NCBI RefSeq assembly: GCF_009683175.1
Contig: NZ_WKKW01000001.1
Span: 124,001 to 188,000 of the forward strand
DNA length: 64,000 bases
Direction of reading: 5' to 3'
Source: Bifidobacterium asteroides
GTDB lineage: Bacteria; Actinomycetota; Actinomycetes; Actinomycetales; Bifidobacteriaceae
In this document: in pieces, positions 1 through 64,000 of the stretch
How positions within the stretch are numbered: position 1 is the first letter of the stretch
Layout: every line of letters begins with the position of its first letter
Made by a program: the position numbers and the translations under genes
Notes under the pieces: generated by a model
The model's database searches: none
What the model saw: the letters and a program-made list of their open reading frames with translations, nothing else
Told to the model about the DNA's origin: nothing

Positions 1-26
1 AGAGGATGAAGAAAGAGGGATAAGTC

Positions 27-902
27 ATGTCCAACGCTGAACAGACCCCACAGACCCCCCAGACTCCAAAGACCACACAGACCCCGCCGACACCCGTGCC
101 CCCGTGGATGCAGCCGCCGGAGGAAAAGCCGTTTTACAAGCAGGTCTGGTTCTGGGTCGTCATCGCAGTCGTTGCCATTCTTGTTTTTGCCGCAACCGCA
201 GGATCAAACATCAAGTTGCCAATCAGCGTCCCCAAGATCGAGACAGCCGGCATATCACAGCAACTGAACAAGATGAAGAAAACTATAAAAGCCCCTAAAA
301 AACCTGCTAACCCTGACTCTGACAATCACAAGGCGGCTCTGGCTCAGGCGCAAGACTACTCTGAGCTTCTGTACAAGAGCAAGCAGGGCATCTACGATAG
401 GCTTACGAGCGTGGATAAATTCACGCCCGAGGCCGCCCAGTACGCCGTAGACCATCTCAAAGCCGACTACAACGCCAATGCCCTTGCCGAAGCCAAACAC
501 TACCAGAAAAGAATACACATGAGCAAGCGGGGCATCTACGATGAGCTCACCAGCGAGGATAAATTCACGCCCGAGGCCGCCCAGTACGCCGTAGATAACC
601 TCCAAGCCGACGACAACGCGGCTGCTTACGCCAGAGCCAAAGACTATTTGGAAACAGTACACGAGAGCAAGGAGGACATCTACTACGAGCTCACCAGCGA
701 GGATAAATTCACGCCCAATGTCGCCCAGCACGCCGTAGATAGCCTAAAAGCCGACTACAAGGCCACTGCTCTCGCCGCAGCCAAAGACTACCAGAAAATG
801 CACATGAGCCCAGCAGAAATCCAGCATCAGCTCGCCAGCCCGTACGGAGGTAAGTTCACCCCCGAAGAAGTGGCTTACGCTATGCAGCATCTCAATCAGT
901 AA
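27..902 (+). CDS. Ltp-family membrane-anchored repeat protein, probable superinfection exclusion factor
   Basis: The 291-aa protein has a Pro/Thr-rich cytoplasmic N-terminus (1-35), one membrane segment (about 40-58) and a C-terminal region of four tandem repeats of about 45-50 residues. Each repeat carries a core of the type IYDELTSEDKFTPEAAQYAV. This is the host-cell-surface Ltp repeat known from the lipoprotein of phage TP-J34, which blocks DNA injection by related phages. Here an uncleaved N-terminal anchor replaces the lipobox. The ATG follows an AGAGGG ribosome-binding site. The gene lies directly before a terminator and a tRNA-derived att half-site, the usual place for a lysogenic-conversion gene at the end of a prophage. 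It appears to belong to a second element to the left. The exclusion role is inferred from the family. Confidence 0.8.
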   Translation: MSNAEQTPQTPQTPKTTQTPPTPVPPWMQPPEEKPFYKQVWFWVVIAVVAILVFAATAGSNIKLPISVPKIETAGISQQLNKMKKTIKAPKKPANPDSDNHKAALAQAQDYSELLYKSKQGIYDRLTSVDKFTPEAAQYAVDHLKADYNANALAEAKHYQKRIHMSKRGIYDELTSEDKFTPEAAQYAVDNLQADDNAAAYARAKDYLETVHESKEDIYYELTSEDKFTPNVAQHAVDSLKADYKATALAAAKDYQKMHMSPAEIQHQLASPYGGKFTPEEVAYAMQHLNQ

Positions 903-919
903 CCAGATCCCAACGGATC

Positions 920-947
920 AGCCCCACTCCGGCGGGGCTTTTCCTTT
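920..947 (+). terminator. Rho-independent terminator after the Ltp-type gene
   Basis: The stem AGCCCC (920-925) / GGGGCT (934-939) is followed by TTTTCCTTT. It lies 18 bp after the stop codon. A close counterpart ends the SHOCT-domain gene at the other end of the prophage. Confidence 0.8.
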
Positions 948-958
948 GCGGGAACCTT

Positions 959-977
959 TGTCACACGAATGTCACAC
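959..977 (+). repeat. Pair of TGTCACAC direct repeats, putative integrase arm sites of the upstream element
   Basis: TGTCACAC occurs at 959-966 and 970-977, 11 bp apart, followed by AAAATC. At the equivalent place at the right prophage end (40772-40795) the layout is the same but the repeat is TATCCAAC. This suggests arm-type binding sites for a related integrase of different specificity. Function is inferred from position and symmetry. Confidence 0.5.
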
Positions 978-1012
978 AAAATCAAGTTTTAAGCAAACTT
1001 CCCGAGTAATGG

Positions 1013-1045
1013 AAAAGCCCCGCAACCTTTGTGGCTGTAGGGCTT
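1013..1045 (-). terminator. Copy of the tRNA-Arg downstream hairpin left of the att core
   Basis: AAGCCC (1015-1020) pairs with GGGCTT (1040-1045). The segment is a diverged copy of 40824-40859, which forms a terminator downstream of the intact tRNA. The homology reaches left beyond the att core, so this flank looks like an old phage arm and not ordinary chromosome. Confidence 0.55.
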
Positions 1046-1049
1046 CCGT

Positions 1050-1102
1050 GTGGTGCGCCAGACAGGATTCGAACCTGCAACCTGCTGATCCGTAGTCAGC
1101 TG
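1050..1102. repeat. Left att core (53-bp direct repeat, 3' part of tRNA-Arg)
   Basis: Positions 1050-1102 are identical to 40863-40915. The segment carries the CCA end, acceptor 3' strand, T arm, variable loop and anticodon arm of tRNA-Arg on the minus strand. It stops just past the anticodon stem, and the following sequence (from 1103) does not encode a D arm, so this is a non-functional tRNA remnant marking the prophage boundary. The right copy is inside the complete tRNA gene. Confidence 0.95.
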
Positions 1103-1215
1103 TATAATAAGAGGAGATTTGGGAACAGCTCCTCAAGAATGGCGGAATATCAACAGTTATAGCACAACTAATGTGTTACTGATACACTACTGAGGGTCAG
1201 TTCTATGTCCTAAAT

Positions 1216-1229
1216 ATATCCAACAAAAT
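1216..1229 (+). repeat. Putative integrase arm site ATATCCAACAAAAT
   Basis: This 14-bp sequence just before the integrase gene recurs exactly at 40782-40795 at the other end of the prophage, where a second TATCCAAC stands 11 bp upstream. A related string (AATATCAACAG, around 1146) lies closer to the core. Such repeats on both attP arms fit arm-type sites of a tyrosine integrase. Confidence 0.5.
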
Positions 1230-1239
1230 AGGAGGACGG

Positions 1240-2730
1240 ATGGCAAGGCGGCGAGCGAACGGCGAGGCAAGGCCGTACAAGTTCAGGTCCACCTGGAAGA
1301 GCCGGGACAAGGACGGCAATCCGGTCGTCAAAAGCAGGCAGAGATGGCAGCAGCAGATATACGTCGGATACCTGCCTAACGGGAACCCGCGCAAGAAGAC
1401 CTTCACTGCAGACACTGCCGGCGCTGTCACAGCAAAAGTACGTGCCTGGCGCAAGGAGCTCAAGGAGAACGACGGGGTTGAAGTGGACAAGAAAGCCACA
1501 TTGGGCTCCTACTCCCCCGTCTTTCTGGCAAAGAAAAAGGAGATGGTGGATCCCAAGACTTACAGGATGTATACCAACGTCTTGAGGAATCATCTCGCAG
1601 ACTATCAGGACAAGCCTCTAGCACAGTTCACGCCATCGACCGTTACGCACATATTGGCCACAGCAAAGGCTCATGACCGAAAAGGACGCGTATTGGGCAG
1701 TGCAGGGCTAAGCCTGAAGAAGCAGCTGAGATCGACTCTCCACTCCCTCTTTGAGGATGCAAAGAGGGACAGGATAATCCCGTCAAACCCTGCTGAGAAG
1801 CTGCCCATCCCTCAAAGCAAGGATGCCCAATATAAGGAGGTTGGTCGGGAGAGAACCGCCTTCAGCGTTCCCGAGATGGAATCGATGCTGCGAGCTGCTG
1901 CCGCAATGCCCGACAAAGCAGTGGGAGCGCGCATGTGGTTCCGTTTGCTGACCGGCATGCGCCAAGGGGAGATCCTTGGTGCCCGCGAGCCGGACCTCCG
2001 CCTGTACAAGGCCGGAACCGTATCATACGAGGACCGCGAAGTCGAGAAAGAATGCGAATACCTGGATGCGGATGGCAACCCGCAGAAAGGCACCATCAAA
2101 GTCACGGAACAAGTCCCCGTGGAAACAAAGGCCCTGGTAGGCAGCTATGAGGTCAACTGGAAGCTGGAGGAACTCCAGAAAGACCACGGGTGCGGAAGCA
2201 AGGGCCCAGATGGCTGGCCGTGCCAAAAGAAACGAGGTGCAAACTGCCCGGACTGGAAATGGAGAATCCCTGACGGCTTTGACATGCTCCACCTCTCGGG
2301 CCGCTGGTGCCTCACCCACCCCAAGAGCCTGACAGGGCGCAGAGTCCCCATAGTGCCCGTACTGGCCCAAGTGTTACAGCAGCACATAAAAGCCACTAGC
2401 AAACAACCGAATCCATATAGTTTGTTGTTCCACAACGTCGATGGTTCCGTCATCGATCCCAAGCAGGATACTGTGGACTTCCGCAGCCTGATGGAGCTGG
2501 CGCACATCCCCCACCCGGAGACTCACTCAGGCCATGAGACCAGACACAGCGTGGTCACCCTGCTGGCGTCCATGGGTGTGGACGCGCAGCTTATCAAGGA
2601 AATCGTCGGCCACTCCTCCGATGCCATGGTCGAGCACTACCGTCACGCCGACGACAGCGAGCGCCTGCGGGCCATGGAGACACTGGACGAGAGCCTGGGA
2701 CTGGAGCAGATCGGCTGGGCCGGCAAATAG
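1240..2730 (+). CDS. int: Phage tyrosine integrase
   Basis: This 496-aa site-specific recombinase would integrate and excise the prophage at the tRNA-Arg att site. Residues 1-90 form the arm-binding N-terminus, about 90-190 the SAM-like core-binding domain, and 205-480 the catalytic domain. Catalytic residues are visible: R241 in GMRQGE, H432 and R435 in HETRH, H458 in GHSS, and the nucleophile Y467 in VEHYRH. Between about 270 and 365 there is a long insertion containing several cysteines (C318, C328, C336, C357) that might bind metal. The ATG follows AGGAGG with good spacing. The gene lies 137 bp from the left att core, as expected for int. Confidence 0.95.
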   Translation: MARRRANGEARPYKFRSTWKSRDKDGNPVVKSRQRWQQQIYVGYLPNGNPRKKTFTADTAGAVTAKVRAWRKELKENDGVEVDKKATLGSYSPVFLAKKKEMVDPKTYRMYTNVLRNHLADYQDKPLAQFTPSTVTHILATAKAHDRKGRVLGSAGLSLKKQLRSTLHSLFEDAKRDRIIPSNPAEKLPIPQSKDAQYKEVGRERTAFSVPEMESMLRAAAAMPDKAVGARMWFRLLTGMRQGEILGAREPDLRLYKAGTVSYEDREVEKECEYLDADGNPQKGTIKVTEQVPVETKALVGSYEVNWKLEELQKDHGCGSKGPDGWPCQKKRGANCPDWKWRIPDGFDMLHLSGRWCLTHPKSLTGRRVPIVPVLAQVLQQHIKATSKQPNPYSLLFHNVDGSVIDPKQDTVDFRSLMELAHIPHPETHSGHETRHSVVTLLASMGVDAQLIKEIVGHSSDAMVEHYRHADDSERLRAMETLDESLGLEQIGWAGK

Positions 2731-2738
2731 CCCACTCC

Positions 2739-3011
2739 TTATATATGCCGGTATTTTCGCTCGATCTCCCTGACGGTCCGCTCGGTGGCCCCGTATCTGA
2801 TGACGGCGAGGTCTGCTCTGATCTGCTGGTGGATGGCGGCCAGGCGCTCGCGGTCCTGCCGGCTGATGCCGGCCTGTTGCTCCTGGTCGATGATCTGGTC
2901 GAGCCGCTTGTGCAGGAGGATGGTCAGCCGCTCCCGGTCGGAGTCTGAGGCGGGCACATAGCCGGGGTGGTTGTCGGGGATCTGTGAGACATCATCAGGG
3001 ATATAGGCCAT
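2739..3011 (-). CDS. Hypothetical phage protein, helical
   Basis: The 90-aa protein is charged and predominantly helical, with a coiled-coil-like stretch rich in R, E, Q and D (residues 30-85). It converges with int (8 bp between stops) and is divergent from the 3166 cassette. The start MAYIPDD is chosen because upstream codons are poor; an AGG lies 3 nt before the ATG. Its position next to int would suit an excision or lysogeny accessory factor, but no recognisable excisionase motif is visible. Confidence 0.55.
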   Translation of the reverse strand: MAYIPDDVSQIPDNHPGYVPASDSDRERLTILLHKRLDQIIDQEQQAGISRQDRERLAAIHQQIRADLAVIRYGATERTVREIERKYRHI

Positions 3012-3081
3012 ACCTGGATGATAGGCCGGAGTAGCGGGATGATGGTGATTAGAAGCTCGACACGCCCGGAGGAGTCCAGAG

Positions 3082-3109
3082 TTGCACTGTGCCCACACTG
3101 TGCTATATT
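3082..3109 (+). promoter_or_regulatory. Promoter with two CACTGTGC operator-like repeats
   Basis: A -35 TTGCAC (3082-3087) and -10 TATATT (3104-3109) are separated by 16 bp. CACTGTGC occurs at 3085-3092 and 3096-3103, 11 bp apart, filling the spacer. A start at about 3116 would give a leader of about 50 nt before the ATG at 3166. The repeats are good candidate operators for the HTH protein encoded second in the operon. Confidence 0.6.
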
Positions 3110-3165
3110 TATAAATGTCAGCAGGAAGCAAAGGCTTCCAGCCAATAGCAAGAAAGGCTAAGAAA

Positions 3166-3456
3166 ATGACTACCGCAATCTACGCAGAAGACTTCGAGAC
3201 CATCATCGACCCCACCGCCGGAAGCTTCAAGGATCTGCTCGACCATGTCGCAGACGACATCGACCTGGACGAGGCTGTCCCCGACTATGTGGACGAGCTG
3301 AACAAGGCCACCCGCCCCCTGGGGGTGAACGTCACGGTCAGCGGCATGGCCACCTGCGACGCCGATGCCGGCATCGACCGGCAGGCGGTCGAGGAGGCCG
3401 CTCGCGAGGTCGACTTGTACGAGGTGCTGGAGCGCCACGAGGCCGTCCTGGCATGA
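3166..3456 (+). CDS. Small acidic protein, candidate anti-CRISPR or other anti-defence protein
   Basis: The 96-aa protein is strongly acidic, with many D and E residues throughout, and has no membrane segment. I recognise no domain. The ATG at 3166 follows GAAAGG; the in-frame ATG at 3115 lies at the predicted transcription start and is less likely. The last codon overlaps the next gene by 4 nt (ATGA). A small acidic orphan followed by an HTH regulator, under a promoter with internal repeats, is the layout of acr-aca operons in phages. That is an inference from context; the protein could equally be an antitoxin-like or structural moron product. Confidence 0.7.
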   Translation: MTTAIYAEDFETIIDPTAGSFKDLLDHVADDIDLDEAVPDYVDELNKATRPLGVNVTVSGMATCDADAGIDRQAVEEAAREVDLYEVLERHEAVLA

Positions 3457-3794
3457 CCCCTGCGGAGTTCAAGAGCACACGCGAGTCGCTCCATCTGACT
3501 GTGAAGTGGCTCGCCTCGCATATGCGCGTGCGCCGGCAGAGCGTCCAGCGCTGGGAGAACGGACGTTTCCCCATCCCCGACTCGGTGGAGGCCGCCATGC
3601 ATGATCTGGAGGTCCTCACCCAGACCAGCATCGACAAGGGAGTCCAGGACCATGAGGACATCCTGTCTGTGCCTATGCAGGACCAGGGGCCCGAGGACGA
3701 CATGCCCCCGGCCTGGCATCGCATGGTCGCCAAGCAGATCGCCGGTCAGACCGGGGCTCGCATCCAGTATGAGGAGCATGATGAGCAGGCGTAA
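3453..3794 (+). CDS. HTH regulator resembling DUF1870/Aca2-type proteins
   Basis: The 113-aa protein has an N-terminal helix-turn-helix of about 55 residues, including the core SVQRWENGRFPIPDSVE (residues 30-46), and an acidic C-terminal tail. The pattern MT..EF...R..L.L followed by a WE.GR.P.PD..E segment is, from memory, that of the DUF1870 group to which the anti-CRISPR-associated repressor Aca2 belongs. It probably represses its own operon through the CACTGTGC repeats in the promoter. It is coupled to its neighbours by a 4-nt overlap upstream and a 14-nt overlap downstream. Confidence 0.75.
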   Translation: MTPAEFKSTRESLHLTVKWLASHMRVRRQSVQRWENGRFPIPDSVEAAMHDLEVLTQTSIDKGVQDHEDILSVPMQDQGPEDDMPPAWHRMVAKQIAGQTGARIQYEEHDEQA

Positions 3795-4614
3795 GAGCAA
3801 GCCGACGCTTTCCCCCGTCTGGCTGCCCTGGATCAGGGATAAGCTGGCTGACTGGAAGGACGACCTGGGCCGGAGGACAGCCATCGCGAGCGGGCAGCCT
3901 CTGGACGACTCATGGCGGATTGGTGAGCCCTTGCGGTCCTCGCCCATCTGGTGGGTGAGCCGGGACATGGCGACCCTGGCCGCCGACACCGCCGAGGCCG
4001 GCGACCTGCCCGACGTGCGGCCGCCCAGCGGTACGGGGTTCATGGTCTTCCAGGATGGCCTGCCCTTCCGGCTTCAGGATTATCCGGACAGCCGCTCATG
4101 CAGAGTCGATGCTATCGAGTGGACGGTGACCCCTATCGGCCAGACAGGCACCACCCTGGTCACCGAGGTGTTCAGCAGGGAGCCGGCCTATGTCAGGGAG
4201 TGCGATCCGCGCCTGCCCCTCGGCTATGTGACTTTTGCTCATGGCCGCAGGCCGGGCATCCTGGAGGACGTGCTCAAAGCCGCCTGGGCGCTCAGCCTGC
4301 AGCCCACGATCAGCGAAACCCGCGCCCCCAGGGTAACCCCTCTGGACCGGGTACCCGCCAGATACGAGCAGAAGGAGATCCCCCAGGTAAAGATGCTGCT
4401 CCTGCGGGAGAACCTGCACCGGCCGGGCGAGCAGGCCGAGCCGGGCGAGAAGACCCGCGAGTACTCGCACCGGTGGATCGTGCGGGGCTTCTGGCGCGAG
4501 CAGCCCTACGGCAAGAACCATGCCCTGCGCCGCCGGCAGTGGATCCCGCCCTTTGTCAAAGGCCCGGCCGACAAGCCCCTCATCCGCAGGAAGACGGTGC
4601 ATATCCTGCGGTAG
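3781..4614 (+). CDS. Actinobacterial phage/plasmid-type hypothetical protein with HRW...GFWREQPYG motif
   Basis: The 277-aa protein starts inside the 3' end of the HTH gene (14-nt overlap) behind GAGGAG; an adjacent ATG at 3778 is possible. The C-terminal 55 residues carry HRWIVRGFWREQPYGKN and a basic tail ending in KGP.DKPL..RKTVH. I have seen this motif in hypothetical proteins of actinobacterial phages and plasmids, but no function is known to me. No membrane segment or catalytic signature is evident. It shares the acr/aca-like operon, so it may be a third anti-defence or moron product. Confidence 0.75.
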   Translation: MSRRKSKPTLSPVWLPWIRDKLADWKDDLGRRTAIASGQPLDDSWRIGEPLRSSPIWWVSRDMATLAADTAEAGDLPDVRPPSGTGFMVFQDGLPFRLQDYPDSRSCRVDAIEWTVTPIGQTGTTLVTEVFSREPAYVRECDPRLPLGYVTFAHGRRPGILEDVLKAAWALSLQPTISETRAPRVTPLDRVPARYEQKEIPQVKMLLLRENLHRPGEQAEPGEKTREYSHRWIVRGFWREQPYGKNHALRRRQWIPPFVKGPADKPLIRRKTVHILR

Positions 4615-4645
4615 ATCAATGCAACACGCCCGAGATTGTTTCACC

Positions 4646-4679
4646 TTGATACATTTGGTTCACTGCGATACATTATAAG
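4646..4679 (+). promoter_or_regulatory. Promoter of the second accessory cassette with repeated GATACATT
   Basis: TTGATA (4646-4651) and TACATT (4669-4674) are spaced by 17 bp, with TATAAG immediately after. GATACATT occurs twice (4648-4655 and 4667-4674), 19 bp apart, overlapping both promoter elements, so it could be an operator pair. It separates cassette 3166-4614 from 4750-6622. Confidence 0.5.
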
Positions 4680-4749
4680 TGTCAGCGAAAAGAGAAGCCC
4701 CCACGGAGCAGCCACTCCTGGGGGCGGACGATCTGCTTAGGAGATCATC

Positions 4750-5133
4750 ATGTACGAAGACTACACCGACAGCAACCCCGTCGCCACCGCCCAGGTCTTT
4801 GACGATGTGGACAAGGACAAGAAGAACGGCCTCCAAATCAGCACCGCCGCCCGCCGGATCGCCAAGGAATGCAACGACACCCAGAAGGACTACGGCGTCT
4901 ACTTCGACAAGGACGGCCGCTACATCGCCGCCAAGCCCTATAACGCCACCCCCTCCGGCGGGGTCGACGCCTACGCCCCCGGCCATGTCTTCTACGTGCG
5001 GGGCCGCAAGGACCACGGCCAGCCCGGGCACATGACCCAGCGCGAGGCGCAGATCATCGTCACCGCGGTCACCCGCTACGGTGCGGGCACCAGCGAGGCC
5101 GACCTCTACCAGTCCCTGATGAGCGAGGACTGA
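4750..5133 (+). CDS. Hypothetical protein, first gene of the second accessory cassette
   Basis: The 127-aa soluble protein is charged and shows no domain I recognise. Its C-terminal half has a Gly/His-rich segment (GRKDHGQPGHMTQREAQ) before a helical end. The ATG follows AGGAGATCATC. The stop overlaps the next start (TGATG), so it is translationally coupled to the two genes downstream. The three form a compact moron between the acr/aca-like cassette and the lysis genes, where temperate phages often carry host-interaction or defence genes. Confidence 0.65.
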   Translation: MYEDYTDSNPVATAQVFDDVDKDKKNGLQISTAARRIAKECNDTQKDYGVYFDKDGRYIAAKPYNATPSGGVDAYAPGHVFYVRGRKDHGQPGHMTQREAQIIVTAVTRYGAGTSEADLYQSLMSED

Positions 5134-5732
5134 TGGGCATGACCGATCACGCGGAGTTCAGCAGCTGGGTGCGGGACATGGTCACCCAGCTGCTGGCGGA
5201 CCGGGCCGGACGGAAGCCAGCCGAGGATACGGGCATCTACCTGGAGCCGGCGGACCTGGGCCGGTGCCGCACCCAGTACGATGCCAAAACCCCATTCTGG
5301 ATGTACAAGGGGGATCCTGAATGGCTGGACCGGGAGCCCGACCTGCTCGAGGCGCGCATCAAGGCGGTCCGTGAGGGGCTTTTCATGCTCACCTACCATG
5401 TGGGCCAGCGGGACATGAACCTGGCTCTCCTGCAGGCCGTCCAGGAGGGCCGGCCGCTCATGGACTCCCAGGTGCAGCGGATGGAGCAGGAGGAAAGCCG
5501 GCAGACCGGAAAGCAGGTCACCATCAGCGTCCTGCTGTTCGGCCAGCTCATGGACACGGGAGCGATGCACGCGGCCGGCAGGATAGCCGGCATGCTCAAA
5601 GACAAGCGAATGGCCGTGGACTACGCGACCTTCATCACCGACCTGGCCGACTGGAGGCAGGGAGGCCGGCGCAGCCTGGACATGCTGGACCGGTGGGGTC
5701 GGGAACTGAGAGAGGAAGGACTGGAACAATGA
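5133..5732 (+). CDS. Hypothetical protein, second gene of the accessory cassette
   Basis: The 199-aa soluble, mostly helical protein has many M, E, R and L residues and no recognised family. It is coupled to both neighbours: a 1-nt overlap upstream (TGATG) and a 4-nt overlap downstream (ATGA). This suggests fixed stoichiometry or a complex with them. A regulator follows, so a toxin-antitoxin or anti-defence pair is possible, but nothing in the sequence identifies an enzymatic activity. Confidence 0.65.
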   Translation: MGMTDHAEFSSWVRDMVTQLLADRAGRKPAEDTGIYLEPADLGRCRTQYDAKTPFWMYKGDPEWLDREPDLLEARIKAVREGLFMLTYHVGQRDMNLALLQAVQEGRPLMDSQVQRMEQEESRQTGKQVTISVLLFGQLMDTGAMHAAGRIAGMLKDKRMAVDYATFITDLADWRQGGRRSLDMLDRWGRELREEGLEQ

Positions 5733-6622
5733 ACAACACGTACATGGGACACGATCCGACAACCCTGGCGGAGGCCAGGAGGATGCTCCTGGATGCCTCC
5801 GAGGACATCAGCAAAGCAGCGCAGATCGAAAAACGGCGTGACGACCTCATCGTCCAGGCCTTCGACCTGGGGGCCACATACCTGGATGTCATGGTCTGCA
5901 CCGGTCTGAGCAGGCCTACGGTCTACCGCATACGCCGCCGTGCCGAGCAGGAGAACCCCAGCAGGGAAGCCGGCTGGGACTTCACCATCCCCGGCCACTA
6001 CAGCAAGACCGACGTTCCCCAGCCGATCCTGGAGGACACCCTCCAGGACGGGCTTGTCGGCCTGCTGGACGACGTGACCGACGACGACAGCCAGCTCGGC
6101 AAGGACTTCTCCTCCCCCGACCTGACCGACGAGCAAAAAGCCATCCGGGATGCCATCCACGACCTGGCCGCCAGGGCGGCCGTCAGCAAGACCGACATCG
6201 TGGCCTCCACCGCGCTAGGCATCACCCTCACCAGACACAAGCATGAGCTCGCCCTGGATAAGGCAAACAAGAAGTTCAGAGCCTACATGGAGCAGCTGCA
6301 CCTGATGGACAAGACGTTCAATGGCATCCCGGTCAACCCATCGTTCCTGCGATTCTTCTGCCCTACCGGCAAGCTGGTCAAGCACGGCATCTCATACAGG
6401 CCCGGCGTGAGCGAGGCCGTGGGCATCCTCGTCTATAATCCTGATACCAGGCAGTACCTGGGCTACTTCCCAGACCGGAAGCCGGCAGGGACAAACCTGT
6501 GGCTGCTGACCTGCACCAATGGCGCAGAGTATGACACGACCGGCCAGGAGCACCCGGCACCAGCACCAGTACATTCCGAGTACGGCACCTGCACCGTCAT
6601 CGGCCCTGCCAAAGAGCAATAG
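5729..6622 (+). CDS. HTH-containing hypothetical protein, third gene of the accessory cassette
   Basis: The 297-aa protein has an N-terminal helix-turn-helix of the resolvase or sigma-factor region-4 kind (about residues 30-75, core YLDVMVCTGLSRPTVYRIRR). A long C-terminal part follows with no clear domain, ending in a beta-rich region (about 195-297). The ATG overlaps the preceding stop and follows AGGAAGGA. It may regulate the cassette or act with the two upstream products. A terminator follows 27 bp after its stop. Confidence 0.7.
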   Translation: MNNTYMGHDPTTLAEARRMLLDASEDISKAAQIEKRRDDLIVQAFDLGATYLDVMVCTGLSRPTVYRIRRRAEQENPSREAGWDFTIPGHYSKTDVPQPILEDTLQDGLVGLLDDVTDDDSQLGKDFSSPDLTDEQKAIRDAIHDLAARAAVSKTDIVASTALGITLTRHKHELALDKANKKFRAYMEQLHLMDKTFNGIPVNPSFLRFFCPTGKLVKHGISYRPGVSEAVGILVYNPDTRQYLGYFPDRKPAGTNLWLLTCTNGAEYDTTGQEHPAPAPVHSEYGTCTVIGPAKEQ

Positions 6623-6649
6623 CCGCCGCTTAGGCAGAACGCAGAAAAC

Positions 6650-6690
6650 CGCCCCCGCTCCGGTCTCCCGAAGCGAGGGCGATTGTTTTG
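6650..6690 (+). terminator. Terminator after the accessory cassette
   Basis: CGCCCCCGCT (6650-6659) pairs with AGCGAGGGCG (6672-6681) with one mismatch and is followed by ATTGTTTTG. It separates the rightward cassette from the convergent lysis genes. Confidence 0.75.
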
Positions 6691-6701
6691 TGGGCAGGCC
6701 G

Positions 6702-6941
6702 CTATTTGCTGAATGCGGCCTTGGCCTCGCTGCCTGCGATGCAGCCTGCGATGAGCACTCCCAGCGCGTAGATCGTAGTCACGATGGCATCCGTGTGGGG
6801 CAGCCCCCAGACTGGGCCGACGCTGTGAACGAAAGCCCCCAGCAGAGGCAAGAAGCCTAGTCCTACCCATTTGAGGATCTGGTAGAGCCAGTCGGGCAGC
6901 CAGTAGGGCCTGCCCTCCTCGTTGATTGTGGTATCGGTCAT
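6702..6941 (-). CDS. Phage holin, Dp-1-like
   Basis: The 79-aa protein has two hydrophobic segments joined by a short loop: one around GLGFLPLLGAFVHSV and one around IVTTIYALGVLIAG. The segment KWVGLGFLPLLGAF...VWGLP followed by a second membrane helix matches what I know of the Dp-1 type holins. It would permeabilise the membrane at the end of the lytic cycle. The ATG at 6941 is preferred to an upstream GTG because AAGGAGG lies 8 nt before it. It follows the endolysin gene by 13 bp. Confidence 0.85.
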   Translation of the reverse strand: MTDTTINEEGRPYWLPDWLYQILKWVGLGFLPLLGAFVHSVGPVWGLPHTDAIVTTIYALGVLIAGCIAGSEAKAAFSK

Positions 6942-6954
6942 CAATATCACCTCC

Positions 6955-8199
6955 TTAGTATCTGAGCGTCTCTCCGGCGTAGATCAGGCTGGGGTTGCCG
7001 GACCGGTAGCCGTGCAGCCGGTTTTGGGGGATGCCGAGCCTGGCGGCGATCCCGGAGAGCGTGTCCCCACGCTGCACGGTCACGGTCCGGCCTCCTCCAC
7101 CACCACTGCCGGTGGCGAGACGCTGGCCTGGGTGGATCACGTAGGGTGTTCGGATACCGTTGAGCCTGGCCACGGTGAGCCAGCTACCGCCGAAGACGGC
7201 GCTCAGGCAGTCGCCGGGACGCACCACATAGGTGCCGCTCCCGGTGCCTCCGCCGGAGTTGCCGCGGAGCCTCTCGTTGACCACGGCCATGACCTCCGAG
7301 TACCTGTTCCCCAGCAAGGCTCGCCTCTGCGGGTCATTGCCGTACTCACCACGGATGACTGCCGTGGCGAGGCTGCCCACATCACCGACAGGCGCACCTT
7401 GGGAGGGTGTGGGAGACGGTGTGGCCGGATTGGCCTGCGTGCCGACCGGGGCATTCGCATACTTGGACCAGGTCCCCGCATCCCCATACCACCAGTTGAC
7501 GTCCACGGCGGTCCCCACGCCGGGCACGTGTCCTGTGGAGGAGTACTGCCAGGCGGCAGCGAAAGGCCAGGGTGCCACCGAGTAGGGCGGTGCCCCGGGG
7601 TCTCTCAGACGCTCGCCTTTGTACCCGTGCGGGTAGCCGGCGACCCAGAGCCCGTAGTCGGCTCCGGCCACAGCCCGCCAGTCGCCTGCGCTGATCGTGG
7701 ACGCGGACATGTAGATGATCGGCTTGGTCCCCCAGTAGGAGGCCACACGGTCCAGCCACCGCTTGGCCCACTGGGTGTCGCCCCGGTACTTTGCAGGCGG
7801 CTCCCAGTCCAAGAAGGGGATCACGCCCGCATGCACGAGTCCGCGCGAGTTGGATTGGGCGTTGAAGAAGTCGGCCTCCTCCTCCGGGCTGTTGCCGTAC
7901 TCGGGCCTGGCGTACCCGTAGGCCCCGATCCGCAGGCCCGCGGCCTTGTTGGCGGCCAGCTGGCAGTCCGCAGAGGGATTGACGTAGCCGGTCCCTTCTG
8001 TGATCTTGGTGATCGAAAACGAGGCTCCCGATTCCTTGGCTTTCCGGGCGTCGTAGCACCCCTGGTAGCTTGCGTTGTCGAAGCCGGCGTCCGCGTAGGC
8101 GACCCCGGGGCTGAGCATGGCCAGGGCGGCCATCGCCCCCACCACGATCCTCGCGTACCGGGGTTTGGCTCGCGCATGCCGCGCATGAGACCATCGCAT
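6955..8199 (-). CDS. Secreted endolysin: GH25 muramidase, CW_7-like repeat and two LysM domains
   Basis: This 414-aa peptidoglycan hydrolase opens the wall for phage release. Residues 1-36 form a Sec signal peptide (basic N-terminus, hydrophobic core GAMAALAMLS, AYA cleavage site). A GH25 domain spans about 39-245, with the early Asp in GFD and the catalytic DWE at 131-133. A Cpl-7-type CW_7 repeat spans about 272-312, and two LysM modules span 322-362 and 371-414, separated by Gly-rich linkers. The ribosome-binding site is AAGGAGG. A signal peptide is less common in phage endolysins; it would allow Sec export, with the holin only setting the timing. Confidence 0.92.
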   Translation of the reverse strand: MRWSHARHARAKPRYARIVVGAMAALAMLSPGVAYADAGFDNASYQGCYDARKAKESGASFSITKITEGTGYVNPSADCQLAANKAAGLRIGAYGYARPEYGNSPEEEADFFNAQSNSRGLVHAGVIPFLDWEPPAKYRGDTQWAKRWLDRVASYWGTKPIIYMSASTISAGDWRAVAGADYGLWVAGYPHGYKGERLRDPGAPPYSVAPWPFAAAWQYSSTGHVPGVGTAVDVNWWYGDAGTWSKYANAPVGTQANPATPSPTPSQGAPVGDVGSLATAVIRGEYGNDPQRRALLGNRYSEVMAVVNERLRGNSGGGTGSGTYVVRPGDCLSAVFGGSWLTVARLNGIRTPYVIHPGQRLATGSGGGGGRTVTVQRGDTLSGIAARLGIPQNRLHGYRSGNPSLIYAGETLRY

Positions 8200-8224
8200 G
8201 CATATCCTCCTTAAAGTAGGTATG

Positions 8225-8249
8225 AAAAAAGCCGCCCGGATGGGCGGCT
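8225..8249 (-). terminator. Rho-independent terminator before the lysis genes
   Basis: GCCGCCC (8231-8237) pairs with GGGCGGC (8242-8248). On the minus strand the stem is followed by six U residues (8230-8225). It lies between the last tail-associated gene and the endolysin, so lysis genes depend on readthrough, antitermination or their own promoter. Confidence 0.85.
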
Positions 8250-8265
8250 GGAAACATTGATGGGG

Positions 8266-8580
8266 TCAGTCGACGGTGGGCAGGGCCTTGATCTCCTCGT
8301 AGATCTTGGTGCCCGTCCCGTTGCCCCCCAAGGAGTGGTAGGCCTTGTAAACGCGGTCGGCCTCCTCCATTACCGCCACCGGGATATGCCCGAGCGGCAC
8401 GTATTTGGCGTGGATCTCCAGGAGCTCGGCCCTGAGGAGGGTGCGCAGGCCCGTCTCCATGGCCTGGTCGCGCGCCTCCTCCTTGCGGTGGCTTTTCAGC
8501 AGCCACCCGCAGACTCCGCCCACGCCTGTCAGGAGCATGGGCACGATGGATTCGAGGATGGTCATCAGCACGTCAGGCAT
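8266..8580 (-). CDS. Small membrane protein next to tail fibre, holin-like or tail accessory
   Basis: The 104-aa protein has one N-terminal membrane segment (about residues 4-28) followed by a charged helical region containing KSHRKEEARD. The ATG follows TAGGAGG. It sits between the fibre gene and the lysis genes, where actinophages and lactic phages often encode a second holin or spanin-like component. The single membrane segment fits either; no specific family is recognised. Confidence 0.65.
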   Translation of the reverse strand: MPDVLMTILESIVPMLLTGVGGVCGWLLKSHRKEEARDQAMETGLRTLLRAELLEIHAKYVPLGHIPVAVMEEADRVYKAYHSLGGNGTGTKIYEEIKALPTVD

Positions 8581-8591
8581 CCAGGAGCCTC

Positions 8592-10970
8592 CTAGCTATC
8601 AAGCTGGCCCCCGTAGGGGAAGATGAACTGGGCTGAAGCCCAGGCGCGCGCTTCCCCCGTTACGTTCATCACGTAGACCACCTGCGGGTCCCGTTCCCAG
8701 TCAGCGCTGATGAAAGCACCGGATGGGGCGGCATACTGCAGAGTGCACGGCGCATTCATCCCAGCATGTGGGTACACCTTCCGAATATGCGCCACGGCCT
8801 TATACCCCCCGTGGGGGATGTTGCCCTGCACGGCAACGGTCATGTAGCACATGCCGCCCGCGATATCCAAACGGGAGCGGTTCAAATAGTCGCTGAAATC
8901 CGGATAGAAGTCGATCCACTGGTCAAAGGGCACGTTGATATGCGGGGTGTAACAGGTACCGTTGAGGTCCAGGTTGTCGGCGGTTATGCTAACGCTCGAG
9001 CGCCAATGACTGTCCCGTGATATGCTGATTTCCGGCGTCTGGGCGCTGGTGCCCATCCTCAGCCGGCTGGCCAGCCCTTGCTTATCGTGGTCACCCCAGA
9101 TCAGCCAGTAGGGGGTCGCCGGGTCGCCGGCGACGCCCTGCAGTCCGCCCATAGTGGTCCCATTGATAAGCGTTTGGCTCAGCTGGATGCGGTCACCCTT
9201 CACGGCGGTCTGAAACCCGCCCACAGCCTGCACTCCATCCCCGGAGGCGCGGAAAATGTAGTCGCCGTCCTGGTCCTTGACCCAGAAACCCGACTGGTCG
9301 AAACCGACCAGCCCGTCCGGCGTGGAGAACAGGCCCGACTTGACGATGGCGGCCGTGAGCATCCCCACATCGATCTCGTCGGCCTTGATCTTGCGCACGA
9401 GCAGCTTTTCCAGCAGCGCCTCGCTGGCGGTGACCTTGTCCGCGACGACGGCACCGTCCGCCAGGCAGATGGTGCCCACGCTGCCGGCCACCAGCACCTC
9501 CTGCGCCAACAGCACGTAATCCTTGAAAGCTTGGCCGTTCCACACCTGGATACCCACGACATTATTCGCCTTGTCCAATTGCATCCACAGGTCGCCCAGA
9601 GCCAGACCCCCGTGCGCCGGCTCGGATGCTGAGGCGATGATCCGGTTCTTTCCGTCAGCCGTGGTCTGCGCCCTGGCCGCCTGGTCCTTGGCGGCCTGGC
9701 TGTCGGTCACGTCCCGGACGGTCAGGCCGGTGATCCACCAGCCTTTCGCAGCGTCCCCGTAGCCGGCGATGTTGAGCCACACGCTCAGACTGTGGTCCGT
9801 GTCGGTCCACTGGTCGGGCGTGCCGACGACGGCCTCCCTCCACACCCAGGAGGAGGCCTCCCCCGGGGTGACCGTGACCGCCTCATCCCAGTGCGTGTTT
9901 GGGTTGACATACCGCCAGCCGATCCGCAGATCCTCCCGGTTTTTCCCGTCGCAGATGGCCCAGAATCCGAAACGATACTTGCGTCCACGATCCAACGGAA
10001 AGCGCCAGGAGCTGAAGTAATCCCTCTGCGTCAAGGCTCCGTATGTGGCGTAAGGCAGGGGCGGCTTGGCCGGGGCACCGCTCGTGCCCATGCTCAGGCC
10101 GAAGCCGTCCAGATCCCCCCATGCCGGGTCGAAGGCGGGGTTGCGGATCAGCTCCACGCCACGGGAGAGGGCCGCATCGGCCTTGCTGCTGGCCGCCGCG
10201 CTCTGGCTGACCGCCGTGGTGGCACTGCTCGAGGCCTGCTTGGCTGTATCCGCTGCGCTGACGGCCGTGTCCATGGCCTTGCCGACACTGCCGGACAGGC
10301 CGTCGGCGATGCTCTTGGCCTGGCTGGCCGTGCTGCCGGCGCTTGCAGCGGCCTTGCCCGCATCGGCGGCCGCCTGACTGGCACTGGACGCGGTCTGCTT
10401 GACCCCCGCGATTTCGTTGATGGCCTGCTGAGCCTTGTCCTGCGCCTCCTTGATCTCATCGGCACCCACCACGCTCTTGACCGTCACGCTCACAGCCTCT
10501 GTGACGTCGGACCCGTTGGGTGCCGGGCTGCCATCCTCCGCATGCGCATCATCCCAGGCCCTTGCCGTCACCTGGTGGACGCTGTCCGCCTCATACGGGC
10601 CCAGGGTCGCCGTGCCCCTGACCCGCAGCTGGCCAGCCTCGATCCCATCCACCAGGATCTGGACGTGGTCGAAATCGGCGGGCACGCCGCCCTGCAAAGT
10701 GCCGTCCCAGGAGACCAGGATCATGCCGGCAGCCGAGTCCACGCCGATGCCGGAGGGCATGCCCGGAGGGGTCGTGTCCCCCACCCAGGGGGCGATGCCG
10801 GACAGGCCCGCGTCAGGGCCGATGACCGTCCTGGTGCCGTTATTGTTATGCCAGGTGGCGCTGCCGGACTTGCGGGTCTGCTGTTTTTTCGCCTTTGACA
10901 GTGCCAGCTGCGCGAGACCGGCTGCCGTATCCTCCCTGCTCCTGGGCGTGATGTCAGCGTGAAAAGCCAT
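8592..10970 (-). CDS. Tail fibre / receptor-binding minor structural protein
   Basis: The 792-aa protein starts with a particle-attachment region (1-65), then an FN3-like domain (about 65-165) and a long Ala/Ser-rich coiled coil (about 170-270) typical of fibre shafts. A jelly-roll, carbohydrate-binding-like domain follows (about 275-430). Then comes the segment LGDLWMQLDKANNVVGIQVW and the adjacent AGSVGTICLADGAVVADKV, which recur in Gram-positive siphophage tail proteins. The C-terminal 150 residues are beta-rich and likely bind the receptor. The ATG at 10970 follows GGAGT. It is the last large tail gene and the probable host-range determinant. Confidence 0.8.
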   Translation of the reverse strand: MAFHADITPRSREDTAAGLAQLALSKAKKQQTRKSGSATWHNNNGTRTVIGPDAGLSGIAPWVGDTTPPGMPSGIGVDSAAGMILVSWDGTLQGGVPADFDHVQILVDGIEAGQLRVRGTATLGPYEADSVHQVTARAWDDAHAEDGSPAPNGSDVTEAVSVTVKSVVGADEIKEAQDKAQQAINEIAGVKQTASSASQAAADAGKAAASAGSTASQAKSIADGLSGSVGKAMDTAVSAADTAKQASSSATTAVSQSAAASSKADAALSRGVELIRNPAFDPAWGDLDGFGLSMGTSGAPAKPPLPYATYGALTQRDYFSSWRFPLDRGRKYRFGFWAICDGKNREDLRIGWRYVNPNTHWDEAVTVTPGEASSWVWREAVVGTPDQWTDTDHSLSVWLNIAGYGDAAKGWWITGLTVRDVTDSQAAKDQAARAQTTADGKNRIIASASEPAHGGLALGDLWMQLDKANNVVGIQVWNGQAFKDYVLLAQEVLVAGSVGTICLADGAVVADKVTASEALLEKLLVRKIKADEIDVGMLTAAIVKSGLFSTPDGLVGFDQSGFWVKDQDGDYIFRASGDGVQAVGGFQTAVKGDRIQLSQTLINGTTMGGLQGVAGDPATPYWLIWGDHDKQGLASRLRMGTSAQTPEISISRDSHWRSSVSITADNLDLNGTCYTPHINVPFDQWIDFYPDFSDYLNRSRLDIAGGMCYMTVAVQGNIPHGGYKAVAHIRKVYPHAGMNAPCTLQYAAPSGAFISADWERDPQVVYVMNVTGEARAWASAQFIFPYGGQLDS

Positions 10971-10986
10971 CAATACTCCTTAACTA

Positions 10987-12195
10987 TCACTGGAACGGCG
11001 CATCGAGCACGTCAAATTTGACGCTCGCTTTGCTGGTCTGGTCGCCGCTCATCTCCATGAGCCTCAGCTCGTAGCGGCCATCCGGCAGGGTCGGGAAGCC
11101 CGCCACGTCCAGGTCGACCCGCTCCCCCGGCCAGAACGACCCGCACGGGTGTATGGGCATGCCACGGGCATCCGTGTCGTCGAAGTCGATGCTGCCGGTG
11201 ATCTGCATGAGCCTGCCGGCTGTGGCGACCCCTGTCAGGTGCTCCTTGAGCAGGGCCAGATTGTCGGTGTCCGTGTCCCCATAGACCGCCTCCCGGAGGA
11301 TGGGCGGGTCCTGCATGTGGGTGATCTCATCCATCTGCTCCCAGTAGGCGGTGATGGTGCTCTCGTCCTGCCCTGCGCCCGTCGCATACCAGCGCTGGTA
11401 GCCGTCCTGATAGTCGACGGTCAGCCCCTCCAGGCTGCCTGCCCCCGCATAGGAGGACAGGAGGATCGGCGGATGGCCCATGTCCAGGTACACGTCCGCA
11501 TCGCTCCCAGCCAGGAAACGTACCCGCGCATGGCTGGGGTCAGCCCAGTATGGCCGGAAAGCCAAGTCTGGACCACCCTTTGAATTGGCTATGTTCGTAA
11601 TCAGCTGGGAGACCGATAAATTTTGGACATTCCACGCCTGGTAGTTGGTGCGCTGGTGGATGCCCTTCTCGCCCAGGTAAGTCCAGTCGATAGGCAGGCT
11701 GCCGCCTTGCTTGGCATCGGTGGCAATCCGGCCGAGCTCGCTGCATATGCCCCGAAAGCTGAGAGCGTCGAAGCTGATCGTGTCGGTGCTGGTCCCGTCG
11801 CGGAAAGCTCCGTCCCTGACCGCGTAGCGTGACTGGAGGATGGCCATGGGACTCTCCAGGCTGAAGGTCGTATCGAGGAGCGTGTCCTCCCGGCTGCCGA
11901 TCTTGCCCCACATGATGGGCGCGCCCATGTCCTCCGGGTCTTGCAAGTCTCGTACCCAGCAGGTGAGGATGCCGCGCCTGCGAGAGTCCAGGAGGCTGTC
12001 ACGCCCGGATGGCGTGCTGGCGTCCAGAGCGGACCAGGGGATGGTCAGGTTGCTCTCATCAGCTTTCCCAGTGCCCTTATCCGTGGTTTGGAAGCCAAAA
12101 TCGGAAATGCTCAAGTCCCATGAAAAGGATGGGATATCGATGGGGGCGATGACATGACCGTCGCGCACGTCGATGATCCAGTGTCGCCAACTCAC
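10987..12195 (-). CDS. Minor tail protein
   Basis: The 402-aa beta-rich protein lies between the Dit-like/baseplate genes and the fibre, where actinophages encode the tail-tip hub. It resembles Gp37-like minor tail proteins of actinophages in order and size, but I assign this mainly by synteny. I choose GTG at 12195, which overlaps the upstream stop (GTGA) and follows AAGGGG. An in-frame GTG at 12216 is an alternative. Confidence 0.75.
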   Translation of the reverse strand: MSWRHWIIDVRDGHVIAPIDIPSFSWDLSISDFGFQTTDKGTGKADESNLTIPWSALDASTPSGRDSLLDSRRRGILTCWVRDLQDPEDMGAPIMWGKIGSREDTLLDTTFSLESPMAILQSRYAVRDGAFRDGTSTDTISFDALSFRGICSELGRIATDAKQGGSLPIDWTYLGEKGIHQRTNYQAWNVQNLSVSQLITNIANSKGGPDLAFRPYWADPSHARVRFLAGSDADVYLDMGHPPILLSSYAGAGSLEGLTVDYQDGYQRWYATGAGQDESTITAYWEQMDEITHMQDPPILREAVYGDTDTDNLALLKEHLTGVATAGRLMQITGSIDFDDTDARGMPIHPCGSFWPGERVDLDVAGFPTLPDGRYELRLMEMSGDQTSKASVKFDVLDAPFQ

Positions 12196-13151
12196 TTGGC
12201 TGGCCCCTTGTCCCACACCGTCAGCGACCTGCCAGGATAGGACAAGCCATTGGCGCTCAAGCCATAATGGAAGAAGGGCCCGCTACCAGGCCCACCTTTT
12301 TTAGCTGCGACCCCGTTGCGGATGCGGGCCGTGTGTTCGCCTTTGGGCACCTTGACCAGCTTGGTGCCGTACACCTGCGTCCACACGCCCCGCCCGGCAA
12401 GGGTTTCGAAGCTGCTGTAGGGGATGTCGTCCCCGTCCATTTGGAAGGTCACCGCCCAGCTCAGCCACTCGTCCACGGCAGGCATGCGCGCCGACCCGTC
12501 CGGCTCTTGATACCAGTAGGACACGTCGCCCTTGTATTCCAGCTCCACCCACCGATCCGTCGGCACATAAAACTGGACCGGATACTCGTGGTACCACACC
12601 TTGACGTTGCCGTCGCCCCACAGGTCGACGCGACGGTCCACGGTCTGCCCCAGCATGCCAAGATCGGCTCCGTATGGCAGCGCATAGTCCACATCACCCC
12701 AGGCCATGGCCGATGCGGTGCTCATCGCCCCTGCAGGCATCTGCATGTAACCGATCACCTGGCCGCCGACCTCCACCTCAGGCTCGGCCGGCGATGCGGA
12801 CGGCGTACCCTGCTGCACTCTCACATGCACAAGATTGTCCGGCGACCCGGTGTGAGAGATGATATAAACCGCGTCTATGCGCGGGTAGGTCGCATCTCCC
12901 GCATCCACGGTGTTCTCGGTGCACGGGTCGCCGGCACCTCCCCAGTAGGCGATGCTCATGCCGTCCGCCTCGCCCATGGAGCACACGGCGGCCCCAGGGC
13001 TCACCCCGTAGCGCAGATCCTGACGGCCCGATACGTCTAGCCCTTGGATGACGCCGGTGTTGGCCCACTGGGCGGCTATCACCATCCGATGGGTGAGCGC
13101 GTCGCATCCTTGCCCGGACGAGTCCGGGGCCACTCCCAAAGCAGTAGACAT
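12192..13151 (-). CDS. Minor tail protein
   Basis: The 319-aa protein starts MSTALGVAP and has an N-terminal half resembling base-plate or appendage adaptor domains found in siphophage tails. Its C-terminal half is beta-rich with many aromatic residues, compatible with a carbohydrate-binding fold. The ATG at 13151 follows AGGAGG. It overlaps the next tail gene by 4 nt and follows the Dit-like gene by 11 bp. The specific role is inferred from order only. Confidence 0.75.
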   Translation of the reverse strand: MSTALGVAPDSSGQGCDALTHRMVIAAQWANTGVIQGLDVSGRQDLRYGVSPGAAVCSMGEADGMSIAYWGGAGDPCTENTVDAGDATYPRIDAVYIISHTGSPDNLVHVRVQQGTPSASPAEPEVEVGGQVIGYMQMPAGAMSTASAMAWGDVDYALPYGADLGMLGQTVDRRVDLWGDGNVKVWYHEYPVQFYVPTDRWVELEYKGDVSYWYQEPDGSARMPAVDEWLSWAVTFQMDGDDIPYSSFETLAGRGVWTQVYGTKLVKVPKGEHTARIRNGVAAKKGGPGSGPFFHYGLSANGLSYPGRSLTVWDKGPAK

Positions 13152-13162
13152 CAAAACCTCCT

Positions 13163-14044
13163 CTATAAGTACGTGTCATGGACGCTGATGGTCGCCCAGC
13201 CGTCTCCGGGGGTCATCAGCTGCACCGAAAGGGACCCGCCGGCAGGCACCAGCGGAAAGCCGCGCCTGGTCAGCAGCCGGCTCACATCCACGCCGCCCAT
13301 GGACGCGGTCTGCGTCCGGCAATCCAATATCAGTGGGACACGGGCCACACTCCCCGACCACTGCACTGACCTGCCGTCCGAGCCCACCAGGAGCACACCG
13401 TCAGGCATCGGCCCCGTCACCGTGATCACCGGGTAGGCCGTGGCGGACCCGCGATTGCGCAGCAGGGCCACGCTCTGCGGCGACCCGGCATCCGTCCCGT
13501 AGGACAGCGGATAAACCAGCCCCCGTCCCTTGCCCCCGTAAAAGAGCCCTCCGGATGTGGAGGACACCGGGTACACCTGCACGTCCGTAGACTGCCAGGA
13601 GAGCCGCTCGGGCCGGGGGCAGACGACGGTCATGGTGCCGACCATGCGGCCCTCATGCCATGAGGCATCACTGGAGACGGTCACATAGCCGGTCGCATAC
13701 GTGTCGTCCGCACCGTCCGCCACGCGCAGGCGGACCAGCTGGCCGGCTGCGGACAGGAGCATGTTGAGTGAGGCGATCACCGCATCGTGCTGCTCGGCCA
13801 GCGCCACCCAGTGGATGGTGACGGTCCTGGCCGAGTAGAGGATCTCCGAGGATGCTATGTCGTGCGCCCCGTTGCCTGATGCGCGCTCGGTGAGCGTGAC
13901 CTTAGCCTCCGGGGTGCTGCGCCAGCCTTCCATGCCCTCAGTGGTGATGCCGAGACCGTCAGGACGGTCCTGCCGTTTGCTGCCGGCCAGCAGGACCGTC
14001 CTGTCCCCGTAGTGGATCTCCGCGTAGGCAGGCATATAGCTCAT
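13163..14044 (-). CDS. Distal tail (Dit)-like protein
   Basis: The 293-aa protein is encoded directly after the tape measure (ATGA overlap at 14041-14044). This is the standard place for the siphovirus distal tail component that forms the hub connecting tube to tail tip. The N-terminal 110 residues include the strand-rich segment expected of the Dit belt domain, and the C-terminal part is a second beta domain. No diagnostic short motif is available, so the call rests on order, length and composition. Confidence 0.75.
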   Translation of the reverse strand: MSYMPAYAEIHYGDRTVLLAGSKRQDRPDGLGITTEGMEGWRSTPEAKVTLTERASGNGAHDIASSEILYSARTVTIHWVALAEQHDAVIASLNMLLSAAGQLVRLRVADGADDTYATGYVTVSSDASWHEGRMVGTMTVVCPRPERLSWQSTDVQVYPVSSTSGGLFYGGKGRGLVYPLSYGTDAGSPQSVALLRNRGSATAYPVITVTGPMPDGVLLVGSDGRSVQWSGSVARVPLILDCRTQTASMGGVDVSRLLTRRGFPLVPAGGSLSVQLMTPGDGWATISVHDTYL

Positions 14045-17000
14045 GACTCTCCCATCGCCGACTGCATGAGCGCATGGGCGGCTGTCCTGCCGTCGATGGT
14101 GCCCTGAACGTAGGGGTCCTTGACCCCGTAGTTGTTGATAATCACCTGCATGGGCGGCAGCTTCTCAGCCCGAGACTCCTGACGGCCCCCGTCCTTGGCG
14201 AAGAGGGCGCGCTGCTGGTCGCCGGTCAACACCAGCTCAGGGTCGCTCGTCTGGTTGCTGACGATGGTCACCCCGGGAGCCAGATAGCCGCCCTTGTCGT
14301 ACAGGCTGGGGACGATGCCGCCCTCCGCATATCCGCCAGGCCGGTTCAGGGCCGACAGGCTCCCATACCGGTGCAGCGCATAGTTCAAGCCCGCATAAAT
14401 GTTGGCCAGCGGGTCCGTGATCGGCCGGCTGGCGAAAGGCCCCGCATAGGCGGCGAAGGTCGGAGGGATCACCTGCATGAGCCCTTGGGAGGGGATGCCG
14501 GCTTTCGCATTGCTGTCCCAGTTGTTGATGGCGGCTGGGTTGCCTCCGCTCTCCTGGCTCATCCGGCGGAGCACTGTGTCGGTCCAGCTGTCCGGCTGGC
14601 CCAGCATGTGCAGGGCCTGGACCACCAGTCCCCGCCAGCGTTGCACGCCCGACCCGCCGGACCCGGCGCTGGACATGCTGGAGATCAGGCTCTTGGCCTT
14701 GTCGACCAGCCCCTGCATGACCTTGACCGGCAACTGGGCGATAAGCCGCCCCCAGTCGCCTGCGCCGATGCCCGCTAGCAGCCTCTTGACCGGGTCCACG
14801 ATCAGCCGGGAGACCATACCACCAGGGTCGCTGAAAAATTCGCTAACGCTCTTGGCTGCGTTGGACAGCCAGGTTTCGGCGCTCTGGACGATGCCGCCCA
14901 GGTCGAAACGGGGCACTATCCCGCCAGCTGCGAAGCCCATGTCGGCACGCACGGCAGCGGGGCCGGACTGGCGGGCCAGACGATTCCACCGGTACACGTT
15001 GTCCGGGCCGACGGCGCGCACCCACTCGGGCACCATCCAGGCTTCGCCGGGCGAGGTCATCGCCAGGATCGTATCCTGCCCAGGCGCATACCCCGGATTG
15101 ATGCCACCCTCCGCAAAGTGCGCGTCAGGCAGCGTCAGCTTCAGGCCGACAGCGCCGGCCACCTTGTTCCAAACGTTTTTGATCCCGTTGGTGTACACGG
15201 TGTCGACCACCCAGCGGACGGGCTTGGCAGCCGCATCCCTGATCTGATCCCAGGACCTGCCGATCCAGTCCTTGGTCGTTTCAAAAGCCTGCCCGATGGC
15301 ATGGATGCCGTCCTTAAAGGGTCCGAGCACGTTGCGGTCGATCCAGTTCCAGGCGTTCTGCGACTTTGAGCTGATCCAGTCCCAGACGGGCCGGATCGCG
15401 TTGTCATAAAGCCAGTGGAAGATCTTTGCCAGACCGTTGATCTCCCTGTTCCAAGCGTCCATGACATGGGCCTTGATCCAGCCCCAGGCGTCGCGGAACT
15501 TGTCCACGATCCAGTCCCAGACCGGACGGATGTATTTCGCATACAGGTCGTTCCACGCATCCCCCAGCGCTTTGGCACCGTTTTTGAATGGGGTTATGAC
15601 ATGATCGTTGATCCAGTTCCAGGCGGTCCCCATGGCCTTCCTGATGCCGTCGAAGGCGGGCTGGATGACCTTGTGCCACAGGTCCTCCACCGGCTTTTTG
15701 AGCAGGTTGAAGGCGATCACCCACGGGGTGACGAAAGACGTGACCACGAAGGTGATCAGAATCTTGAACACTTGGACGATCCCCTGCCCGATCGTCTTGA
15801 GCACGTTCCATGCTCCCTTGGCGACGCCGGTGACCTTCGACCACGCGGTCTTGAAGAAGTTCACAAATGGTCCGGAGAACCACTTGCCCACATTCCCCGC
15901 GACCTTCTTGATGCCGTTCAGCGCACCGTTGACCGCGTCGCGGAAGGGTTTGCACTTATTGTAGGCGAGCGTAAAGGCTCCGACCAGCAAGCCTATGGCC
16001 AGCACAGCCATGCCGATCTTGCTTTTGATAAAGACCGCATCGAGCAGCTTGAAAGCGGTCTTGAACGCTTTCACAGCTTTGTTCGCCAGTAGGACGGCTG
16101 TCACCACGCCGGTGATGCCGCCTACTACGCCTAGCAGGACCTTGACGAGCGTCCGGTGCGAGTCGGTAAACTTTTTTATCGATTCTGCCCCGCTGACAAA
16201 CCATTTCAATACGCCTGTCAACGCGGGCAGGAACTTGGCAGCAAGCGTTATGCGGGTCGTGTCCAGAACCTGGTTGAAACGGTCGGTCTGTACGCGTGCG
16301 GTGTTTTGGGTCTCCTTCCAGGTGCTGATGTCCTTGCCGTTCTTCTTGGCGGCATCCGATATGCCTTTCACATTCTTCGCAAAGGTCTGCGTGCTGCCGC
16401 CGGAGAGCATGAGGGCCGTGTTCATTCCGGTGGCCCCGCCCATGATCTTCTTGAGGGCTTCCGTGTAGGTCTGCGCCTGCGGGCTGCCCTGCTTGAGCTG
16501 GTCGTTGAAGCCCTTGCTCTTGGTGTACATCTGTTCCCACTGGCGGACCAGTGCAGCCTGCTGGTCAGGGAGTGCTTTGAGACCCTGCCTGTAGTCGTTG
16601 AGGGTTACAGACCCGTCCATGACGCCTTTGGCGAGCTGCTTGGCTTTGCCGGTCAGCTGGCCGAACATGGTGGACGCGTTTTCTGCGGCGAACCTGCTCT
16701 GGTTGAACGTGTTGAGCATGATGGTACCGGAGGGGCCCATGTGCTTGAGGATGGTCTCCGACAGGTAGCCGATCGTGCCGGTCAGGCCACGCTTGCCCAG
16801 ATTCTGCGCCACATCCACGCTGCTGATGCCGAACTGCTGCATCTCGTTGACAGCCACTTGATTGGGTGCCTGGAGAGCGCGGATGGTGTTGGCCAGCTCC
16901 TGGGTGGACTCCTGGGCGCTGGTGCCGTGCGAGGTCAGGGTCGCTTCAGCGCCGCCGACCTCGGCGAAGCTGATGCCTGCTGCGGATGCGACGGGCAGCA

Positions 17001-18051
17001 CCGTGGACAGGGAGCCCGCAAAGTCCTGCATGGAGGTCTTCGCCTCGCCGGATGCTGCCACCAGCTGGTTGGTGACGCTGGATGCCTTGTCCGTGGGGAT
17101 GTTGTAGGAGCGCATGATGGAGGTCAGGGCGTTGGTCATGACCCCCAGGTCGACCTGCTCGTCGGTGGCTCCCTGGGCCGCTGCTTTGAGGACCTTGAGC
17201 CCGTCGGCACCGCGCATCTGGGCCTTTTCCATCGTGTACATGCCCTCGGCCAGCTGGCTGGTGCTGATGCCGGTCTGCACGGCGATGTCCTTGATGCCTT
17301 CCTCCACCCCATGCAGGTTCTTGGCGGACTCGCCACCGGCGGTCACCAAGAGGTTCATCTGCTTTTGGAAGCCTTCGGCGGCGTCGGCGCTGGTTTTCAT
17401 CCACTGGGCGATGCCAACAGCCCCCAAGCCCAGGCCCAGCAGGCTCAGGCTTTTGCGGGACTTGTCCCAGATGGTCTTCAGCTTGTTGGACTTGCCGCCG
17501 ACTCCATCCAAAGACTGGCCGAAGCTGGCCCACTTGGAGGGCTGCTCGTCAGCTGTGCGAGCCAGATCCTTGTTGGCTTTGGCCAGCTGCTCGGTTGATG
17601 TTTTGCTGGCCTTGTTGGATGCTTCCAGGGCTTTTTCCGACGAGGTGACTGCCTCGGCGGTCTGCCGGGCTTTGCCTCGGGCGGCAGTGAGCTGCGCTTC
17701 TGCCTTAAGCGCCTGGGAGGAGCCTTCCCCGTACTTCGCCACCTGCTCGGACAGGCGTTTTTCTGCTGCCTCCTGGTTTTTGGCGGCTACTGCGGCTCGG
17801 TCGCGTGCCTTGGCGATGTCCCGGGTGGCGTCCTCCACTGCACGCTTGGCTTTGGCTTCGGCATCCTTGAGGGTGTCGACCTGGGCTTTGAGCACGTCGG
17901 TCTTGGAGGCGGCCGCCATGGACTGCGACCAGACCTTCCCGGAGGCTGCGCCGGCATCCCTGGCGGCGTCCGTCGTCCCCGTCAGCAGGAGCTTCGCGAA
18001 ATTCTGCAGATTGGGGAGAACGTCCATCCATACCGAGTTCACGCCGGCCAT
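14041..18051 (-). CDS. Tape measure protein with C-terminal lytic transglycosylase domain
   Basis: This 1336-aa protein sets tail length and helps DNA entry. It has a long coiled coil (about 45-180), then a TP901-type core (about 215-420, including GISTSQLAEGMYTMEKAQM). Hydrophobic segments follow around 630-690 (GVVGGITGVVTAVLLA, IGMAVLAIGLLVGAF), then Trp-rich helical repeats (WNWINDHV, WDWIVDKF, WDWISS). An SLT lysozyme-like domain lies near 1130-1230, with catalytic Glu in RRMSQESGGNPAAINN and the GLMQVIPPTF motif. It would locally digest peptidoglycan during injection. The ATG is 2 bp past the frameshifted chaperone stop. Confidence 0.93.
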   Translation of the reverse strand: MAGVNSVWMDVLPNLQNFAKLLLTGTTDAARDAGAASGKVWSQSMAAASKTDVLKAQVDTLKDAEAKAKRAVEDATRDIAKARDRAAVAAKNQEAAEKRLSEQVAKYGEGSSQALKAEAQLTAARGKARQTAEAVTSSEKALEASNKASKTSTEQLAKANKDLARTADEQPSKWASFGQSLDGVGGKSNKLKTIWDKSRKSLSLLGLGLGAVGIAQWMKTSADAAEGFQKQMNLLVTAGGESAKNLHGVEEGIKDIAVQTGISTSQLAEGMYTMEKAQMRGADGLKVLKAAAQGATDEQVDLGVMTNALTSIMRSYNIPTDKASSVTNQLVAASGEAKTSMQDFAGSLSTVLPVASAAGISFAEVGGAEATLTSHGTSAQESTQELANTIRALQAPNQVAVNEMQQFGISSVDVAQNLGKRGLTGTIGYLSETILKHMGPSGTIMLNTFNQSRFAAENASTMFGQLTGKAKQLAKGVMDGSVTLNDYRQGLKALPDQQAALVRQWEQMYTKSKGFNDQLKQGSPQAQTYTEALKKIMGGATGMNTALMLSGGSTQTFAKNVKGISDAAKKNGKDISTWKETQNTARVQTDRFNQVLDTTRITLAAKFLPALTGVLKWFVSGAESIKKFTDSHRTLVKVLLGVVGGITGVVTAVLLANKAVKAFKTAFKLLDAVFIKSKIGMAVLAIGLLVGAFTLAYNKCKPFRDAVNGALNGIKKVAGNVGKWFSGPFVNFFKTAWSKVTGVAKGAWNVLKTIGQGIVQVFKILITFVVTSFVTPWVIAFNLLKKPVEDLWHKVIQPAFDGIRKAMGTAWNWINDHVITPFKNGAKALGDAWNDLYAKYIRPVWDWIVDKFRDAWGWIKAHVMDAWNREINGLAKIFHWLYDNAIRPVWDWISSKSQNAWNWIDRNVLGPFKDGIHAIGQAFETTKDWIGRSWDQIRDAAAKPVRWVVDTVYTNGIKNVWNKVAGAVGLKLTLPDAHFAEGGINPGYAPGQDTILAMTSPGEAWMVPEWVRAVGPDNVYRWNRLARQSGPAAVRADMGFAAGGIVPRFDLGGIVQSAETWLSNAAKSVSEFFSDPGGMVSRLIVDPVKRLLAGIGAGDWGRLIAQLPVKVMQGLVDKAKSLISSMSSAGSGGSGVQRWRGLVVQALHMLGQPDSWTDTVLRRMSQESGGNPAAINNWDSNAKAGIPSQGLMQVIPPTFAAYAGPFASRPITDPLANIYAGLNYALHRYGSLSALNRPGGYAEGGIVPSLYDKGGYLAPGVTIVSNQTSDPELVLTGDQQRALFAKDGGRQESRAEKLPPMQVIINNYGVKDPYVQGTIDGRTAAHALMQSAMGES

Positions 18052-18053
18052 GC

Positions 18054-18658
18054 TCAGCCTCCTGGGATGATGCGGGACGCCAGGGCGTCCAGTTCTGTTT
18101 TTGTCTGCCCGTCGAGGTCGTCTTCGGGCCGATGATGCTTCTCCCGCTCCTTTTCATCCCTGGCGATGGCCAGGGAGAGCGGGTTGAAGGGTTTGAGCCC
18201 GCGCACGAGGACGGCGAGGGCTCTTAGGGTTATGTCTCCGCGCCAGTACTCCGCGATCGGGTCACGTGGGCTGTACTGCTCGCACAGGGCGGCTTCCAGC
18301 TCCTCCGGGTGGCCGTCAGCGTCGAGGAGGTCTAGCGCCGTGTAGGGACCCCGTCAGGTGTAGTGGCCTCCATCTGCTCGCCGATCTCGTTGAGTAGCAG
18401 CATCACGTCGGACACCTGCCCGCCGTCGGCCAAAAAGTCGTCCCACTGGTCGCCGAGCACAGCCTTGGCCATGTCGATGTCGGTGCTGGCGGCGGTGACC
18501 GCCTCCTTGGTCTTGTTGGACTGGAGCAGCGGATGCTCGATGTGGTAGACGCGCGCATCCTCGCCGTCCTGGACGGTGAAATCGATCGTGTCGGTGACCC
18601 CGGGGTGGGTCTCCTTATACTTCTGGCGGATGGCATGGAGGGAATACTGTGTGGACAT
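18054..18658 (-). CDS. Tail assembly chaperone, -1 frameshift (GT) product
   Basis: The product would be about 201 aa: the gene starting at 18658 read until shortly before its stop, then a -1 shift into the frame ending at 18054. The extension is open for about 99 codons, has a plausible composition (YWRGDITLRALAVLV... ending ASRIIPGG) and no good start codon of its own. In the -1 frame a TGA at 18356-18354 precedes the open region and the zero-frame TAG is at 18334-18332, so the shift must occur in the 22 nt between. The GGGGTCCC run (18352-18345) is the best slip site. The G/GT ratio in tailed phages controls tape measure wrapping. Confidence 0.8.
18332..18658 (-). CDS. Tail assembly chaperone, G-type product
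   Basis: The 108-aa zero-frame product lies between the major tail protein and the tape measure gene, the invariant place of the G/GT chaperone. It is acidic and helical. It is terminated by TAG at 18334-18332; a fraction of ribosomes would shift to make the longer GT form. The ATG follows AAGGAG. Confidence 0.85.
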   Translation of the reverse strand: MSTQYSLHAIRQKYKETHPGVTDTIDFTVQDGEDARVYHIEHPLLQSNKTKEAVTAASTDIDMAKAVLGDQWDDFLADGGQVSDVMLLLNEIGEQMEATTPDGVPTRR

Positions 18659-18694
18659 TGATGCTCCTTAGATGTGTTTTGTGTGGGCTGGCGG

Positions 18695-19396
18695 TCAGGC
18701 GGCGGTTTTGACGCTGGAGGCCTTGTCGTACTGCTTTCCGGTCCTCTCGTCGGTCAGAACGTCGAAGGTAAAGCCGAGGTCCTCGGTGTCGGCACGGTCC
18801 AAAGTCCGGTCGCCGAAGCCGGTGATGGTCGCCTTGTAGGTGAATTCCACCCGGTAGACGGCGTCTGCGCCCACTCCGTCCTGGGCGATCAGGTAGATGC
18901 GGTAGAGGGGCAGCTGGCTGAGTCCGTGCTCCGTGTAGGCCCAGGTTTTGGAGTCCTTGCTTTCCGGCCATGCGGCTACCGGAAGACCAGCTCGCAGAGC
19001 CTCCGTGTAGGCGTTCGCCTCGCCGAAGGTGACATCGATCTGGCGTGTGGAGGAGCTCAGGTCGGAGCGGACAGGCTCCAGGTCCTGCATCATGGTCGTG
19101 TCGTCGGTCTTGACGCTGCGCTTTTCTACCACGCCCTTGGTGGTCACGTAGCCCATCTGCTTGTACCCGTCGGGCAGTTGGAATGGCAGACCGTCATCGC
19201 CGAAGAACTTCTCCGGCGCAGGGGTCGAATAGTCGGCGATGGCCAAGACCATAGTCGCGTGCTTGCGGACACTGCCCGGATCGTTCTGCATGTACTGCTG
19301 CACGTCGGCGATGGTCGGCGTTGCCGTAGGGGCGGATGCCGTGTCGTCGCGGGTGGTCACTCCTGCGGGCATGGTCTGGGTTATGGGGTCGGTCAT
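18695..19396 (-). CDS. Major tail protein
   Basis: The 233-aa protein would form the tail tube. It sits directly upstream of the tail chaperone and downstream of the tail completion genes, and its beta-rich sequence includes the typical late segment VEFTYKATITGFGDRTL. I start at ATG 19396 because AAAAGGAG lies just before it; the longer frame begins inside a hairpin. A GGCCACTCC-type hairpin (about 19419-19443) lies in the leader. It lacks a U-run and might protect or attenuate this highly expressed message. Confidence 0.85.
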   Translation of the reverse strand: MTDPITQTMPAGVTTRDDTASAPTATPTIADVQQYMQNDPGSVRKHATMVLAIADYSTPAPEKFFGDDGLPFQLPDGYKQMGYVTTKGVVEKRSVKTDDTTMMQDLEPVRSDLSSSTRQIDVTFGEANAYTEALRAGLPVAAWPESKDSKTWAYTEHGLSQLPLYRIYLIAQDGVGADAVYRVEFTYKATITGFGDRTLDRADTEDLGFTFDVLTDERTGKQYDKASSVKTAA

Positions 19397-19469
19397 ATGA
19401 TGCTCCTTTTGCATATGCAAGAGGCCACCCCTGTCGGAGTGGCCTGAAAATTGGGTTGTTTGGTTGGAG

Positions 19470-19865
19470 TTAGTGGCTTACGGGTCTCATGACGAGGCTG
19501 AAAGTGGCGGTGCAGCGCAGGATGGCAGGGTCGCCGAAAGGCACGTCGGCAAAGGCGCTGCCTGAGATGTCGTCCACGTACCCATATGCGTTGCCGTTAC
19601 CGGCCAGGGAGGCCATGCACGAGTCCATGGTCTGGATCATCGGGTTCATGTCGGACCAGGACTTGGCGAGCAGGTCGATGTCCACGCTCACGGAACGTTC
19701 CACCGGACCCATCGATCCGGACGGGCTCAGGCTCGTCTTGACCAACGGCAGCGCTGCGATAAGCTGCTTGTCGTCGGGCAGGACCGTGTACGGATGGTAT
19801 CTGGTCTTGTCGGCGATCCATTGGTTGACCAGCCTCAGATGCTGCGGCCATCTGACAGGATCCAT
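19470..19865 (-). CDS. Tail terminator / tail completion-like protein
   Basis: The 131-aa protein is encoded between the HK97-gp10-like gene and the major tail protein, the standard place of the tail terminator that caps the tube and joins it to the head. The ATG follows AGGAGG. There is no diagnostic motif, so assignment is by order and length. Confidence 0.75.
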   Translation of the reverse strand: MDPVRWPQHLRLVNQWIADKTRYHPYTVLPDDKQLIAALPLVKTSLSPSGSMGPVERSVSVDIDLLAKSWSDMNPMIQTMDSCMASLAGNGNAYGYVDDISGSAFADVPFGDPAILRCTATFSLVMRPVSH

Positions 19866-19873
19866 GTGGCCTC

Positions 19874-20194
19874 CTAGAGCTGCGATGCCGCTCGGCGAAA
19901 GAAATTATGCCGCGGGTAGCGCAGCGACCCGTGCTCCTGCTCAGAGGCGTGCTCACTGCCGGCGATCACCCGCGCGTAGGGACGTTTGATGCCTGTGGGC
20001 GACTTGGTACCCGGCCTGGTGCCCGTCTCAATCCGCAGCGAGTCGGCGAAATCGTCGCAGCCCTCCTGGTAGGCGAGCCTCTGGCAGATTGGCAGGAGCC
20101 TGGCGGCGATGTCGTTCAGACCCTGGCGCACTGCAGGGCTTTCCAGGATGTTTTTCTCCAGCCATTTTTCGTCGACTGATGCTCCGCTGCTCAT
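19874..20194 (-). CDS. HK97 gp10-like head-tail connector
   Basis: The 106-aa protein contains the late segment SLRIETGTRPGTKSPTG and a basic C-terminus, like the gp10 family of head-tail joining proteins. The ATG at 20194 overlaps the upstream stop by 4 nt. It belongs to the connector set between capsid and tail genes. Confidence 0.75.
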   Translation of the reverse strand: MSSGASVDEKWLEKNILESPAVRQGLNDIAARLLPICQRLAYQEGCDDFADSLRIETGTRPGTKSPTGIKRPYARVIAGSEHASEQEHGSLRYPRHNFFRRAASQL

Positions 20195-20535
20195 CGGTGG
20201 TCCTCCATCATGTACAGCTCGCTGTGGGAGCCGAGCCCGTCGGCCGGCGTGTACTCCTGCACGGAGCTGGCCAGCCGATAGTTCTTTCCATCCCATTCGA
20301 TGGTGTCGTCCCCGTCGACCAGGTCGGAGAGGACGATGCCCTGCGGGCCGATGACCCGCCACCGGCCCAGGAGCACATCCTGCTCGAAGAGCACGTCGCC
20401 CGCATGGGTGACGGGCTGCACGCTGCACCCCGTCACCGTACGAGTGGTGGTGCTCTCCTGCGGCTGGCCGTCCACGTCGGGCGCGCCCATGGTGCGGTGT
20501 TTGATGGTGATCGTGTCCCCGTGCAGACTGGTCAT
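20191..20535 (-). CDS. Head closure / stopper-like connector protein
   Basis: The 114-aa beta-rich protein is the second connector gene after the capsid. Its core GRWRVIGPQGIVLSDL and YRLASSVQEY fit the head-closure (stopper) family that seals the portal. It overlaps both neighbours by 4 nt. Confidence 0.72.
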   Translation of the reverse strand: MTSLHGDTITIKHRTMGAPDVDGQPQESTTTRTVTGCSVQPVTHAGDVLFEQDVLLGRWRVIGPQGIVLSDLVDGDDTIEWDGKNYRLASSVQEYTPADGLGSHSELYMMEDHR

Positions 20536-21068
20536 AGGATGCCTCCGATCCGGTATTTGGCTATGGCGGCGCTCCATGCGGCGCTGGTGCCCACGGACTG
20601 GGCGACGCTGTAGGTGCGGGACTCCTCCCCGGTGGTCCAGGAGGCGAGCCCGGGCATGACCTGGTAGATGGCTGCGGCCTGCTCCAGCACCGCGTCCTCC
20701 ACATCGCCGGGCACCGGGTCGTAGCCGTGCGTGTAGGTGACCTGGATGCTCCGCCACCCATCCACCGGATGCTCAAAACGGAGCATCCCGTCAGCTGACC
20801 ACTCTGGAGTGGCTGGCTCGCCGTTAAAGAGGACTTTGCCGACGTCCGTGACCGGCCGGTTGGGCAGGCGCACTGTCCTGCCGCCTGTCCCGTCCAGGAT
20901 GATCGTGTCCGTGCTCTGGATGATGGGGTTGCGGCTTTGGCCGGTGAAACGGTCGGAGGCAAGCCGCAGGCACAGGGCCAGTTTCGGTTCGTCGGGCTTG
21001 CAGTTGAGACGCTGCGCCAGATCATCCGGGGATGCCAGCGGCTTCGGCTGGTCCTGCTGTCCGCTCAT
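20532..21068 (-). CDS. Head-tail adaptor (gp6-like)
   Basis: The 178-aa protein has the N-terminal helical segment LAQRLNCKPDEPKLALCLRL, a central strand region with IILDGTGGRTVRLPNRPV, and a YTHGYDPVPGDVEDAVLE motif. This layout is typical of HK97 gp6/SPP1 gp15-type adaptors that bind the portal ring. I start at ATG 21068 behind GAGGAGG. It directly follows the major capsid gene. Confidence 0.8.
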   Translation of the reverse strand: MSGQQDQPKPLASPDDLAQRLNCKPDEPKLALCLRLASDRFTGQSRNPIIQSTDTIILDGTGGRTVRLPNRPVTDVGKVLFNGEPATPEWSADGMLRFEHPVDGWRSIQVTYTHGYDPVPGDVEDAVLEQAAAIYQVMPGLASWTTGEESRTYSVAQSVGTSAAWSAAIAKYRIGGIL

Positions 21069-21085
21069 GCCTGCCTCCTCACGTG

Positions 21086-22315
21086 TCACTTGCTGGCTGG
21101 AGCGCTGCCGGCGATGGTGGCCACGGCGATCTTCTTGGGCTCCATGAGCATCAGCAGCTCGCGCTTCTGGGCGCGCACATATGCCAGATTATGTTCGGCG
21201 TCATCCGCGTTCTGGTTGAAGGTGAGGATGCTCAGCGGCTCGTAGTCCAGGAGCAGGACAGAGTGGAAATCGCCAATCAGCGCGGTGCCCTGGGGCACCA
21301 TGGAAGAGGTGATCCGAGGGTAGCCGAAAAGTGTGCCCGGGCCTACGCCGAAGGGAGCGTTGGACAGGTACCGGCCGTTCTTGTCGGTCATAAGAACGAA
21401 GTTCTCTTCGTCAGTCGGGTTCAGGATGATGGCCTGTATCGATATGGTTCGGATGGTGTTGCGCAGCTGGGTCACGGCGTGGGATATGGTGGTCACCGCG
21501 TCCTTGTCAAAAGGCACCTTCTGCACATTGGGATCAGTGAGCAGTCCGTGAGAGGGGCCGTTGTTGTTGCTGTCGCCGTGCAGGACCAGGTCCTCCTCTA
21601 CGCCGGCGATGTTACGCATCAGGACCGTGTCGATCATGCTGGCGATGACACCATCGTCGAAGAGCTCGTCATAGGTGACTTTCATGCCGTCGGCTGCAGT
21701 GTAGGCTTTAGCCTCGGCGATCTCAGTCGCCAGGGTCGAGAGGGGGCGTCTCCCTCCTTCGGGCACAGTGGAGGCATTGGAGGTTACCTCTGTCATCTGC
21801 CGGTATTCAATCAGCTTGTTTTCCGTGGTGTTTCGGTGGATCAGGCCCAGCAGGGTGTTCGTCTGCGGATAGGTGACATCCGTGTAACCGGGCATCATGT
21901 AGGGGTTCACTGCGCCAGGCAGGTCTGATGTGAGGGGAGCCGGGTCGGCTTTTACCATGAGGTGGGCGACCTCAAAACGGATGGAGGTCGCATTCGGATG
22001 GCTGGCCTTCATCGACTGGTAGGCTTTGCTGCGTACGAAGGCTTCGCCGTAGGACTTGGCTACGGGTTGGGTCTTCTGCTCGACCGGCGAGGATGCTTTC
22101 CGCTCCCCGGTGGGTCCTGTCAGTGCCTTGAAAGCAGCCTGCGCCTCGTCGGCTTTCTTGATCTTCTCTTTCAGCTCGTCGGCCTTCTTTTTCAGTTCGA
22201 GGATCTGCGTGTTCTCCTCGTCGTTAAAGTCGCGGTTCTCCTGCTGGGCCTTCGCCGCCAGGGTTTTGGTCTGGGCGAGGACATCCTTCAGCTGGTCGTT
22301 GAGACTCTTGCTCAT
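21086..22315 (-). CDS. Major capsid protein, HK97 fold
   Basis: The 409-aa protein has an N-terminal coiled-coil delta/scaffold domain (about 1-68, rich in K, E, D and Q) that would be removed by the protease encoded upstream. The HK97-type shell domain follows from about residue 100. A segment AILGNPTDEENF-like stretch (ILNPTDEENFVLMTDKNGRY) and a conserved late GDF are visible. It overlaps the protease gene by 4 nt. Confidence 0.92.
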   Translation of the reverse strand: MSKSLNDQLKDVLAQTKTLAAKAQQENRDFNDEENTQILELKKKADELKEKIKKADEAQAAFKALTGPTGERKASSPVEQKTQPVAKSYGEAFVRSKAYQSMKASHPNATSIRFEVAHLMVKADPAPLTSDLPGAVNPYMMPGYTDVTYPQTNTLLGLIHRNTTENKLIEYRQMTEVTSNASTVPEGGRRPLSTLATEIAEAKAYTAADGMKVTYDELFDDGVIASMIDTVLMRNIAGVEEDLVLHGDSNNNGPSHGLLTDPNVQKVPFDKDAVTTISHAVTQLRNTIRTISIQAIILNPTDEENFVLMTDKNGRYLSNAPFGVGPGTLFGYPRITSSMVPQGTALIGDFHSVLLLDYEPLSILTFNQNADDAEHNLAYVRAQKRELLMLMEPKKIAVATIAGSAPASK

Positions 22316-23097
22316 AGTGTTCCTTCCATGAGATGTAGTTCTAGGTCCGCTGCCCAGGCGGTCAGTTCGGGCACAGTGCAGGCTTTCGCGGTCTTCTCCG
22401 CGTCCTCCTGCGGCTTCCCTTCCGTTTGCGCGGAGCGGGAGGCGAGTTCTTCCTGGACGGTCTGCCTTACCAGGTCGCGCAGCCCGTCATCAGGCTGTGT
22501 CGGATCAGGCGGATCGTCCTCCTTGTCAGGGTCGGAGTCTTCGACTTTGTACTTGTCGGGTGGTTCGGCTTCGGGCTGTCCGGCTTCGTCCTGGCTTTTG
22601 GTGCTCATGAGCACGGTGGCGGGGTTCGCGCCTTTCAGACATGGCCCGAGCTCGATCAGATCGACCTTGCCGACCTGGATGATCGGCCCTTCCGGGCTGT
22701 CCACGACTTTGAAGTCGGACTCTTCGCCGGCGTATGAGAATTCGGTGACCCGGCGGTCCTTGAGGAGCTTGAAAACCTGCACGGCCGTAGGGTTGCTCAT
22801 GTCCAGCTGGGCGGTGACCTCCAGACCCTGGTCTGTCTCCTTGGCTTCGAGCACCTCGCCGATATGTGACATGGGGTCGGACCACTGGTGGGACCAGACC
22901 ACGGGGATCGGGTCCCCTTTGGCCTGCCATTGCGCCAGGGTGTCGGTGAAAGCCCCCGGCATGACCACTTCGCCCAGACTGTCCACGTTGCCGAAAACGC
23001 TCACCAAGGCCGTGAACTGGCCTTTGCCCAGGCTTCCCTCATCGCCGACGCTTTTTAGCGTGGCTGCGGTGGAGCGTTTCAGAGTGTGCGGCTTCAT
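22312..23097 (-). CDS. Prohead maturation protease, HK97 (S78) family
   Basis: The 261-aa serine protease cleaves the capsid scaffold domain. The protease domain spans about 20-165 with the His in VVWSHQ and the Ser in VTEFSYAGE. Its N-terminal segment FGNVDSLGEVVMPGAF is typical of the family. The C-terminal 95 residues are acidic and Pro/Asp-rich, followed by a helical end that may act in scaffold targeting. It overlaps portal and capsid genes by 4 nt each. Confidence 0.9.
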   Translation of the reverse strand: MKPHTLKRSTAATLKSVGDEGSLGKGQFTALVSVFGNVDSLGEVVMPGAFTDTLAQWQAKGDPIPVVWSHQWSDPMSHIGEVLEAKETDQGLEVTAQLDMSNPTAVQVFKLLKDRRVTEFSYAGEESDFKVVDSPEGPIIQVGKVDLIELGPCLKGANPATVLMSTKSQDEAGQPEAEPPDKYKVEDSDPDKEDDPPDPTQPDDGLRDLVRQTVQEELASRSAQTEGKPQEDAEKTAKACTVPELTAWAADLELHLMEGTL

Positions 23098-24356
23098 TGG
23101 CTGCCTCCCAAATTCTGTGACCCGGAGTCGGTCGGGTCCGCTTCCGGCCCTCCCCCGCGCTTCGTGTTCAGAAGGTCGATGATCTGGTCGTATTCAGGGC
23201 CCATGGCGGGCAGATTCTGCTCTTTCCGGGCCTCGTTGATGCTCATGTATGGGCCGCCGACCGCCTTCTGAAGGATCTCCGCCTGCTCGGTGAAGCTGCC
23301 TCGCAGAGCTGCATTGAGGTCGAATTCGACGTATTCGCGCGGATTGTCGGCTACCAGGGGGACGATCTGCGCATTGAAAGCCTGCTCCAGCTGCGTGAAG
23401 ATAGGCCCGAGGGTCTCCTTGTAGAGGGAGTCGCGGAACGCCTGCGTCGACGAGTAGTTGGCTTCCCTGGCCCCCACCATTTCGGGGGGCACATGGTAGG
23501 CGGATGCCACTTCGATGTCCGCTAGGGTCCTGCCTTCGACTTCCTGCGCGTCCTTGGGGCTGAAGGCCTCGACCTTCTCCCAGTGGATGCCCTGCAAAAC
23601 CGGCGACCGGCCCTCCTTGCCGCCGTTTTCCAGGTAATCGCCGATGTCTGCTTCCAATCGGCGTTGGGACTCGTCGTCCAGCTTTTCCATTTCAGGGTCC
23701 ATGGCGAAGATGCCGGGAATGCGTGCCCCGTTCTTCCAAATGGCCTGCCGCCATTTGACCGACTCCGCATACTCGCGCAGGGTCTGGCTGAGGGTCTGCA
23801 TCGGGGAGACCCCGTTGGCGCTACCGTAGCCCTTATCCCAGAGGACACCATCCAGGCCGACGGTGTTGCTCTTGTTGTCGGCGGTGGTCAGCTGGATTGC
23901 ATGCACATCCTCGTAGCCGGTCCAGGTGAAACGCCACGTGTAGGCGGGCATCCGGTACAACTGCCATCCGCTGCGTGATGTGGCTGACGGCAGCAGCTTG
24001 GCCGCGAAACGGTCATAGACCAGCATGTCGCATATCAAGTCAAACCAAAACCGGTAGGCCCCGTGATAGGGAGTCGGGTATTTGACCAGATCGTACAATG
24101 GCCCGTCGGTGACCAGAGGCCGATCGTTGTCGCCGTCACGCCGGTACACCTTCATGGGGATACGGGCGGCGTTGCGGGCGATGAATTCCACGGTTTTGCG
24201 CACGCTGGGCTGGGTTGCGAACACGCTCATGGCCTCGGTGTTGGCGGACAAGGGCATGCCTGGGTCCACCACGTACCATCGGCCGCGCACCGTGCCCGTC
24301 TGGAAGTCCTGGACGGACTTTTCAGTGTGTTTGCGCCGGTTGAAGGGCCAGATCAT
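23094..24356 (-). CDS. Portal protein, HK97 family
   Basis: The 420-aa protein would form the dodecameric DNA channel at the capsid vertex. It shows the usual phage_portal features: an N-terminal KTVEFIARNAARIPMKVYRR segment, central ADIEVASAYHVPPEMVG, and SSTQAFRDSLYKETLGP in the clip/stem region. It lies between the large terminase and the protease and ends in a 4-nt overlap with the latter. Confidence 0.93.
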   Translation of the reverse strand: MIWPFNRRKHTEKSVQDFQTGTVRGRWYVVDPGMPLSANTEAMSVFATQPSVRKTVEFIARNAARIPMKVYRRDGDNDRPLVTDGPLYDLVKYPTPYHGAYRFWFDLICDMLVYDRFAAKLLPSATSRSGWQLYRMPAYTWRFTWTGYEDVHAIQLTTADNKSNTVGLDGVLWDKGYGSANGVSPMQTLSQTLREYAESVKWRQAIWKNGARIPGIFAMDPEMEKLDDESQRRLEADIGDYLENGGKEGRSPVLQGIHWEKVEAFSPKDAQEVEGRTLADIEVASAYHVPPEMVGAREANYSSTQAFRDSLYKETLGPIFTQLEQAFNAQIVPLVADNPREYVEFDLNAALRGSFTEQAEILQKAVGGPYMSINEARKEQNLPAMGPEYDQIIDLLNTKRGGGPEADPTDSGSQNLGGSQ

Positions 24357-24366
24357 GCCGTCCTCC

Positions 24367-26097
24367 TTATGCGTACAGCCCGTGCGAGGCGTAGGGGTTG
24401 GGTTTCAGGGTCTTTTTGCGGGTCATGGCCTCGGACAGGGCGTCGCAGATGGCTGCCACGCCGTCGATCTTGTCCCGAGAGTCCCGCTTGTTGGGCTGAA
24501 CGTTGCCGTTCTCGTCGGTCTTGACCGCCAGATTGTCAACATTCCAGCGCAGGACCGGGTTGCCGCCATGCTCGAAGAGCGGATGGTCGGTGGTGCCGGT
24601 CAGCAGTAGCCTCTGCAGCTCCTTGAGCACCGGCGAGAGGGTTTTGAAACCCTGCCGCACCGGGGTGAGCCTTTCGTCGGACAGGCCGGACTCCTCCAGA
24701 TCGTTGACCACCTGGGTGGCGTTCCACGGGTCATAGCCGATGGTCTGGATGCTGTAGGCCTCCAGGTCGGCACGGATCTGCTGCTCGATGTACGAGTAGT
24801 CGGTCACATCACCAGGCGTGGGCACCAAAAACCCGTCACGCACCCAGACGCTGGCGTTGCCCGAGGTCCTCCGGTCCAGGTCGTCGACCGCAGCCTCCGG
24901 GCACCAGAACTTCATCCGGCACTTGTACCCCTCCCCCTCGGGAAAGAGCAGGCACCAGGCGGTCAGGTCGGACACGGAGCCCAGATCCCAACCGCCGTAG
25001 CATTTGCGACCCTGAAGCCGCTTCTCATCCAGGGTGCCGGCGTTCCGATCCCAGGCCTTCAAAGTCAAAAACCGCGTCTCCTGCTTGGTGCGGATGCCCA
25101 GGTGAAGTCGAAGGTAGTTGGCCAGTTCGGCTGGCGAGTTCTTCGCCCTCCTCGCCGCCTCCTGCAGGTAGTCGGCGGACGGGGATACTCCGTAACCCGG
25201 GTTGGCTTTCATCTGCGTCTCGACCGCGAAAGGATCGTCGTCCTCGTCCGCACCCCAGACGACCCCGTACCAGGACTGGTCCTTGATGGTGCCTGCCGCC
25301 AGCTGCTCCACATAGTGGCGGGTCTCGTCATAGATGGTGCCCGACTTGCCCGCATCAGGGGTGGTGATCCTCACGCCCAGCGGCTGCGTGCGGGAGCCTC
25401 GCCCCGTCTCCAGGGTGCGCACCAGGTCAGGGGTCTTGTACACGTGCAGCTCGTCGCAGATGAAGCAATGCAGGTTCATGCCGTGGGCAGCGTCGGCTGC
25501 CGAGCTGATGACCTCCATGTAGCTGCCCGAAGCCATGTGCACGATGCGCTTCTGATGCGCCTTCATCACGCCCTTCAAAGCCGGGGTCTTCTCCACCAGC
25601 TGCTTCACCGGTTGAAACACAAAGCCCGCCTGATGCTCGGTGGAGGCGGCGCACACCACCTGCGCACCCTCCTCACCGTCAGCGCCCAGCATGTACACGG
25701 CGATCCCGCCCGACAGGGTGGACTTGCCGTTCTTGCGGGGCACGTCCACGTACAAGTCATGGATGATCCGTACCGTCTGCCCGTCCGAATTCTCATGCAC
25801 CCATCCGAACACGGGGGCCAGGATCCAGGCGATCTGCCAGGATGCCGGGTCCAGGTGCCGGCCTGCCCATTTACCTTGGGTGTGCCTCAGCACGTGGAAG
25901 GACATGAGCACCCGGTCGACCCGTTCAGGGTCGAAGTAGGCTCCCTCCTCGCTGCGGGGTTCGGCGGTCTTGATCTTCGGGGTCTGCCACTGCTCAGGGA
26001 GGCTGATCCCGCGGGAGAGCATGTACCAGGCGACCTCCGGCGACAGCTTCAGACGATCCAGCTCCTCCTGGGAGGGCACGTCGAAGTCGTCGGTCAT
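24367..26097 (-). CDS. Terminase large subunit
   Basis: The 576-aa DNA-packaging motor has an ATPase domain with Walker A PRKNGKSTL and a Walker B/DExx-type CFICDELHVY, then a C-terminal nuclease domain with the acidic segments YGGWDLGSVSDLT and IQTIGYDPWN. I start at ATG 26097 (MTDDFDVP), 10 nt past the small-subunit stop. A longer in-frame start around 26151-26157 would overlap that gene by about 50 nt and adds an unconserved-looking leader. Confidence 0.92.
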   Translation of the reverse strand: MTDDFDVPSQEELDRLKLSPEVAWYMLSRGISLPEQWQTPKIKTAEPRSEEGAYFDPERVDRVLMSFHVLRHTQGKWAGRHLDPASWQIAWILAPVFGWVHENSDGQTVRIIHDLYVDVPRKNGKSTLSGGIAVYMLGADGEEGAQVVCAASTEHQAGFVFQPVKQLVEKTPALKGVMKAHQKRIVHMASGSYMEVISSAADAAHGMNLHCFICDELHVYKTPDLVRTLETGRGSRTQPLGVRITTPDAGKSGTIYDETRHYVEQLAAGTIKDQSWYGVVWGADEDDDPFAVETQMKANPGYGVSPSADYLQEAARRAKNSPAELANYLRLHLGIRTKQETRFLTLKAWDRNAGTLDEKRLQGRKCYGGWDLGSVSDLTAWCLLFPEGEGYKCRMKFWCPEAAVDDLDRRTSGNASVWVRDGFLVPTPGDVTDYSYIEQQIRADLEAYSIQTIGYDPWNATQVVNDLEESGLSDERLTPVRQGFKTLSPVLKELQRLLLTGTTDHPLFEHGGNPVLRWNVDNLAVKTDENGNVQPNKRDSRDKIDGVAAICDALSEAMTRKKTLKPNPYASHGLYA

Positions 26098-26107
26098 CTC
26101 GTAGGGG

Positions 26108-26590
26108 CTAGGCAGGCATGGCGAACGGGTTTTCCTCCTGGTCGCCATCATCATCACCCATCCCTGAAATATCGCCTTCCGCCGCAGGGTTCAGCCCGAA
26201 GTCACGGGCAAACGTATGGATATCGGAACGAGCAGCCTTCAGCGCGCTGACAGCCGGATGAGGCTTGGCAACACCACTGTCGGTGACCACCGACAGTCCA
26301 CCGTTCGCCTGCAGCTCCTTGACCGCCTCACGCATCTGCCAGACCGCAGTGCAATACGCCTCAAGGCTGGGACCATCCACCTTCTTCAGGATCCCCAGCC
26401 GGTCCAGCGCCTCCACGACCTGCTTCCATGTGCTCTTCGCGGCGCTCGGCATGTAGGAGGGCATCTTCGGACGCTCACGTTCGAAGTCCGGAGCCTCCTT
26501 GACCTTCCGGCCGCCCGAATCACGGCCATCCCCGCGGCCATTGATCAGCCTGAGCTTCGGCGGAGTTGGTGATGGGCCTCTGCGTCCCAT
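26108..26590 (-). CDS. Terminase small subunit, P27 family
   Basis: The 160-aa DNA-recognition subunit begins MGRRGPSPTPPKLRLINGR, a hallmark of P27-type small terminases. A helical core then carries AKSTWKQVVEALDRLGIL and DGPSLEAYCTAVWQMREA. The ATG at 26590 follows GGAGGG. Together with the HNH nuclease upstream it suggests cos packaging. Confidence 0.9.
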   Translation of the reverse strand: MGRRGPSPTPPKLRLINGRGDGRDSGGRKVKEAPDFERERPKMPSYMPSAAKSTWKQVVEALDRLGILKKVDGPSLEAYCTAVWQMREAVKELQANGGLSVVTDSGVAKPHPAVSALKAARSDIHTFARDFGLNPAAEGDISGMGDDDGDQEENPFAMPA

Positions 26591-26672
26591 GATCCCTCCA
26601 ATCAAGCCAAAACCGACCAAAAACAAAAACGAAAACCTGAGACGCGAAAATTCGAGTTTCGGCGGCGCGCCA

Positions 26673-26697
26673 GTTGTCCACATTTTTTGTGGATAAC
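26673..26697. promoter_or_regulatory. Inverted pair of DnaA-box-like sequences
   Basis: GTTGTCCACA (26673-26682) and TGTGGATAAC (26688-26697) form an inverted repeat with one mismatch and a T5 spacer. The right arm contains an exact DnaA box (TTATCCACA) on the minus strand, and the left differs at one position. It lies between HNH and small-terminase genes, so it could also be part of the packaging site. Confidence 0.45.
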
Positions 26698-26713
26698 TAC
26701 CCCCTACCCCTTG

Positions 26714-27100
26714 TCAGCGGTCCAGCTGGTCGAAGATGCGTGCCGCCAGGCTGGGTCCCTGCCCCTTGTGCCCGCGTCTGCGTCTGGCGGCGAGGGTCTT
26801 GGCCGTGTGGCAGTCATGGCACAGGCTCTGTAAGTTGGCGAGGTCGTAGAGGCTGCCGCCGTCGGCGATCTCCCAGATGTGATCCACCTCGGTGGCCGGC
26901 CTGCCGCACCTCACGCACCTGTGCTGGTCCCGGTCAAGTGCGGCCTGCCTGGCCTTGCGCCATGCTATCGGGTCGAGCTGTCTGGTGTGGGCTGATGGTC
27001 TGCTCCATGCCGGCCGCTGGTGCTGGGCGCATCTGCCATCCTTGACGGCCTTGGCTGTGCAGCCCTGGTAGGTGCATCTGCCTTTGGGTCTGGTGGGCAT
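26714..27100 (-). CDS. HNH homing-type endonuclease of the packaging module
   Basis: The 128-aa protein has an N-terminal basic Cys/His segment and a classic HNH fold: RCVRCGRPATEVDHIWEI, then LANLQSLCHDCHTAKT with both CxxC zinc pairs. HNH proteins next to the terminase of cos phages stimulate terminase cleavage. It precedes the small terminase gene, and its ATG overlaps the upstream stop (TGATG). Confidence 0.92.
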   Translation of the reverse strand: MPTRPKGRCTYQGCTAKAVKDGRCAQHQRPAWSRPSAHTRQLDPIAWRKARQAALDRDQHRCVRCGRPATEVDHIWEIADGGSLYDLANLQSLCHDCHTAKTLAARRRRGHKGQGPSLAARIFDQLDR

Positions 27101-27321
27101 CAGAGCAGCTCGATGCCCAGGTCCTGCAAGGCGTGCAGGTACTCGTCCTCGTACATGCGTAGTGGCCAGGCTTTGAGTGCGTCCTCTCGTGTGACTTGCA
27201 TGCCTTGGCCTTGCATGGTGTCGGCTATGCGTGTGAGCTGGTGGGCGATGGTGTGCAGGTCCGTCGACTGCTGGCCTGCCTGTGGAGGCTCGACCATGTG
27301 GTGAGTGAGCCTGGTGTCCAT
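27100..27321 (-). CDS. Small hypothetical protein at the head of the late operon
   Basis: This 73-aa soluble, helical protein with an acidic C-terminal half is not recognised. The ATG follows AGGAGG. It is the first gene after the long structured leader at 27342-27438 and is coupled to the HNH gene, which suggests a role in DNA packaging or late control. Confidence 0.7.
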   Translation of the reverse strand: MDTRLTHHMVEPPQAGQQSTDLHTIAHQLTRIADTMQGQGMQVTREDALKAWPLRMYEDEYLHALQDLGIELL

Positions 27322-27341
27322 GATGGTCCTCCTAAGTAGGG

Positions 27342-27438
27342 TTGCCTGGCTCGCGTCCAGAGGTTGGGGGTTGTGGCGTGGCCAGGCAAGTAAGATGCCC
27401 GCAGGGAGATATGAAAGGGGGAAGAGAGCCTGCGGGCA
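27342..27438. repeat. Two tandem inverted repeats in the late-operon leader, candidate cos or control site
   Basis: TTGCCTGGC (27342-27350) pairs with GCCAGGCAA (27381-27389), and TGCCCGCAGG (27396-27405) pairs with CCTGCGGGCA (27429-27438). Both are perfect. They fill the 135-bp gap between the early and late regions beside the HNH/terminase genes. Possible roles are a cos site, an RNA control structure or a regulator site. Confidence 0.5.
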
Positions 27439-27456
27439 AGTGCTATATCTTGTGCT

Positions 27457-27804
27457 ATGAGCATTAACTGGGATGCGTGCAGCGCCATAGCCACTGCGGT
27501 TGCTACAGCAGTGGCTTTATTCTTGGCCGTTTACAATATTCGCCAAAGTGTGATAAACGAACGCAAGACCATAGTTGACAAGGCTTTCAGAATCGCTTTA
27601 CAGCTGGTTGACGTTGTCGGCAGATACTACACAACCAACGGCCCCTACTACGCTTCCATGGTTGCTGTAAAGGGACGCTACCTGATTCGGCTGCTTAACA
27701 CATACGGTTATTCATGCGACGAACACAAGGTTTTTAATGCTTCAGTAGACATATCCTTTGACGAATTGGATCGTCTCTTTGGACAGATCAAATACAAACA
27801 GTAA
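27457..27804 (+). CDS. Lone rightward membrane-anchored moron protein
   Basis: The 115-aa protein has one N-terminal membrane segment (about residues 8-26, ATAVATAVALFLAVY) and a soluble C-terminal domain. It is the only rightward gene inside the leftward early/late region, lies at their junction, and is visibly richer in A/T than its neighbours. These are the marks of a moron expressed in the lysogen. No family is recognised; superinfection exclusion is a possibility. The ATG lacks a strong SD. A hairpin follows at about 27804-27832. Confidence 0.6.
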   Translation: MSINWDACSAIATAVATAVALFLAVYNIRQSVINERKTIVDKAFRIALQLVDVVGRYYTTNGPYYASMVAVKGRYLIRLLNTYGYSCDEHKVFNASVDISFDELDRLFGQIKYKQ

Positions 27805-27891
27805 AGGGCCGGACATCTCTGCCCGACCCTTACACTAAAACCAACTGTAACAGTTATACGGCAACAGGCCGGCTTTGTCAAGCACTGCAGC

Positions 27892-28632
27892 TCATGCGCA
27901 TGCTATGAGCTCACTCGTATCGAACTTCCATTTCCCGGGCTCCTCTGCCTTGACGACTGAGGGCAACTTCCCACGTTTGATCCACATGGTCACTTGCTTG
28001 CGATTGACTTTCCTTCCGGTCTGCCATTGCGTCCAGTCGGCTGCGTCCTTGGGTGTGCAGGTGATGGTTCGGCCTTTGAGCTCCTCCATCCTGGCCTGTC
28101 TGATGGCTGCCACGCTCCACACGCTGCCGCATGCTGGGCATGTCGCCATCTGGTCGTCGGGCAGTCCTGTGATGTCGGCTCCGCACTCGGGGTTGAGGCA
28201 GTGCCCGTGGATGATCCGATCCTGTTGCGGCGTGGTGCGCAGCCTGACCCGGTGGAGGGCTTGGGTCAGCTGCTTGTAGTCCCTGCCGCTGTTCGGCGCG
28301 TCGGCAAACCTGCCCATCCTTGAAGCCAGCTTGGCGAGCAGCTGTGGCGCTTTGCCGCCCCAGAGGCCGATGTCGCCAGCCACGTCCTGGATGGTGTCCT
28401 CCACCTGGTCGTACAGGTCGGCGGCGCTGATGTCGATGGGCGTTGGTGCGAAGGCGGGGTGCGCTGCTCCCCCGCCATGAGCCGAGTAGCGGATCTCCCT
28501 CCGCTCCACCTGTTTGAGGTCTCGCATGCCGAGCCTGAGCTCGTGGATGGTCCTGGCGAGCTCCTGCCGGTGGGTCTTGCACAACGGCCCTCGTGGCAGG
28601 TCCTCGCAGATCGGGCATCGTGGTGTTGTCAA
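27892..28632 (-). CDS. Zinc-binding, HTH-like protein, candidate late-gene regulator
   Basis: The 246-aa protein has an N-terminal Cys/His knuckle (CPICEDLPRGPLCKTH), a helical middle, a zinc ribbon (CLNPECGADI...CPACGSVW, about 145-170) and a C-terminal HTH-like region (NRKQVTMWIKRGKLPSV). It is the last gene of the early operon, directly before the late promoter region, where phages often encode the late activator. The start is TTG, overlapping the previous stop (TTGA). The regulatory role is inferred. Confidence 0.75.
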   Translation of the reverse strand: MTTPRCPICEDLPRGPLCKTHRQELARTIHELRLGMRDLKQVERREIRYSAHGGGAAHPAFAPTPIDISAADLYDQVEDTIQDVAGDIGLWGGKAPQLLAKLASRMGRFADAPNSGRDYKQLTQALHRVRLRTTPQQDRIIHGHCLNPECGADITGLPDDQMATCPACGSVWSVAAIRQARMEELKGRTITCTPKDAADWTQWQTGRKVNRKQVTMWIKRGKLPSVVKAEEPGKWKFDTSELIACA

Positions 28633-28814
28633 AACTCGGGTCCCTCCGTATCGATATCGATGCTAGCGGCTTGCTGATGTAACTCACGCGAGACCGTCTC
28701 CCGCATGGCTTGGATAACGGCTGGCGAGTATCCGTATTTGCGTTTCAGCTCCTCGTCGGAGGCGTGCTGGCGGATGTCCTGCAGGGCCTTGGCCTGCTGG
28801 CTGGCACGGGTCAT
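28629..28814 (-). CDS. Small HTH-like protein
   Basis: The 61-aa protein contains the helix-turn-helix-like segment ASDEELKRKYGYSPAVIQAM. It is coupled by 4-nt overlaps to the genes on both sides. It may be a small DNA-binding accessory to the regulator that follows. Confidence 0.65.
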   Translation of the reverse strand: MTRASQQAKALQDIRQHASDEELKRKYGYSPAVIQAMRETVSRELHQQAASIDIDTEGPEF

Positions 28815-29401
28815 GATTCCTCCCTTGGCCCCAGTTCCCAATGCTCGTCGTCTGGGTCCAGATGCCAGTGCTTTGGGCAGTAGAAGCCTTTCCCGCTGAC
28901 ACAGATCCAGCTGGTGGCTGGCGGGTTTCCTACGACGAACATGATTCCGGGAGCCAGCTCGTTGAGCACATCCACCAGCCACTGGTCGCTCAGGACCAGG
29001 CTCTTTCCGCATCCGGGCCAGGTGCAGAGGACCGTCTGCCCTTTCCAGAGTTTCTGCGTGGGGTTTCTGAGCGTCTTTTCGATGCGGTCGGCGGCCTGTT
29101 GTGGCGTGTGCCCGTCCCATTCGGGGGCGCAGTCGACTGCAGGACAGTCGAACAGGTGCCAGTACAGGTCCCGGTAGTGGTTGCTGACCTGGCCGGATGG
29201 CAGCTGGGCGGTGACAATGAACCATCCGCCGCCAAAACACAGCTGCCCGTCGTGGTGCCGGTGCGACTTCATGACCGGCCATCCTGCCTGTTGCCAGGCT
29301 TTGACGGCCCATGCGTGGTAGAGCATCCGGTACCGGTACAGCTCGTCGAACGTGTGGTAGCCGTCGCTGATCTGTCCGGTGTCCTGTGCTGCTGTGCTCA
29401 T
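28811..29401 (-). CDS. Phage WDGHTP-family protein with C-terminal zinc-knuckle-like domain
   Basis: The 196-aa protein has an N-terminal domain of a type I know from many phages (HTFDELYRYRMLYHAWAV, KSHRHHDGQLCFGGGWFIV, WDGHTPQQAADRI); it has no known function. A C-terminal segment carries CTWPGCGKSL...FYCPKHWHLD. The latter pattern (WPGC...YC..HWH) recurs in the next two proteins encoded upstream (29652 and 29909), so the domain appears fused here. Cys and His residues suggest metal binding. Confidence 0.8.
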   Translation of the reverse strand: MSTAAQDTGQISDGYHTFDELYRYRMLYHAWAVKAWQQAGWPVMKSHRHHDGQLCFGGGWFIVTAQLPSGQVSNHYRDLYWHLFDCPAVDCAPEWDGHTPQQAADRIEKTLRNPTQKLWKGQTVLCTWPGCGKSLVLSDQWLVDVLNELAPGIMFVVGNPPATSWICVSGKGFYCPKHWHLDPDDEHWELGPREES

Positions 29402-29655
29402 GCTTCCTCCCTTAGCGTGGTGGCTTTCGTGTTCGGGCCCACGTCTTCAGGCACTCCGTGGGTAGTGGTGACATAGCTGGCGGCGATGAGGGCCAGGATG
29501 TTCATGAGCATGTTGTATGCGAAAACCAGACTTCCGACCGCAGCCGTCCAGTCATGCGTGATGATCGCCTGGCCTAAGACGATGCCGTCCAGCAGCATCC
29601 CCACTGCGAGCAGGATGATCATCCAGTATTTGGGTCGGTATTTGATGATTCTCAT
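29398..29655 (-). CDS. Small two-segment membrane protein
   Basis: The 85-aa protein has two membrane segments, around YWMIILLAVGMLLDGIVLG and MLMNILALIAASYV, and a charged tail. The ATG at 29655 follows GGAGCAAGC. It overlaps both neighbouring genes by 4 nt. The role is unknown; membrane proteins of this size in early operons may affect host exclusion or replication anchoring. Confidence 0.65.
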   Translation of the reverse strand: MRIIKYRPKYWMIILLAVGMLLDGIVLGQAIITHDWTAAVGSLVFAYNMLMNILALIAASYVTTTHGVPEDVGPNTKATTLREEA

Positions 29656-29912
29656 GCTTGCTCCTCTAAATTTTTTGAATCTTGCGGGTCGGGGCCCGGC
29701 ACCTGCTGCCACTCCTCGTCCAGGTGCCAGTGTTTCGGGCAGTAGTCGCAGCCGTCCCTGTGCAGCCATGCGCCGCCGTTGTCCGGGTCGGCGAACATCA
29801 TCACGGCGCTGTCGTAGCTCTCCCAGGCGCTGTACTCGCCATCATGGGCGGTTTCTTCGCATCCGGGCCAGTCGCAGGCCAGCGTGTGCGCCGGAAAGGT
29901 CATGTCGCTCAT
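29652..29912 (-). CDS. WPGC-HWH zinc-knuckle-like protein A
   Basis: The 86-aa acidic protein carries CDWPGCEETA near the N-terminus and YCPKHWHLD at about residue 65, ending in VPGPDPQDSKNLEEQA. It is a paralogue of the following gene (29909-30187) and of the C-terminus of the 28811-29401 protein. Conserved Cys and His residues suggest a small zinc-binding fold. Function is unknown. Confidence 0.7.
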   Translation of the reverse strand: MSDMTFPAHTLACDWPGCEETAHDGEYSAWESYDSAVMMFADPDNGGAWLHRDGCDYCPKHWHLDEEWQQVPGPDPQDSKNLEEQA

Positions 29913-30187
29913 GGCTGCTTCTCCGGGTCGGGGCCGGGCACCCGGTGCGGCCATTTTTTGCCATAGTCGTAGTGCCAGTGGTCCGCACAGTAGTCCCGCC
30001 CTGTGGCTGGGTCGTGCATGAATTCCTTATCGGAAAAGTCGTTGTACTGTTCGTCCGGCAGGTAGGCCCATTGGCGGACAGCCTCCTCATAGGTCGAGTT
30101 GCCGTCGTACAGGTCGTTCTGGGCGGTCTCCTCGCAGCCCGGCCAGTCGCAGGAGAGGCGATGATAGGTCATTACATGGTCGCTCAT
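29909..30187 (-). CDS. WPGC-HWH zinc-knuckle-like protein B
   Basis: The 92-aa protein has the same frame as its neighbour: CDWPGCEETAQ, a variable acidic middle, then YCADHWHYD and RVPGPDPEK. It starts at ATG 30187 behind GGGGAGG. The local duplication suggests either dosage or divergence to bind different partners. Confidence 0.7.
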   Translation of the reverse strand: MSDHVMTYHRLSCDWPGCEETAQNDLYDGNSTYEEAVRQWAYLPDEQYNDFSDKEFMHDPATGRDYCADHWHYDYGKKWPHRVPGPDPEKQP

Positions 30188-30213
30188 GGTTCCTCCCCAC
30201 TATGCTCTAAAAC

Positions 30214-30324
30214 TCATTCTTTGCCGTCTTTCTGCTGTTTTCCCGTGCTATACGCACTCGGACTAGGGTTTGCGGTTGAACGGGGCTTAAAAGGCCCTTT
30301 ACGTGATTTCTCTTGTTCGCTCAC
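30214..30324 (-). CDS. 36-aa basic protein
   Basis: A GTG start overlaps the upstream stop (GTGA) and follows AGGAGGAGC. The product has many K, S and P residues and no hydrophobic segment. Tight packing and the ribosome-binding site support it, although it is very short. Confidence 0.5.
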   Translation of the reverse strand: MSEQEKSRKGPFKPRSTANPSPSAYSTGKQQKDGKE

Positions 30325-30851
30325 GCTGCTCCTCCTAGGGTGTCCTTGAGGCTCATGGCCCCGATCTGCATCTGCCCGTGGCCAGCGAAGTGATAGCGCT
30401 TCGGGCGCGGCTTGGCCTGCTGGTCCTGCTGTGGAGCTTCGAGCTGCTTGCGCCGGGCCGCTTCGACCGCCTGGCTGACGGCCTGCTCCAGGCTCACACC
30501 GTTGGCGGTGAGCCGCTTGACCTGCTGGCGGGCCTGATGCTCGGCCAGGGTGCCAAGCTCGCCGGTCGTGCCGTCCATCGCCTGCTCGATGTCCACGTCC
30601 GAGGCGCGGCGGCGGTCGCGCATCTGCGCCACCCGCCTGTTGATGTCGGCGGGCATGATCCACGGCCGGCGCGGATTGTCGGCCCATCTGGGGTCGGCGT
30701 AGAAGTCGATGTACGCCTGCGTGGCGTCGGTCAGGGTCACGTAGGGCTTGAGCATGAGCTCCCAAGCGGCGGCCGTCTCCGGCGTGATCGTCCGGTTGTC
30801 GATGGCAGCGATCCGCATGAGCAGCGTGCCCACATCCTCCGGGGTCATCAT
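30321..30851 (-). CDS. Helicase-loader-like protein
   Basis: The 176-aa helical protein resembles small phage helicase loader/inhibitor proteins: TPEDVGTLLMRIAAIDNRT at the start, AAAWELMLKPYVTLTDATQAY, and WADNPRRPWIMPADINRR. It is encoded immediately downstream of the replication initiator (ATGA overlap), as expected for a loader that recruits the host helicase. No DnaB-type helicase is found in the prophage. Confidence 0.6.
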   Translation of the reverse strand: MMTPEDVGTLLMRIAAIDNRTITPETAAAWELMLKPYVTLTDATQAYIDFYADPRWADNPRRPWIMPADINRRVAQMRDRRRASDVDIEQAMDGTTGELGTLAEHQARQQVKRLTANGVSLEQAVSQAVEAARRKQLEAPQQDQQAKPRPKRYHFAGHGQMQIGAMSLKDTLGGAA

Positions 30852-31933
30852 GCGGCACCCCCGATCAGGCGGCCCTGCTTCTGCGTCGGCTGGGGCTGCC
30901 GCCCCTGCCTTTGGCTGATGTAGGACTGCAGGTTTGCCAGGTTGGACTCGCGCCTGGCCATGGCCGGCGCGGACCATGAGGCCTCCACCTGCCGGCTCAG
31001 GTCGGGCCCGTCCTGCCAGGAGTCGGTCTTCAGCCACTTGGCCGGGTAGGGCGCGTAGGTCACATCCCCGGTCAGATAGGCCTTGAGGCCGGCGATGATC
31101 TCGTCAGGCTCAGCCCTTCTGGTTGCCTTCTGCCATTCGGTGAAGGCCCTGGGCTTCTCCTTGCGCCGATGCTGCGGGTACAGGCTCCAGAACTGCTCGA
31201 ATTGGGGCGTGTAGGAGCGGTTCGCGGTTTTTTCGCGGTTGTTAACTCTTGTAGTTGTATCTATTGCCGTTGAATCTATTGCCGTTGTAGTTGTAGTTGA
31301 GGAACCCTTCCCGAAACCCTTTGCCAAACCCTTTCGGGAAGGGTTAGATTTTGAAACCCTTTCTGGAAGGGTTTCCGAAAGGGTTAGCGGAAGGGTTCCT
31401 TGAAGGGTTTCACTGCCCCAGTCCGCCACCTCAGGGTCCTTCTCGTCACCGGCCAGCTCGTCGGCCAGCTGGGCTATCAACAGCTCAACGAAATCCTTCG
31501 TGCTCCTGCCAGTCCGCTCGTTCACCTTCTTGGGCAGGGTCGACGTGTCCAGCTTGGTGATCTCCTCGCGCAGGGTCGCCCTGATGGTCTCCGACAGGGC
31601 CTGCGAGGCCGCAGCCTTGATCGACACCATCATGTTCGGGCTGCGCCAGCCGCCGTCCCACTTGATGTAGGTGCGCACCAGCAGCTCCTCGCACCCCTCG
31701 TCCACGACCACATACCCTCTGGCCGCCAGATATTTCAAATCATCTTCAATATCCTGGGCCGTTTCGTCGCCCACGCAGTTCGCCCACCGGCGCAGGGCCA
31801 GCGTCAGCGTGCCCGCGTTCGAAATATCAGGCTGCGACAGAAGGAACATGTACGTCCTCTGCGCCCGCGCGGGCAGCTTCGTGAACCCGTTCGACCACGC
31901 CCTGATGTACAGTTTGCCGTACTCACGCGCCAT
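30848..31933 (-). CDS. Phage replication initiator (winged helix, DnaT/O-like) with embedded origin
   Basis: The 361-aa protein has an N-terminal winged-helix DNA-binding region (about 1-110, including LPARAQRTYMFLLSQPDIS and EDDLKYLAARGYVVVDEGCEEL). A low-complexity tetrapeptide linker follows (about 175-225), encoded by the 12-bp iterons, and then a C-terminal domain with FEQFWSLYPQHRRKEKPRAF and YAPYPAKWLKTDSWQDGP, known from phage replication organisers. As in lambda O, the origin appears to lie inside the gene. The ATG at 31933 follows AGGAGG. The helicase-loader-like gene follows it. Confidence 0.82.
   Translation of the reverse strand: MAREYGKLYIRAWSNGFTKLPARAQRTYMFLLSQPDISNAGTLTLALRRWANCVGDETAQDIEDDLKYLAARGYVVVDEGCEELLVRTYIKWDGGWRSPNMMVSIKAAASQALSETIRATLREEITKLDTSTLPKKVNERTGRSTKDFVELLIAQLADELAGDEKDPEVADWGSETLQGTLPLTLSETLPERVSKSNPSRKGLAKGFGKGSSTTTTTAIDSTAIDTTTRVNNREKTANRSYTPQFEQFWSLYPQHRRKEKPRAFTEWQKATRRAEPDEIIAGLKAYLTGDVTYAPYPAKWLKTDSWQDGPDLSRQVEASWSAPAMARRESNLANLQSYISQRQGRQPQPTQKQGRLIGGAA
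31303..31409. repeat. Iteron array, candidate prophage replication origin
   Basis: Nine copies of AACCCTT or its complement start at 31303, 31315, 31327, 31339, 31355, 31367, 31379, 31391 and 31403. Steps are exactly 12 bp except one of 16 bp. Four copies (31303, 31315, 31327, 31355) are in the plus orientation and five in minus. The array lies within the coding region for the linker of the replication initiator, where it keeps the reading frame. Confidence 0.8.
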
Positions 31934-32313
31934 CAGGCACCTCCTTTCTTGATCCGTTGGCATCCGCATGAAAGTGCGTGGCCGGAGACCATGTCCTTGC
32001 CGGCGTGGACTCCTATCCGCCCGCAGTCGCACAGGCAGGTCCACATGATCACCCCGTGCCTGTTACCCGCATAGGAGAGCACAGTCAGCACCCCGTACCG
32101 ATCACCCCGCAGGTCCTTGATGCGTTTCTGGCAGCCGGGGAAACGGACCAGTGGCTTCGGGGTTCTGTGCAGGGCGGGCATGTCCTCCTTGGAGGCGCGC
32201 CCATCATGCTCGGGGTCAACCTGGTGCAGCCGGCGCGTATACCCTCGCCTGCCTTCGGTCGGCTCGCGCAGCATGCGGGCGATCCTGAGGGTCCTCTCGT
32301 CAAGCCACGTCAT
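31933..32313 (-). CDS. Small Cys-rich phage protein
   Basis: The 126-aa protein has a basic N-terminal half and a C-terminal zinc-ribbon-like segment WTCLCDCGRIG...SCGCQR, a type common in phage early genes. The ATG at 32313 follows GGAGGG. Its stop overlaps the next start (TGATG). The role is unknown, perhaps nucleic-acid binding. Confidence 0.7.
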   Translation of the reverse strand: MTWLDERTLRIARMLREPTEGRRGYTRRLHQVDPEHDGRASKEDMPALHRTPKPLVRFPGCQKRIKDLRGDRYGVLTVLSYAGNRHGVIMWTCLCDCGRIGVHAGKDMVSGHALSCGCQRIKKGGA

Positions 32314-32386
32314 GATGCCCTCCCACCCAGGCAAGCAGGACTGCCACCGCCAGCAGGGCCAGTGCGCGCATATCATCGATGGTCAT
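32300..32386 (-). CDS. 28-aa single-membrane-segment peptide
   Basis: The short ORF has an ATG overlapping the upstream stop (ATGA), overlaps the next gene by 14 nt, and is almost entirely one hydrophobic helix (ALALLAVAVLLAWVGG). Very small, so existence is uncertain, but it fills the only gap in a tightly packed operon. Confidence 0.4.
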   Translation of the reverse strand: MTIDDMRALALLAVAVLLAWVGGHHDVA

Positions 32387-32892
32387 GACGCGGCCTCCTC
32401 TTTGGCCCGTATGAACTCCCACTCTTTGATGGGCTGCCATATGCCCGGGTCCGGCTCTGCCGAAGCTCCTGCACGCGACCACACCACGCCCCGAGAGGTG
32501 AAGAAGGTCGTACCGCAGAAGAAGCATCTGCCGTCAGTCAGCTCGACCACCACCACATCCTCGATGCCGGGCATGCTAGGAGCATCTAGAGTAAGGGGCC
32601 TGAACAGCCGTTTCATGTCCTTGTTGTTCTCGTAAGGCTTGCGGATGCCTCGGCTGTTGGGCTTGCACCACTGGCCGGGTAGATCACCCAGCCCCGTGCT
32701 CGCGCTGACGCCGCTGGCGTAGCGTCCGCCGTCGAGCGTGCGGCGGACAGCCAGCTCTACATGATGTCTCTCCTGAAAGGCGGAGCATTTTTTCATCCAC
32801 TTCGCAGAGTCGCGCCTGTACTGCTCTGCCAGGGCAAGGACGTGCCTGTCCCCGCTGCGCAGGTACCGCCATTCTGTCTGATACTCAGTCAT
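32383..32892 (-). CDS. Hypothetical early phage protein
   Basis: The 169-aa soluble protein begins MTEYQTEWRYL and has a helical N-terminal half and a C-terminal segment with CFFCG that could form part of a metal site. The ATG at 32892 follows GAGGAGG. It overlaps the endonuclease gene by 8 nt. No family is recognised. Confidence 0.7.
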   Translation of the reverse strand: MTEYQTEWRYLRSGDRHVLALAEQYRRDSAKWMKKCSAFQERHHVELAVRRTLDGGRYASGVSASTGLGDLPGQWCKPNSRGIRKPYENNKDMKRLFRPLTLDAPSMPGIEDVVVVELTDGRCFFCGTTFFTSRGVVWSRAGASAEPDPGIWQPIKEWEFIRAKEEAAS

Positions 32893-33310
32893 CGTCAGCC
32901 TCCTCATCCGCTTCTTTGCCTGTATCGGGCCCCAGCGGCATCCCGTGGTTGAGGAGCAGCGCGTACTGCTCCAAGGTCATGTAGACCAGTTGCCGGCCCA
33001 CCGCTTCACGGCTCTTCAAGCCGATGCCGCGCCGCTTCTGGACGACCGCCCAGTATTTTGCGCCGTCGTTCCCGGCTTCGGCCTGCGCCTCGTCGATATG
33101 ACTAGACACCTCCATGCGGGCCGTGTTCTTGCACTCGATGACCACACGCTCCTGGTCGAGCATGACCCCGGTCACGTCGCCCCGATCCTTGGAGCCGGTC
33201 AGATGACGGCGTTCGATCCTGGGATCATCCAAAGCCCAGGCCAGGTAGCGGACCGTGGCCGACTCCATGTCAGCGCCCGCCTTCCGCGCACTCCTGCGGT
33301 TCCGGCTCAT
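32885..33310 (-). CDS. PD-(D/E)XK nuclease, Holliday-junction-resolvase-like
   Basis: The 141-aa protein has the PD-(D/E)XK signature KDRGDVTGV...RVVIECKNT, with E and K in ECKN. Such nucleases in phage replication modules resolve branched DNA. It is encoded with SSB and Bet. The C-terminal tail is highly acidic. The ATG overlaps the preceding small gene by 4 nt. Confidence 0.8.
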   Translation of the reverse strand: MSRNRRSARKAGADMESATVRYLAWALDDPRIERRHLTGSKDRGDVTGVMLDQERVVIECKNTARMEVSSHIDEAQAEAGNDGAKYWAVVQKRRGIGLKSREAVGRQLVYMTLEQYALLLNHGMPLGPDTGKEADEEADDD

Positions 33311-33456
33311 ATCAGGCCCTCCATGTATCTCCTGTCGCGCTCCAGCTCCGCCTGGCGTTCGGCAACCTCCTCGCGTCTGAGCTCGGCGGCTTCCACCGCA
33401 TCCCAGTCGATCGGCTGCTCGATACCCGCATGAGGGTCAAAAGACCGGATCATCAT
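33307..33456 (-). CDS. 49-aa helical protein overlapping the ssb 3' end
   Basis: This short gene starts at ATG 33456 (or 33453) behind GGGGAGG and overlaps the last 20 nt of ssb in another frame. The product is acidic, with a helix rich in E, R and A (AAELRREEVAERQAELERD), and it ends in an ATGA overlap with the nuclease gene. Confidence 0.6.
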   Translation of the reverse strand: MMIRSFDPHAGIEQPIDWDAVEAAELRREEVAERQAELERDRRYMEGLI

Positions 33457-33943
33457 TGCCGGCACCTCCCCACGGGTCCTGCTGCTGGGCGGCGGGAGTC
33501 TGAGCCTGCTGGCCGCCCCACTGCTGGGGGCTGCTCCCCCACTGCTGCGCCTGCTGCTGGCTGTTGTTGCCGTTCCTGGTCACCTGGACCGTGTTCCTTG
33601 TCAATGCAGGCCCGATCTCGTCCAGGCGCATCTCCACGACCGTCCGCTTGTTGCCCTCACGATCCTGATAGGAGCGTTGCACCAGACGACCCTGCGCGAT
33701 CACCCTCATGCCCTTGGTCAGACTGGCCTTGATGTTGGAGGCGGTGGGATGATACTGCGTATCCCAGGCCGAGCAGCGCAGGAACAGCGCCTCCCCGTCC
33801 ACCCACTGCCCCGAGTTCCTATCGAACTGCCGGGGCGTGGATGCGATGGTCAGGTTCACCACCGTGCCCCCATTGGACGTGGTGCGCACCTCCGGGTCAG
33901 CGGTCAGATTGCCCACCACCGTGACGTAAGTATCGCCAGCCAT
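33437..33943 (-). CDS. ssb: Single-stranded DNA-binding protein
   Basis: The 168-aa OB-fold protein (1-110) has MAGDTYVTVVGNLTADPEV and LFLRCSAWDTQ typical of SSB, a Gln/Gly-rich disordered tail, and an acidic tip ending DDPVF that resembles the DDIPF partner-binding tip of bacterial SSB. It coats ssDNA during phage replication and recombination. The ATG overlaps the preceding stop (TAATG). Confidence 0.95.
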   Translation of the reverse strand: MAGDTYVTVVGNLTADPEVRTTSNGGTVVNLTIASTPRQFDRNSGQWVDGEALFLRCSAWDTQYHPTASNIKASLTKGMRVIAQGRLVQRSYQDREGNKRTVVEMRLDEIGPALTRNTVQVTRNGNNSQQQAQQWGSSPQQWGGQQAQTPAAQQQDPWGGAGNDDPVF

Positions 33944-34155
33944 TAGTCTTCACCTCTAAAAACTTTGAAATTGATTGGATTGTCCTGGGTCTGAAAGCGT
34001 CGTGTCGTCCGGTGCCTCTCCTCGGCCTCCTGATTGCACATGTAGCCATGCCACTGGGCGCGGGCGCAGGAGGAGGAGTGGCATTTGTCGCACACGCCCG
34101 ACGTGGGGTGCGCGCAGGTCGCACACGGGCAGTCGGCCCTGGATTGCAAAGCCAT
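33943..34155 (-). CDS. Small Cys-rich protein
   Basis: The 70-aa protein has six Cys in its first half (CPCATCAHPTSGVCDKCHSSSC), consistent with two zinc sites, and a basic tail. It is coupled to ssb (TAATG) and to the upstream membrane protein gene. Function is unknown. Confidence 0.7.
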   Translation of the reverse strand: MALQSRADCPCATCAHPTSGVCDKCHSSSCARAQWHGYMCNQEAEERHRTTRRFQTQDNPINFKVFRGED

Positions 34156-34313
34156 CAGCGGTCACCCCGGTCCAGGCACCAGCCGAAGCCCGCCAGGGCA
34201 GCCAGGTCCAGCAGACCCAGCTGCGGGTGGACCAGCGTCCAGCAGACGGCGAAGAACCCGACTGTGCCGCACACGGCCGCGGCACACAGCCACAGCAGGT
34301 CAGCGGGAGGCAT
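34155..34313 (-). CDS. 52-aa membrane peptide
   Basis: The ATG at 34313 follows AGGAGG, and the gene overlaps bet by 14 nt. The product has two short hydrophobic stretches (LLWLCAAAVCGTVGFFAVCW; LGLLDLAALAGF). The role is unknown. Confidence 0.55.
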   Translation of the reverse strand: MPPADLLWLCAAAVCGTVGFFAVCWTLVHPQLGLLDLAALAGFGWCLDRGDR

Positions 34314-35190
34314 CAGGAGCCTCCTGGCTGAGGGCCTGCCTGGTGCGTGAGACGACCAGGCTGGGAGCCTCAAGCAGCATGGCAGCCTCCTCGTGCGTCA
34401 TCTGCTCGGGCAGGCTGATGGGCTTGCCGACCAGAGCCTTGAACGCAGTCTCCGCCTGGCTAACCTTGCTCACGCCGCCTTGGCGCATCAGTGCCGCCAC
34501 CTGGTCCTGCTGCTCCTTGGAGGCCATCACCTCGGCCTGCACCGGCTGGTCATCCTGCTGGGCTGGCTTCTGTTCCTCCTTCGGATCGCTCTCCTGGATC
34601 TCGTCGTCACCATACAGGCCCGACAGGTCCTGCGGGAAAGCCTTGCGCAAAGCCAGAGCCTCCGCGCACTTGGCAAGCATGATGGCCGGCTTGCTCTTCC
34701 ACATGGATGTCGGCTCGGCATGCCATGACCCGTCCTGGTCCTTGACCTTTCTCGTGCCCTGGTACTCCTCCAATGTGGCCACGCCGGTGAAAGTGCCCTG
34801 CCCGCGCTGGACCACGACCTTGGCGGCCAGAGGAGGATGCTTGGCGTCCAGCCACGCCTCCCGCCAGACAGCGTCAGGCCCGCACCAGGCCGTGACCGGC
34901 TCGCCGAAAGCCTCATGCGACCGGTCGGCGGCCCTCCTGGCTATCAGGCGGAACCCGTCGATGCCGGTCTGGATCGTGTACTTGGTCACCCACTGGCCAT
35001 CCACCTTCGTCCGGCGGCCGATCATGTAGATCTGCCGGGCGAACGGGTCCAGACCCGTACGCTGCACCTCATGGAAGAACACCGCCAGGTCACCCTGGCT
35101 GGCATCCTGCACGCCCATCTGCTGCAAGGCGGCGATCTGGTTCTGCGTGAAACCATCCTGCTTGTCGGTAATCGTCAGATCGCTGCTCAT
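34300..35190 (-). CDS. bet: Bet/RecT-type single-strand annealing recombinase
   Basis: The 296-aa protein carries the Bet signature: DLAVFFHEVQRTGLDPFARQ followed by IYMIGRRTK, and later WKSKPAIMLAKCAEALALRKAFP. It anneals complementary strands in phage recombination, working with SSB. The C-terminal 90 residues are variable and helical. It overlaps the upstream gene by 4 nt. Confidence 0.92.
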   Translation of the reverse strand: MSSDLTITDKQDGFTQNQIAALQQMGVQDASQGDLAVFFHEVQRTGLDPFARQIYMIGRRTKVDGQWVTKYTIQTGIDGFRLIARRAADRSHEAFGEPVTAWCGPDAVWREAWLDAKHPPLAAKVVVQRGQGTFTGVATLEEYQGTRKVKDQDGSWHAEPTSMWKSKPAIMLAKCAEALALRKAFPQDLSGLYGDDEIQESDPKEEQKPAQQDDQPVQAEVMASKEQQDQVAALMRQGGVSKVSQAETAFKALVGKPISLPEQMTHEEAAMLLEAPSLVVSRTRQALSQEAPDASR

Positions 35191-35720
35191 GCCCAGTACT
35201 CCTCAGCCTTGCCGTCCTCGTCGCCGGCCGAGTCGCCGCTGGTGATGCCCAGCAGCTGGCGAGCCTGAGATTGTGCCTTTTGGTCGTTGAAGATCTGCGA
35301 CCACTCCTTGACCTTGCTGACCGCGACCGTATCCCCCGTGCCACGGGAGAGCTCCACGCCGGCAGGCTGCTCGCCGCCATGCTGGCCGATCAGATGCTCG
35401 ATCGCGTCAGGCTTGGTAGCCCACTCCACCGGATACGGCACCTGCTCCACGCTCGACTCCTCGCCATGCGTCTCAAGCCACTGGGCGAAAGCCACAGCAT
35501 CCTTGACCTTCCACCGGGGCTCGCTGCCATGCTTCGCAGCCACCGTGCCGATCTCCGTGGTCAGATGCTCCTTCGCGTCCATCTTCTCGGTCAGAAAGTC
35601 CTTCAAAGCCTCAATCTGACGCTTCAATTCCTTCTCCATGGACTGTGCCAAGGCCAGCTGCCGTGCCGCCTCATAGGACGTGTACTCGCCGTCAGCCAGT
35701 CGATCAGTAATATCCTTCAT
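35187..35720 (-). CDS. Hypothetical protein upstream of bet
   Basis: The 177-aa protein has a long charged helix at the start (EAARQLALAQSMEKELKRQIEAL, trimmed here) and a mixed C-terminal part. In phages this place is often taken by a Gam-type nuclease inhibitor or an exonuclease, but no exonuclease motif is visible and Gam similarity is uncertain. The ATG at 35720 follows GAGGAACG. Confidence 0.65.
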   Translation of the reverse strand: MKDITDRLADGEYTSYEAARQLALAQSMEKELKRQIEALKDFLTEKMDAKEHLTTEIGTVAAKHGSEPRWKVKDAVAFAQWLETHGEESSVEQVPYPVEWATKPDAIEHLIGQHGGEQPAGVELSRGTGDTVAVSKVKEWSQIFNDQKAQSQARQLLGITSGDSAGDEDGKAEEYWA

Positions 35721-35935
35721 CGTTCCTCCTCTTTCTTCCCGTTTGAAATGCATTCGAGCGGCAGATGCTCCGCCACATCCTCGTCGGTGACAAACTCCGA
35801 CATCCAGGACCTGTCAATCGGGGTTGGATGCCACTTGGCCAGATGCAGCCACTTGTCATGGCCGTCCTCGAAACGGATCCACAGGTCGCCGTCCTCGTCC
35901 TCATAGATGCCTAAAGCATCAGGTATCTGTGTCAT
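35717..35935 (-). CDS. Small acidic protein
   Basis: This 72-aa protein contains GIYEDEDGDLWIRFEDGHDKW, a short beta-rich acidic motif common in phage small proteins. The ATG at 35935 overlaps the upstream stop (TGATG). Function is unknown. Confidence 0.65.
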   Translation of the reverse strand: MTQIPDALGIYEDEDGDLWIRFEDGHDKWLHLAKWHPTPIDRSWMSEFVTDEDVAEHLPLECISNGKKEEER

Positions 35936-36579
35936 CACTTGTCACTCCCCTCATGCTCGTATGGTTTCGGCAGGCCAACCTCGTCAGGGTGATTAGAGCT
36001 CCCCAGGGCCATCCGCATGGGGACGATCAATCCGGCTATCCGCTCGTCATCGCTCATCACCCACCAGGCGTGCGCTGAAGCGCTATCCCCTCCGACGGAA
36101 GGGGCCAGCATGAAACGAATGGAACCCTCCGGCATGACCGCAAGGATCACTCCCTCCAACAGCTCCGCGTTGAAGGACACCTGCGCGTAGCCTGTCCGCG
36201 CCCGAGTGAAAAGATGGGCGACATCCGGATAGTCGAGCTCGTCAGGCTCTTTCCACCGTTCCGCATCCAACAGGTCCCAGGAGGAGAGAGCGCCGACAGC
36301 CCTCGACCATTGGGCCATGTTGGTCAGAATGTCAGGCTTGGTGTTCTCGCTGTCGTTGTATGCCGGCTGCAGATCGATCCAGCTGTCGTCCGGCACATCC
36401 AGACCGGACACATCCCAGCGGATGGCGATAAAACGGTTCGTGTAGTAGGCGTACTTGCCCTGCTTGGAAATCCTGCACAAGGCTGGACGGTCATAGCCCG
36501 TGGCCTTGGCCCATGCGGCCAGCTGACGAGCCTGTTTGCGGGACACCAGCAGAGGAGTGCGATCCAAAATGCTGCTCAT
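35935..36579 (-). CDS. Hypothetical protein with sliding-clamp-like C-terminal pattern
   Basis: The 214-aa protein starts MSSILDRTPLLVSRKQARQ. Its C-terminal part (FNAELLEGVILAVMPEG...WWVMSDDERIAGLIVPMRM) resembles the closing strands of beta clamps. With SSB and Bet nearby, a clamp-like replication accessory is possible, but the similarity is weak and only by eye. Confidence 0.55.
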   Translation of the reverse strand: MSSILDRTPLLVSRKQARQLAAWAKATGYDRPALCRISKQGKYAYYTNRFIAIRWDVSGLDVPDDSWIDLQPAYNDSENTKPDILTNMAQWSRAVGALSSWDLLDAERWKEPDELDYPDVAHLFTRARTGYAQVSFNAELLEGVILAVMPEGSIRFMLAPSVGGDSASAHAWWVMSDDERIAGLIVPMRMALGSSNHPDEVGLPKPYEHEGSDK

Positions 36580-37262
36580 CAGGCGGCCCTCCCGCTCTCA
36601 AAATGCACAGGAGTAAGAGGCATCAGGTTCGACATGTACTTATCGCTCTTGGCTGGCTGATCGAGGGCATCAGGCTCCACGGAACGCCAAGGCCCGTCAT
36701 CCGTCGACTTCGCAGCCCTGGCCCAAAACTCGCCCATCGTATCCTTATAAAAACCAGGCTTCGCAGGGACGCTCACCTTGCGTCGCAAAGCGCAGGAGAC
36801 CAAGCGCAAATCTATAGGATTGCGTCCAAGAGCATCAGTGCCTACACATGGATAGTCCGTGTGTGCCAGCGATGCTTTAGTCACCTCGTACAGCACGCCA
36901 TCTACCACCACGGCATCCCCGCAGCGCAGATCCCTGACATCAATCCGCGTCCAGTCGCGCTCATCCCACACCAGGTCCAGGCTCTTGATGCCGTCCAAGG
37001 GTCGCCACCTGCGATCCTCCATATTCGCAAGGATGGCTATATACGCCTGCCTTGAATAATCCCGCTTGCCGTACAGTATCGGCAGCTCAGCGACCATACG
37101 GATATATCCAGTGCAGTCACCATGTGGGCGATCAGTACCAGCGGTTATGTCAAAACTGTCATATTGGATTGCTCCTGATATTGTCGTCCCATCATCCAGA
37201 GTCACCACTACATGCTTGCCGCCAAAGTCCTCAGATTTGAGGTCGTTGTACCATTCACTCAT
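36579..37262 (-). CDS. Hypothetical early phage protein
   Basis: The 227-aa protein has an N-terminal Sm-like pattern (HVVVTLDDGTTISGAI) and a beta-rich middle. No catalytic motif is recognised. It overlaps the flanking genes by 1-4 nt and belongs to the early operon. Confidence 0.6.
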   Translation of the reverse strand: MSEWYNDLKSEDFGGKHVVVTLDDGTTISGAIQYDSFDITAGTDRPHGDCTGYIRMVAELPILYGKRDYSRQAYIAILANMEDRRWRPLDGIKSLDLVWDERDWTRIDVRDLRCGDAVVVDGVLYEVTKASLAHTDYPCVGTDALGRNPIDLRLVSCALRRKVSVPAKPGFYKDTMGEFWARAAKSTDDGPWRSVEPDALDQPAKSDKYMSNLMPLTPVHFESGRAA

Positions 37263-37513
37263 TTTCTTCCCCTACGATTGATTGTTTTGATTGTTTTCCG
37301 CCGTCTCTTCAGCGAGCGCCGGCGGCGTTGATGCCCGGCCTGCAGGGCGTGCATCCTGGAGTGGGTGATCAGCGCCCACAGGCTCACTTGTTCCAGACTG
37401 TCCGCCGCATCATCCAGCAGATCATCCACCTCATCAGCGTCATAGCTTTGATGCAGCCAGCCCCTGGTGGTAAGCAGCCGGCACCGGATGTCATGGGGTG
37501 TGATCAGAGTCAT
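37259..37513 (-). CDS. DivIVA-domain-like small phage protein
   Basis: The 84-aa protein has an N-terminal segment ITPHDIRCRLLTTRGWLHQ followed by SYDADEVDDLLDDAADSL. This is close to the DivIVA/GpsB core (TP.DI...F......GYD..EVD.FL). The C-terminal 25 residues are extremely basic (RRRRSLKRRRK), suggesting nucleic-acid or membrane binding. Host DivIVA directs polar growth in actinobacteria. The start at ATG 37513 is behind a G-rich ribosome-binding region. Confidence 0.65.
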   Translation of the reverse strand: MTLITPHDIRCRLLTTRGWLHQSYDADEVDDLLDDAADSLEQVSLWALITHSRMHALQAGHQRRRRSLKRRRKTIKTINRRGRK

Positions 37514-37598
37514 CAGACCCACCCCCCAGCCCGTAGAGAGCACGAGTCGCCGGGTCAAGACGCTCCAGCTCCAGCTGGGCCAGCTCAGATGGAGTCAT
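37491..37598 (-). CDS. 35-aa small protein
   Basis: A short ORF from ATG 37598 that bridges the gap between two coupled genes, overlapping 14 nt upstream and 23 nt downstream. The product has a helical start (MTPSELAQLELERLDPATRA) and a Gly/Asp tail. Existence is supported only by packing. Confidence 0.35.
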   Translation of the reverse strand: MTPSELAQLELERLDPATRALYGLGGGSDDSDHTP

Positions 37599-37833
37599 CA
37601 GGCACCACCTTCACCGGGTCACGCAGCTCCTCGCGCATATCCCACACCTCATCAGGCGTGTAAAATTTGCCATTGCCGATCTTCCGGCCATGGCCGCGTG
37701 CTATTTTGTCGAACTGCCCGTCAGGGATGCCGCCCAGCATCCGCTTGATGTCGTCGGGGTTGTAGAACAGGTGGCCCTGCCGGATGGACGAGGTGACAAA
37801 CTCGACCTTGAGAGGATCCTTTTCCTTGCTCAT
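37585..37833 (-). CDS. Small hypothetical protein
   Basis: The 82-aa protein ends with a helix-rich segment containing FYTPDEVWDMREEL, like the recognition region of small excisionase/MerR-type proteins. The ATG at 37833 overlaps the winged-helix gene stop (ATGA). A DNA-binding role is a guess. Confidence 0.6.
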   Translation of the reverse strand: MSKEKDPLKVEFVTSSIRQGHLFYNPDDIKRMLGGIPDGQFDKIARGHGRKIGNGKFYTPDEVWDMREELRDPVKVVPDDSI

Positions 37834-38228
37834 GCCGCCACCCCCATCTCTGCGAGCGCGTAGCGTGCGCACCTGTGACCAGCACGGCTAACCCCGTTAC
37901 GGTCCGTCACCACGACCACGCCCTTACCTACCAGCTCTTTGAGCCGGGTCCGGATCGTACTGTCGCCAAGCCGACAGCCGAGACGCTGCTCCACACGCTC
38001 CTGCAGCCTCCACTCCTCCACCGGCTCACGCAGGCCGGCCAAAGCCTTGACCGTCTCCGCCTGCATACGGTTGACATTCACGGTCTCAGCCGCCTCATAG
38101 GACGTTTCAGGGTCGCCCCTGCGCGTCGGAGCGGCTGGTATACTTTGTGTTGACATTGGATGTTTACTCACTTTCTGTGTCGTTGCCGCAGTTGCAGCTG
38201 CGGCATTTTTGTTGGTTAAGCTTGTCAT
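37830..38228 (-). CDS. Winged-helix DNA-binding protein
   Basis: The 132-aa protein has a disordered Ala/Thr-rich N-terminus and a C-terminal winged helix (about 60-130): WRLQERVEQRLGCRLGDSTI, then RLKELVGKGVVVVTDRNGVS. The same fold is common in early phage regulators. The ATG at 38228 overlaps the preceding stop (TGATG). Confidence 0.75.
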   Translation of the reverse strand: MTSLTNKNAAAATAATTQKVSKHPMSTQSIPAAPTRRGDPETSYEAAETVNVNRMQAETVKALAGLREPVEEWRLQERVEQRLGCRLGDSTIRTRLKELVGKGVVVVTDRNGVSRAGHRCARYALAEMGVAA

Positions 38229-38452
38229 CACCGTCGCTCTCTTTCGGAGGCGACCCGAATGATCTCCTGAGCCTCAAGGACTGCGTCCTTCTGCTCTTTG
38301 GTGTCGAGCCCGGTTAGAGCATTGGATAGTTCGCGAATTTCGGCACGGTCTGACCGGTTGGCCGAGTACCAGAGGTCCGTCAGCTTTTGATCGGCATTTT
38401 CGAGAGCTTTAAGCGCTCTATGGCACCGGTACAGCAGTATGCGGGCACCCAT
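38228..38452 (-). CDS. Small helical protein
   Basis: This 74-aa, all-helical, highly charged protein is encoded second in the early operon between two DNA-binding proteins. No family is recognised. Confidence 0.65.
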   Translation of the reverse strand: MGARILLYRCHRALKALENADQKLTDLWYSANRSDRAEIRELSNALTGLDTKEQKDAVLEAQEIIRVASERERR

Positions 38453-38453
38453 G

Positions 38454-38702
38454 TCACGCCGCCAGCTTGTATCGACGCTCTGCCTCTTTCATCAGCTGCA
38501 GGAAGTCAATATCCAAGACTTCGGATATTGCCACTACGTCTGACACGGTGAATGGGTACCGATCTGACTGGTTCAATCTCCTAAAGAAAGTGGACCAAGG
38601 GATGCCGGCGCATTGAGCAACCTCCCCCATTGACTTTCCTGATTGTTCGATGGCATCCTTGATTGTGGATGCGAGTAGATTGGCATACTTTCCTATGTCC
38701 AT
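38454..38702 (-). CDS. Cro-like HTH regulator, first gene of the early operon
   Basis: The 82-aa protein has an HTH core KSMGEVAQCAGIPWSTFFRR and is transcribed from the strong PR-like promoter (TTGACA 38793-38788, TACTAT 38771-38766). Being the first lytic gene opposite the repressor, it is the natural Cro counterpart. The ATG at 38702 follows GAGGAG. Confidence 0.8.
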   Translation of the reverse strand: MDIGKYANLLASTIKDAIEQSGKSMGEVAQCAGIPWSTFFRRLNQSDRYPFTVSDVVAISEVLDIDFLQLMKEAERRYKLAA

Positions 38703-38730
38703 AATCGCTCCTCTTAAGATTTGAAGGGTT

Positions 38731-38852
38731 ACTATCATAATTTGATAGTCAGCTCTTAGTTATTCATAGTACCGTTCATTCGGATAATGTCAAGCCGGAA
38801 AATATCATTTATTCATATTGCACTTATCGAAAATGATAGTAATATATGAAAT
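38731..38852. promoter_or_regulatory. Divergent lysogeny/lytic promoter region with TGATAGT operators
   Basis: On the minus strand: TTGACA (38788-38793), 16-bp spacer, TACTAT (38766-38771). On the plus strand: TTGCAC (38818-38823), 16-bp spacer, TAATAT (38840-38845), with transcription expected to start at or next to the ATG at 38853. ACTATCA (38731-38737) and TGATAGT (38743-38749) form a palindrome in the lytic leader, and another TGATAGT (38834-38840) lies in the repressor promoter spacer. Confidence 0.7.
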
Positions 38853-39095
38853 ATGAACATTAATCAGGCAACAGCAAAAGCACTTCACGCCGCCAGAGCG
38901 GTCAGCGGTCTGACGTATGACGAGCTAGCAAAGAAAACAGGGATGAACGTCCAAGCCATCTACCGCGTCTTTGGAGCAAAGGGCGAGATAAAGGTGACCC
39001 AGCTTGCATCGTTGGCAAAAGCGATGGGTCTTACCCCATATCAGATCATGGAAGATGCACAACGCATCATGGATCGCAGCAAAGAGGATTACTAG
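38853..39095 (+). CDS. Short XRE-type prophage repressor
   Basis: The 80-aa protein is an HTH_XRE domain almost throughout, with recognition region YDELAKKTGMNVQAIYRVFG. It faces the early operon and would keep the prophage silent. No SD is present before the ATG and the predicted transcript starts there, so translation is probably leaderless, as for lambda cI from PRM. It is short for a repressor and has no visible cleavage or dimerisation domain. The frame stays open after the TAG for about 110 codons, which I do not believe to be coding. Confidence 0.8.
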   Translation: MNINQATAKALHAARAVSGLTYDELAKKTGMNVQAIYRVFGAKGEIKVTQLASLAKAMGLTPYQIMEDAQRIMDRSKEDY

Positions 39096-39299
39096 CCGTT
39101 GGGTCTGTACCTCGTTGACAGGGCCGTCGACGTTGTTGTTTTCCGCAGTACAGACCTTGAGGATAATGTGGGCTTCGTTGGCTGTATACAATTCAGTTCC
39201 TTATCTATGTGTCTTACGTTCTGCGCCTATGCCGGCGCACTAATGCCCAAAATCCGTGTAGACTACATAGCAGCACCTCCTTTCAGGTGTCTACTTCTA

Positions 39300-39340
39300 G
39301 GGGAGCCGATCACTTGGCGGTGGGTGGCTTCCCTTTTTTT
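39300..39340 (+). terminator. Rho-independent terminator downstream of the repressor
   Basis: GGGGAGCC (39300-39307) pairs with GGCTTCCC (39326-39333), with one G-U pair, and is followed by seven T residues. It would end the rightward repressor transcript or a small RNA. Confidence 0.8.
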
Positions 39341-39760
39341 ATGCCCTGTAGAGCCCTTCTCTGGGCTTCACTCGAACATCTGTTCGAATGCTTTAAAGAT
39401 ACGTCGGGACGCGATATGTGTCAATTCGATATGAGTATGCCCGATGGGCGGTTCGCATTTGGTAGAGGCTGCGGCTTGCACCGAGAGGAGCTCCTTAATC
39501 TGGCCGTCTGCGAGGCGGCGTCTTGTTTTGTGACTTGCACCACTGTACCCGACCCGCGAGAGATGACAAAACGTTACATCAACTGGTATTATTGAGGTTT
39601 CGACCCCTCAAACAATCTTTGAAAAGCATTCTGCCAGCTAACGTCAAACGATTGCCTATAATGGCCCGAAATAGGATCTTTTACACCTTGATTACACTCC
39701 GTGTTCGCCACACCTGAAAATTCAGGAACTTCCCAGCAAACTATGCAGTTCGAGCGTTGC

Positions 39761-39778
39761 TGATAGTCTGCTGATAGT
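39761..39778 (+). promoter_or_regulatory. Tandem TGATAGT repeats before the SHOCT gene
   Basis: TGATAGT occurs at 39761-39767 and 39772-39778, 11 bp apart (as TGATAGTC TGC TGATAGTC). The same heptamer forms the operators near 38731-38840. The repressor may therefore also bind just upstream of the gene at 39806. Confidence 0.5.
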
Positions 39779-39805
39779 CGTCGAAGACTCTAAGGATGGG
39801 GAAGC

Positions 39806-40717
39806 ATGGGACTGATACATCACAAAGACGATTCCGCGGTGCCTGCACAGACGCTGACGGTCAAAACGAACAGGGCGCGCATCACGATAGACCAGCATGA
39901 GGTCAAAGAGACTTTCGACCCTGTGATGAGCGACCAGTATTCCAGCCCAGAAGTCCACATACCACTGGAATGCCTGCATGATGCCAGATATCAGTCCAAG
40001 TGGTCCGGTTGGTATATCGTCCTAAGCGTGCAATTCGAAGATGGCACCATGTCTGATGCAAAACTCTCGGAGAACAACCCCTATACGCCATCCGTGGGGA
40101 TAACCCAGACCGGCAAGGCGAAGCGTTTTGTCGAGACTCTCCATGCCATGCTCCCCAAGAACCCGAAGCCGTTGCCGGAGCCGTTAAAGGTCGCACACCG
40201 GAAAAAGGCCGGAATCATGGACGAGTTCAAGACCGACGGCAGACTTTCCATGATTTCAGGCAAGGATAGAAGCCAGCTGGTGCTATACGGCGACCACATA
40301 AGCGACGGAGCCATCGACCGTCCACTGTATGGCGTCCAAGCATCTTTGGACGATGCTAACAATGCACGGAAGAGGATTACCGCTACCCGAGCAGCAGCAG
40401 TGGGAGTGCTGGCCTTGGCGGCAAAGAAAGCGGAGCCCGGCGATCATTTTGTTATCGTCGACGGTCCTGACTTCCAGTGGTCTGTGCAGGTTGACAACGC
40501 TTCTGTGTCGGCTGCAAGAAAATTCGTCACCGCGGTAAACTCGACTGCCCGCCAGTACGAGGCTATGCACCCCAAGGCTCAGGAGACCCAGGAGAGTGGC
40601 GACACGGCAGCACCGACAGTGGATGGCCAGCTTGCCCACCTGGCAAGACTCCATGAGTCAGGCGCTCTGGATGACGAGGAATACACGGCAGCCAAACACC
40701 AGCTGCTCGGCATCTAA
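39806..40717 (+). CDS. SHOCT-domain protein at the prophage end
   Basis: The 303-aa protein ends in a SHOCT domain (VDGQLAHLARLHESGALDDE, about residues 272-303), which usually mediates oligomerisation or contacts. The rest is a soluble alpha/beta region with no membrane segment or known enzyme motif. The ATG follows AGGATGGGG. It is the last gene before the tRNA, in the same place as the Ltp-type gene at the left element end, so it is a likely lysogenic-conversion gene. Two TGATAGT repeats upstream may place it under the phage repressor. Confidence 0.8.
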   Translation: MGLIHHKDDSAVPAQTLTVKTNRARITIDQHEVKETFDPVMSDQYSSPEVHIPLECLHDARYQSKWSGWYIVLSVQFEDGTMSDAKLSENNPYTPSVGITQTGKAKRFVETLHAMLPKNPKPLPEPLKVAHRKKAGIMDEFKTDGRLSMISGKDRSQLVLYGDHISDGAIDRPLYGVQASLDDANNARKRITATRAAAVGVLALAAKKAEPGDHFVIVDGPDFQWSVQVDNASVSAARKFVTAVNSTARQYEAMHPKAQETQESGDTAAPTVDGQLAHLARLHESGALDDEEYTAAKHQLLGI

Positions 40718-40732
40718 GCGATTCGTTCGTAG

Positions 40733-40760
40733 AGCCCCGCTTCGGCGGGGCTTTTCTTTT
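40733..40760 (+). terminator. Rho-independent terminator after the SHOCT gene
   Basis: AGCCCCGC (40733-40740), UUCG tetraloop (40741-40744), GCGGGGCT (40745-40752), then TTTCTTTT. A near-ideal intrinsic terminator. Confidence 0.92.
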
Positions 40761-40771
40761 GCGGATACTTT

Positions 40772-40795
40772 TATCCAACGAATATCCAACAAAAT
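40772..40795 (+). repeat. Pair of TATCCAAC repeats, putative integrase arm sites
   Basis: TATCCAAC occurs at 40772-40779 and 40783-40790, 11 bp apart. ATATCCAACAAAAT (40782-40795) is identical to 1216-1229 at the integrase end. Presumed arm-type binding sites of this prophage's integrase. Confidence 0.55.
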
Positions 40796-40823
40796 CGGGT
40801 TTTGGGGAAACTCCGCAAGCAAT

Positions 40824-40859
40824 GGAAAAGCCCCGCAGCCATTGCGGCTGTAGGGCTTT
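40824..40859 (-). terminator. Terminator of tRNA-Arg, supplied by the phage arm
   Basis: AAAGCCC (40827-40833) and CAGCC (40836-40840) pair with GGCTG (40846-40850) and GGGCTTT (40853-40859). Read leftward, downstream of the tRNA, the stem is followed by TTTTCC. Confidence 0.7.
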
Positions 40860-40862
40860 CGC

Positions 40863-40915
40863 GTGGTGCGCCAGACAGGATTCGAACCTGCAACCTGCTG
40901 ATCCGTAGTCAGCTG
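40863..40915. repeat. Right att core (53-bp direct repeat)
   Basis: Identical to 1050-1102. It lies within the 3' part of the intact tRNA-Arg gene, so integration restores the gene. Confidence 0.95.
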
Positions 40916-40940
40916 CTCTAATCCGTTGGGCTACTGGCGC
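40864..40940 (-). tRNA. tRNA-Arg (anticodon ACG)
   Basis: A 77-nt cloverleaf on the minus strand: acceptor GCGCCAG (40940-40934) pairs with CTGGCGC (40874-40868), the T arm contains GTTCGAATC, and the anticodon loop CTACGGA gives ACG, reading CGN Arg codons as inosine. The discriminator A and an encoded CCA (40866-40864) follow. The gene is the integration site of this prophage and, to judge from the left flank, of a second element. Confidence 0.97.
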
Positions 40941-41045
40941 ATGTCATCTCGACGAGGAACTCGTTTTGACAACTCATTTATATTACCGCAACTGCAGATT
41001 CTGTCCAGTCTGGTGTGTCGTGCGGGAAGCGTAAAGCCACAGGCC

Positions 41046-41855
41046 TTAAGCCGACTGTGACCAAGACAGCCAAAGTAGATATTCCATGTTGCCATGGGCA
41101 CCGGTTATGGGCGATGGCATGGTAGCACGGACAACAAATCCATGCTCACGCGCACAAGCCAAGACTCGCTCCAAAGCCTCTTGCCTGCTGTCCTCGTCCG
41201 TCACAATGCCATGATGACCCAGCAGGCTACGTCCGACCTCAAACTGGGGCTTGACCAGCAGCAGGCAGTTGGCAACAGACGCCAGCAAGGCAGGCAGGAC
41301 CGGAATGACATAGGTCAGCGAGATAAAAGACACATCCGAGACCACGTATTCCGGGCGATAAGGCAGGTCCCCCGGCTGAACTTCGCGTATGTTGACACCG
41401 CTCATGTCAATCACCCTAGGATCAGCGGCAATCCGTTCAAGCAACTGTCCGTGGCCCACATCAAGGGCGATAACTCGCCGTGCACCATGCCTGAGCAGGA
41501 CGTCAGTGAAACCGCCCGTGGAGGCCCCGATATCGAGGCAGAGCCTGTCCCGCGGACCGGCCATCCCCTGCGCCGCAAAAGTCGTCAGGGCGCCTTCCAG
41601 CTTCAGCGCTCCCCGAGAGGCATAGTCATCGCCCGGGTCCAACAGGATCACATCGCCTGGCTGGACACTCTGAGCAGGTCGTGAAGCCAGATGATCGTTA
41701 ACCGTAACCCGTCCCTGACGAATCAGAGCCTGGGCTCTGGCACGCGAATCCGTCAGCCCCTGTGAGGGCAGGACGCGGTCAAGCCGGTCGTGGGCAAGAG
41801 CCACAGTTCTTCGCCGACCGTCCCCAGAGCTGACGACCGTATACTCATTGTTCAC
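41046..41855 (-). CDS. tlyA: TlyA-type 16S/23S rRNA 2'-O-methyltransferase
   Basis: The 269-aa protein has an N-terminal S4 RNA-binding domain (about 20-80, LDRVLPSQGLTDSRARAQAL) and an FtsJ-like SAM methyltransferase domain. The SAM-binding motif LDIGASTGGFTDVLL and the motif VKPQFEVGR are visible. It methylates ribosomal RNA cytidines, which in mycobacteria confers capreomycin susceptibility. It overlaps the next gene by 4 nt. Confidence 0.93.
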   Translation of the reverse strand: MNNEYTVVSSGDGRRRTVALAHDRLDRVLPSQGLTDSRARAQALIRQGRVTVNDHLASRPAQSVQPGDVILLDPGDDYASRGALKLEGALTTFAAQGMAGPRDRLCLDIGASTGGFTDVLLRHGARRVIALDVGHGQLLERIAADPRVIDMSGVNIREVQPGDLPYRPEYVVSDVSFISLTYVIPVLPALLASVANCLLLVKPQFEVGRSLLGHHGIVTDEDSRQEALERVLACAREHGFVVRATMPSPITGAHGNMEYLLWLSWSQSA

Positions 41856-42154
41856 TTGCCCTCCCGCTCCAGGTCCTGCTGGAGACCGGTCAGCACTTTC
41901 CCGAGCAGCTCGACCTGTTGGGCATCATCCAGATTATCCAAGTCAGCCAAATCAGGGAAACGCTCCAAAAGAGGAACCATGGCTTGCTTATCCATGGACT
42001 CTTCAGGCGCTAACGCAGTCGTTTCCTCATCATCTGCGTGTGAAGACCGCGCAGAACGCTCAGACCCTACAGACTGCCCATGTAGCCCGTAGTGATTGGA
42101 TTCCTGGGATGACACGCTCGCTTCGGGCTGTCCGGACTTGGCTTCTTCCGACAT
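41852..42154 (-). CDS. Small acidic hypothetical protein between tlyA and the HAD gene
   Basis: The 100-aa protein has a Ser/Glu-rich disordered N-terminal half and a helical C-terminus (FPDLADLDNLDDAQQVELLG). It overlaps tlyA by 4 nt. No function is known; the conserved operon position would argue for a link to translation or rRNA modification. Confidence 0.75.
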   Translation of the reverse strand: MSEEAKSGQPEASVSSQESNHYGLHGQSVGSERSARSSHADDEETTALAPEESMDKQAMVPLLERFPDLADLDNLDDAQQVELLGKVLTGLQQDLEREGK

Positions 42155-42160
42155 GGCCCA

Positions 42161-43225
42161 CTATGCCCCTACGACAAAGGCGGGCAGATCCAGCGAGTCC
42201 ATGTCTCCACCACGATCCTGGTACTCCCAGAGCGCACAGGCACAGGCTCGCACAGCATCCAAATCAGACAGGGGATCGCCACCTGCCTCAAGAGCGCGCA
42301 GGGTGACATGCCCGTCATCGTCCACCCTTGCGGTTTGGCCGCCGCAGTGCCAGATTTGGTCTGCCTCCTTACTGGGCTGGGGCTGTGGCGCAGTCAGGCC
42401 GCGCAGATCTTCAGCCAGATAGGTCGGCCGCAACTTGGCCGGTGCTGTCAGGATGGCGGGGGTTCGGGCCACGCCTGTCAGGACGACCATGGAGTCGTAC
42501 CCGCCCCGGTTGGCTGCCTCGATGTCGGTGTCCAGACGATCGCCCACGGGCAGGCATCGGTCAACGTCGAAAATCTTCTCTTGGCTATCCGCTAACAGCT
42601 GCCGAGCCTCGTCGTACATGGCCGATTCCGGCTTACCGGCCGAATCCTCCGGCTGCTTTCCGGTAGCCAGAATTACCGGTTGGAGCATAGCTCCATTGCC
42701 GGGCGCCATGCCACCTTCACGGGGCAAGGTCTGATCCTTGTTGGTAGTGAAGTAACGTGCACCATTTTCAATGGCAAAGGCGGCCTGGGCCAGGTCCTGC
42801 CAGCTCAACTCCGGATACCAAGCCTGAATAACGGCCTCTGGCAGATCTGCTGCCTTGTCTACCGGCACCATCCCATTGAGGCGGATCTGGTCACGTAGAT
42901 GATCAGATCCGATGACCAGCACCCTGGCGCCCTTTTGCAGGTATCGGCGCAGCATCCGTGCGGCAACGACGGCCGAGGTGATGACCTGGCCATCGTTCAG
43001 GGTCAGACCGAACCCGCGCAGCTGATCGGCCACCACCTGTGGGAACCGGGATGCATTGTTGGTGGTGTAAGCCATTCGCATGCCGAGCGTCTGAGCGCGG
43101 TCGATACCCTCGGCCGCATGCTCTACAGGGTCGGCGCCCCGGTAGACCACCCCGTCCAGGTCCAGTAGAGCCAGGCGGTAGGTCTTTGCCGGAGCGTCAT
43201 CAGTTCCTTTGAGGAAGACGGTCAC
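42161..43225 (-). CDS. HAD-superfamily phosphatase, NagD/phosphoglycolate-phosphatase-like
   Basis: The 354-aa enzyme has the HAD nucleophile motif LLDLDGVVYRG near the N-terminus, AYTTNNASRFP as motif II, and DRLDTDIEAANRGGYDSMVVLTGV as the late acidic region (quoted in part: DRLDTDIEAANRGG). This is the class IIA cap arrangement of NagD-type phosphatases. A C-terminal extension of about 80 residues has no clear homologue. It overlaps the upstream gene by 4 nt. Confidence 0.88.
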   Translation of the reverse strand: MTVFLKGTDDAPAKTYRLALLDLDGVVYRGADPVEHAAEGIDRAQTLGMRMAYTTNNASRFPQVVADQLRGFGLTLNDGQVITSAVVAARMLRRYLQKGARVLVIGSDHLRDQIRLNGMVPVDKAADLPEAVIQAWYPELSWQDLAQAAFAIENGARYFTTNKDQTLPREGGMAPGNGAMLQPVILATGKQPEDSAGKPESAMYDEARQLLADSQEKIFDVDRCLPVGDRLDTDIEAANRGGYDSMVVLTGVARTPAILTAPAKLRPTYLAEDLRGLTAPQPQPSKEADQIWHCGGQTARVDDDGHVTLRALEAGGDPLSDLDAVRACACALWEYQDRGGDMDSLDLPAFVVGA

Positions 43226-45330
43226 GATTCAGCCTTGTCTTCATCAGTGGTTTCGGACTGGTTGACCTGCTCATCCTTGACCTGTTCACTTTGAACATCG
43301 GTAGTGTCTGCTTCGGATCCTGAATCCTGGATGGTCGCATCACCATTGTCAGTAACAGTTACGTCGGCTTCGCTATCGTTCTGGCCGATTTGAGAACCAT
43401 CGTCCGAAGTTTCTGCGTCAAGGCGGGAAGACTCTTCACCAGTCTGCTTCACAACATCTGATGATTCTGTCATTTCAGATTCCGGCATTTCGGACGAACC
43501 GGCTGAGTCGGACGAACCTGTCGAATCAACTTTGTCGGATGAACCGGCAGAATCAGATGCGCCGGTTGAGTCACCTGTGCCAGTTGAGTCCACTGAATCG
43601 TACGAGGCTACTGATTCAGAAGATTCCTCAGCCTTACCGTCATCGGCACCCTGCTCGGATGCGTCAGTGACATCAGCCTCGGCATCCTCACCACCATCCG
43701 GATCAATGGAGAGATCCTCCATCATGGCCGGATCCAGGTGCTCCAGGTCGTAGTCAATCAGGATTTCCTCGGACTGCCCACCATTCTGGCCGTCCTCGTC
43801 CTCATCCTCGTCGGCATACTCTGCTTCCAGCCGATCCAGAAGAGGTTCCAGCTCCAGAGCCTCCTGGCTGCGACCAGCCTGTTCGAGGAAGTTCTGCTCT
43901 GCCTGCACGGCACGCATCCGGTAGTCGCCGCTGAGCCCCCGGGCCTTGACCAGGGCCTGAACGGTCTCGATGGCCTTGTCCCACAGGCCCAGATCGCCCA
44001 GGGCTCCGGCATAAACCAGGAACATCTCCGCCTTGGACTCGCCCTGCAGCTGGCTGCCCTCCTCAGAAGTGGCCTCCTCAATGGCCTTGCGGGGATTGCC
44101 CAGGCCACGTTCGCAGTCGGCGATGAAGGGCAGGTAATCGGAATAGCCATTCATGCGATGTGCAGTACGGAACTCCTTCAAGGCCAGCTTGTAGTCGCCC
44201 TGACGGTAGGCCACCAGGGCCAGCGTCTCCCGGGCAAGATCGATCCGGGAGGCCTGTCGTGCAGCCCACTTGGCATGGGCCAAGGCTCCCTGAGGGTCTG
44301 TCTCCTCCAGCGCGTAGGCGGCCAGAATGTGCAGACCGATGTTCTCCGCGTGCTCCTTACTCAGTCCGCGCAAGCGCAGGCGATCATCCTTGGAGAGCAT
44401 GGACCATTCCAGGCCCTTGGGCATCTTGGGTTCGCCAGGCCGACGATCCGTATAGGGGTTCTGCGATGGGTAGGAGATGGTCCCGTCTGAGTTGCGGCGA
44501 CCGCGGTCATAGCCATTCTGGCGGTCACGCTGATAGGCCCCACGGCGGTCGTCATGACGATGGTCGTCATAACGACGGTCATCGTGACCATGCTGGCCCT
44601 GGTACCTGTCGCCCCGATAGCCGCCTTGACGATGGTCATCACGGGAACGGTCACCATAGGAACGGTTGCCATAGTGACGATCTCCATGTGAACGCTCCTG
44701 GCGTGGACGGTCATCACGGGAGCGGTTGTTCCATGGGCGATCCCCACCGGACCGCTCATCCTTCCGACGATCAAACCTCCGGTCGTCATCCCGACGACGG
44801 TTCCCGTGGAAGCCCTGACCACGATCACGGTCACGGTCATGCCGCTGGTAGCCATACCCCGACCGACCGCGGTCGTTGTCATGATCGCGATGCCCGTAGC
44901 CGCCGTTCCTGTTGGCGTGGAAGTCGCGACGTGGACGGTCGCCATCCTGCCAACGGCCGTGGCGGTCGTCACGTTTGTCGAAATGCCGGTCCCGGTCGGA
45001 ATCCCTGCGGAAGCCGCCGTGACCATCCTGACGGTCATGCCTGTATCCGCGATTGTCGCGGTCGAATCGATCGTTCCTGCGCCCGCGGAAGGGCCGTTGG
45101 CCATTCCTGTTCTCGGAGCGACGCTCTTCGCCGCCCTCGCCGTCATGGTTGTGGAAGTTGCCGGAACGGTGACCTCCCGAACGATAGCCTCCGGAGCGGT
45201 ATCCGCCCGAGTGCGAACCGCCCTTGTGGAAGCCCGAAGAGCGATGGCCGCCCGACCGGAAGCCGCCTGGACGCGAACCGCCCCGGCCCCGTCCGCGATC
45301 GCCCCGGGAATGATTATGTTCTTCTGCCAT
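43222..45330 (-). CDS. Disordered RG/DR-repeat protein with central TPR region and acidic tail
   Basis: The 702-aa protein has three unlike parts. Residues 1-290 are low complexity, first Gly/Ser/Arg repeats (GGYRSGGYRSGGHRSG), then Arg/Asp/His-rich sequence. Residues about 300-510 contain TPR-like helices (HAENIGLHILAAYALEETDP, LKEFRTAHRMNGYSDYLPFI). Residues 510-702 are highly acidic and Ser/Thr-rich. The first part looks like an RNA-binding disordered tail and the last like a counter-charged tail. It sits between tyrS and the HAD gene. The function is unknown; an RNA-associated scaffold is an inference. Confidence 0.85.
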   Translation of the reverse strand: MAEEHNHSRGDRGRGRGGSRPGGFRSGGHRSSGFHKGGSHSGGYRSGGYRSGGHRSGNFHNHDGEGGEERRSENRNGQRPFRGRRNDRFDRDNRGYRHDRQDGHGGFRRDSDRDRHFDKRDDRHGRWQDGDRPRRDFHANRNGGYGHRDHDNDRGRSGYGYQRHDRDRDRGQGFHGNRRRDDDRRFDRRKDERSGGDRPWNNRSRDDRPRQERSHGDRHYGNRSYGDRSRDDHRQGGYRGDRYQGQHGHDDRRYDDHRHDDRRGAYQRDRQNGYDRGRRNSDGTISYPSQNPYTDRRPGEPKMPKGLEWSMLSKDDRLRLRGLSKEHAENIGLHILAAYALEETDPQGALAHAKWAARQASRIDLARETLALVAYRQGDYKLALKEFRTAHRMNGYSDYLPFIADCERGLGNPRKAIEEATSEEGSQLQGESKAEMFLVYAGALGDLGLWDKAIETVQALVKARGLSGDYRMRAVQAEQNFLEQAGRSQEALELEPLLDRLEAEYADEDEDEDGQNGGQSEEILIDYDLEHLDPAMMEDLSIDPDGGEDAEADVTDASEQGADDGKAEESSESVASYDSVDSTGTGDSTGASDSAGSSDKVDSTGSSDSAGSSEMPESEMTESSDVVKQTGEESSRLDAETSDDGSQIGQNDSEADVTVTDNGDATIQDSGSEADTTDVQSEQVKDEQVNQSETTDEDKAES

Positions 45331-45353
45331 CAGTGTCCTTAATTCCTACGTTC

Positions 45354-46685
45354 CTACTTGCCAGCCCGGCGCTCAAGCGCGCCCAGGGCCTTCTTTCCTC
45401 TGCGAACCAGGGCGAAGCGCCCATGCAGAAAGTCCTTCTTCTCCAATACCTGATCCGGATCCTCGACCCGCTGGTTATTCAGATAGAAACCGCCCGATGC
45501 CACAGTCTTACGAGCCTCGGAGACCGAACGGAAGAGCCCGGTCGCAACCCCGGCCTCCACCAGACGCTGACCCTCGCGGGCTGCGGGCAGAGCTCGACCG
45601 CCTTGACCGTCATCGACCTTGAGTCCGTCCAGCGCGGAATCCAGCACATCCTCGTCCAGCTCCTCCAGGGTCTTGCCGCGACCGAAGAGGGCACCAGAGG
45701 CATCAATGGCCCCTTGGGCGGCATGCTCGCCGTGCACATATGAGGTCACCTGCCAGGCCAGAACCTTCTGGGCTTCGCGAGCACCGGGATCCTGGGCGGT
45801 CCGCTCCTCCAAACGCTCAATCTCGGCCTTGGGCAGGAAGGTGAAGGTCTTCAGCAGCTTGACCACCTGGTCATCAGGCTGGTTGAACCAGAACTGGTAG
45901 AAGCGGTAGGGGCTGAACATGGTGGGATCCAGCCAGACTGCGTTGCCCTCGGACTTGCCGAACTTCTTGCCCTGGGAGTCGGTAATCAAAGGGCTGGTCA
46001 TGACGTTGACGGAGGCATTGCGCACCTTGCGAATCAGGTCCAGGCCGCTGGTCAGGTTCCCCCACTGGTCGCTGCCGCCCAGCTGCAGACTGCATCCGTA
46101 GCGGTCGAAGAGCTCCAGGAAGTCGTTGCCCTGCAGCACCTGGTAGCTGAACTCGGTAAAGGAGATGCCCTCGTCAGAATCCAGACGGCGGGCCACCGTG
46201 TCCTTGGCCAGCATGGTGCCCATACGGAAGTTCTTGCCCACATCGCGCAGGAAGTCGATGGTGCTCATAGACCCGGTCCACTCATAATTATTGACGAATC
46301 GGACGGGGTTGTCTCCCTCGGTGTCCAGGAAGCGCCCGATCTGACCACGAAGGCGCTCGGTCCACTCGGCCACGGTCTGCTTGGGATTCAGAGTGCGCTC
46401 CCCCGACTGCCGAGGGTCGCCGATCAGCCCGGTGGCTCCGCCGACGACGGCGATGGGATGCAGACCAGCAGCCTGCAGGTGGCGCATGTTGAGCAGCTGG
46501 ACCAGATTGCCCACGTGCAGTGAGGGGGCGGTGGGGTCAAATCCGCAATAATAGGTCACCGAGGGGTCGGCCAGCACCTTCCTGAGCTCGGACTCGTCCG
46601 TGCACTGGGCAATGAGACCGCGCCACTTGAGTTCGTCGAAAAGCGAGTCGAAACCCGCCTGCCTGAAATCGGTGACCTGCGACAT
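45354..46685 (-). CDS. tyrS: Tyrosyl-tRNA synthetase
   Basis: The 443-aa class I synthetase has the HIGH-equivalent HVGN (57-60), the KMSKS-equivalent KFGKS (241-245), the tyrosine-pocket YQVLQGNDF, and a C-terminal S4 RNA-binding domain (about 375-440). It attaches Tyr to its tRNA in the cytoplasm. A plausible promoter TTGCAA-18-TACATT lies upstream on the minus strand in 46686-46929, which holds no gene. I see no T-box. Confidence 0.97.
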
Positions 46686-46929
46686 GAGAGGCTACTCCCT
46701 ATCGAATATTTGATGAATGTACGCTAAACCCTACTATTCTTGCAACAGATACCGACACGGCGGGGCCCCGGACCGCCGCAGACAAGGCCTCACCAAGCAG
46801 GAATCCCCAGGGGACGAAACCAGATGATCATTGTGAATCGACCACTCCGGATTGACGATTGACCGCTAGTTGCTTTTGCCAAGACGGGGCGACCGGCTGA
46901 ATCCGCTCAGCAAAACCACCGCGTCTGAG

Positions 46930-47661
46930 TCAGGAATGTACAGACACAGACAATTGATTGATCAGGTCTTGGGGAATGTGGTCGACCACACAGGCGGCCA
47001 TGCGCCGGTAACCTTCAACCCCAGGATGGAAATGGTCAATGCCCCAGAAGTCGGGTCGGTCAGTGCCAACATCGTCGCGGGTGGCATCCACAAAGGGCAC
47101 CGAGGCCTCTTGACAGACCTGACGGCTGGTCTGCGTCTGGCGGGCTATCCTGCGCTCCACCTCGGCCCTGAGCGCCCGGCCGAGCGCAGGATCCCGATAG
47201 AGCTGACCGGAACTGAGGACCAGCACCTGACGGCCCTTGTTTTTGGCCAGCTCGATGCTGGCAGCCAGGTCATCCCGCCATTGTTCGTCGGTGCGGTTGG
47301 CCATGATGTCGTTGGATCCTGCACACAGGACCAGCAGATCAGGATGGTCCTGCAGGGCGGGCAGGAACCGGTAGCGCACCCTGCGGATGGTGGCCCCCAG
47401 CCGACCCTGGGTCGACCAGGATACCGGACGCCCCAGCCGGGTGGCCAGGCAGGCGGCTATGTCAGGAACGAAGCCCTGGCTCTGGTCCTTCACACCGCAA
47501 CCGACCGCCATGGAGTCGCCCACCACCAGCATGGTCAATGGTTCCAGGTCGCGGCCTCGGTTCGGAGGCGAACACAGCCCCTGGCGTGAACCGGGCGGCT
47601 CCTTGGCCAGAGTGATGTGCTGCTTGGCCCACCAAGCCTGGACCAGTGCCACCGGATTCAT
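46930..47661 (-). CDS. SGNH/GDSL-type hydrolase
   Basis: The 243-aa enzyme contains the nucleophile block MLVVGDSMAVG, the Gly/Asn block LCAGSNDIMAN, and the catalytic DHFHP near the end: the full SGNH set of esterases. It has no signal peptide, so it acts inside the cell. I start at ATG 47661; an in-frame GTG two codons upstream is possible. The substrate is unknown. Confidence 0.85.
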   Translation of the reverse strand: MNPVALVQAWWAKQHITLAKEPPGSRQGLCSPPNRGRDLEPLTMLVVGDSMAVGCGVKDQSQGFVPDIAACLATRLGRPVSWSTQGRLGATIRRVRYRFLPALQDHPDLLVLCAGSNDIMANRTDEQWRDDLAASIELAKNKGRQVLVLSSGQLYRDPALGRALRAEVERRIARQTQTSRQVCQEASVPFVDATRDDVGTDRPDFWGIDHFHPGVEGYRRMAACVVDHIPQDLINQLSVSVHS

Positions 47662-47753
47662 AATCACCGCCGCCTTTCGCCGTTTGGCGTCCCTCTCGAG
47701 GAATTGCCGTTCGGAATTCTAACGCGGCCACCGGTCTGACGAAGCCAGACAGC

Positions 47754-49220
47754 TCACCTGGGAGGACGGTAGGCAGGCCCATCAGACTGCGAATCGGCGA
47801 AAGTCTTCAGCTCCTCCAGCGCATGTGCAGCCTGATCCATCTGCTCCTTGACTCTCTCCGGCGCGGTGCCTCCCTGGCCCCGGCGAGCACGCACGGCTCC
47901 CCCGGTGGTTAGGACAGCACGGACCTCCGGAGCCCGATCGGCAGGCACCCAGTCAGCGAAGACCCTGACGAAATCGGCATCATCCAGGTCGGCCAACTCG
48001 CAACCACGACCCTCGGCCAGCTTGACGCAGGCCCCGGAAAGCTCATGGGCATGCCGGAAGGGCACCCCCTGCCTGACCAGCCACTCAGCCAGGTCGGTGG
48101 CCAACGCAAAGCCTGTGGGAGCCTGCTCTTCCAGACGATCCTTGTTAAAGGTCAGGGTGGCGACCATGCCGGAAAAGGCGGGAAGCAGGACTTCCAAGGT
48201 GTCCACCTGGTCGAAGACCGCCTCCTTGTCCTCCTGCAGATCGCGCGCATAGGCCGTCGGCAACCCCTTGAGAGTGGTCAGCAGGCCAGCCAGATCACCA
48301 ACCAACCGACCGGCCTTTCCACGAGCCAGCTCAGCCACGTCCGGATTCTTCTTCTGAGGCATGATGGAGGAACCAGTCGAATAGCCGTCGTCCAGACGAA
48401 CGAAGGCGAACTCCTGGGTGTTCCAGATGATGATCTCCTCAGCCAGTCTGGACAGGTCCACGCCGATCATGGCAGCGACGAAGGCGAATTCGGCCACCAC
48501 ATCCCTGGCGGCAGTCCCGTCGATGGAGTTGGCGCAGACCCGGCTAAAGCCCAGATCCCGGGCCACCGGCAGTGGGTCCAGACCCAGGGTGGTGCCGGCG
48601 AGCGCGCCAGATCCATATGGGCTGGCATCGGCACGCTGGTCCCAGTCCCTCAGGCGTTCCAGGTCACGGATAAGAGGCCAGACATGGGCCATGAGCTGGT
48701 GAGCCAGCAGGACAGGCTGGGCGTGCTGCATGTGGGTGCGGCCAGGCATGACCGTGGTTCCCGCCGCCCGGGCCTGATCCATCAGAGCCCGGGCCGTATT
48801 CAGCAGGTCCTTGGCCAGCACCCGGGCGTGACGACGCAGCCAGATCCGGATCAGGGTGGCGATCTGATCGTTGCGCGAACGCCCGGCCCGCAGTTTGCCG
48901 CCCAGCTGGTCCCCCGCTATGGCAATCAGGCCGCGCTCCAGTGCTGTGGCCTCGTCCTCGTCGCCAGGCTCTGGGGCAAAAGCACCGGAGTCCACCTGAT
49001 CCTGAAGTTCATCCAGGGCCTGCTCCATGCGTGCCAGCTCGTTATCATCCAGCAGTCCAGCACGGTTGAGGGCCCGGGCGTGGGCACGGGAACCGGCCAG
49101 GTCGTCGTCGGCCAGCCGCCAGTCGAACTGGGTGGACCGGCTGAGTTCGACCAGGGCCGGCGAGGGACCGCCGCTGAAGCGCCCGCCCCAGAGGGCCATG
49201 GGCTTGTCGCCGGTGCTCAC
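47754..49220 (-). CDS. argH: Argininosuccinate lyase
   Basis: The 488-aa enzyme catalyses the last step, argininosuccinate to arginine plus fumarate. It carries the fumarase-superfamily signature [15 protein letters not shown], and [10 protein letters not shown] as substrate site. The GTG start overlaps the argG stop (GTGA). It is the last gene of the arginine operon. A 20-residue acidic C-terminal tail is extra. Confidence 0.97.
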
Positions 49221-50452
49221 TGGTCTTGTCCGTCCTGTGCAATGCCGTTGCCGAAGCGCATGTCACGGGCGGCTGCCACCTTGTCGGCCAAGCCGTAGAT
49301 GGCGATGAACCCATTGGAGGCGTTCTGATCGAAGCTGTCGCCGGACTCATAGGTGGCCAAGCTGTAGTCGTAGAGGGAGCTGTCGGAGTGCCGACCGGTG
49401 ACCACGGCTCGTCCACCGTGCATGACCATGCGGATGCGGCCGGAGACATAGCGCTGGGTCTCTTCGATGAAGGCATTCAGGGATCGAACGGCAGGCGAAT
49501 ACCACTGGGCGTCATAGACCAGCTCGCCCCAGCGCTTATCGATGTCGCGCTTGATCCGGTGCTGTTCGCGCTCCAGGCAGCAGTTCTCCAGCTCCTGGTG
49601 GGCGGTGATCAGGGCCACGGCGCCTGGTGCCTCATAGAGCTCGCGGGACTTGATGCCCACCAGCCTGTCCTCAATCAGATCCACACGTCCGATCCCCTGG
49701 GCCCCGGCCCGGCGGTTCATCTCCTCGATGGCCTCCAGAGGGGTGACCGCCCTGCCATCGATGCGCACGGGGATGCCCTGTTCGAAGTCTATGGTCACCT
49801 CATCCTCAACCGGCGGGAAGGCCGGGTCGTCGGTGTAGGAGTAGACATCCTTGGTGGGTCCATTCCAGGGATCCTCCAGGTACCCGGTCTCGATGGCCCG
49901 TCCCCAGACGTTCTGGTCGATGGAATAGGGGCTCTCCTCGGTCTGCTCGATGGGCAGGTGGTGCTCCTTGGCGTAGGCGATCTCCACATCGCGCATCAGT
50001 CCCAGGTCTCGGATGGGGCTGATGGCCTTCAGCGAAGGGTCAATGGACATGATGGAGACCTCGAAACGGACCTGGTCGTTGCCCTTGCCGGTGCAACCAT
50101 GGGCTATGGTGTCGGCACCGTACTTGTGGGCCGCCTGGACCAGATGCTTGGTGATCAGCGGCCTGGAGATGGCCGATACCAGCGGGTAGACGCCCTCGTA
50201 CATGGCATTGGCCTTGAGCGCCAGCATGCAGTAATCCCTGGCGAACTCGTCCCTGGCATCCACCACGACGGACTCTACGGCCCCGCAGTCCAGGGCCCGC
50301 TGGCGGATGGTCTGCAGACGCTCGCCACCCTGGCCCACGTCCAGGGAGACAGCCACCACATCCTTGCCGGTGCGCTCCTTGAGGTAGGGAATGGACACCG
50401 AGGTGTCCAGGCCGCCTGAGTAGGCCAGCACGATGCGATTGTTTTCGGTCAT
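49217..50452 (-). CDS. argG: Argininosuccinate synthase
   Basis: The 411-aa ATP-pyrophosphatase joins citrulline and aspartate. The N-terminal P-loop SGGLDTSV and the later [14 protein letters not shown] motif are diagnostic. I start at ATG 50452, since GAGGATCGCC precedes it. It lies 59 bp after argR and overlaps argH. Confidence 0.97.
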
Positions 50453-50511
50453 GGCGATCCTCTTTCCTTCTAATTTCACATTTGCAGATATTCAGTTCGT
50501 GCTTTCAGCGA

Positions 50512-51048
50512 TCAGCGGCCCCGGGAGTCCTCCTGACCGGAGACGATGGTCATAAGCCAGTCGGCCCGGGATGATGCCGCTTCATCGTCGGCTGCGATGA
50601 TCAGAATCGTGTCGTCCCCGGCTATGGTGCCCAGGATGCCCTTGATGGGCTGGCGGTCCAGGGCGGAAGCCGCATATTGGGCGGCACCGGCTGGGGTTCT
50701 GACCACCAGCAGGTTGCGGGCCCGGGCCACCGAGGTGATCAGCCCGGTCAGAATCTTGGCCAGGTAGGCATCGGTCTTGTTCTCACCCTCAATCTCAGGC
50801 CCCTCGGCGGCAGCGGCCTCCATGGCCTGCTGATCGGTGGTGGCGGGAATCCAGTAGGCCATGCTCCCGTCTGAATACCGCAGCTTGGTGGCATGCAGGT
50901 CGTCCAGGTCCCGACTCAGGGTGGCCTGGGTCACCTCGATGCCCTGCTCAGCCAAGAGGGCCGACAGCTGTTGCTGGGAGTTGACCCGGTGTCGGTTCAG
51001 GGCCTGACGAATGGCATCCAGCCGGGCCACCTTGGTCGTCGGCCGCAT
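50512..51048 (-). CDS. argR: Arginine repressor
   Basis: The 178-aa regulator has an N-terminal winged helix (VNSQQQLSALLAEQGIEVTQ, ATLSRDLDDL) and a C-terminal hexamerisation/arginine-binding domain with LGTIAGDDTILIIA. With arginine bound it represses the operon, probably through the palindrome at 56691-56704. It is embedded in its own operon; the ATG overlaps the argF stop (TGATG). Confidence 0.96.
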   Translation of the reverse strand: MRPTTKVARLDAIRQALNRHRVNSQQQLSALLAEQGIEVTQATLSRDLDDLHATKLRYSDGSMAYWIPATTDQQAMEAAAAEGPEIEGENKTDAYLAKILTGLITSVARARNLLVVRTPAGAAQYAASALDRQPIKGILGTIAGDDTILIIAADDEAASSRADWLMTIVSGQEDSRGR

Positions 51049-52022
51049 CAGCACACCCCCTGCAGGAGGGATTCGTCGCCCCGGGAGCGGGCCACCAGCC
51101 AGGTCATCAGCGCCTTCTGGGCGTGCAAGCGGTTTTCAGCCTCGTCCCAGACCACGGACTGGGGGCCGTCGATAACCTCGGCCGTCACCTCCCGGCCCCT
51201 GTAGGCGGGCAGGCAGTGCTGGAAAAGGGCATCCGGGCGGGCATGGGCCATGAGTTGGGCGTTGACCTGATAGGGCAGGAATGGATGGGAGCGGATGGCA
51301 TACTGGTCCTCCTCGCCCATGGAGACCCAGGTGTCGGTAAAGACGCAGTCGGCGTCTTCCACGGCCTGAACCGGATCCGTGGTGACCAGAATGGATCCTT
51401 CGTTTTCAGCAGCCAGGGTCCGCGCCTGGTCCACTAGACTCGGATCGGGCAGAAAGCCATGTGGGCCGGCAATCCGCACGTTCATGCCGGCCACTGCCCC
51501 GCCCAGCATATAGGAGTTGGCCATATTGTTGGCCGCGTCGCCAAGGTAGGCGATGGTCATGCCAGCCAGGGCATCCACCCCGCCCCGGTGCTGGGCCAGG
51601 GTCAGGAAGTCGGCCAGGACCTGGCAGGGGTGGAAGGAGTCGGTCAGTGCGTTGATGACGGGCACAGTGGCATGGGCAGCCATGGTCTCCACCCGATCCT
51701 GGCCGAAGGTGCGCCAGACTATGGTGGATGTCATCCGTGTCAGCACATTGGCTGTATCGGCAACGGGTTCGCCGCGGCCCAGCTGCGAGCCCGGGCTGTC
51801 GATGACCATGGGATAGCCGCCCAGCTGGGCCACGCCTACGCAGAAGCTGGTTCTGGTGCGCGTGCTGGGTTTGTCGAAGATGATCGCCACGGCCTGAGGC
51901 CCATGGTAAGGCTGGGATAAATAGGGATTGGCCCTGAAAGCCATGCCCAGTCGAAGCACCTCCAGCTGCTCCTCGTGGTTGAGGTCGTCGTCACGCAGCA
52001 TGTGCCGCAAACCGCTGTTCAT
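51048..52022 (-). CDS. argF: Ornithine carbamoyltransferase
   Basis: The 324-aa enzyme makes citrulline from ornithine and carbamoyl phosphate. Motifs: STRTRTSF for carbamoyl phosphate and FQHCLPAYRG for ornithine. It follows argD in the operon and is coupled to argR. Confidence 0.97.
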   Translation of the reverse strand: MNSGLRHMLRDDDLNHEEQLEVLRLGMAFRANPYLSQPYHGPQAVAIIFDKPSTRTRTSFCVGVAQLGGYPMVIDSPGSQLGRGEPVADTANVLTRMTSTIVWRTFGQDRVETMAAHATVPVINALTDSFHPCQVLADFLTLAQHRGGVDALAGMTIAYLGDAANNMANSYMLGGAVAGMNVRIAGPHGFLPDPSLVDQARTLAAENEGSILVTTDPVQAVEDADCVFTDTWVSMGEEDQYAIRSHPFLPYQVNAQLMAHARPDALFQHCLPAYRGREVTAEVIDGPQSVVWDEAENRLHAQKALMTWLVARSRGDESLLQGVC

Positions 52023-52070
52023 CTCTACCTCCCTTACGTTGTCATCACGAATGTCTCTATACGCTGTAAA

Positions 52071-53387
52071 TCAACGATCATCCCCTTGCGAACCCATGTC
52101 CCCGAGACGGGATGGGACCTTGGAGAGGATGTCGACAGCCAAGTCGATCTGATCGGCCTGGATGATCAGGGGCGGCGCCAGACGCAGGGCATCAGGGGCT
52201 ACGGGATTGACTATCAGCCCGTGGTCCAGGCACCAGGCACCCACCTTGCCGGCACATGGAGAACTCAACTGGACGGCATCCAACAGGCCTCTGCCTCTGA
52301 CCTGGGTGAAGAGAGGGTTGCCGCAGGCGGCTATGCCATCGCGCAGCCTCTCCCCCATTTGTCTTGCTTGCTCCAGCAGACCCTCCCGCTGGATAGTCTC
52401 CAGGGTGGTCAGCGCCAGGGCCGATCCCAGGGGGTTGCCGCCGAAGGTGGACCCGTGCGTACCTGGGGTCAGCAGACCAGAAGGCCCGGAGCCAAAAGTG
52501 ATCATCCCTCCCATGGGGAAGCCGCCGGCCACCCCCTTGGCGAAGGTGAGCACATCGGGACAGGCGCCGCCGGACAGGCTCTGATCCTGGAAGGCAAACC
52601 AGTGGCCTGTTCTGCCCATCCCAGTCTGCACCTCGTCCAGAATCATCAGCGCACCATGCTGGCTGCAGAGCTCACGCACTTTTTGCACATAGTCGGGCTC
52701 CAGCGGCAGCACGCCAGCCTCGCCTTGGATGAGCTCCAGTATGACGGCGGCTACTGGCTGGTCGGAAGCCTCTTCTCCGGAGATGGCCTCCTCCAGGGCT
52801 TTGGGGTCACCGGACGGCAGGAAGCCCATCCCTGGTACCAGAGGCTGGAAGGGCTCACGGATGGCTGGCTTCCAAGTCAGGCTGAGCGAGCCCATGCTGC
52901 GACCATGAAAACTGTGCGTCAGCGCCAGGATTCGGCCGGGATGCCCGCCCATGCGAGTGCCATGCAGCCGGGCCAGCTTGATGGCCGCCTCATTGGCCTC
53001 GGTTCCGGAGTTGCAGAAGAAGACGCGTGAACCATCCGGGGCCTGGGCCAGCTCCAGCAGCCGCTCGGCCAGCTTGATCTGGGGGCGTGAGGCGAAAAAG
53101 TTGCTGATATGGGCCATTTTGCCGGCCTGCTCAGCCAGGGCCTTGTTCCAAGCAGGATGGGCGTAGCCCAGGGCGTTGACCGCGATCCCCGCCAACATGT
53201 CCAGATAACGGTTGCCGTCAACGTCCCATATCCATGCACCTTGGCCGTGGTCCATGACCCTGCCTGGCCTTCCAAAGACCTGCATATGGACATGGTCATA
53301 GCGATCGGCCCATTGGCGACTCTGTGGACCCTCAACCGTTTCGGCTGGCTCCGCGATCTTGCCGCAATCTTGATCAGCCTTGTTCAT
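52071..53387 (-). CDS. argD: Acetylornithine aminotransferase
   Basis: The 438-aa PLP enzyme converts N-acetylglutamate semialdehyde to N-acetylornithine. [18 protein letters not shown] binds cofactor phosphate, [14 protein letters not shown] is the central acidic motif, and the PLP lysine lies in [12 protein letters not shown]. The N-terminus is about 30 residues longer than usual. It overlaps argB by 14 nt. Confidence 0.97.
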
Positions 53388-54321
53388 GGCTCCTCCTCAT
53401 GACCATTTCATGGCCCGGCACAACGACGGTGCCGATCCCGTTTTGGGTGAAGATTTCAGTGAGCATGGAGTGCGGCTGGCGCCCGTCAATGATGTGGGCC
53501 TGACTGACCCCGGCACGTACAGCCTGCATGCAGGCCTCCATTTTGGGACGCATGCCTGCCTTCATGTCTCCAAGCAGACCGTCCAGGCGATCCACGCCAA
53601 TGCTGGATACCAGGGAATCAGTCTGGGGCCAGTCGGCATAGAGTCCCTCTACGTCGGTGAGAATGACCAGCTTTCTGGCTCCCAAGGCCGCGGCCAAGGC
53701 AGAGGCGGCGGCGTCGGCATTCACGTTGAGTACCTGGGTGGCGTCCTGCTCGTCCGGGGCCACCGAAGAAACCACAGGAATCCGCCCGGCATCGATCAGA
53801 TCCTCCACGGCCGAAGCATCCACAGCCACAACTTCGCCCACCAGGCCCAAGTCCACTGGGTGGCCATCCACCATACCGGTACGACGGGCAGCGCTGAACA
53901 GGCCGGCATCTTCTCCCGACAGACCAACGGCCATAGGACCATGAGCATTGATGGCACCGACCAAATCCCTGCCCACCTGACCAGTCAGGACCATCCGGAC
54001 CACCTTCATGATTTCCGGCGTGGTCACCCGAAGACCACCGCGGAATACCGAGGGAATGCCCAGGGCCTGAAGCATGTCAGAAATCTGGGGACCTCCCCCA
54101 TGGACAACCACCGGGTGCATACCCACCTGCCGCAGGAAGACCATATCCTGAGCAAAGCACTGTCGCAGGTGGTCATCGACCATGGCATGGCCGCCATACT
54201 TGACCACGATCCGCTGACCTGCAAACTCCTCCAGCCAGGGCAAGGCCTCAATCAGCACCTGGGCCTTGCTGACATCGTCCAAGGCCCGTTCAGCTTCTGC
54301 CTCCTGCTCGCCATCTGCCAT
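53374..54321 (-). CDS. argB: N-acetylglutamate kinase
   Basis: The 315-aa amino-acid kinase phosphorylates N-acetylglutamate. VVKYGGHAM is the N-terminal phosphate loop, [10 protein letters not shown] the second. The start at ATG 54321 follows GGGAAAAGG. It is the third gene of the operon, and feedback inhibition by arginine is likely from the N-terminal helix typical of the hexameric form. Confidence 0.96.
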
Positions 54322-54385
54322 CCTTTTCCCTTTCCTCATTGCCGCTTCTGCCTCCGGTGCCTCACGCTCGTGCGCAAGCTCCGGA

Positions 54386-55555
54386 TCAGGTGTGGTAGTC
54401 GGCGTTGATGGTCACATATTCGTGGGTCAGATCATCTGTCCAAACCGTGGCCTGGCGGTCACCCTGACCAAGATCGATATCGATATGGACCTCGGGCACG
54501 TGCAGGTCGACCAGGGAGGGATCCTGGCCGGGGCGGCCTCCTTGGCAGACCTTGACTCCGTTGAAGCTGACATCCACACGGTCCGGATCATAGGCCGCCG
54601 TCGAAGTCGGCACGGTGCCCAGGGAGGCCACTACGCGACCCCAGTTGGGATCCTCGCCAGCCACGGCACACTTGAGCAGGGTGGAGCCGGAGACAGCCCG
54701 GGCGCAGGCCAGGGCCGCGTCCTCGCTCTCGGCACCGTCCACCTGGATACGGATACGGTGGCGGCTGCCCTCGCCGTCGGCCACAATGCGACGGGAGAGC
54801 TCACCGCAGGCCTGGCTGAGCAACTCCTGGAACTGATCGGGGTCAGGCCGAACGCCAGAAGCACCGGAGGCCATGAGCAGGACCGTGTCATTGGTGGACA
54901 TGCAACCGTCCACATCAATCCGGTTGAAGCTGAGCCGACAGGCCTCGGTCAGAGCGCGGCGGGTCTGATCAGGCTCCACAATGGCATCGGTGGTGATCAG
55001 GCAGATCATGGTGGCCAGCTGCGGAGCGATCATCCCCGAGCCCTTGACCATGCCGCCCAGCCGCCAGCCAGAACCGTTCAGGGCCACAGTCTTGGTACAG
55101 GTGTCGGTGGTCAATATGGCCTTGGCTGCAGCCTCGCCAGCCTCCTGGCTGGTCGACAGCTCCTGAGCCGCCTGGTCGATGCCGGCCAGTATGGGGTCCA
55201 GGTGCAGCAGGTGGCCGATGATCCCGGTGGAACAGACGGCAACCTGTTCGGCTGGCAGACCCAGATTCTTGCCTGTCCGCTCAGCCATGGCCTTGGCCTG
55301 GTCCAGGCCCTCGGAACCCGTGCAGGCGTTGGCATTGCCTGAATTGATGACAACGGCTCCTGCCCGGCCCTCTTCCAAAATCCTACTGGTCCAGATGACC
55401 GGAGCGGCCCGGAAACGGTTGGGAGTGAAAACGCCTACAGCAGTGTCCATGGGACCCTTGTTGACAACCAAGGCCAGGTTGCGGCGGCGTGAGCCTCCCG
55501 GGCGATGGGCGATGGCGGTGCCTGTCTGGAAGCCCGCGGCGTAGGTGATGCTCAT
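54386..55555 (-). CDS. argJ: Glutamate N-acetyltransferase / amino-acid acetyltransferase
   Basis: The 389-aa Ntn-type enzyme recycles the acetyl group between N-acetylornithine and glutamate. The autocleavage site is in [19 protein letters not shown], with the nucleophile Thr in LATM. Its presence means a cyclic pathway; no argA or argE is seen. It overlaps argC by 4 nt. Confidence 0.97.
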
Positions 55556-56643
55556 GGTGCCACTCCTATGGTTGTCAGACCGGTTTCCTCGGGCAGACCC
55601 AGGGCCAGGTTGACGGCCTGAAGGGCCTGGCCGGCGGTACCCCGGGTCAGGTTGTCGATGGCTGCGAAAGCATAGAGACGGTCGGCGCGTTCGTCTGTGA
55701 GGACCTGAACCTGTGCCAGGTTCGAACCGTAGACGTCAGCCGTGGAGGGGAGCCTACCCTGGGGCAGCAGATCAACGAACGGCTCCTTGGCGTAGATCTT
55801 TTCCCAGACGGCACGAATGCCCTCCGCGCCCAAGGCACGTCCACGCGCGTTCAGTTTGGCCGAAACCACGGCCAGGATTCCACGTGACATGGGAACCAGG
55901 ATAGGGGTCAGCCCCAGGCGAATCGGTTGATGGCCTCCCCCCAGGTCCGGATTGGATGCTTCCGCCTTGCGCAGGTTCTGCAGAATTTCGGGGATGTGCC
56001 TGTGGGTGCCTCCGACCGAATAGGGATGGGCTGAATTGATGGCTTCAGCTGCAAGTAGATCCATTCTGCTGCTGGAGCGACCGGCACCCGAGTAGGCCAC
56101 GGCAAGATCGCCCACCAGGTCATCGGCCTGCACCAATCCGGCAGCCAGGGCCGGCTGGAAGGCCAGGGTGACTGCGGTTACGTTGCAACCCGGACCTGCT
56201 ATCCGGCGGGCATGCTTGAGCAGTTCACGCTGACGAATGCCTTCCGCCGTCAATAGCTCCGGCATTCCGTAGGTCCAGGGAGAGAAAAAGTGCCCGCCGT
56301 AGTAGTCCTGCCAGTCGGCCGGATCCTCCAGCCGATGGTCGGCACCCAAGTCAACCAGCATGGATTCGGGATCCAGCTGCTCTGCCAGGGGACCAGAGGC
56401 CCCATGAGGCAGCGCCAGCACCACCAGATCATGGCCAGCCAGGACCTTCGGGTCTGTGGCCTGAATCTGTAGCGAGGCCAGTGAATTCGGAAGATTGGGC
56501 GAAAACTCCCCCAGCTGTCGACCCGCTGAACTGCGCCCAGTGACCGTACATACCCGGAAGGCGGGGTGAGCGGCCATGAGTCGGATCATTTCAGAACCGG
56601 CATAACCGGAGGCTCCCACCACGGCCACTGTATATTGGTGCAT
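55552..56643 (-). CDS. argC: N-acetyl-gamma-glutamyl-phosphate reductase
   Basis: The 363-aa NADPH-dependent enzyme is the first gene of the arginine operon. VVGASGYAGSEMIRL is the dinucleotide site, and the catalytic Cys lies in AGPGCNVTAVTL. The start at ATG 56643 follows AAAGGAGC. An ARG box lies 48 bp upstream of the start codon. Confidence 0.96.
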   Translation of the reverse strand: MHQYTVAVVGASGYAGSEMIRLMAAHPAFRVCTVTGRSSAGRQLGEFSPNLPNSLASLQIQATDPKVLAGHDLVVLALPHGASGPLAEQLDPESMLVDLGADHRLEDPADWQDYYGGHFFSPWTYGMPELLTAEGIRQRELLKHARRIAGPGCNVTAVTLAFQPALAAGLVQADDLVGDLAVAYSGAGRSSSRMDLLAAEAINSAHPYSVGGTHRHIPEILQNLRKAEASNPDLGGGHQPIRLGLTPILVPMSRGILAVVSAKLNARGRALGAEGIRAVWEKIYAKEPFVDLLPQGRLPSTADVYGSNLAQVQVLTDERADRLYAFAAIDNLTRGTAGQALQAVNLALGLPEETGLTTIGVAP

Positions 56644-56690
56644 GAACGCTCCTTTCACCGGGCACCATCATAAATAGTCATGCGACAAAA

Positions 56691-56704
56691 TGCATAATTA
56701 TGCA
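56691..56704. promoter_or_regulatory. ARG box (ArgR operator) before argC
   Basis: TGCATAATTATGCA is a perfect 14-bp palindrome in the argC leader. It matches the form of ARG boxes (TGAATAATTATTCA-like). It overlaps the likely promoter (-10 TATGAT at 56672-56667 on the minus strand), so ArgR with arginine would block initiation. Confidence 0.8.
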
Positions 56705-56717
56705 ATCTGGCGTGTCG

Positions 56718-57320
56718 TTATGCTTTCGACCGTGCAAAAGGGTCATAACCGGACTCCCGGTTGCGGATGTATTCCATCTGGGTGCTGGCCTTGTCCGCAG
56801 CCTCGGGCCCGCATGTGTCTTCAACATAATCCAAGGCCATATCGATGCCAGCCGAGATGCCCGAGGAGGTGCGGAACTTTCCATCGACCACCCAACGGGC
56901 CTCTTTGATCCAATCCACCCTCTCACCCGTGCTGACCACCCAGTCAAAGGCCAGATCGTTGGAGGTGGCCCGTCTACCATCCAGAGCACCGGCAGCAGCC
57001 AGCAGAGCCGAACCCGTGCAGACCGTCAGCACCTGCGAAGACTGCGCAACCAGGCTCCGCAGACTGTTTAGCCAGCGGTCATCGTCAACCAGAGCGCGCG
57101 TGCCGGACCCGCCCGGTATAAGCAGAACCCCCCTGGGATCGATCTCCTCTGGTCCCAGGGCCTCGACCCTGGCACCGCCCTCGCTGACTTTCACGCCAGG
57201 ACCGTCCAAGGAGAATATACGCACACGGGCGCCATCTGTGTTGATGAAAACCTCAAAGGGCCCGAAGACATCCAGGGGTTCGAATCCGTCGAATACGACA
57301 ATATTGACATCCGGCACCAT
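56718..57320 (-). CDS. DJ-1/PfpI family protein
   Basis: This 200-aa protein of the class I glutamine amidotransferase fold has an N-terminal VNIVVFDGFEPLDVFGPFEV and the nucleophile elbow VLTVCTGSALLAAAG with the reactive Cys. Related proteins are chaperones, glyoxalases or isonitrile hydratases. The exact substrate cannot be told. ATG 57320 follows GGAGAGG. Confidence 0.88.
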   Translation of the reverse strand: MVPDVNIVVFDGFEPLDVFGPFEVFINTDGARVRIFSLDGPGVKVSEGGARVEALGPEEIDPRGVLLIPGGSGTRALVDDDRWLNSLRSLVAQSSQVLTVCTGSALLAAAGALDGRRATSNDLAFDWVVSTGERVDWIKEARWVVDGKFRTSSGISAGIDMALDYVEDTCGPEAADKASTQMEYIRNRESGYDPFARSKA

Positions 57321-57533
57321 TCGAATGAACCTCTCCCCACTGGCAGACCTGCAACTCATCAGACGCACAGGCATGAATAATTATTGGCGCCAATGCTCAC
57401 TTCCGGGAAGTGACATCACCGCCTCAATCGATGGTACCGCCAGGCCTATAACTGCCGGGTTCTTCCTGGCACTCTTTCACAGCCTCTTGCTCACAGCCCA
57501 CGTTGACACTGGCGACACCTGTATCTCGAGAGT

Positions 57534-58142
57534 TCAGGCGCTGACGCCGTCTCCGCCAGAGCCTCCGCCACCCGTTGAGGGCGACGGCACCATCTGTTGG
57601 TAGAAGTCGTTCAGGGAAATGCCGTTGGCCAGCAGCCAGATCCAGGCCAAGGTGAAGAGCAGATTGATGATCAGGGCAGCCATAGCCAGCCCATAGCCCT
57701 TCATATGCAGGTGTCGTGTCCGATACATGGAAATGCCGCCGAGCAAAGCTGGGATCACAGGCATGGGCAGAAAGAGGGCCATGAAGAAAGCAATGATGGC
57801 GCATGGATCCCAGTGGCCATAGACAGGATTTTGGGAGGGATCGTTCAAATTCGGCATTCCCTGGGGAGGCCATCCAGGCGTGCCGGGACGGACCTGAGGA
57901 TTCCCAGGATTCCCACCGCGTCCGGGGCCCGACTGCCCCGCCATGGGCATGGGCCTGTTGGCGGGGTTGCCTTGGGACGAGTCGGATTCCTTGGCCTTGG
58001 GTTCAGGGTCCGGGCGACCGTATATGTACGGATTCCATCCTGGATAACGATCGGCGCGCGCGCCGTACAAGGGCTGGTCGCCCCCATCATGATCCTGGCG
58101 GTCAGGTCCACCGGCTGTGCCCTGTTCTTGAGAATCCGTCAT
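57534..58142 (-). CDS. DUF4190-type membrane protein with Pro/Gly-rich N-terminus
   Basis: The 202-aa protein has a disordered N-terminal half rich in P, G, Q and D and two membrane segments (about 118-138, IIAFFMALFLPMPVIPALLG; about 152-175, AMAALIINLLFTLAWIWLLA), typical of DUF4190 proteins of actinobacteria. Between them lies a short loop with RHLHMKGYGL. Function is unknown. The start is ATG 58142 behind GAGGGAC. Confidence 0.8.
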   Translation of the reverse strand: MTDSQEQGTAGGPDRQDHDGGDQPLYGARADRYPGWNPYIYGRPDPEPKAKESDSSQGNPANRPMPMAGQSGPGRGGNPGNPQVRPGTPGWPPQGMPNLNDPSQNPVYGHWDPCAIIAFFMALFLPMPVIPALLGGISMYRTRHLHMKGYGLAMAALIINLLFTLAWIWLLANGISLNDFYQQMVPSPSTGGGGSGGDGVSA

Positions 58143-58167
58143 GTCCCTCGGTCCCCTCGATGCCTGG

Positions 58168-60774
58168 TCAGGCGCGCAGTACAGCGCCCAGACCCGCAGT
58201 CTTGTCAACGATGGCCTGGCGCAGGGATTCGCTGTCCTCGGACGTCAAAGTACGGTCCGGGGCGCGGAAGGTGACTGCGAAGGCCAGCGATTTTGCATGC
58301 TCACCGATCTGATCGCCAGTGAAAACGTCGAACAGCTCGATGGATTCAAGACTAGACCCAGCCGCTTCTCTGATGGCGGAAGTCAGGTCAGCGGCCGAAA
58401 CCGTGTCCGGCACAGTGAAGGCCAGATCCTGACGGACCGGCGGGAAGGTCGAGACCGGCTTGGCCTGCAGGGGGGTGTAGTCCAGGTGGTCCAGCACCAT
58501 GTCCAGACTCAGCTCGAAGGCGGCCGAATGGGCAGGGAAGCCCAGAGCCTGATCGACCCGAGGATGCAGCTCACCCACCATACCGACAAACGTACCGTCA
58601 TCCAGGACCAGCCTGGCGGTACGGCCCGGATGCCACTGGTCGGGCACCTGATCGGCCGAGGGCTGCTCCAGCCGATAGTGTGCACCCAACCTGTCCAGGA
58701 CCCGGCGAGCCGATTCGACTGCATCGGTCCAGTCCACATCCCTGCTGTCCTTGAGCCAGCCGTCCTCCTGGGCGCGGCCGGTCAGCAGGGCCGCCACATG
58801 CAGCCGCTGCTCCGGCAGACCTTGGTCCAGGCGGGCCAGATCCTCGTCGCTGGGCCGCACGCCGCCCGGAAGGGTGGGCACCGCAGGAGCCTTGGGGTCG
58901 CGACGGAAGACATAGCCGATCTCGAAGAGGCGCACATCCGTGTTGCCGCGTCGCAGGTTGCGCTCCACGGTGTTGGCCAGCGGCAGCAGCAGGCTCTGCC
59001 GCAGATAAGGCCTGTCAGCGGCCATGGGGTTGGCCAGCTCCACGCTGTTGACATTGACCTCGTCAGGATCCATGCCGAAGGCCTTGAAATCATTGTCCCC
59101 GACGAACGGGTAGTCCAGAACCTCGGTGAGCCCGTACTCGGCCAGGGTGTCGGCCACCCAACGGCGACGCTGCTGGCGATCGGTCAGACCAACCGCACCG
59201 GACACCTTGGGTGATGGCACGGTGACGGGGATGCGGTCATAGCCCACCAGGCGGGCCACCTCCTCGACCAGATCGCAGCCCTCGCCCAGATCGGGCCTCC
59301 AGGTTGGCGGTGTCACCGACAGCCTGTCTTGAGGATCACCCTGGACCGTGCAGCCGATGTCACGCAGAATGGCCACGATGCGCTGGGGCTCCACCTCCAG
59401 CCCGGTCAGCCGGGCCACCTCGCTGACAGCAAAGTCGATGACCGGCATGGGCTTGGTCTGGTTCATATCAAGCGGAGCATCCAGATCCTGGCCACCGGCA
59501 AGGCGATGCAGCAGGTCTGCGGCCATGGCTGCAGCGGCCGGTTGCATCTGCGGATCAACCCCGCGCTCAAAGCGCTTGGAGGCCTCCGAGGGCAGCTTGT
59601 GGCGACGTGCGGTCCGGGCAATGGTGACCTGGTCGAAGTGGGCGGACTCGATGAGGATGTTCCGAGTCTGATCGGTCACCTCTCCATACAGACCGCCCAT
59701 GACTCCGGCCAGCCCCAGGATGCGGGATCCCTCTTGCCCATTGGGCGAGTCGGTGATGAGCAGATCTTCGGTGCTGAGCTCTCGATCCTTACCATCCAGA
59801 GTGGTCAAGTGCTCGCCCTGCCTGGCCCTGCGGACGACGATGGGCCCGCTGAGCTTGTCCAGGTCGTAGGCGTGCAGGGGCTGACCCAGATCCAACATGA
59901 CGTAGTTGGTGATGTCCACCGGCAGGCTGATGGAGCGCATGCCGGCCCGAACCAGCCGACGACGCATCCAGCTGGGAGTGGCCGCCTTGGGGTCGCAGCC
60001 GGTCAGGGCCCGCAGATAATACCGGTCACAACCGGGCTGACCATGAATGGGGTTGTCGTCCTCAATACGCACGGCCAGTGGAGCCTGATCCTCCTGAGCT
60101 GCGGAGGCGGGCACGGTCTTGTTCAGCTCAATCACCGGATCCGTGTACTCAGCGCCCGTGGAGTGATGGTATTCGCGCGCAACCCCACGGTAAGAGAAGG
60201 CGTAGCCGCGGTCTGGGGTGATGTTGATCTCAAGGACGGGCCTGTTCATATGCAACAGGGCCATGGCATCGTCCCCGGGCTTGAGCTGCTCGTACTGCTC
60301 GGGGGTGAACCCGTAGTTGCGCAGCAGGATGATGCCCTGATGGTCCGAACCCAGCCCCAGCTCACGCTCGGAGGCGCACATGCCGTCAGAGATGTGGCCA
60401 TAGGTCTTGCGCGGTTCGATGCGGAAGTCGCCAGGCAGAACGGCCCCCGGCAGGGTCACCACCACTTTCTCGCCCGCAGCCATGTTCGGGGCCCCGCAGA
60501 CGATGCCCCGGGGCACCTTGTGACCCTGGTCGTCCACAGCGTTGTACTGCTCGCCTACATCCACATGGCACCAGTTGATGGTCTTGCCGTTCTTCTGAGG
60601 CTCAGGCTCGGCATCCACCACATAGCCGACCACGATGGGGCCGGTCACTGTGGACTGGTGAATGTCCTCTTCCTCCAGACCGACCCGGACCAGGTCCTTG
60701 GCCAGCTGTTCATAGGTCAGATCCTCGGGGACCTGCACATGCTCCTTGAGCCAGTCGATATCTACCATTGGCAT
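58168..60774 (-). CDS. pheT: Phenylalanyl-tRNA synthetase beta subunit
   Basis: The 868-aa subunit has the N-terminal OB/tRNA-binding domain (about 40-165), B3/B4 editing domain, B5 domain, a class II-like core and a C-terminal ferredoxin-fold anticodon-binding domain (VSTFPPVRQDLAFTVPD). It pairs with PheS as an alpha2-beta2 enzyme and edits Tyr-tRNA-Phe. It begins 7 bp after pheS. Confidence 0.97.
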   Translation of the reverse strand: MPMVDIDWLKEHVQVPEDLTYEQLAKDLVRVGLEEEDIHQSTVTGPIVVGYVVDAEPEPQKNGKTINWCHVDVGEQYNAVDDQGHKVPRGIVCGAPNMAAGEKVVVTLPGAVLPGDFRIEPRKTYGHISDGMCASERELGLGSDHQGIILLRNYGFTPEQYEQLKPGDDAMALLHMNRPVLEINITPDRGYAFSYRGVAREYHHSTGAEYTDPVIELNKTVPASAAQEDQAPLAVRIEDDNPIHGQPGCDRYYLRALTGCDPKAATPSWMRRRLVRAGMRSISLPVDITNYVMLDLGQPLHAYDLDKLSGPIVVRRARQGEHLTTLDGKDRELSTEDLLITDSPNGQEGSRILGLAGVMGGLYGEVTDQTRNILIESAHFDQVTIARTARRHKLPSEASKRFERGVDPQMQPAAAAMAADLLHRLAGGQDLDAPLDMNQTKPMPVIDFAVSEVARLTGLEVEPQRIVAILRDIGCTVQGDPQDRLSVTPPTWRPDLGEGCDLVEEVARLVGYDRIPVTVPSPKVSGAVGLTDRQQRRRWVADTLAEYGLTEVLDYPFVGDNDFKAFGMDPDEVNVNSVELANPMAADRPYLRQSLLLPLANTVERNLRRGNTDVRLFEIGYVFRRDPKAPAVPTLPGGVRPSDEDLARLDQGLPEQRLHVAALLTGRAQEDGWLKDSRDVDWTDAVESARRVLDRLGAHYRLEQPSADQVPDQWHPGRTARLVLDDGTFVGMVGELHPRVDQALGFPAHSAAFELSLDMVLDHLDYTPLQAKPVSTFPPVRQDLAFTVPDTVSAADLTSAIREAAGSSLESIELFDVFTGDQIGEHAKSLAFAVTFRAPDRTLTSEDSESLRQAIVDKTAGLGAVLRA

Positions 60775-60781
60775 CTGACGG

Positions 60782-61849
60782 TCACTCCCCCATCTCGAAC
60801 TGCTGGCTGAACCGCACGTCGCCTTCGACCAGGTCGTGCATGTCATTGATGTCGTGGCGCAGGAGCAGGGTGCGCTCCATGCCCACGCCGAAGGCGAAGC
60901 CTGAGTAGCGCTGCGGGTCGACGCCGGCCGACCTCAGAACGTTGGGGTTGACCATGCCGCAGCCTCCCCATTCGATCCATCCAGGGCCGCCCTTCTTGTC
61001 GGGGAACCAGAGGTCCATCTCGGCGCTGGGCTCGGTGAAAGGGAAGTACGAGGGCCGCAGTCTGGTCCGGGCCTCGGGGCCGAACATGGCCACGGCGAGC
61101 TTGTCCAGGGTGCCCTTGAGGTCGGCCATGGTCAGGTGCTCATCGACGGCGATGGCCTCGCACTGGTGGAAGACCGGAGTGTGGGTTGCATCCAGTTCGT
61201 CGGTGCGGAAGACCCTGCCCGTGCAGGCCACGTAAAGCGGCACGCCACGGGTTATCAGCGAACGGGCCTGGTCCGGCGAAGTGTGTGTACGCATGACCAT
61301 GTTGGAGCCGACGAAGCCGGCGGCATCCCTGGCCTGACTGCCCTTGACGTAGAAAGTGTCCTGCATCTGGCGGGCAGGATGGTCAGGGCCGAAGTTGAGG
61401 GCATCGAAGTTGTACCACTCGGCCTCAAGCTCGGGTCCTTGGGCGATGCTCCAACCCATGGAGACGAAGAAGTCCTCCACGTCCTCCATGAGCTTGGACA
61501 GAGGGTGACGGGCTCCCTGGGGACGGCGGTTGACCGGCAGGGTCATATCCACCTGCTCGGCAGCCAGGCGACGAGACTCCTCCTCCTGGCGCAACTGCCG
61601 CTCCTTGAGCCCGTAGGCACGGCCGAAGTCAGCCTTGAGCTTGCCCGCTAGGCGGCCAGCGGTCTTCTTCTGATCCGCTGGAAGCCGTCCGATCATCCGT
61701 CCGGATCCGGCCAGGGCTGAACCTGTCCCCGCATACCGGGCCTTGATCGCCTTGAGCTCTTCCAAATCGGAGGCTTCGCGAATCCTGCCGATGCCCTCGT
61801 TGACCTCGTCGGTCATCGCCGCGGGGTCGAATTCTTCCTGTGCCACCAT
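60782..61849 (-). CDS. pheS: Phenylalanyl-tRNA synthetase alpha subunit
   Basis: The 355-aa catalytic subunit has an N-terminal coiled coil and a class II core with HPARQMQDTFY, RTHTSPDQARSL and GMERTLLLRHDI. It adenylates Phe. I start at ATG 61849 (MVAQEE) because GGAAAGG precedes it. A longer in-frame start exists upstream. Confidence 0.97.
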   Translation of the reverse strand: MVAQEEFDPAAMTDEVNEGIGRIREASDLEELKAIKARYAGTGSALAGSGRMIGRLPADQKKTAGRLAGKLKADFGRAYGLKERQLRQEEESRRLAAEQVDMTLPVNRRPQGARHPLSKLMEDVEDFFVSMGWSIAQGPELEAEWYNFDALNFGPDHPARQMQDTFYVKGSQARDAAGFVGSNMVMRTHTSPDQARSLITRGVPLYVACTGRVFRTDELDATHTPVFHQCEAIAVDEHLTMADLKGTLDKLAVAMFGPEARTRLRPSYFPFTEPSAEMDLWFPDKKGGPGWIEWGGCGMVNPNVLRSAGVDPQRYSGFAFGVGMERTLLLRHDINDMHDLVEGDVRFSQQFEMGE

Positions 61850-61918
61850 GGACCTTTCCACTGTTGCCAATGCCGTGTCCGGGCCGCAAATCAGCGGAAA
61901 TCCCGGTCGTTGACGCCT

Positions 61919-62839
61919 TCACATTCTTTCAATACGACTCGACATGGCCATGGCGTAGAGCAGCACTGCCGCCGAGGTAGCCAAGTTGAGGGATTCAGCC
62001 CGCCCATATATAGGGATGCGAACTATCTGATCCATGGATTGCAGCAACTCTTCGGGCAGTCCGCGTGCCTCATTGCCGAAGAGCATGACCGTGGGTTGAC
62101 GTGTCGAGTCTGGCTTGGCTGGGGTATCGCCCGCCATCAGATCGGTCAGGGAGCGGACGGGTTTGTCCGGTGTGCCATAGACATCGGCCGCCACCATGAT
62201 CCGGCCCTGCCGTCTGCACAGGGCCAGGAAGTCCTCGGTGCCCATGGTCATCAGGGGTATGTGAAATGCCGAGCCAGCCGTGGAGCGAATGACCTTGGGA
62301 TTGGTGGGTTCCACGCACTGGTCCACCAGGATGACCGCCCTGCAGCCTGCGGCATCAGCGGTGCGAATGACGGTTCCAGCGTTGCCTGGATCACGAATCT
62401 GCCAGAAGGCTGCCACCAGGTCGGGTCCCTCCCCGGTTAGGCTCTGGGAATCGTCTTGGCCCGTCGACTGGGCCAGAAATCCGTCCGTACGTGCCTGAGC
62501 CAGGATTCCCTGGGAATTGCCGCTGATGGCACGCATGACTCGGGCGGAGACGAAGTGCCCATAGCAGTCGGGTAGATCCCCGGCCTGCTCCATTATGGCG
62601 CCTACGGTCTCGTTGAGCGGCCGAGGGTGACCGCCATGGGCCACAGGAGAGGATTCATCCGCCTGAATATAGAGGTCAGTCAGCAGGTCGGGACGCCAGC
62701 GGACCGCCTCGCGCACGCTCTGCGGGCCTTCTACCAGGAAGCGGCCATGACGTTGCCGGGCCCGCCGATCCTGCAGTTCAGCCAGACGGCGAATCCGTTG
62801 GGCACGGGGATTGTCAAGAAGGGAGTCATCGAAGCGCAT
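61919..62839 (-). CDS. SpoU/TrmH-type RNA 2'-O-methyltransferase
   Basis: The 306-aa enzyme carries the SPOUT motifs: QIRDPGNAGTVIRTADAAG, MLFGNEARGLPEELL and VRIPIYGRAESLNLATSAAV. The N-terminal region is the L30e-like substrate-binding domain. It would methylate a ribose in rRNA or tRNA, the target unknown. The start at ATG 62839 lacks a strong SD; an upstream start at 62899 is possible. Confidence 0.9.
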   Translation of the reverse strand: MRFDDSLLDNPRAQRIRRLAELQDRRARQRHGRFLVEGPQSVREAVRWRPDLLTDLYIQADESSPVAHGGHPRPLNETVGAIMEQAGDLPDCYGHFVSARVMRAISGNSQGILAQARTDGFLAQSTGQDDSQSLTGEGPDLVAAFWQIRDPGNAGTVIRTADAAGCRAVILVDQCVEPTNPKVIRSTAGSAFHIPLMTMGTEDFLALCRRQGRIMVAADVYGTPDKPVRSLTDLMAGDTPAKPDSTRQPTVMLFGNEARGLPEELLQSMDQIVRIPIYGRAESLNLATSAAVLLYAMAMSSRIERM

Positions 62840-62932
62840 GGGCACAACTCTAGCCCCGGCGGCCGAGAGCGCTGCTGAGGAACCTTCAAGAGCACACATC
62901 TGTGGGAAAGTTCACTGAAAGAAAGGTCCGCA

Positions 62933-62964
62933 CCCCTTGTGCTCGCCGGACAAGGGGCTAGTCT
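62933..62964 (+). promoter_or_regulatory. sod promoter with overlapping palindrome
   Basis: TTGTGC (62937-62942) and TAGTCT (62959-62964) have 16-bp spacing. CCCCTTG (62933-62939) / CAAGGGG (62951-62957) forms an inverted repeat overlapping the -35 and spacer. It is a candidate operator for a metal- or redox-responsive regulator. Confidence 0.5.
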
Positions 62965-63059
62965 AAAAGAACCGGTCGGGTCGACCACGTCCGTCGTTGG
63001 TATGGCGCAGACCGACCATCGCTCATCTGGCTTGGCCAGAATCATTGTGAGGAGACGAT

Positions 63060-63680
63060 ATGCCCGTATATACACTTCCCGATCTGCCCTACGACTACTC
63101 GGCGCTGGAGCCGTACGTGTCCGGCAAGATCATGGAACTGCACCATGACAAGCACCATCAGGCTTATGTGAACGGGGCCAACAAGGCCCTGGAGCAGATC
63201 CACGACGCGGCCGAGTCCGGCAACGTGGCTCAGTCCAACCTGCTGGAGAAGAACCTGGCCTTCAACCTGGCCGGGCACAAGAACCACTCCATCTTCTGGA
63301 AGAACATGGCCCCGGCCATCGGCCAGGAGCCCACTGGCGAGCTCAAGGCCGCCATCGAGGACCAGTTCGGGTCCTTCCAGGGCTTCCAGACCTACTTCGA
63401 GTCCATGTGCGCAGGCATCCAGGGCTCCGGCTGGGCCGTCCTTGCCTGGGATACCCTGGGCGAGCGCCTGGTCACCCTGCAGATGTACGACCACCAGGGC
63501 AACCTGCCCGTCACCATCTTCCCGCTGGTTCTGCTGGACCTCTGGGAGCACGCCTACTACCTGGAGTACCTGAACGACCGGGCCAGCTACGTCAAGGCCT
63601 GGTGGCACATCGTCAACTGGGAGGATGCCTCCAAGCGCTTTGACGAGGTGCGCAACATCAACACCACTCTGGCCAGGTAA
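63060..63680 (+). CDS. Fe/Mn superoxide dismutase
   Basis: The 206-aa enzyme turns superoxide into oxygen and hydrogen peroxide. All four metal ligands are present: H28 in MELHHD, H76 in GHKNHSIFW, D160 and H164 in LLDLWEH. The segment GSGWAVLAWD is also conserved. The length is normal, and the ATG follows GAGGAGACG. From sequence alone Fe or Mn use is not settled. It faces away from the SpoU gene under its own promoter. Confidence 0.97.
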   Translation: MPVYTLPDLPYDYSALEPYVSGKIMELHHDKHHQAYVNGANKALEQIHDAAESGNVAQSNLLEKNLAFNLAGHKNHSIFWKNMAPAIGQEPTGELKAAIEDQFGSFQGFQTYFESMCAGIQGSGWAVLAWDTLGERLVTLQMYDHQGNLPVTIFPLVLLDLWEHAYYLEYLNDRASYVKAWWHIVNWEDASKRFDEVRNINTTLAR

Positions 63681-63707
63681 AAGACCAGCGCTTCCAACCA
63701 CAGGCGG

Positions 63708-63753
63708 ACCCCGGTCCTTTCCCCTCTCTGCGGGAGGCGGAAAGGACCGGGGT
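63708..63753. terminator. Bidirectional terminator between sod and the ecfT-like gene
   Basis: ACCCCGGTCCTTTCC (63708-63722) and GGAAAGGACCGGGGT (63739-63753) form a perfect 15-bp stem between convergent genes. Confidence 0.85.
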
Positions 63754-63789
63754 TCCTCTATATCCGGAGCCTGCGGAAAACCCAGGCGA

Positions 63790-64000
63790 TCAGTTGCCGA
63801 AGAAGGCGATGGAGCCGGTCAGGGCAGCCAGGGTCAGGGAGATTGCGGGCACAGCCAGGCATATGAGCAGGAAACCGGCGTCACGTGGTCTGATCTGGGA
63901 AACCCTGGCATGGGTGCGCGGCGTGCTGCCGCCGAAACCCCTGGCCTCCATGGCCGTAGCCAAGGTCGTCGAACGTCTGATGGACAGGACCAGCAGGGCG
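63790..64000 (-). CDS. EcfT-like transmembrane protein of an ECF transporter (3' part)
   Basis: The C-terminal 69 residues of a protein that continues off the window. It has the characteristic AMEARGFGG motif of EcfT/CbiQ proteins, then a final pair of hydrophobic segments (FLLICLAVPAISLTLAALTG) and a short tail. EcfT couples ATPase subunits to substrate-binding S components for vitamin or metal uptake. Substrate cannot be told from this fragment. Confidence 0.8.
   Translation of the reverse strand, partial: ALLVLSIRRSTTLATAMEARGFGGSTPRTHARVSQIRPRDAGFLLICLAVPAISLTLAALTGSIAFFGN

Follow-up and report, generated by a model that had tools for sequence, protein, structure and literature searches.

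An Aca2-type operon in a Bifidobacterium asteroides prophage as a candidate anti-CRISPR locus

The window considered here is a stretch of 64,000 nucleotides from Bifidobacterium asteroides. Its positions 3057-4614 are read, with moderate confidence, as an autoregulated anti-CRISPR operon of the Aca2 type, for which type I-E is the most likely target. A first-pass annotation had already proposed an acr-aca locus. As an inference this proposal gains support from independent lines of evidence: the Aca2 family character of the HTH protein, the linkage of an AcrIC5 gene and of a Cse1-like gene to the equivalent loci of relatives, and a host that has type I-E cas genes and spacers nearly matching the prophage.

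The sequence suggests the following course of events. A strong promoter would drive early expression of P0001, the first protein of the operon, in a temperate phage whose host belongs to the asteroides group of bifidobacteria. P0001 would block a host defence, most likely the host's type I-E CRISPR effector. The HTH protein P0002, co-translated with it, would then shut the operon off in two steps. As a dimer it would sit on the inverted repeat of the promoter; it would further bind both hairpins of the leader RNA, where the ribosome-binding site probably lies within one of the two.

The operon and its proteins

The prophage around the locus comprises 39,866 bp (39.9 kb) and is bounded by an exact 53-bp direct repeat (Table 1). 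The operon is placed in its cargo (accessory) region, with the integrase on one side and the lysis genes on the other. Rechecking of the coordinates confirmed the annotated gene order: an acidic 96-aa frame, an overlap of 4 nt (ATGA), the HTH frame and then the 277-aa frame of P0003, which overlaps that of P0002 by 14 nt. The window itself is counted in among the stretches with a P0003 homologue.

Table 1. Features of the window and of equivalent or related loci (positions refer to the window unless a locus is named)
Feature	Position	Strand	Remarks
attL core, 53 bp, 3' part of tRNA-Arg	1050-1102		exact repeat of 40863-40915
Prophage tyrosine integrase	1240-2730	+	PF00589, 1e-16
Upstream promoter element	3057-3068	+	GCGACACGCCCG with 1 mismatch
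-35 hexamer TTGCAC	3082-3087	+	by eye
Operator candidate GCACTGTG-N4-CACTGTGC	3084-3103		holds both CACTGTGC repeats; by sequence
-10 hexamer TATATT	3104-3109	+	by eye
5' leader RNA, two tandem hairpins	3116-3168	+	held-out match of model R1, 20 bits, E 0.0022; folding z -2.86
Leader hairpin 1	3124-3139	+	GGAAGC-AAAG-GCTTCC
Leader hairpin 2	3146-3160	+	TAGC-AAGAAAG-GCTA; SD-like GAAAGG (3152-3157) in loop and 3' arm
P0001, 96 aa, acidic; candidate anti-CRISPR or other anti-defence protein	3166-3456	+
P0002, 113 aa, Aca2-like HTH protein; presumed autorepressor	3453-3794	+	PF08965, 29.2 bits (gathering cut-off 23.8); Aca2 in PDB
P0003, 277 aa	3781-4614	+	phrog_15934; homologues in 6/14 Aca2-like stretches tested
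127-aa protein, first gene of second cargo operon	4750-5133	+
199-aa protein, weakly Cse2 (Cas11e)-like; possible Cascade subunit decoy	5133-5732	+	below Pfam cut-off
296-aa protein	5732-6622	+	sub-threshold HTH_23 match
Protospacer, spacer 39	16388-16420	-	AA flank; 2 mismatches at 4, 7
Protospacer, spacer 29	25169-25201	-	AA flank; 4 mismatches at 4, 7, 13, 16
Protospacer, spacer 37	26213-26245	+	AA flank; 4 mismatches at 10, 13, 30, 31, none in positions 1-9
Protospacer, spacer 20	27009-27041	-	AA flank; 4 mismatches at 4, 16, 19, 26
Protospacer, spacer 31	28590-28622	-	AC flank; 3 mismatches at 2, 3, 4
Protospacer, spacer 73	37253-37285	-	AA flank; 3 mismatches at 1, 9, 14
attR core	40863-40915		inside tRNA-Arg(ACG) 40864-40940
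AcrIC5-family gene	L025:7989-8204	-	PF22147, 3.5e-24
P0001 homologue, N-terminal extension of ~48 aa	L026:618-1073	+	followed by SocA/Panacea antitoxin-like and Aca2-like genes
Orphan Cse1-like gene (G001)	L024:5500-7782	-	partner of 145 aa ahead
Orphan Cse1-like gene (G108)	L089:6932-8614	-	partner of 130-142 aa ahead
Orphan Cse1-like gene (G049)	L091:6319-7962	-	partner of 130-142 aa ahead; integrase gene adjoins

P0001 is a strongly acidic protein (pI 4.05, net charge -18). It had been called an orphan, which is not so: it belongs to a small family, and its homologues in two other genomes, 48-49% identical, identify it as the product of a real gene. Among 189 genomes, strong relatives were seen in three (its own counted) and weak ones in two more, one of the latter sitting in an implausibly long open frame. 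A search of Pfam, PHROGs, PADLOC and NCBIfam, which contain some Acr families only, yielded no significant family match to P0001 (best E 0.027). Its AlphaFold2 model (one homologue) has a pLDDT of 73 and a pTM of 0.67. In the fold search proposed with the annotation, Foldseek retrieved nothing convincing from the PDB; three viral models stayed within an E-value of 0.001, the top one reaching 1.9e-6 with a TM of 0.83 and 31% identity. Ranks 1 and 2 are unnamed, ranks 3 and 4 are uncharacterised proteins of Propionibacterium (Cutibacterium) phages. Cutibacterium phage CA1NRNZ has a distant homologue (E 0.07), which scores 28 bits with the family profile and adjoins a pentapeptide-repeat gene that is annotated as anti-restriction. 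Because of its charge, P0001 may mimic a nucleic acid; charge and gene company together suggest a DNA mimic.

The annotated resemblance of P0002 to Aca2 is borne out. The protein passes the cut-off of Pfam family PF08965 (Aca2_YdiL), and its nearest chains in the PDB are Aca2 structures (8w35 and 7vjo at 1.1e-5, 7b5j at 2.7e-5). The Pfam match extends over residues 2-69 (profile positions 2-71 of 118) and leaves out the C-terminal dimerisation domain; the PDB match extends over residues 1-68. The relatives of P0002 in genomes G001 and G012 stay below the Aca2_YdiL cut-off, with 17.1 and 23.5 versus 23.8 bits. At an E-value of 1e-6, relatives are found in 17 of the 189 family genomes. Ten Aca2-like stretches plus L024-L026 and L085 were inspected with mechanical ORF lists, and L084 by RNA models only; Aca2-like gene places in G129, G132 and G133 were left out. 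Eight other genes upstream of Aca2-like genes showed no significant Pfam match.

Promoter and leader RNA

The two promoter repeats that had been reported at a spacing of 11 bp are indeed present, CACTGTGC being found at 3085-3092 and at 3096-3103. As a spaced pair, CACTGTGCnnnCACTGTGC, they occur once in the 2.14-Mb genome; a control with reversed pattern scored 0. The same positions, read by eye, can be taken as an inverted repeat with dyad symmetry at 7/8 positions, which overlaps the -35 hexamer and fills the spacer as far as the -10 hexamer (the promoter likewise by eye). Aca2 reportedly binds inverted repeats overlapping -35 and -10 (PMC8434428, in excerpt). Judged by its sequence, the core promoter of the operon contains an inverted repeat.

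The upstream promoter element also precedes cargo genes of relatives. The candidate GCGACACGCC was rejected as an Acr-specific signal: the element is not specific because it also lies ahead of a tRNA-Leu gene (L076) and of tRNA-Asn genes (L081). Ahead of tRNA genes, elements of this type, with 0-2 mismatches, are seen at L076:4533 and at L081:3966 and 5324.

The annotation had assigned the control by the HTH protein to the promoter repeats. These exist, but the promoter is probably not the sole site, and control of the operon probably acts on the RNA leader at 3116-3168, too. In 2024, Birkholz reportedly described control by Aca2 at the RNA level, via RNA binding. The structure of the leader is conserved: two tandem hairpins are formed in 8/8 leaders folded (leaders chosen by eye). 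The sequences of the stems differ among the leaders, e.g., GGAAGC/GCTTCC in the window and GGGATGC/GCATCCC in L078. Folding z-scores of the eight leaders range from -1.06 to -3.94, the weakest being equalled by 34/200 shuffles.

A covariance model, R1, was built from six leaders, with those of the window and of L024 left out, and run against 38 sources comprising 657,226 bases, a search space for which E-values are rough. It recovers the six training leaders and four held-out sites, L075 (1.2e-17), L024 (0.0017), the window leader (0.0022) and L085 (0.0063); the next match is at 0.18. Each of the four held-out sites is followed by an Aca2-like gene of equal orientation, at a distance of about 0.3 kb in the window, 0.4 kb in L024, 1.9 kb in L075 and 1.4 kb in L085. 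R2, a model of the same alignment that relies on sequence only, recovers L075, misses the leaders of the window, L024 and L085 at E up to 1, and gives one stray match (L023, 0.0094). The Aca2-like stretches L073, L074, L080, L081, L082, L083 and L084 contain no leader match; the two-hairpin leader was seen here in bifidobacterial relatives only. Ahead of 4750, the second cargo operon has in its own leader a strong hairpin, at 4697-4725, which is not matched by R1.

The host's type I-E system and the loci of relatives

The host possesses type I-E proteins Cas3, Cse1, Cse2, Cas7, Cas5 and Cas6e that span nearly the whole of their Pfam profiles; the reading frame of Cas1 is open throughout. The CRISPR array consists of 80 repeats with 79 spacers between them. 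Six of these spacers (20, 29, 31, 37, 39 and 73) resemble 33-nt sites of the prophage, from which they differ at 2-4 positions; none is a perfect match, and an AA flank is found at 5/6 protospacers. Shuffled spacers gave 0 matches with up to 8 mismatches in the window search or 7 in a second search. The further best matches in the window, of spacers 23, 40, 45 and 48, have 7-8 mismatches. In G001, 2/80 spacers differ at 2 positions each from sites in the prophage stretch of that genome, the flanks being AA and CA.

Positions of spacer and protospacer near the PAM matter most. Because all matches are imperfect and 4/6 spacers are mismatched within positions 2-4, escape could explain the persistence of the prophage. 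Spacer 37 appears to be the best candidate for active self-targeting, since its PAM-near positions are free of mismatches; several other protospacers may have escaped. A mismatch at position 4 of 33 recurs in the window (16388, 25169, 27009 and 28590) and in L024 (17095), and this position is possibly an escape hot spot.

A validated acr family directly upstream of the P0002 lineage is present in one relative only, not in the window. In G012, a Bombiscardovia coagulans-like genome of the same genus, a 71-aa AcrIC5 gene (85.1 bits, cut-off 27) directly precedes a P0002 relative (35% identical), which is followed by a P0003 homologue (L025). AcrIC5 homologues act as type I-C inhibitors in P. aeruginosa, whether taken from Pseudomonas or from a prophage of Bifidobacterium pseudocatenulatum (PMC7913775, PMC10651486, both in part). 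The candidate locus of the window has a bifidobacterial parallel in the anti-CRISPR locus acrIC5-racrIC1 of the latter prophage (same part of PMC10651486). The window differs in that P0001 does not match the AcrIC5 family of Pfam and that its host is of type I-E, with no Csd1 match. G012 displays no match to Cse1, Cse2 or Csd1. Since it nevertheless harbours a close P0001 homologue, the link to type I-E is not universal. Csd1 is matched in 8/27 genomes of the genus, once by a fragment, and the AcrIC5-bearing phage of G012 may meet type I-C elsewhere in the genus.

In G001 (L024), the order is a P0001 relative (48%), a P0002 relative (49%), a 145-aa gene and a Cse1-like gene. The 760-aa product of the latter matches CRISPR_Cse1 over 1-424 of 450 positions (2.1e-55); G001 carries a second, native Cse1, too. 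A lysin nearby is 85% identical to that of the window.

The Cse1-like gene of G001 is not the only one of its kind. Orphan Cse1-like genes are also found in G108 and G049, each behind a small partner gene. The partners are homologous (L089 versus L091 49%, 1e-34; L024 to them 6e-8 and 1e-6), and two of the three have HTH matches below cut-off. By eye, and with a few neighbours scanned, no further cas gene was recognised near these three genes. Their Cse1 matches end at 424 (L024), 373 (L089) and 365 (L091) of 450, whereas most, not all, native matches end at 445-450.

In the window, a Cse2-like gene is located 0.5 kb downstream of the P0001-P0003 operon. Its 199-aa product scores 16.5 bits with PF09485 (Cse2), the cut-off being 24.6; the best E-values for Cse2 are 0.009 in Pfam, 0.012 in PADLOC and 0.017 in NCBIfam. 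As sufficient evidence, these weak library matches were rejected: PF09485 scores three RnpA-like proteins equally or better. For this reason, a profile was instead built from seven native Cse2 proteins of bifids and ranked over 2256 ORFs. The 199-aa protein reaches 20.3 bits, compared with at most 3.9 in 200 shuffles, and rank 13, behind 12 Cse2 entries, some of which are the same gene twice; the next ORF has 5.8. The alignment to native Cse2 by hhalign covers 41-192 with a P of 7e-5. The profile support is fragile to leaving out the Cse2 of G103: the rank is kept, and the gap nearly vanishes (7.7 versus 6.9 bits). The net charge of the protein is -6, compared with +7 for the host's own Cse2 and -2 to +11 for ten native proteins. 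A Cse2 match in L090 was rejected as an orphan; with a Cas7-like gene next to it, and repeat-like DNA, it is read as a native system. The sub-threshold PF09485 matches of the RnpA-like proteins (L086, L087, L088; so read from their neighbours) are a false-positive trap.

Tentatively, the two operons may be regarded as an island that sabotages the type I-E Cascade. P0001, under Aca2-type control at DNA and RNA, would be joined by a Cse2 decoy of altered charge that enters and disables Cascade; relatives, at three bifidobacterial loci, would rely on a Cse1 decoy that lacks its usual C-terminal portion and is paired with a small conserved protein. Cascade subunits that phages have copied into anti-defence clusters are also known in AcrIB3 and AcrIB4, Cas-homologous anti-CRISPRs which act on Cas5/Cas8b of type I-B (PMC13131331, in excerpt). 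The candidates in the window and in G001, in contrast, resemble I-E subunits. If true, the decoy island would add Cas8e and Cas11e to the cas gene products that have been captured for inhibition.

Alternative readings and comparison with known loci

The same autoregulated operon might serve against another defence, e.g., restriction, with P0001 as a DNA mimic; any activity against type I-E would then reside in the Cse2-like operon or be absent. This we consider rather unlikely. It would suit the low pI and negative charge of P0001, the anti-restriction neighbour of its distant homologue in CA1NRNZ, its fold matches in Cutibacterium phages and its close homologue in G012 with no Cse1, Cse2 or Csd1 match there. 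AcrIC5 and Cse1-like genes in the equivalent loci of relatives, and near-matching spacers against the prophage, on the other hand, point to CRISPR. Still less probable is a toxin-antitoxin or addiction pair in which P0001 is toxin or antitoxin and P0002 its repressor partner. Relatives carry different genes ahead of the HTH gene, unlike an obligately co-evolving pair, and in one of them AcrIC5 occupies this position; such a pair is hinted at by a sub-threshold MqsA-family match of P0002 (24.3 bits versus a cut-off of 61.8) and by the SocA/Panacea antitoxin-like gene that stands between a P0001 homologue and the Aca2-like HTH gene in another stretch of G012 (L026).

Just as improbable is the view that the prophage persists by diverged protospacers or a silent I-E system and that the operon has no part in this, being a set of genes for regulation or lysogeny. 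The lack of a perfect spacer match and the recurrent mismatches at position 4 would fit in here; so would a survey in which most Aca2-like genes are without an upstream acr gene (just 35/1223 proteins have one; PMC9410906, in part), a figure that weighs against the anti-CRISPR reading as well, and a tyrosine-recombinase-like gene, recognised by eye, that follows P0003 in phage BigBern1 and in L025 (61% mutual identity). Spacer 37, with its AA flank and its first nine positions free of mismatches, however, speaks against this view, and so do cas genes that look intact and acr-type genes in equivalent loci.

Should the operon indeed be an anti-CRISPR operon, it would provide a type I-E anti-CRISPR candidate for bifidobacteria, in which type I-E is frequent (Cse1 in 50/189 family genomes). 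Aca2-type control, that by the RNA leader included, would then reach actinobacterial phages, and HTH gene plus leader could serve as bait in the search for more anti-CRISPR genes. With the orphan Cse1-like and Cse2-like genes, the conversion of Cascade subunits to inhibitors by phages would become testable in type I-E. Among the open-licence papers found, no title or abstract opening described the window's locus or a Cse1/Cse2-like inhibitor of type I-E.

Among known loci, acrIF8-aca2 of Pectobacterium phage ZF40 is similar in that an HTH gene of the Aca2 family comes after the acr gene and that an inverted repeat lies over -35/-10 (PMC8434428, in excerpt). The window differs in that its upstream gene matches no known family, that its phage is actinobacterial and that its leader hairpins are of the kind found here in bifidobacterial relatives only. 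Residue R30 of Aca2 aligns with Q29 of the window protein (alignment read by eye).

The sole record of the phage collection matched by a megablast of 1000-25000 is BigBern1 (MT006237), a Bifidobacterium asteroides phage. It shares the cargo region with the window and has a P0003 homologue. In contrast to the window, it has no match to P0001 or P0002 (tblastn, E 0.01); the promoter is of the same type, but leader hairpins and HTH gene are lacking. The promoter block of BigBern1 (L023) is duplicated, at 15686 and 16624, ahead of two cargo units, which suggests a cassette duplication.
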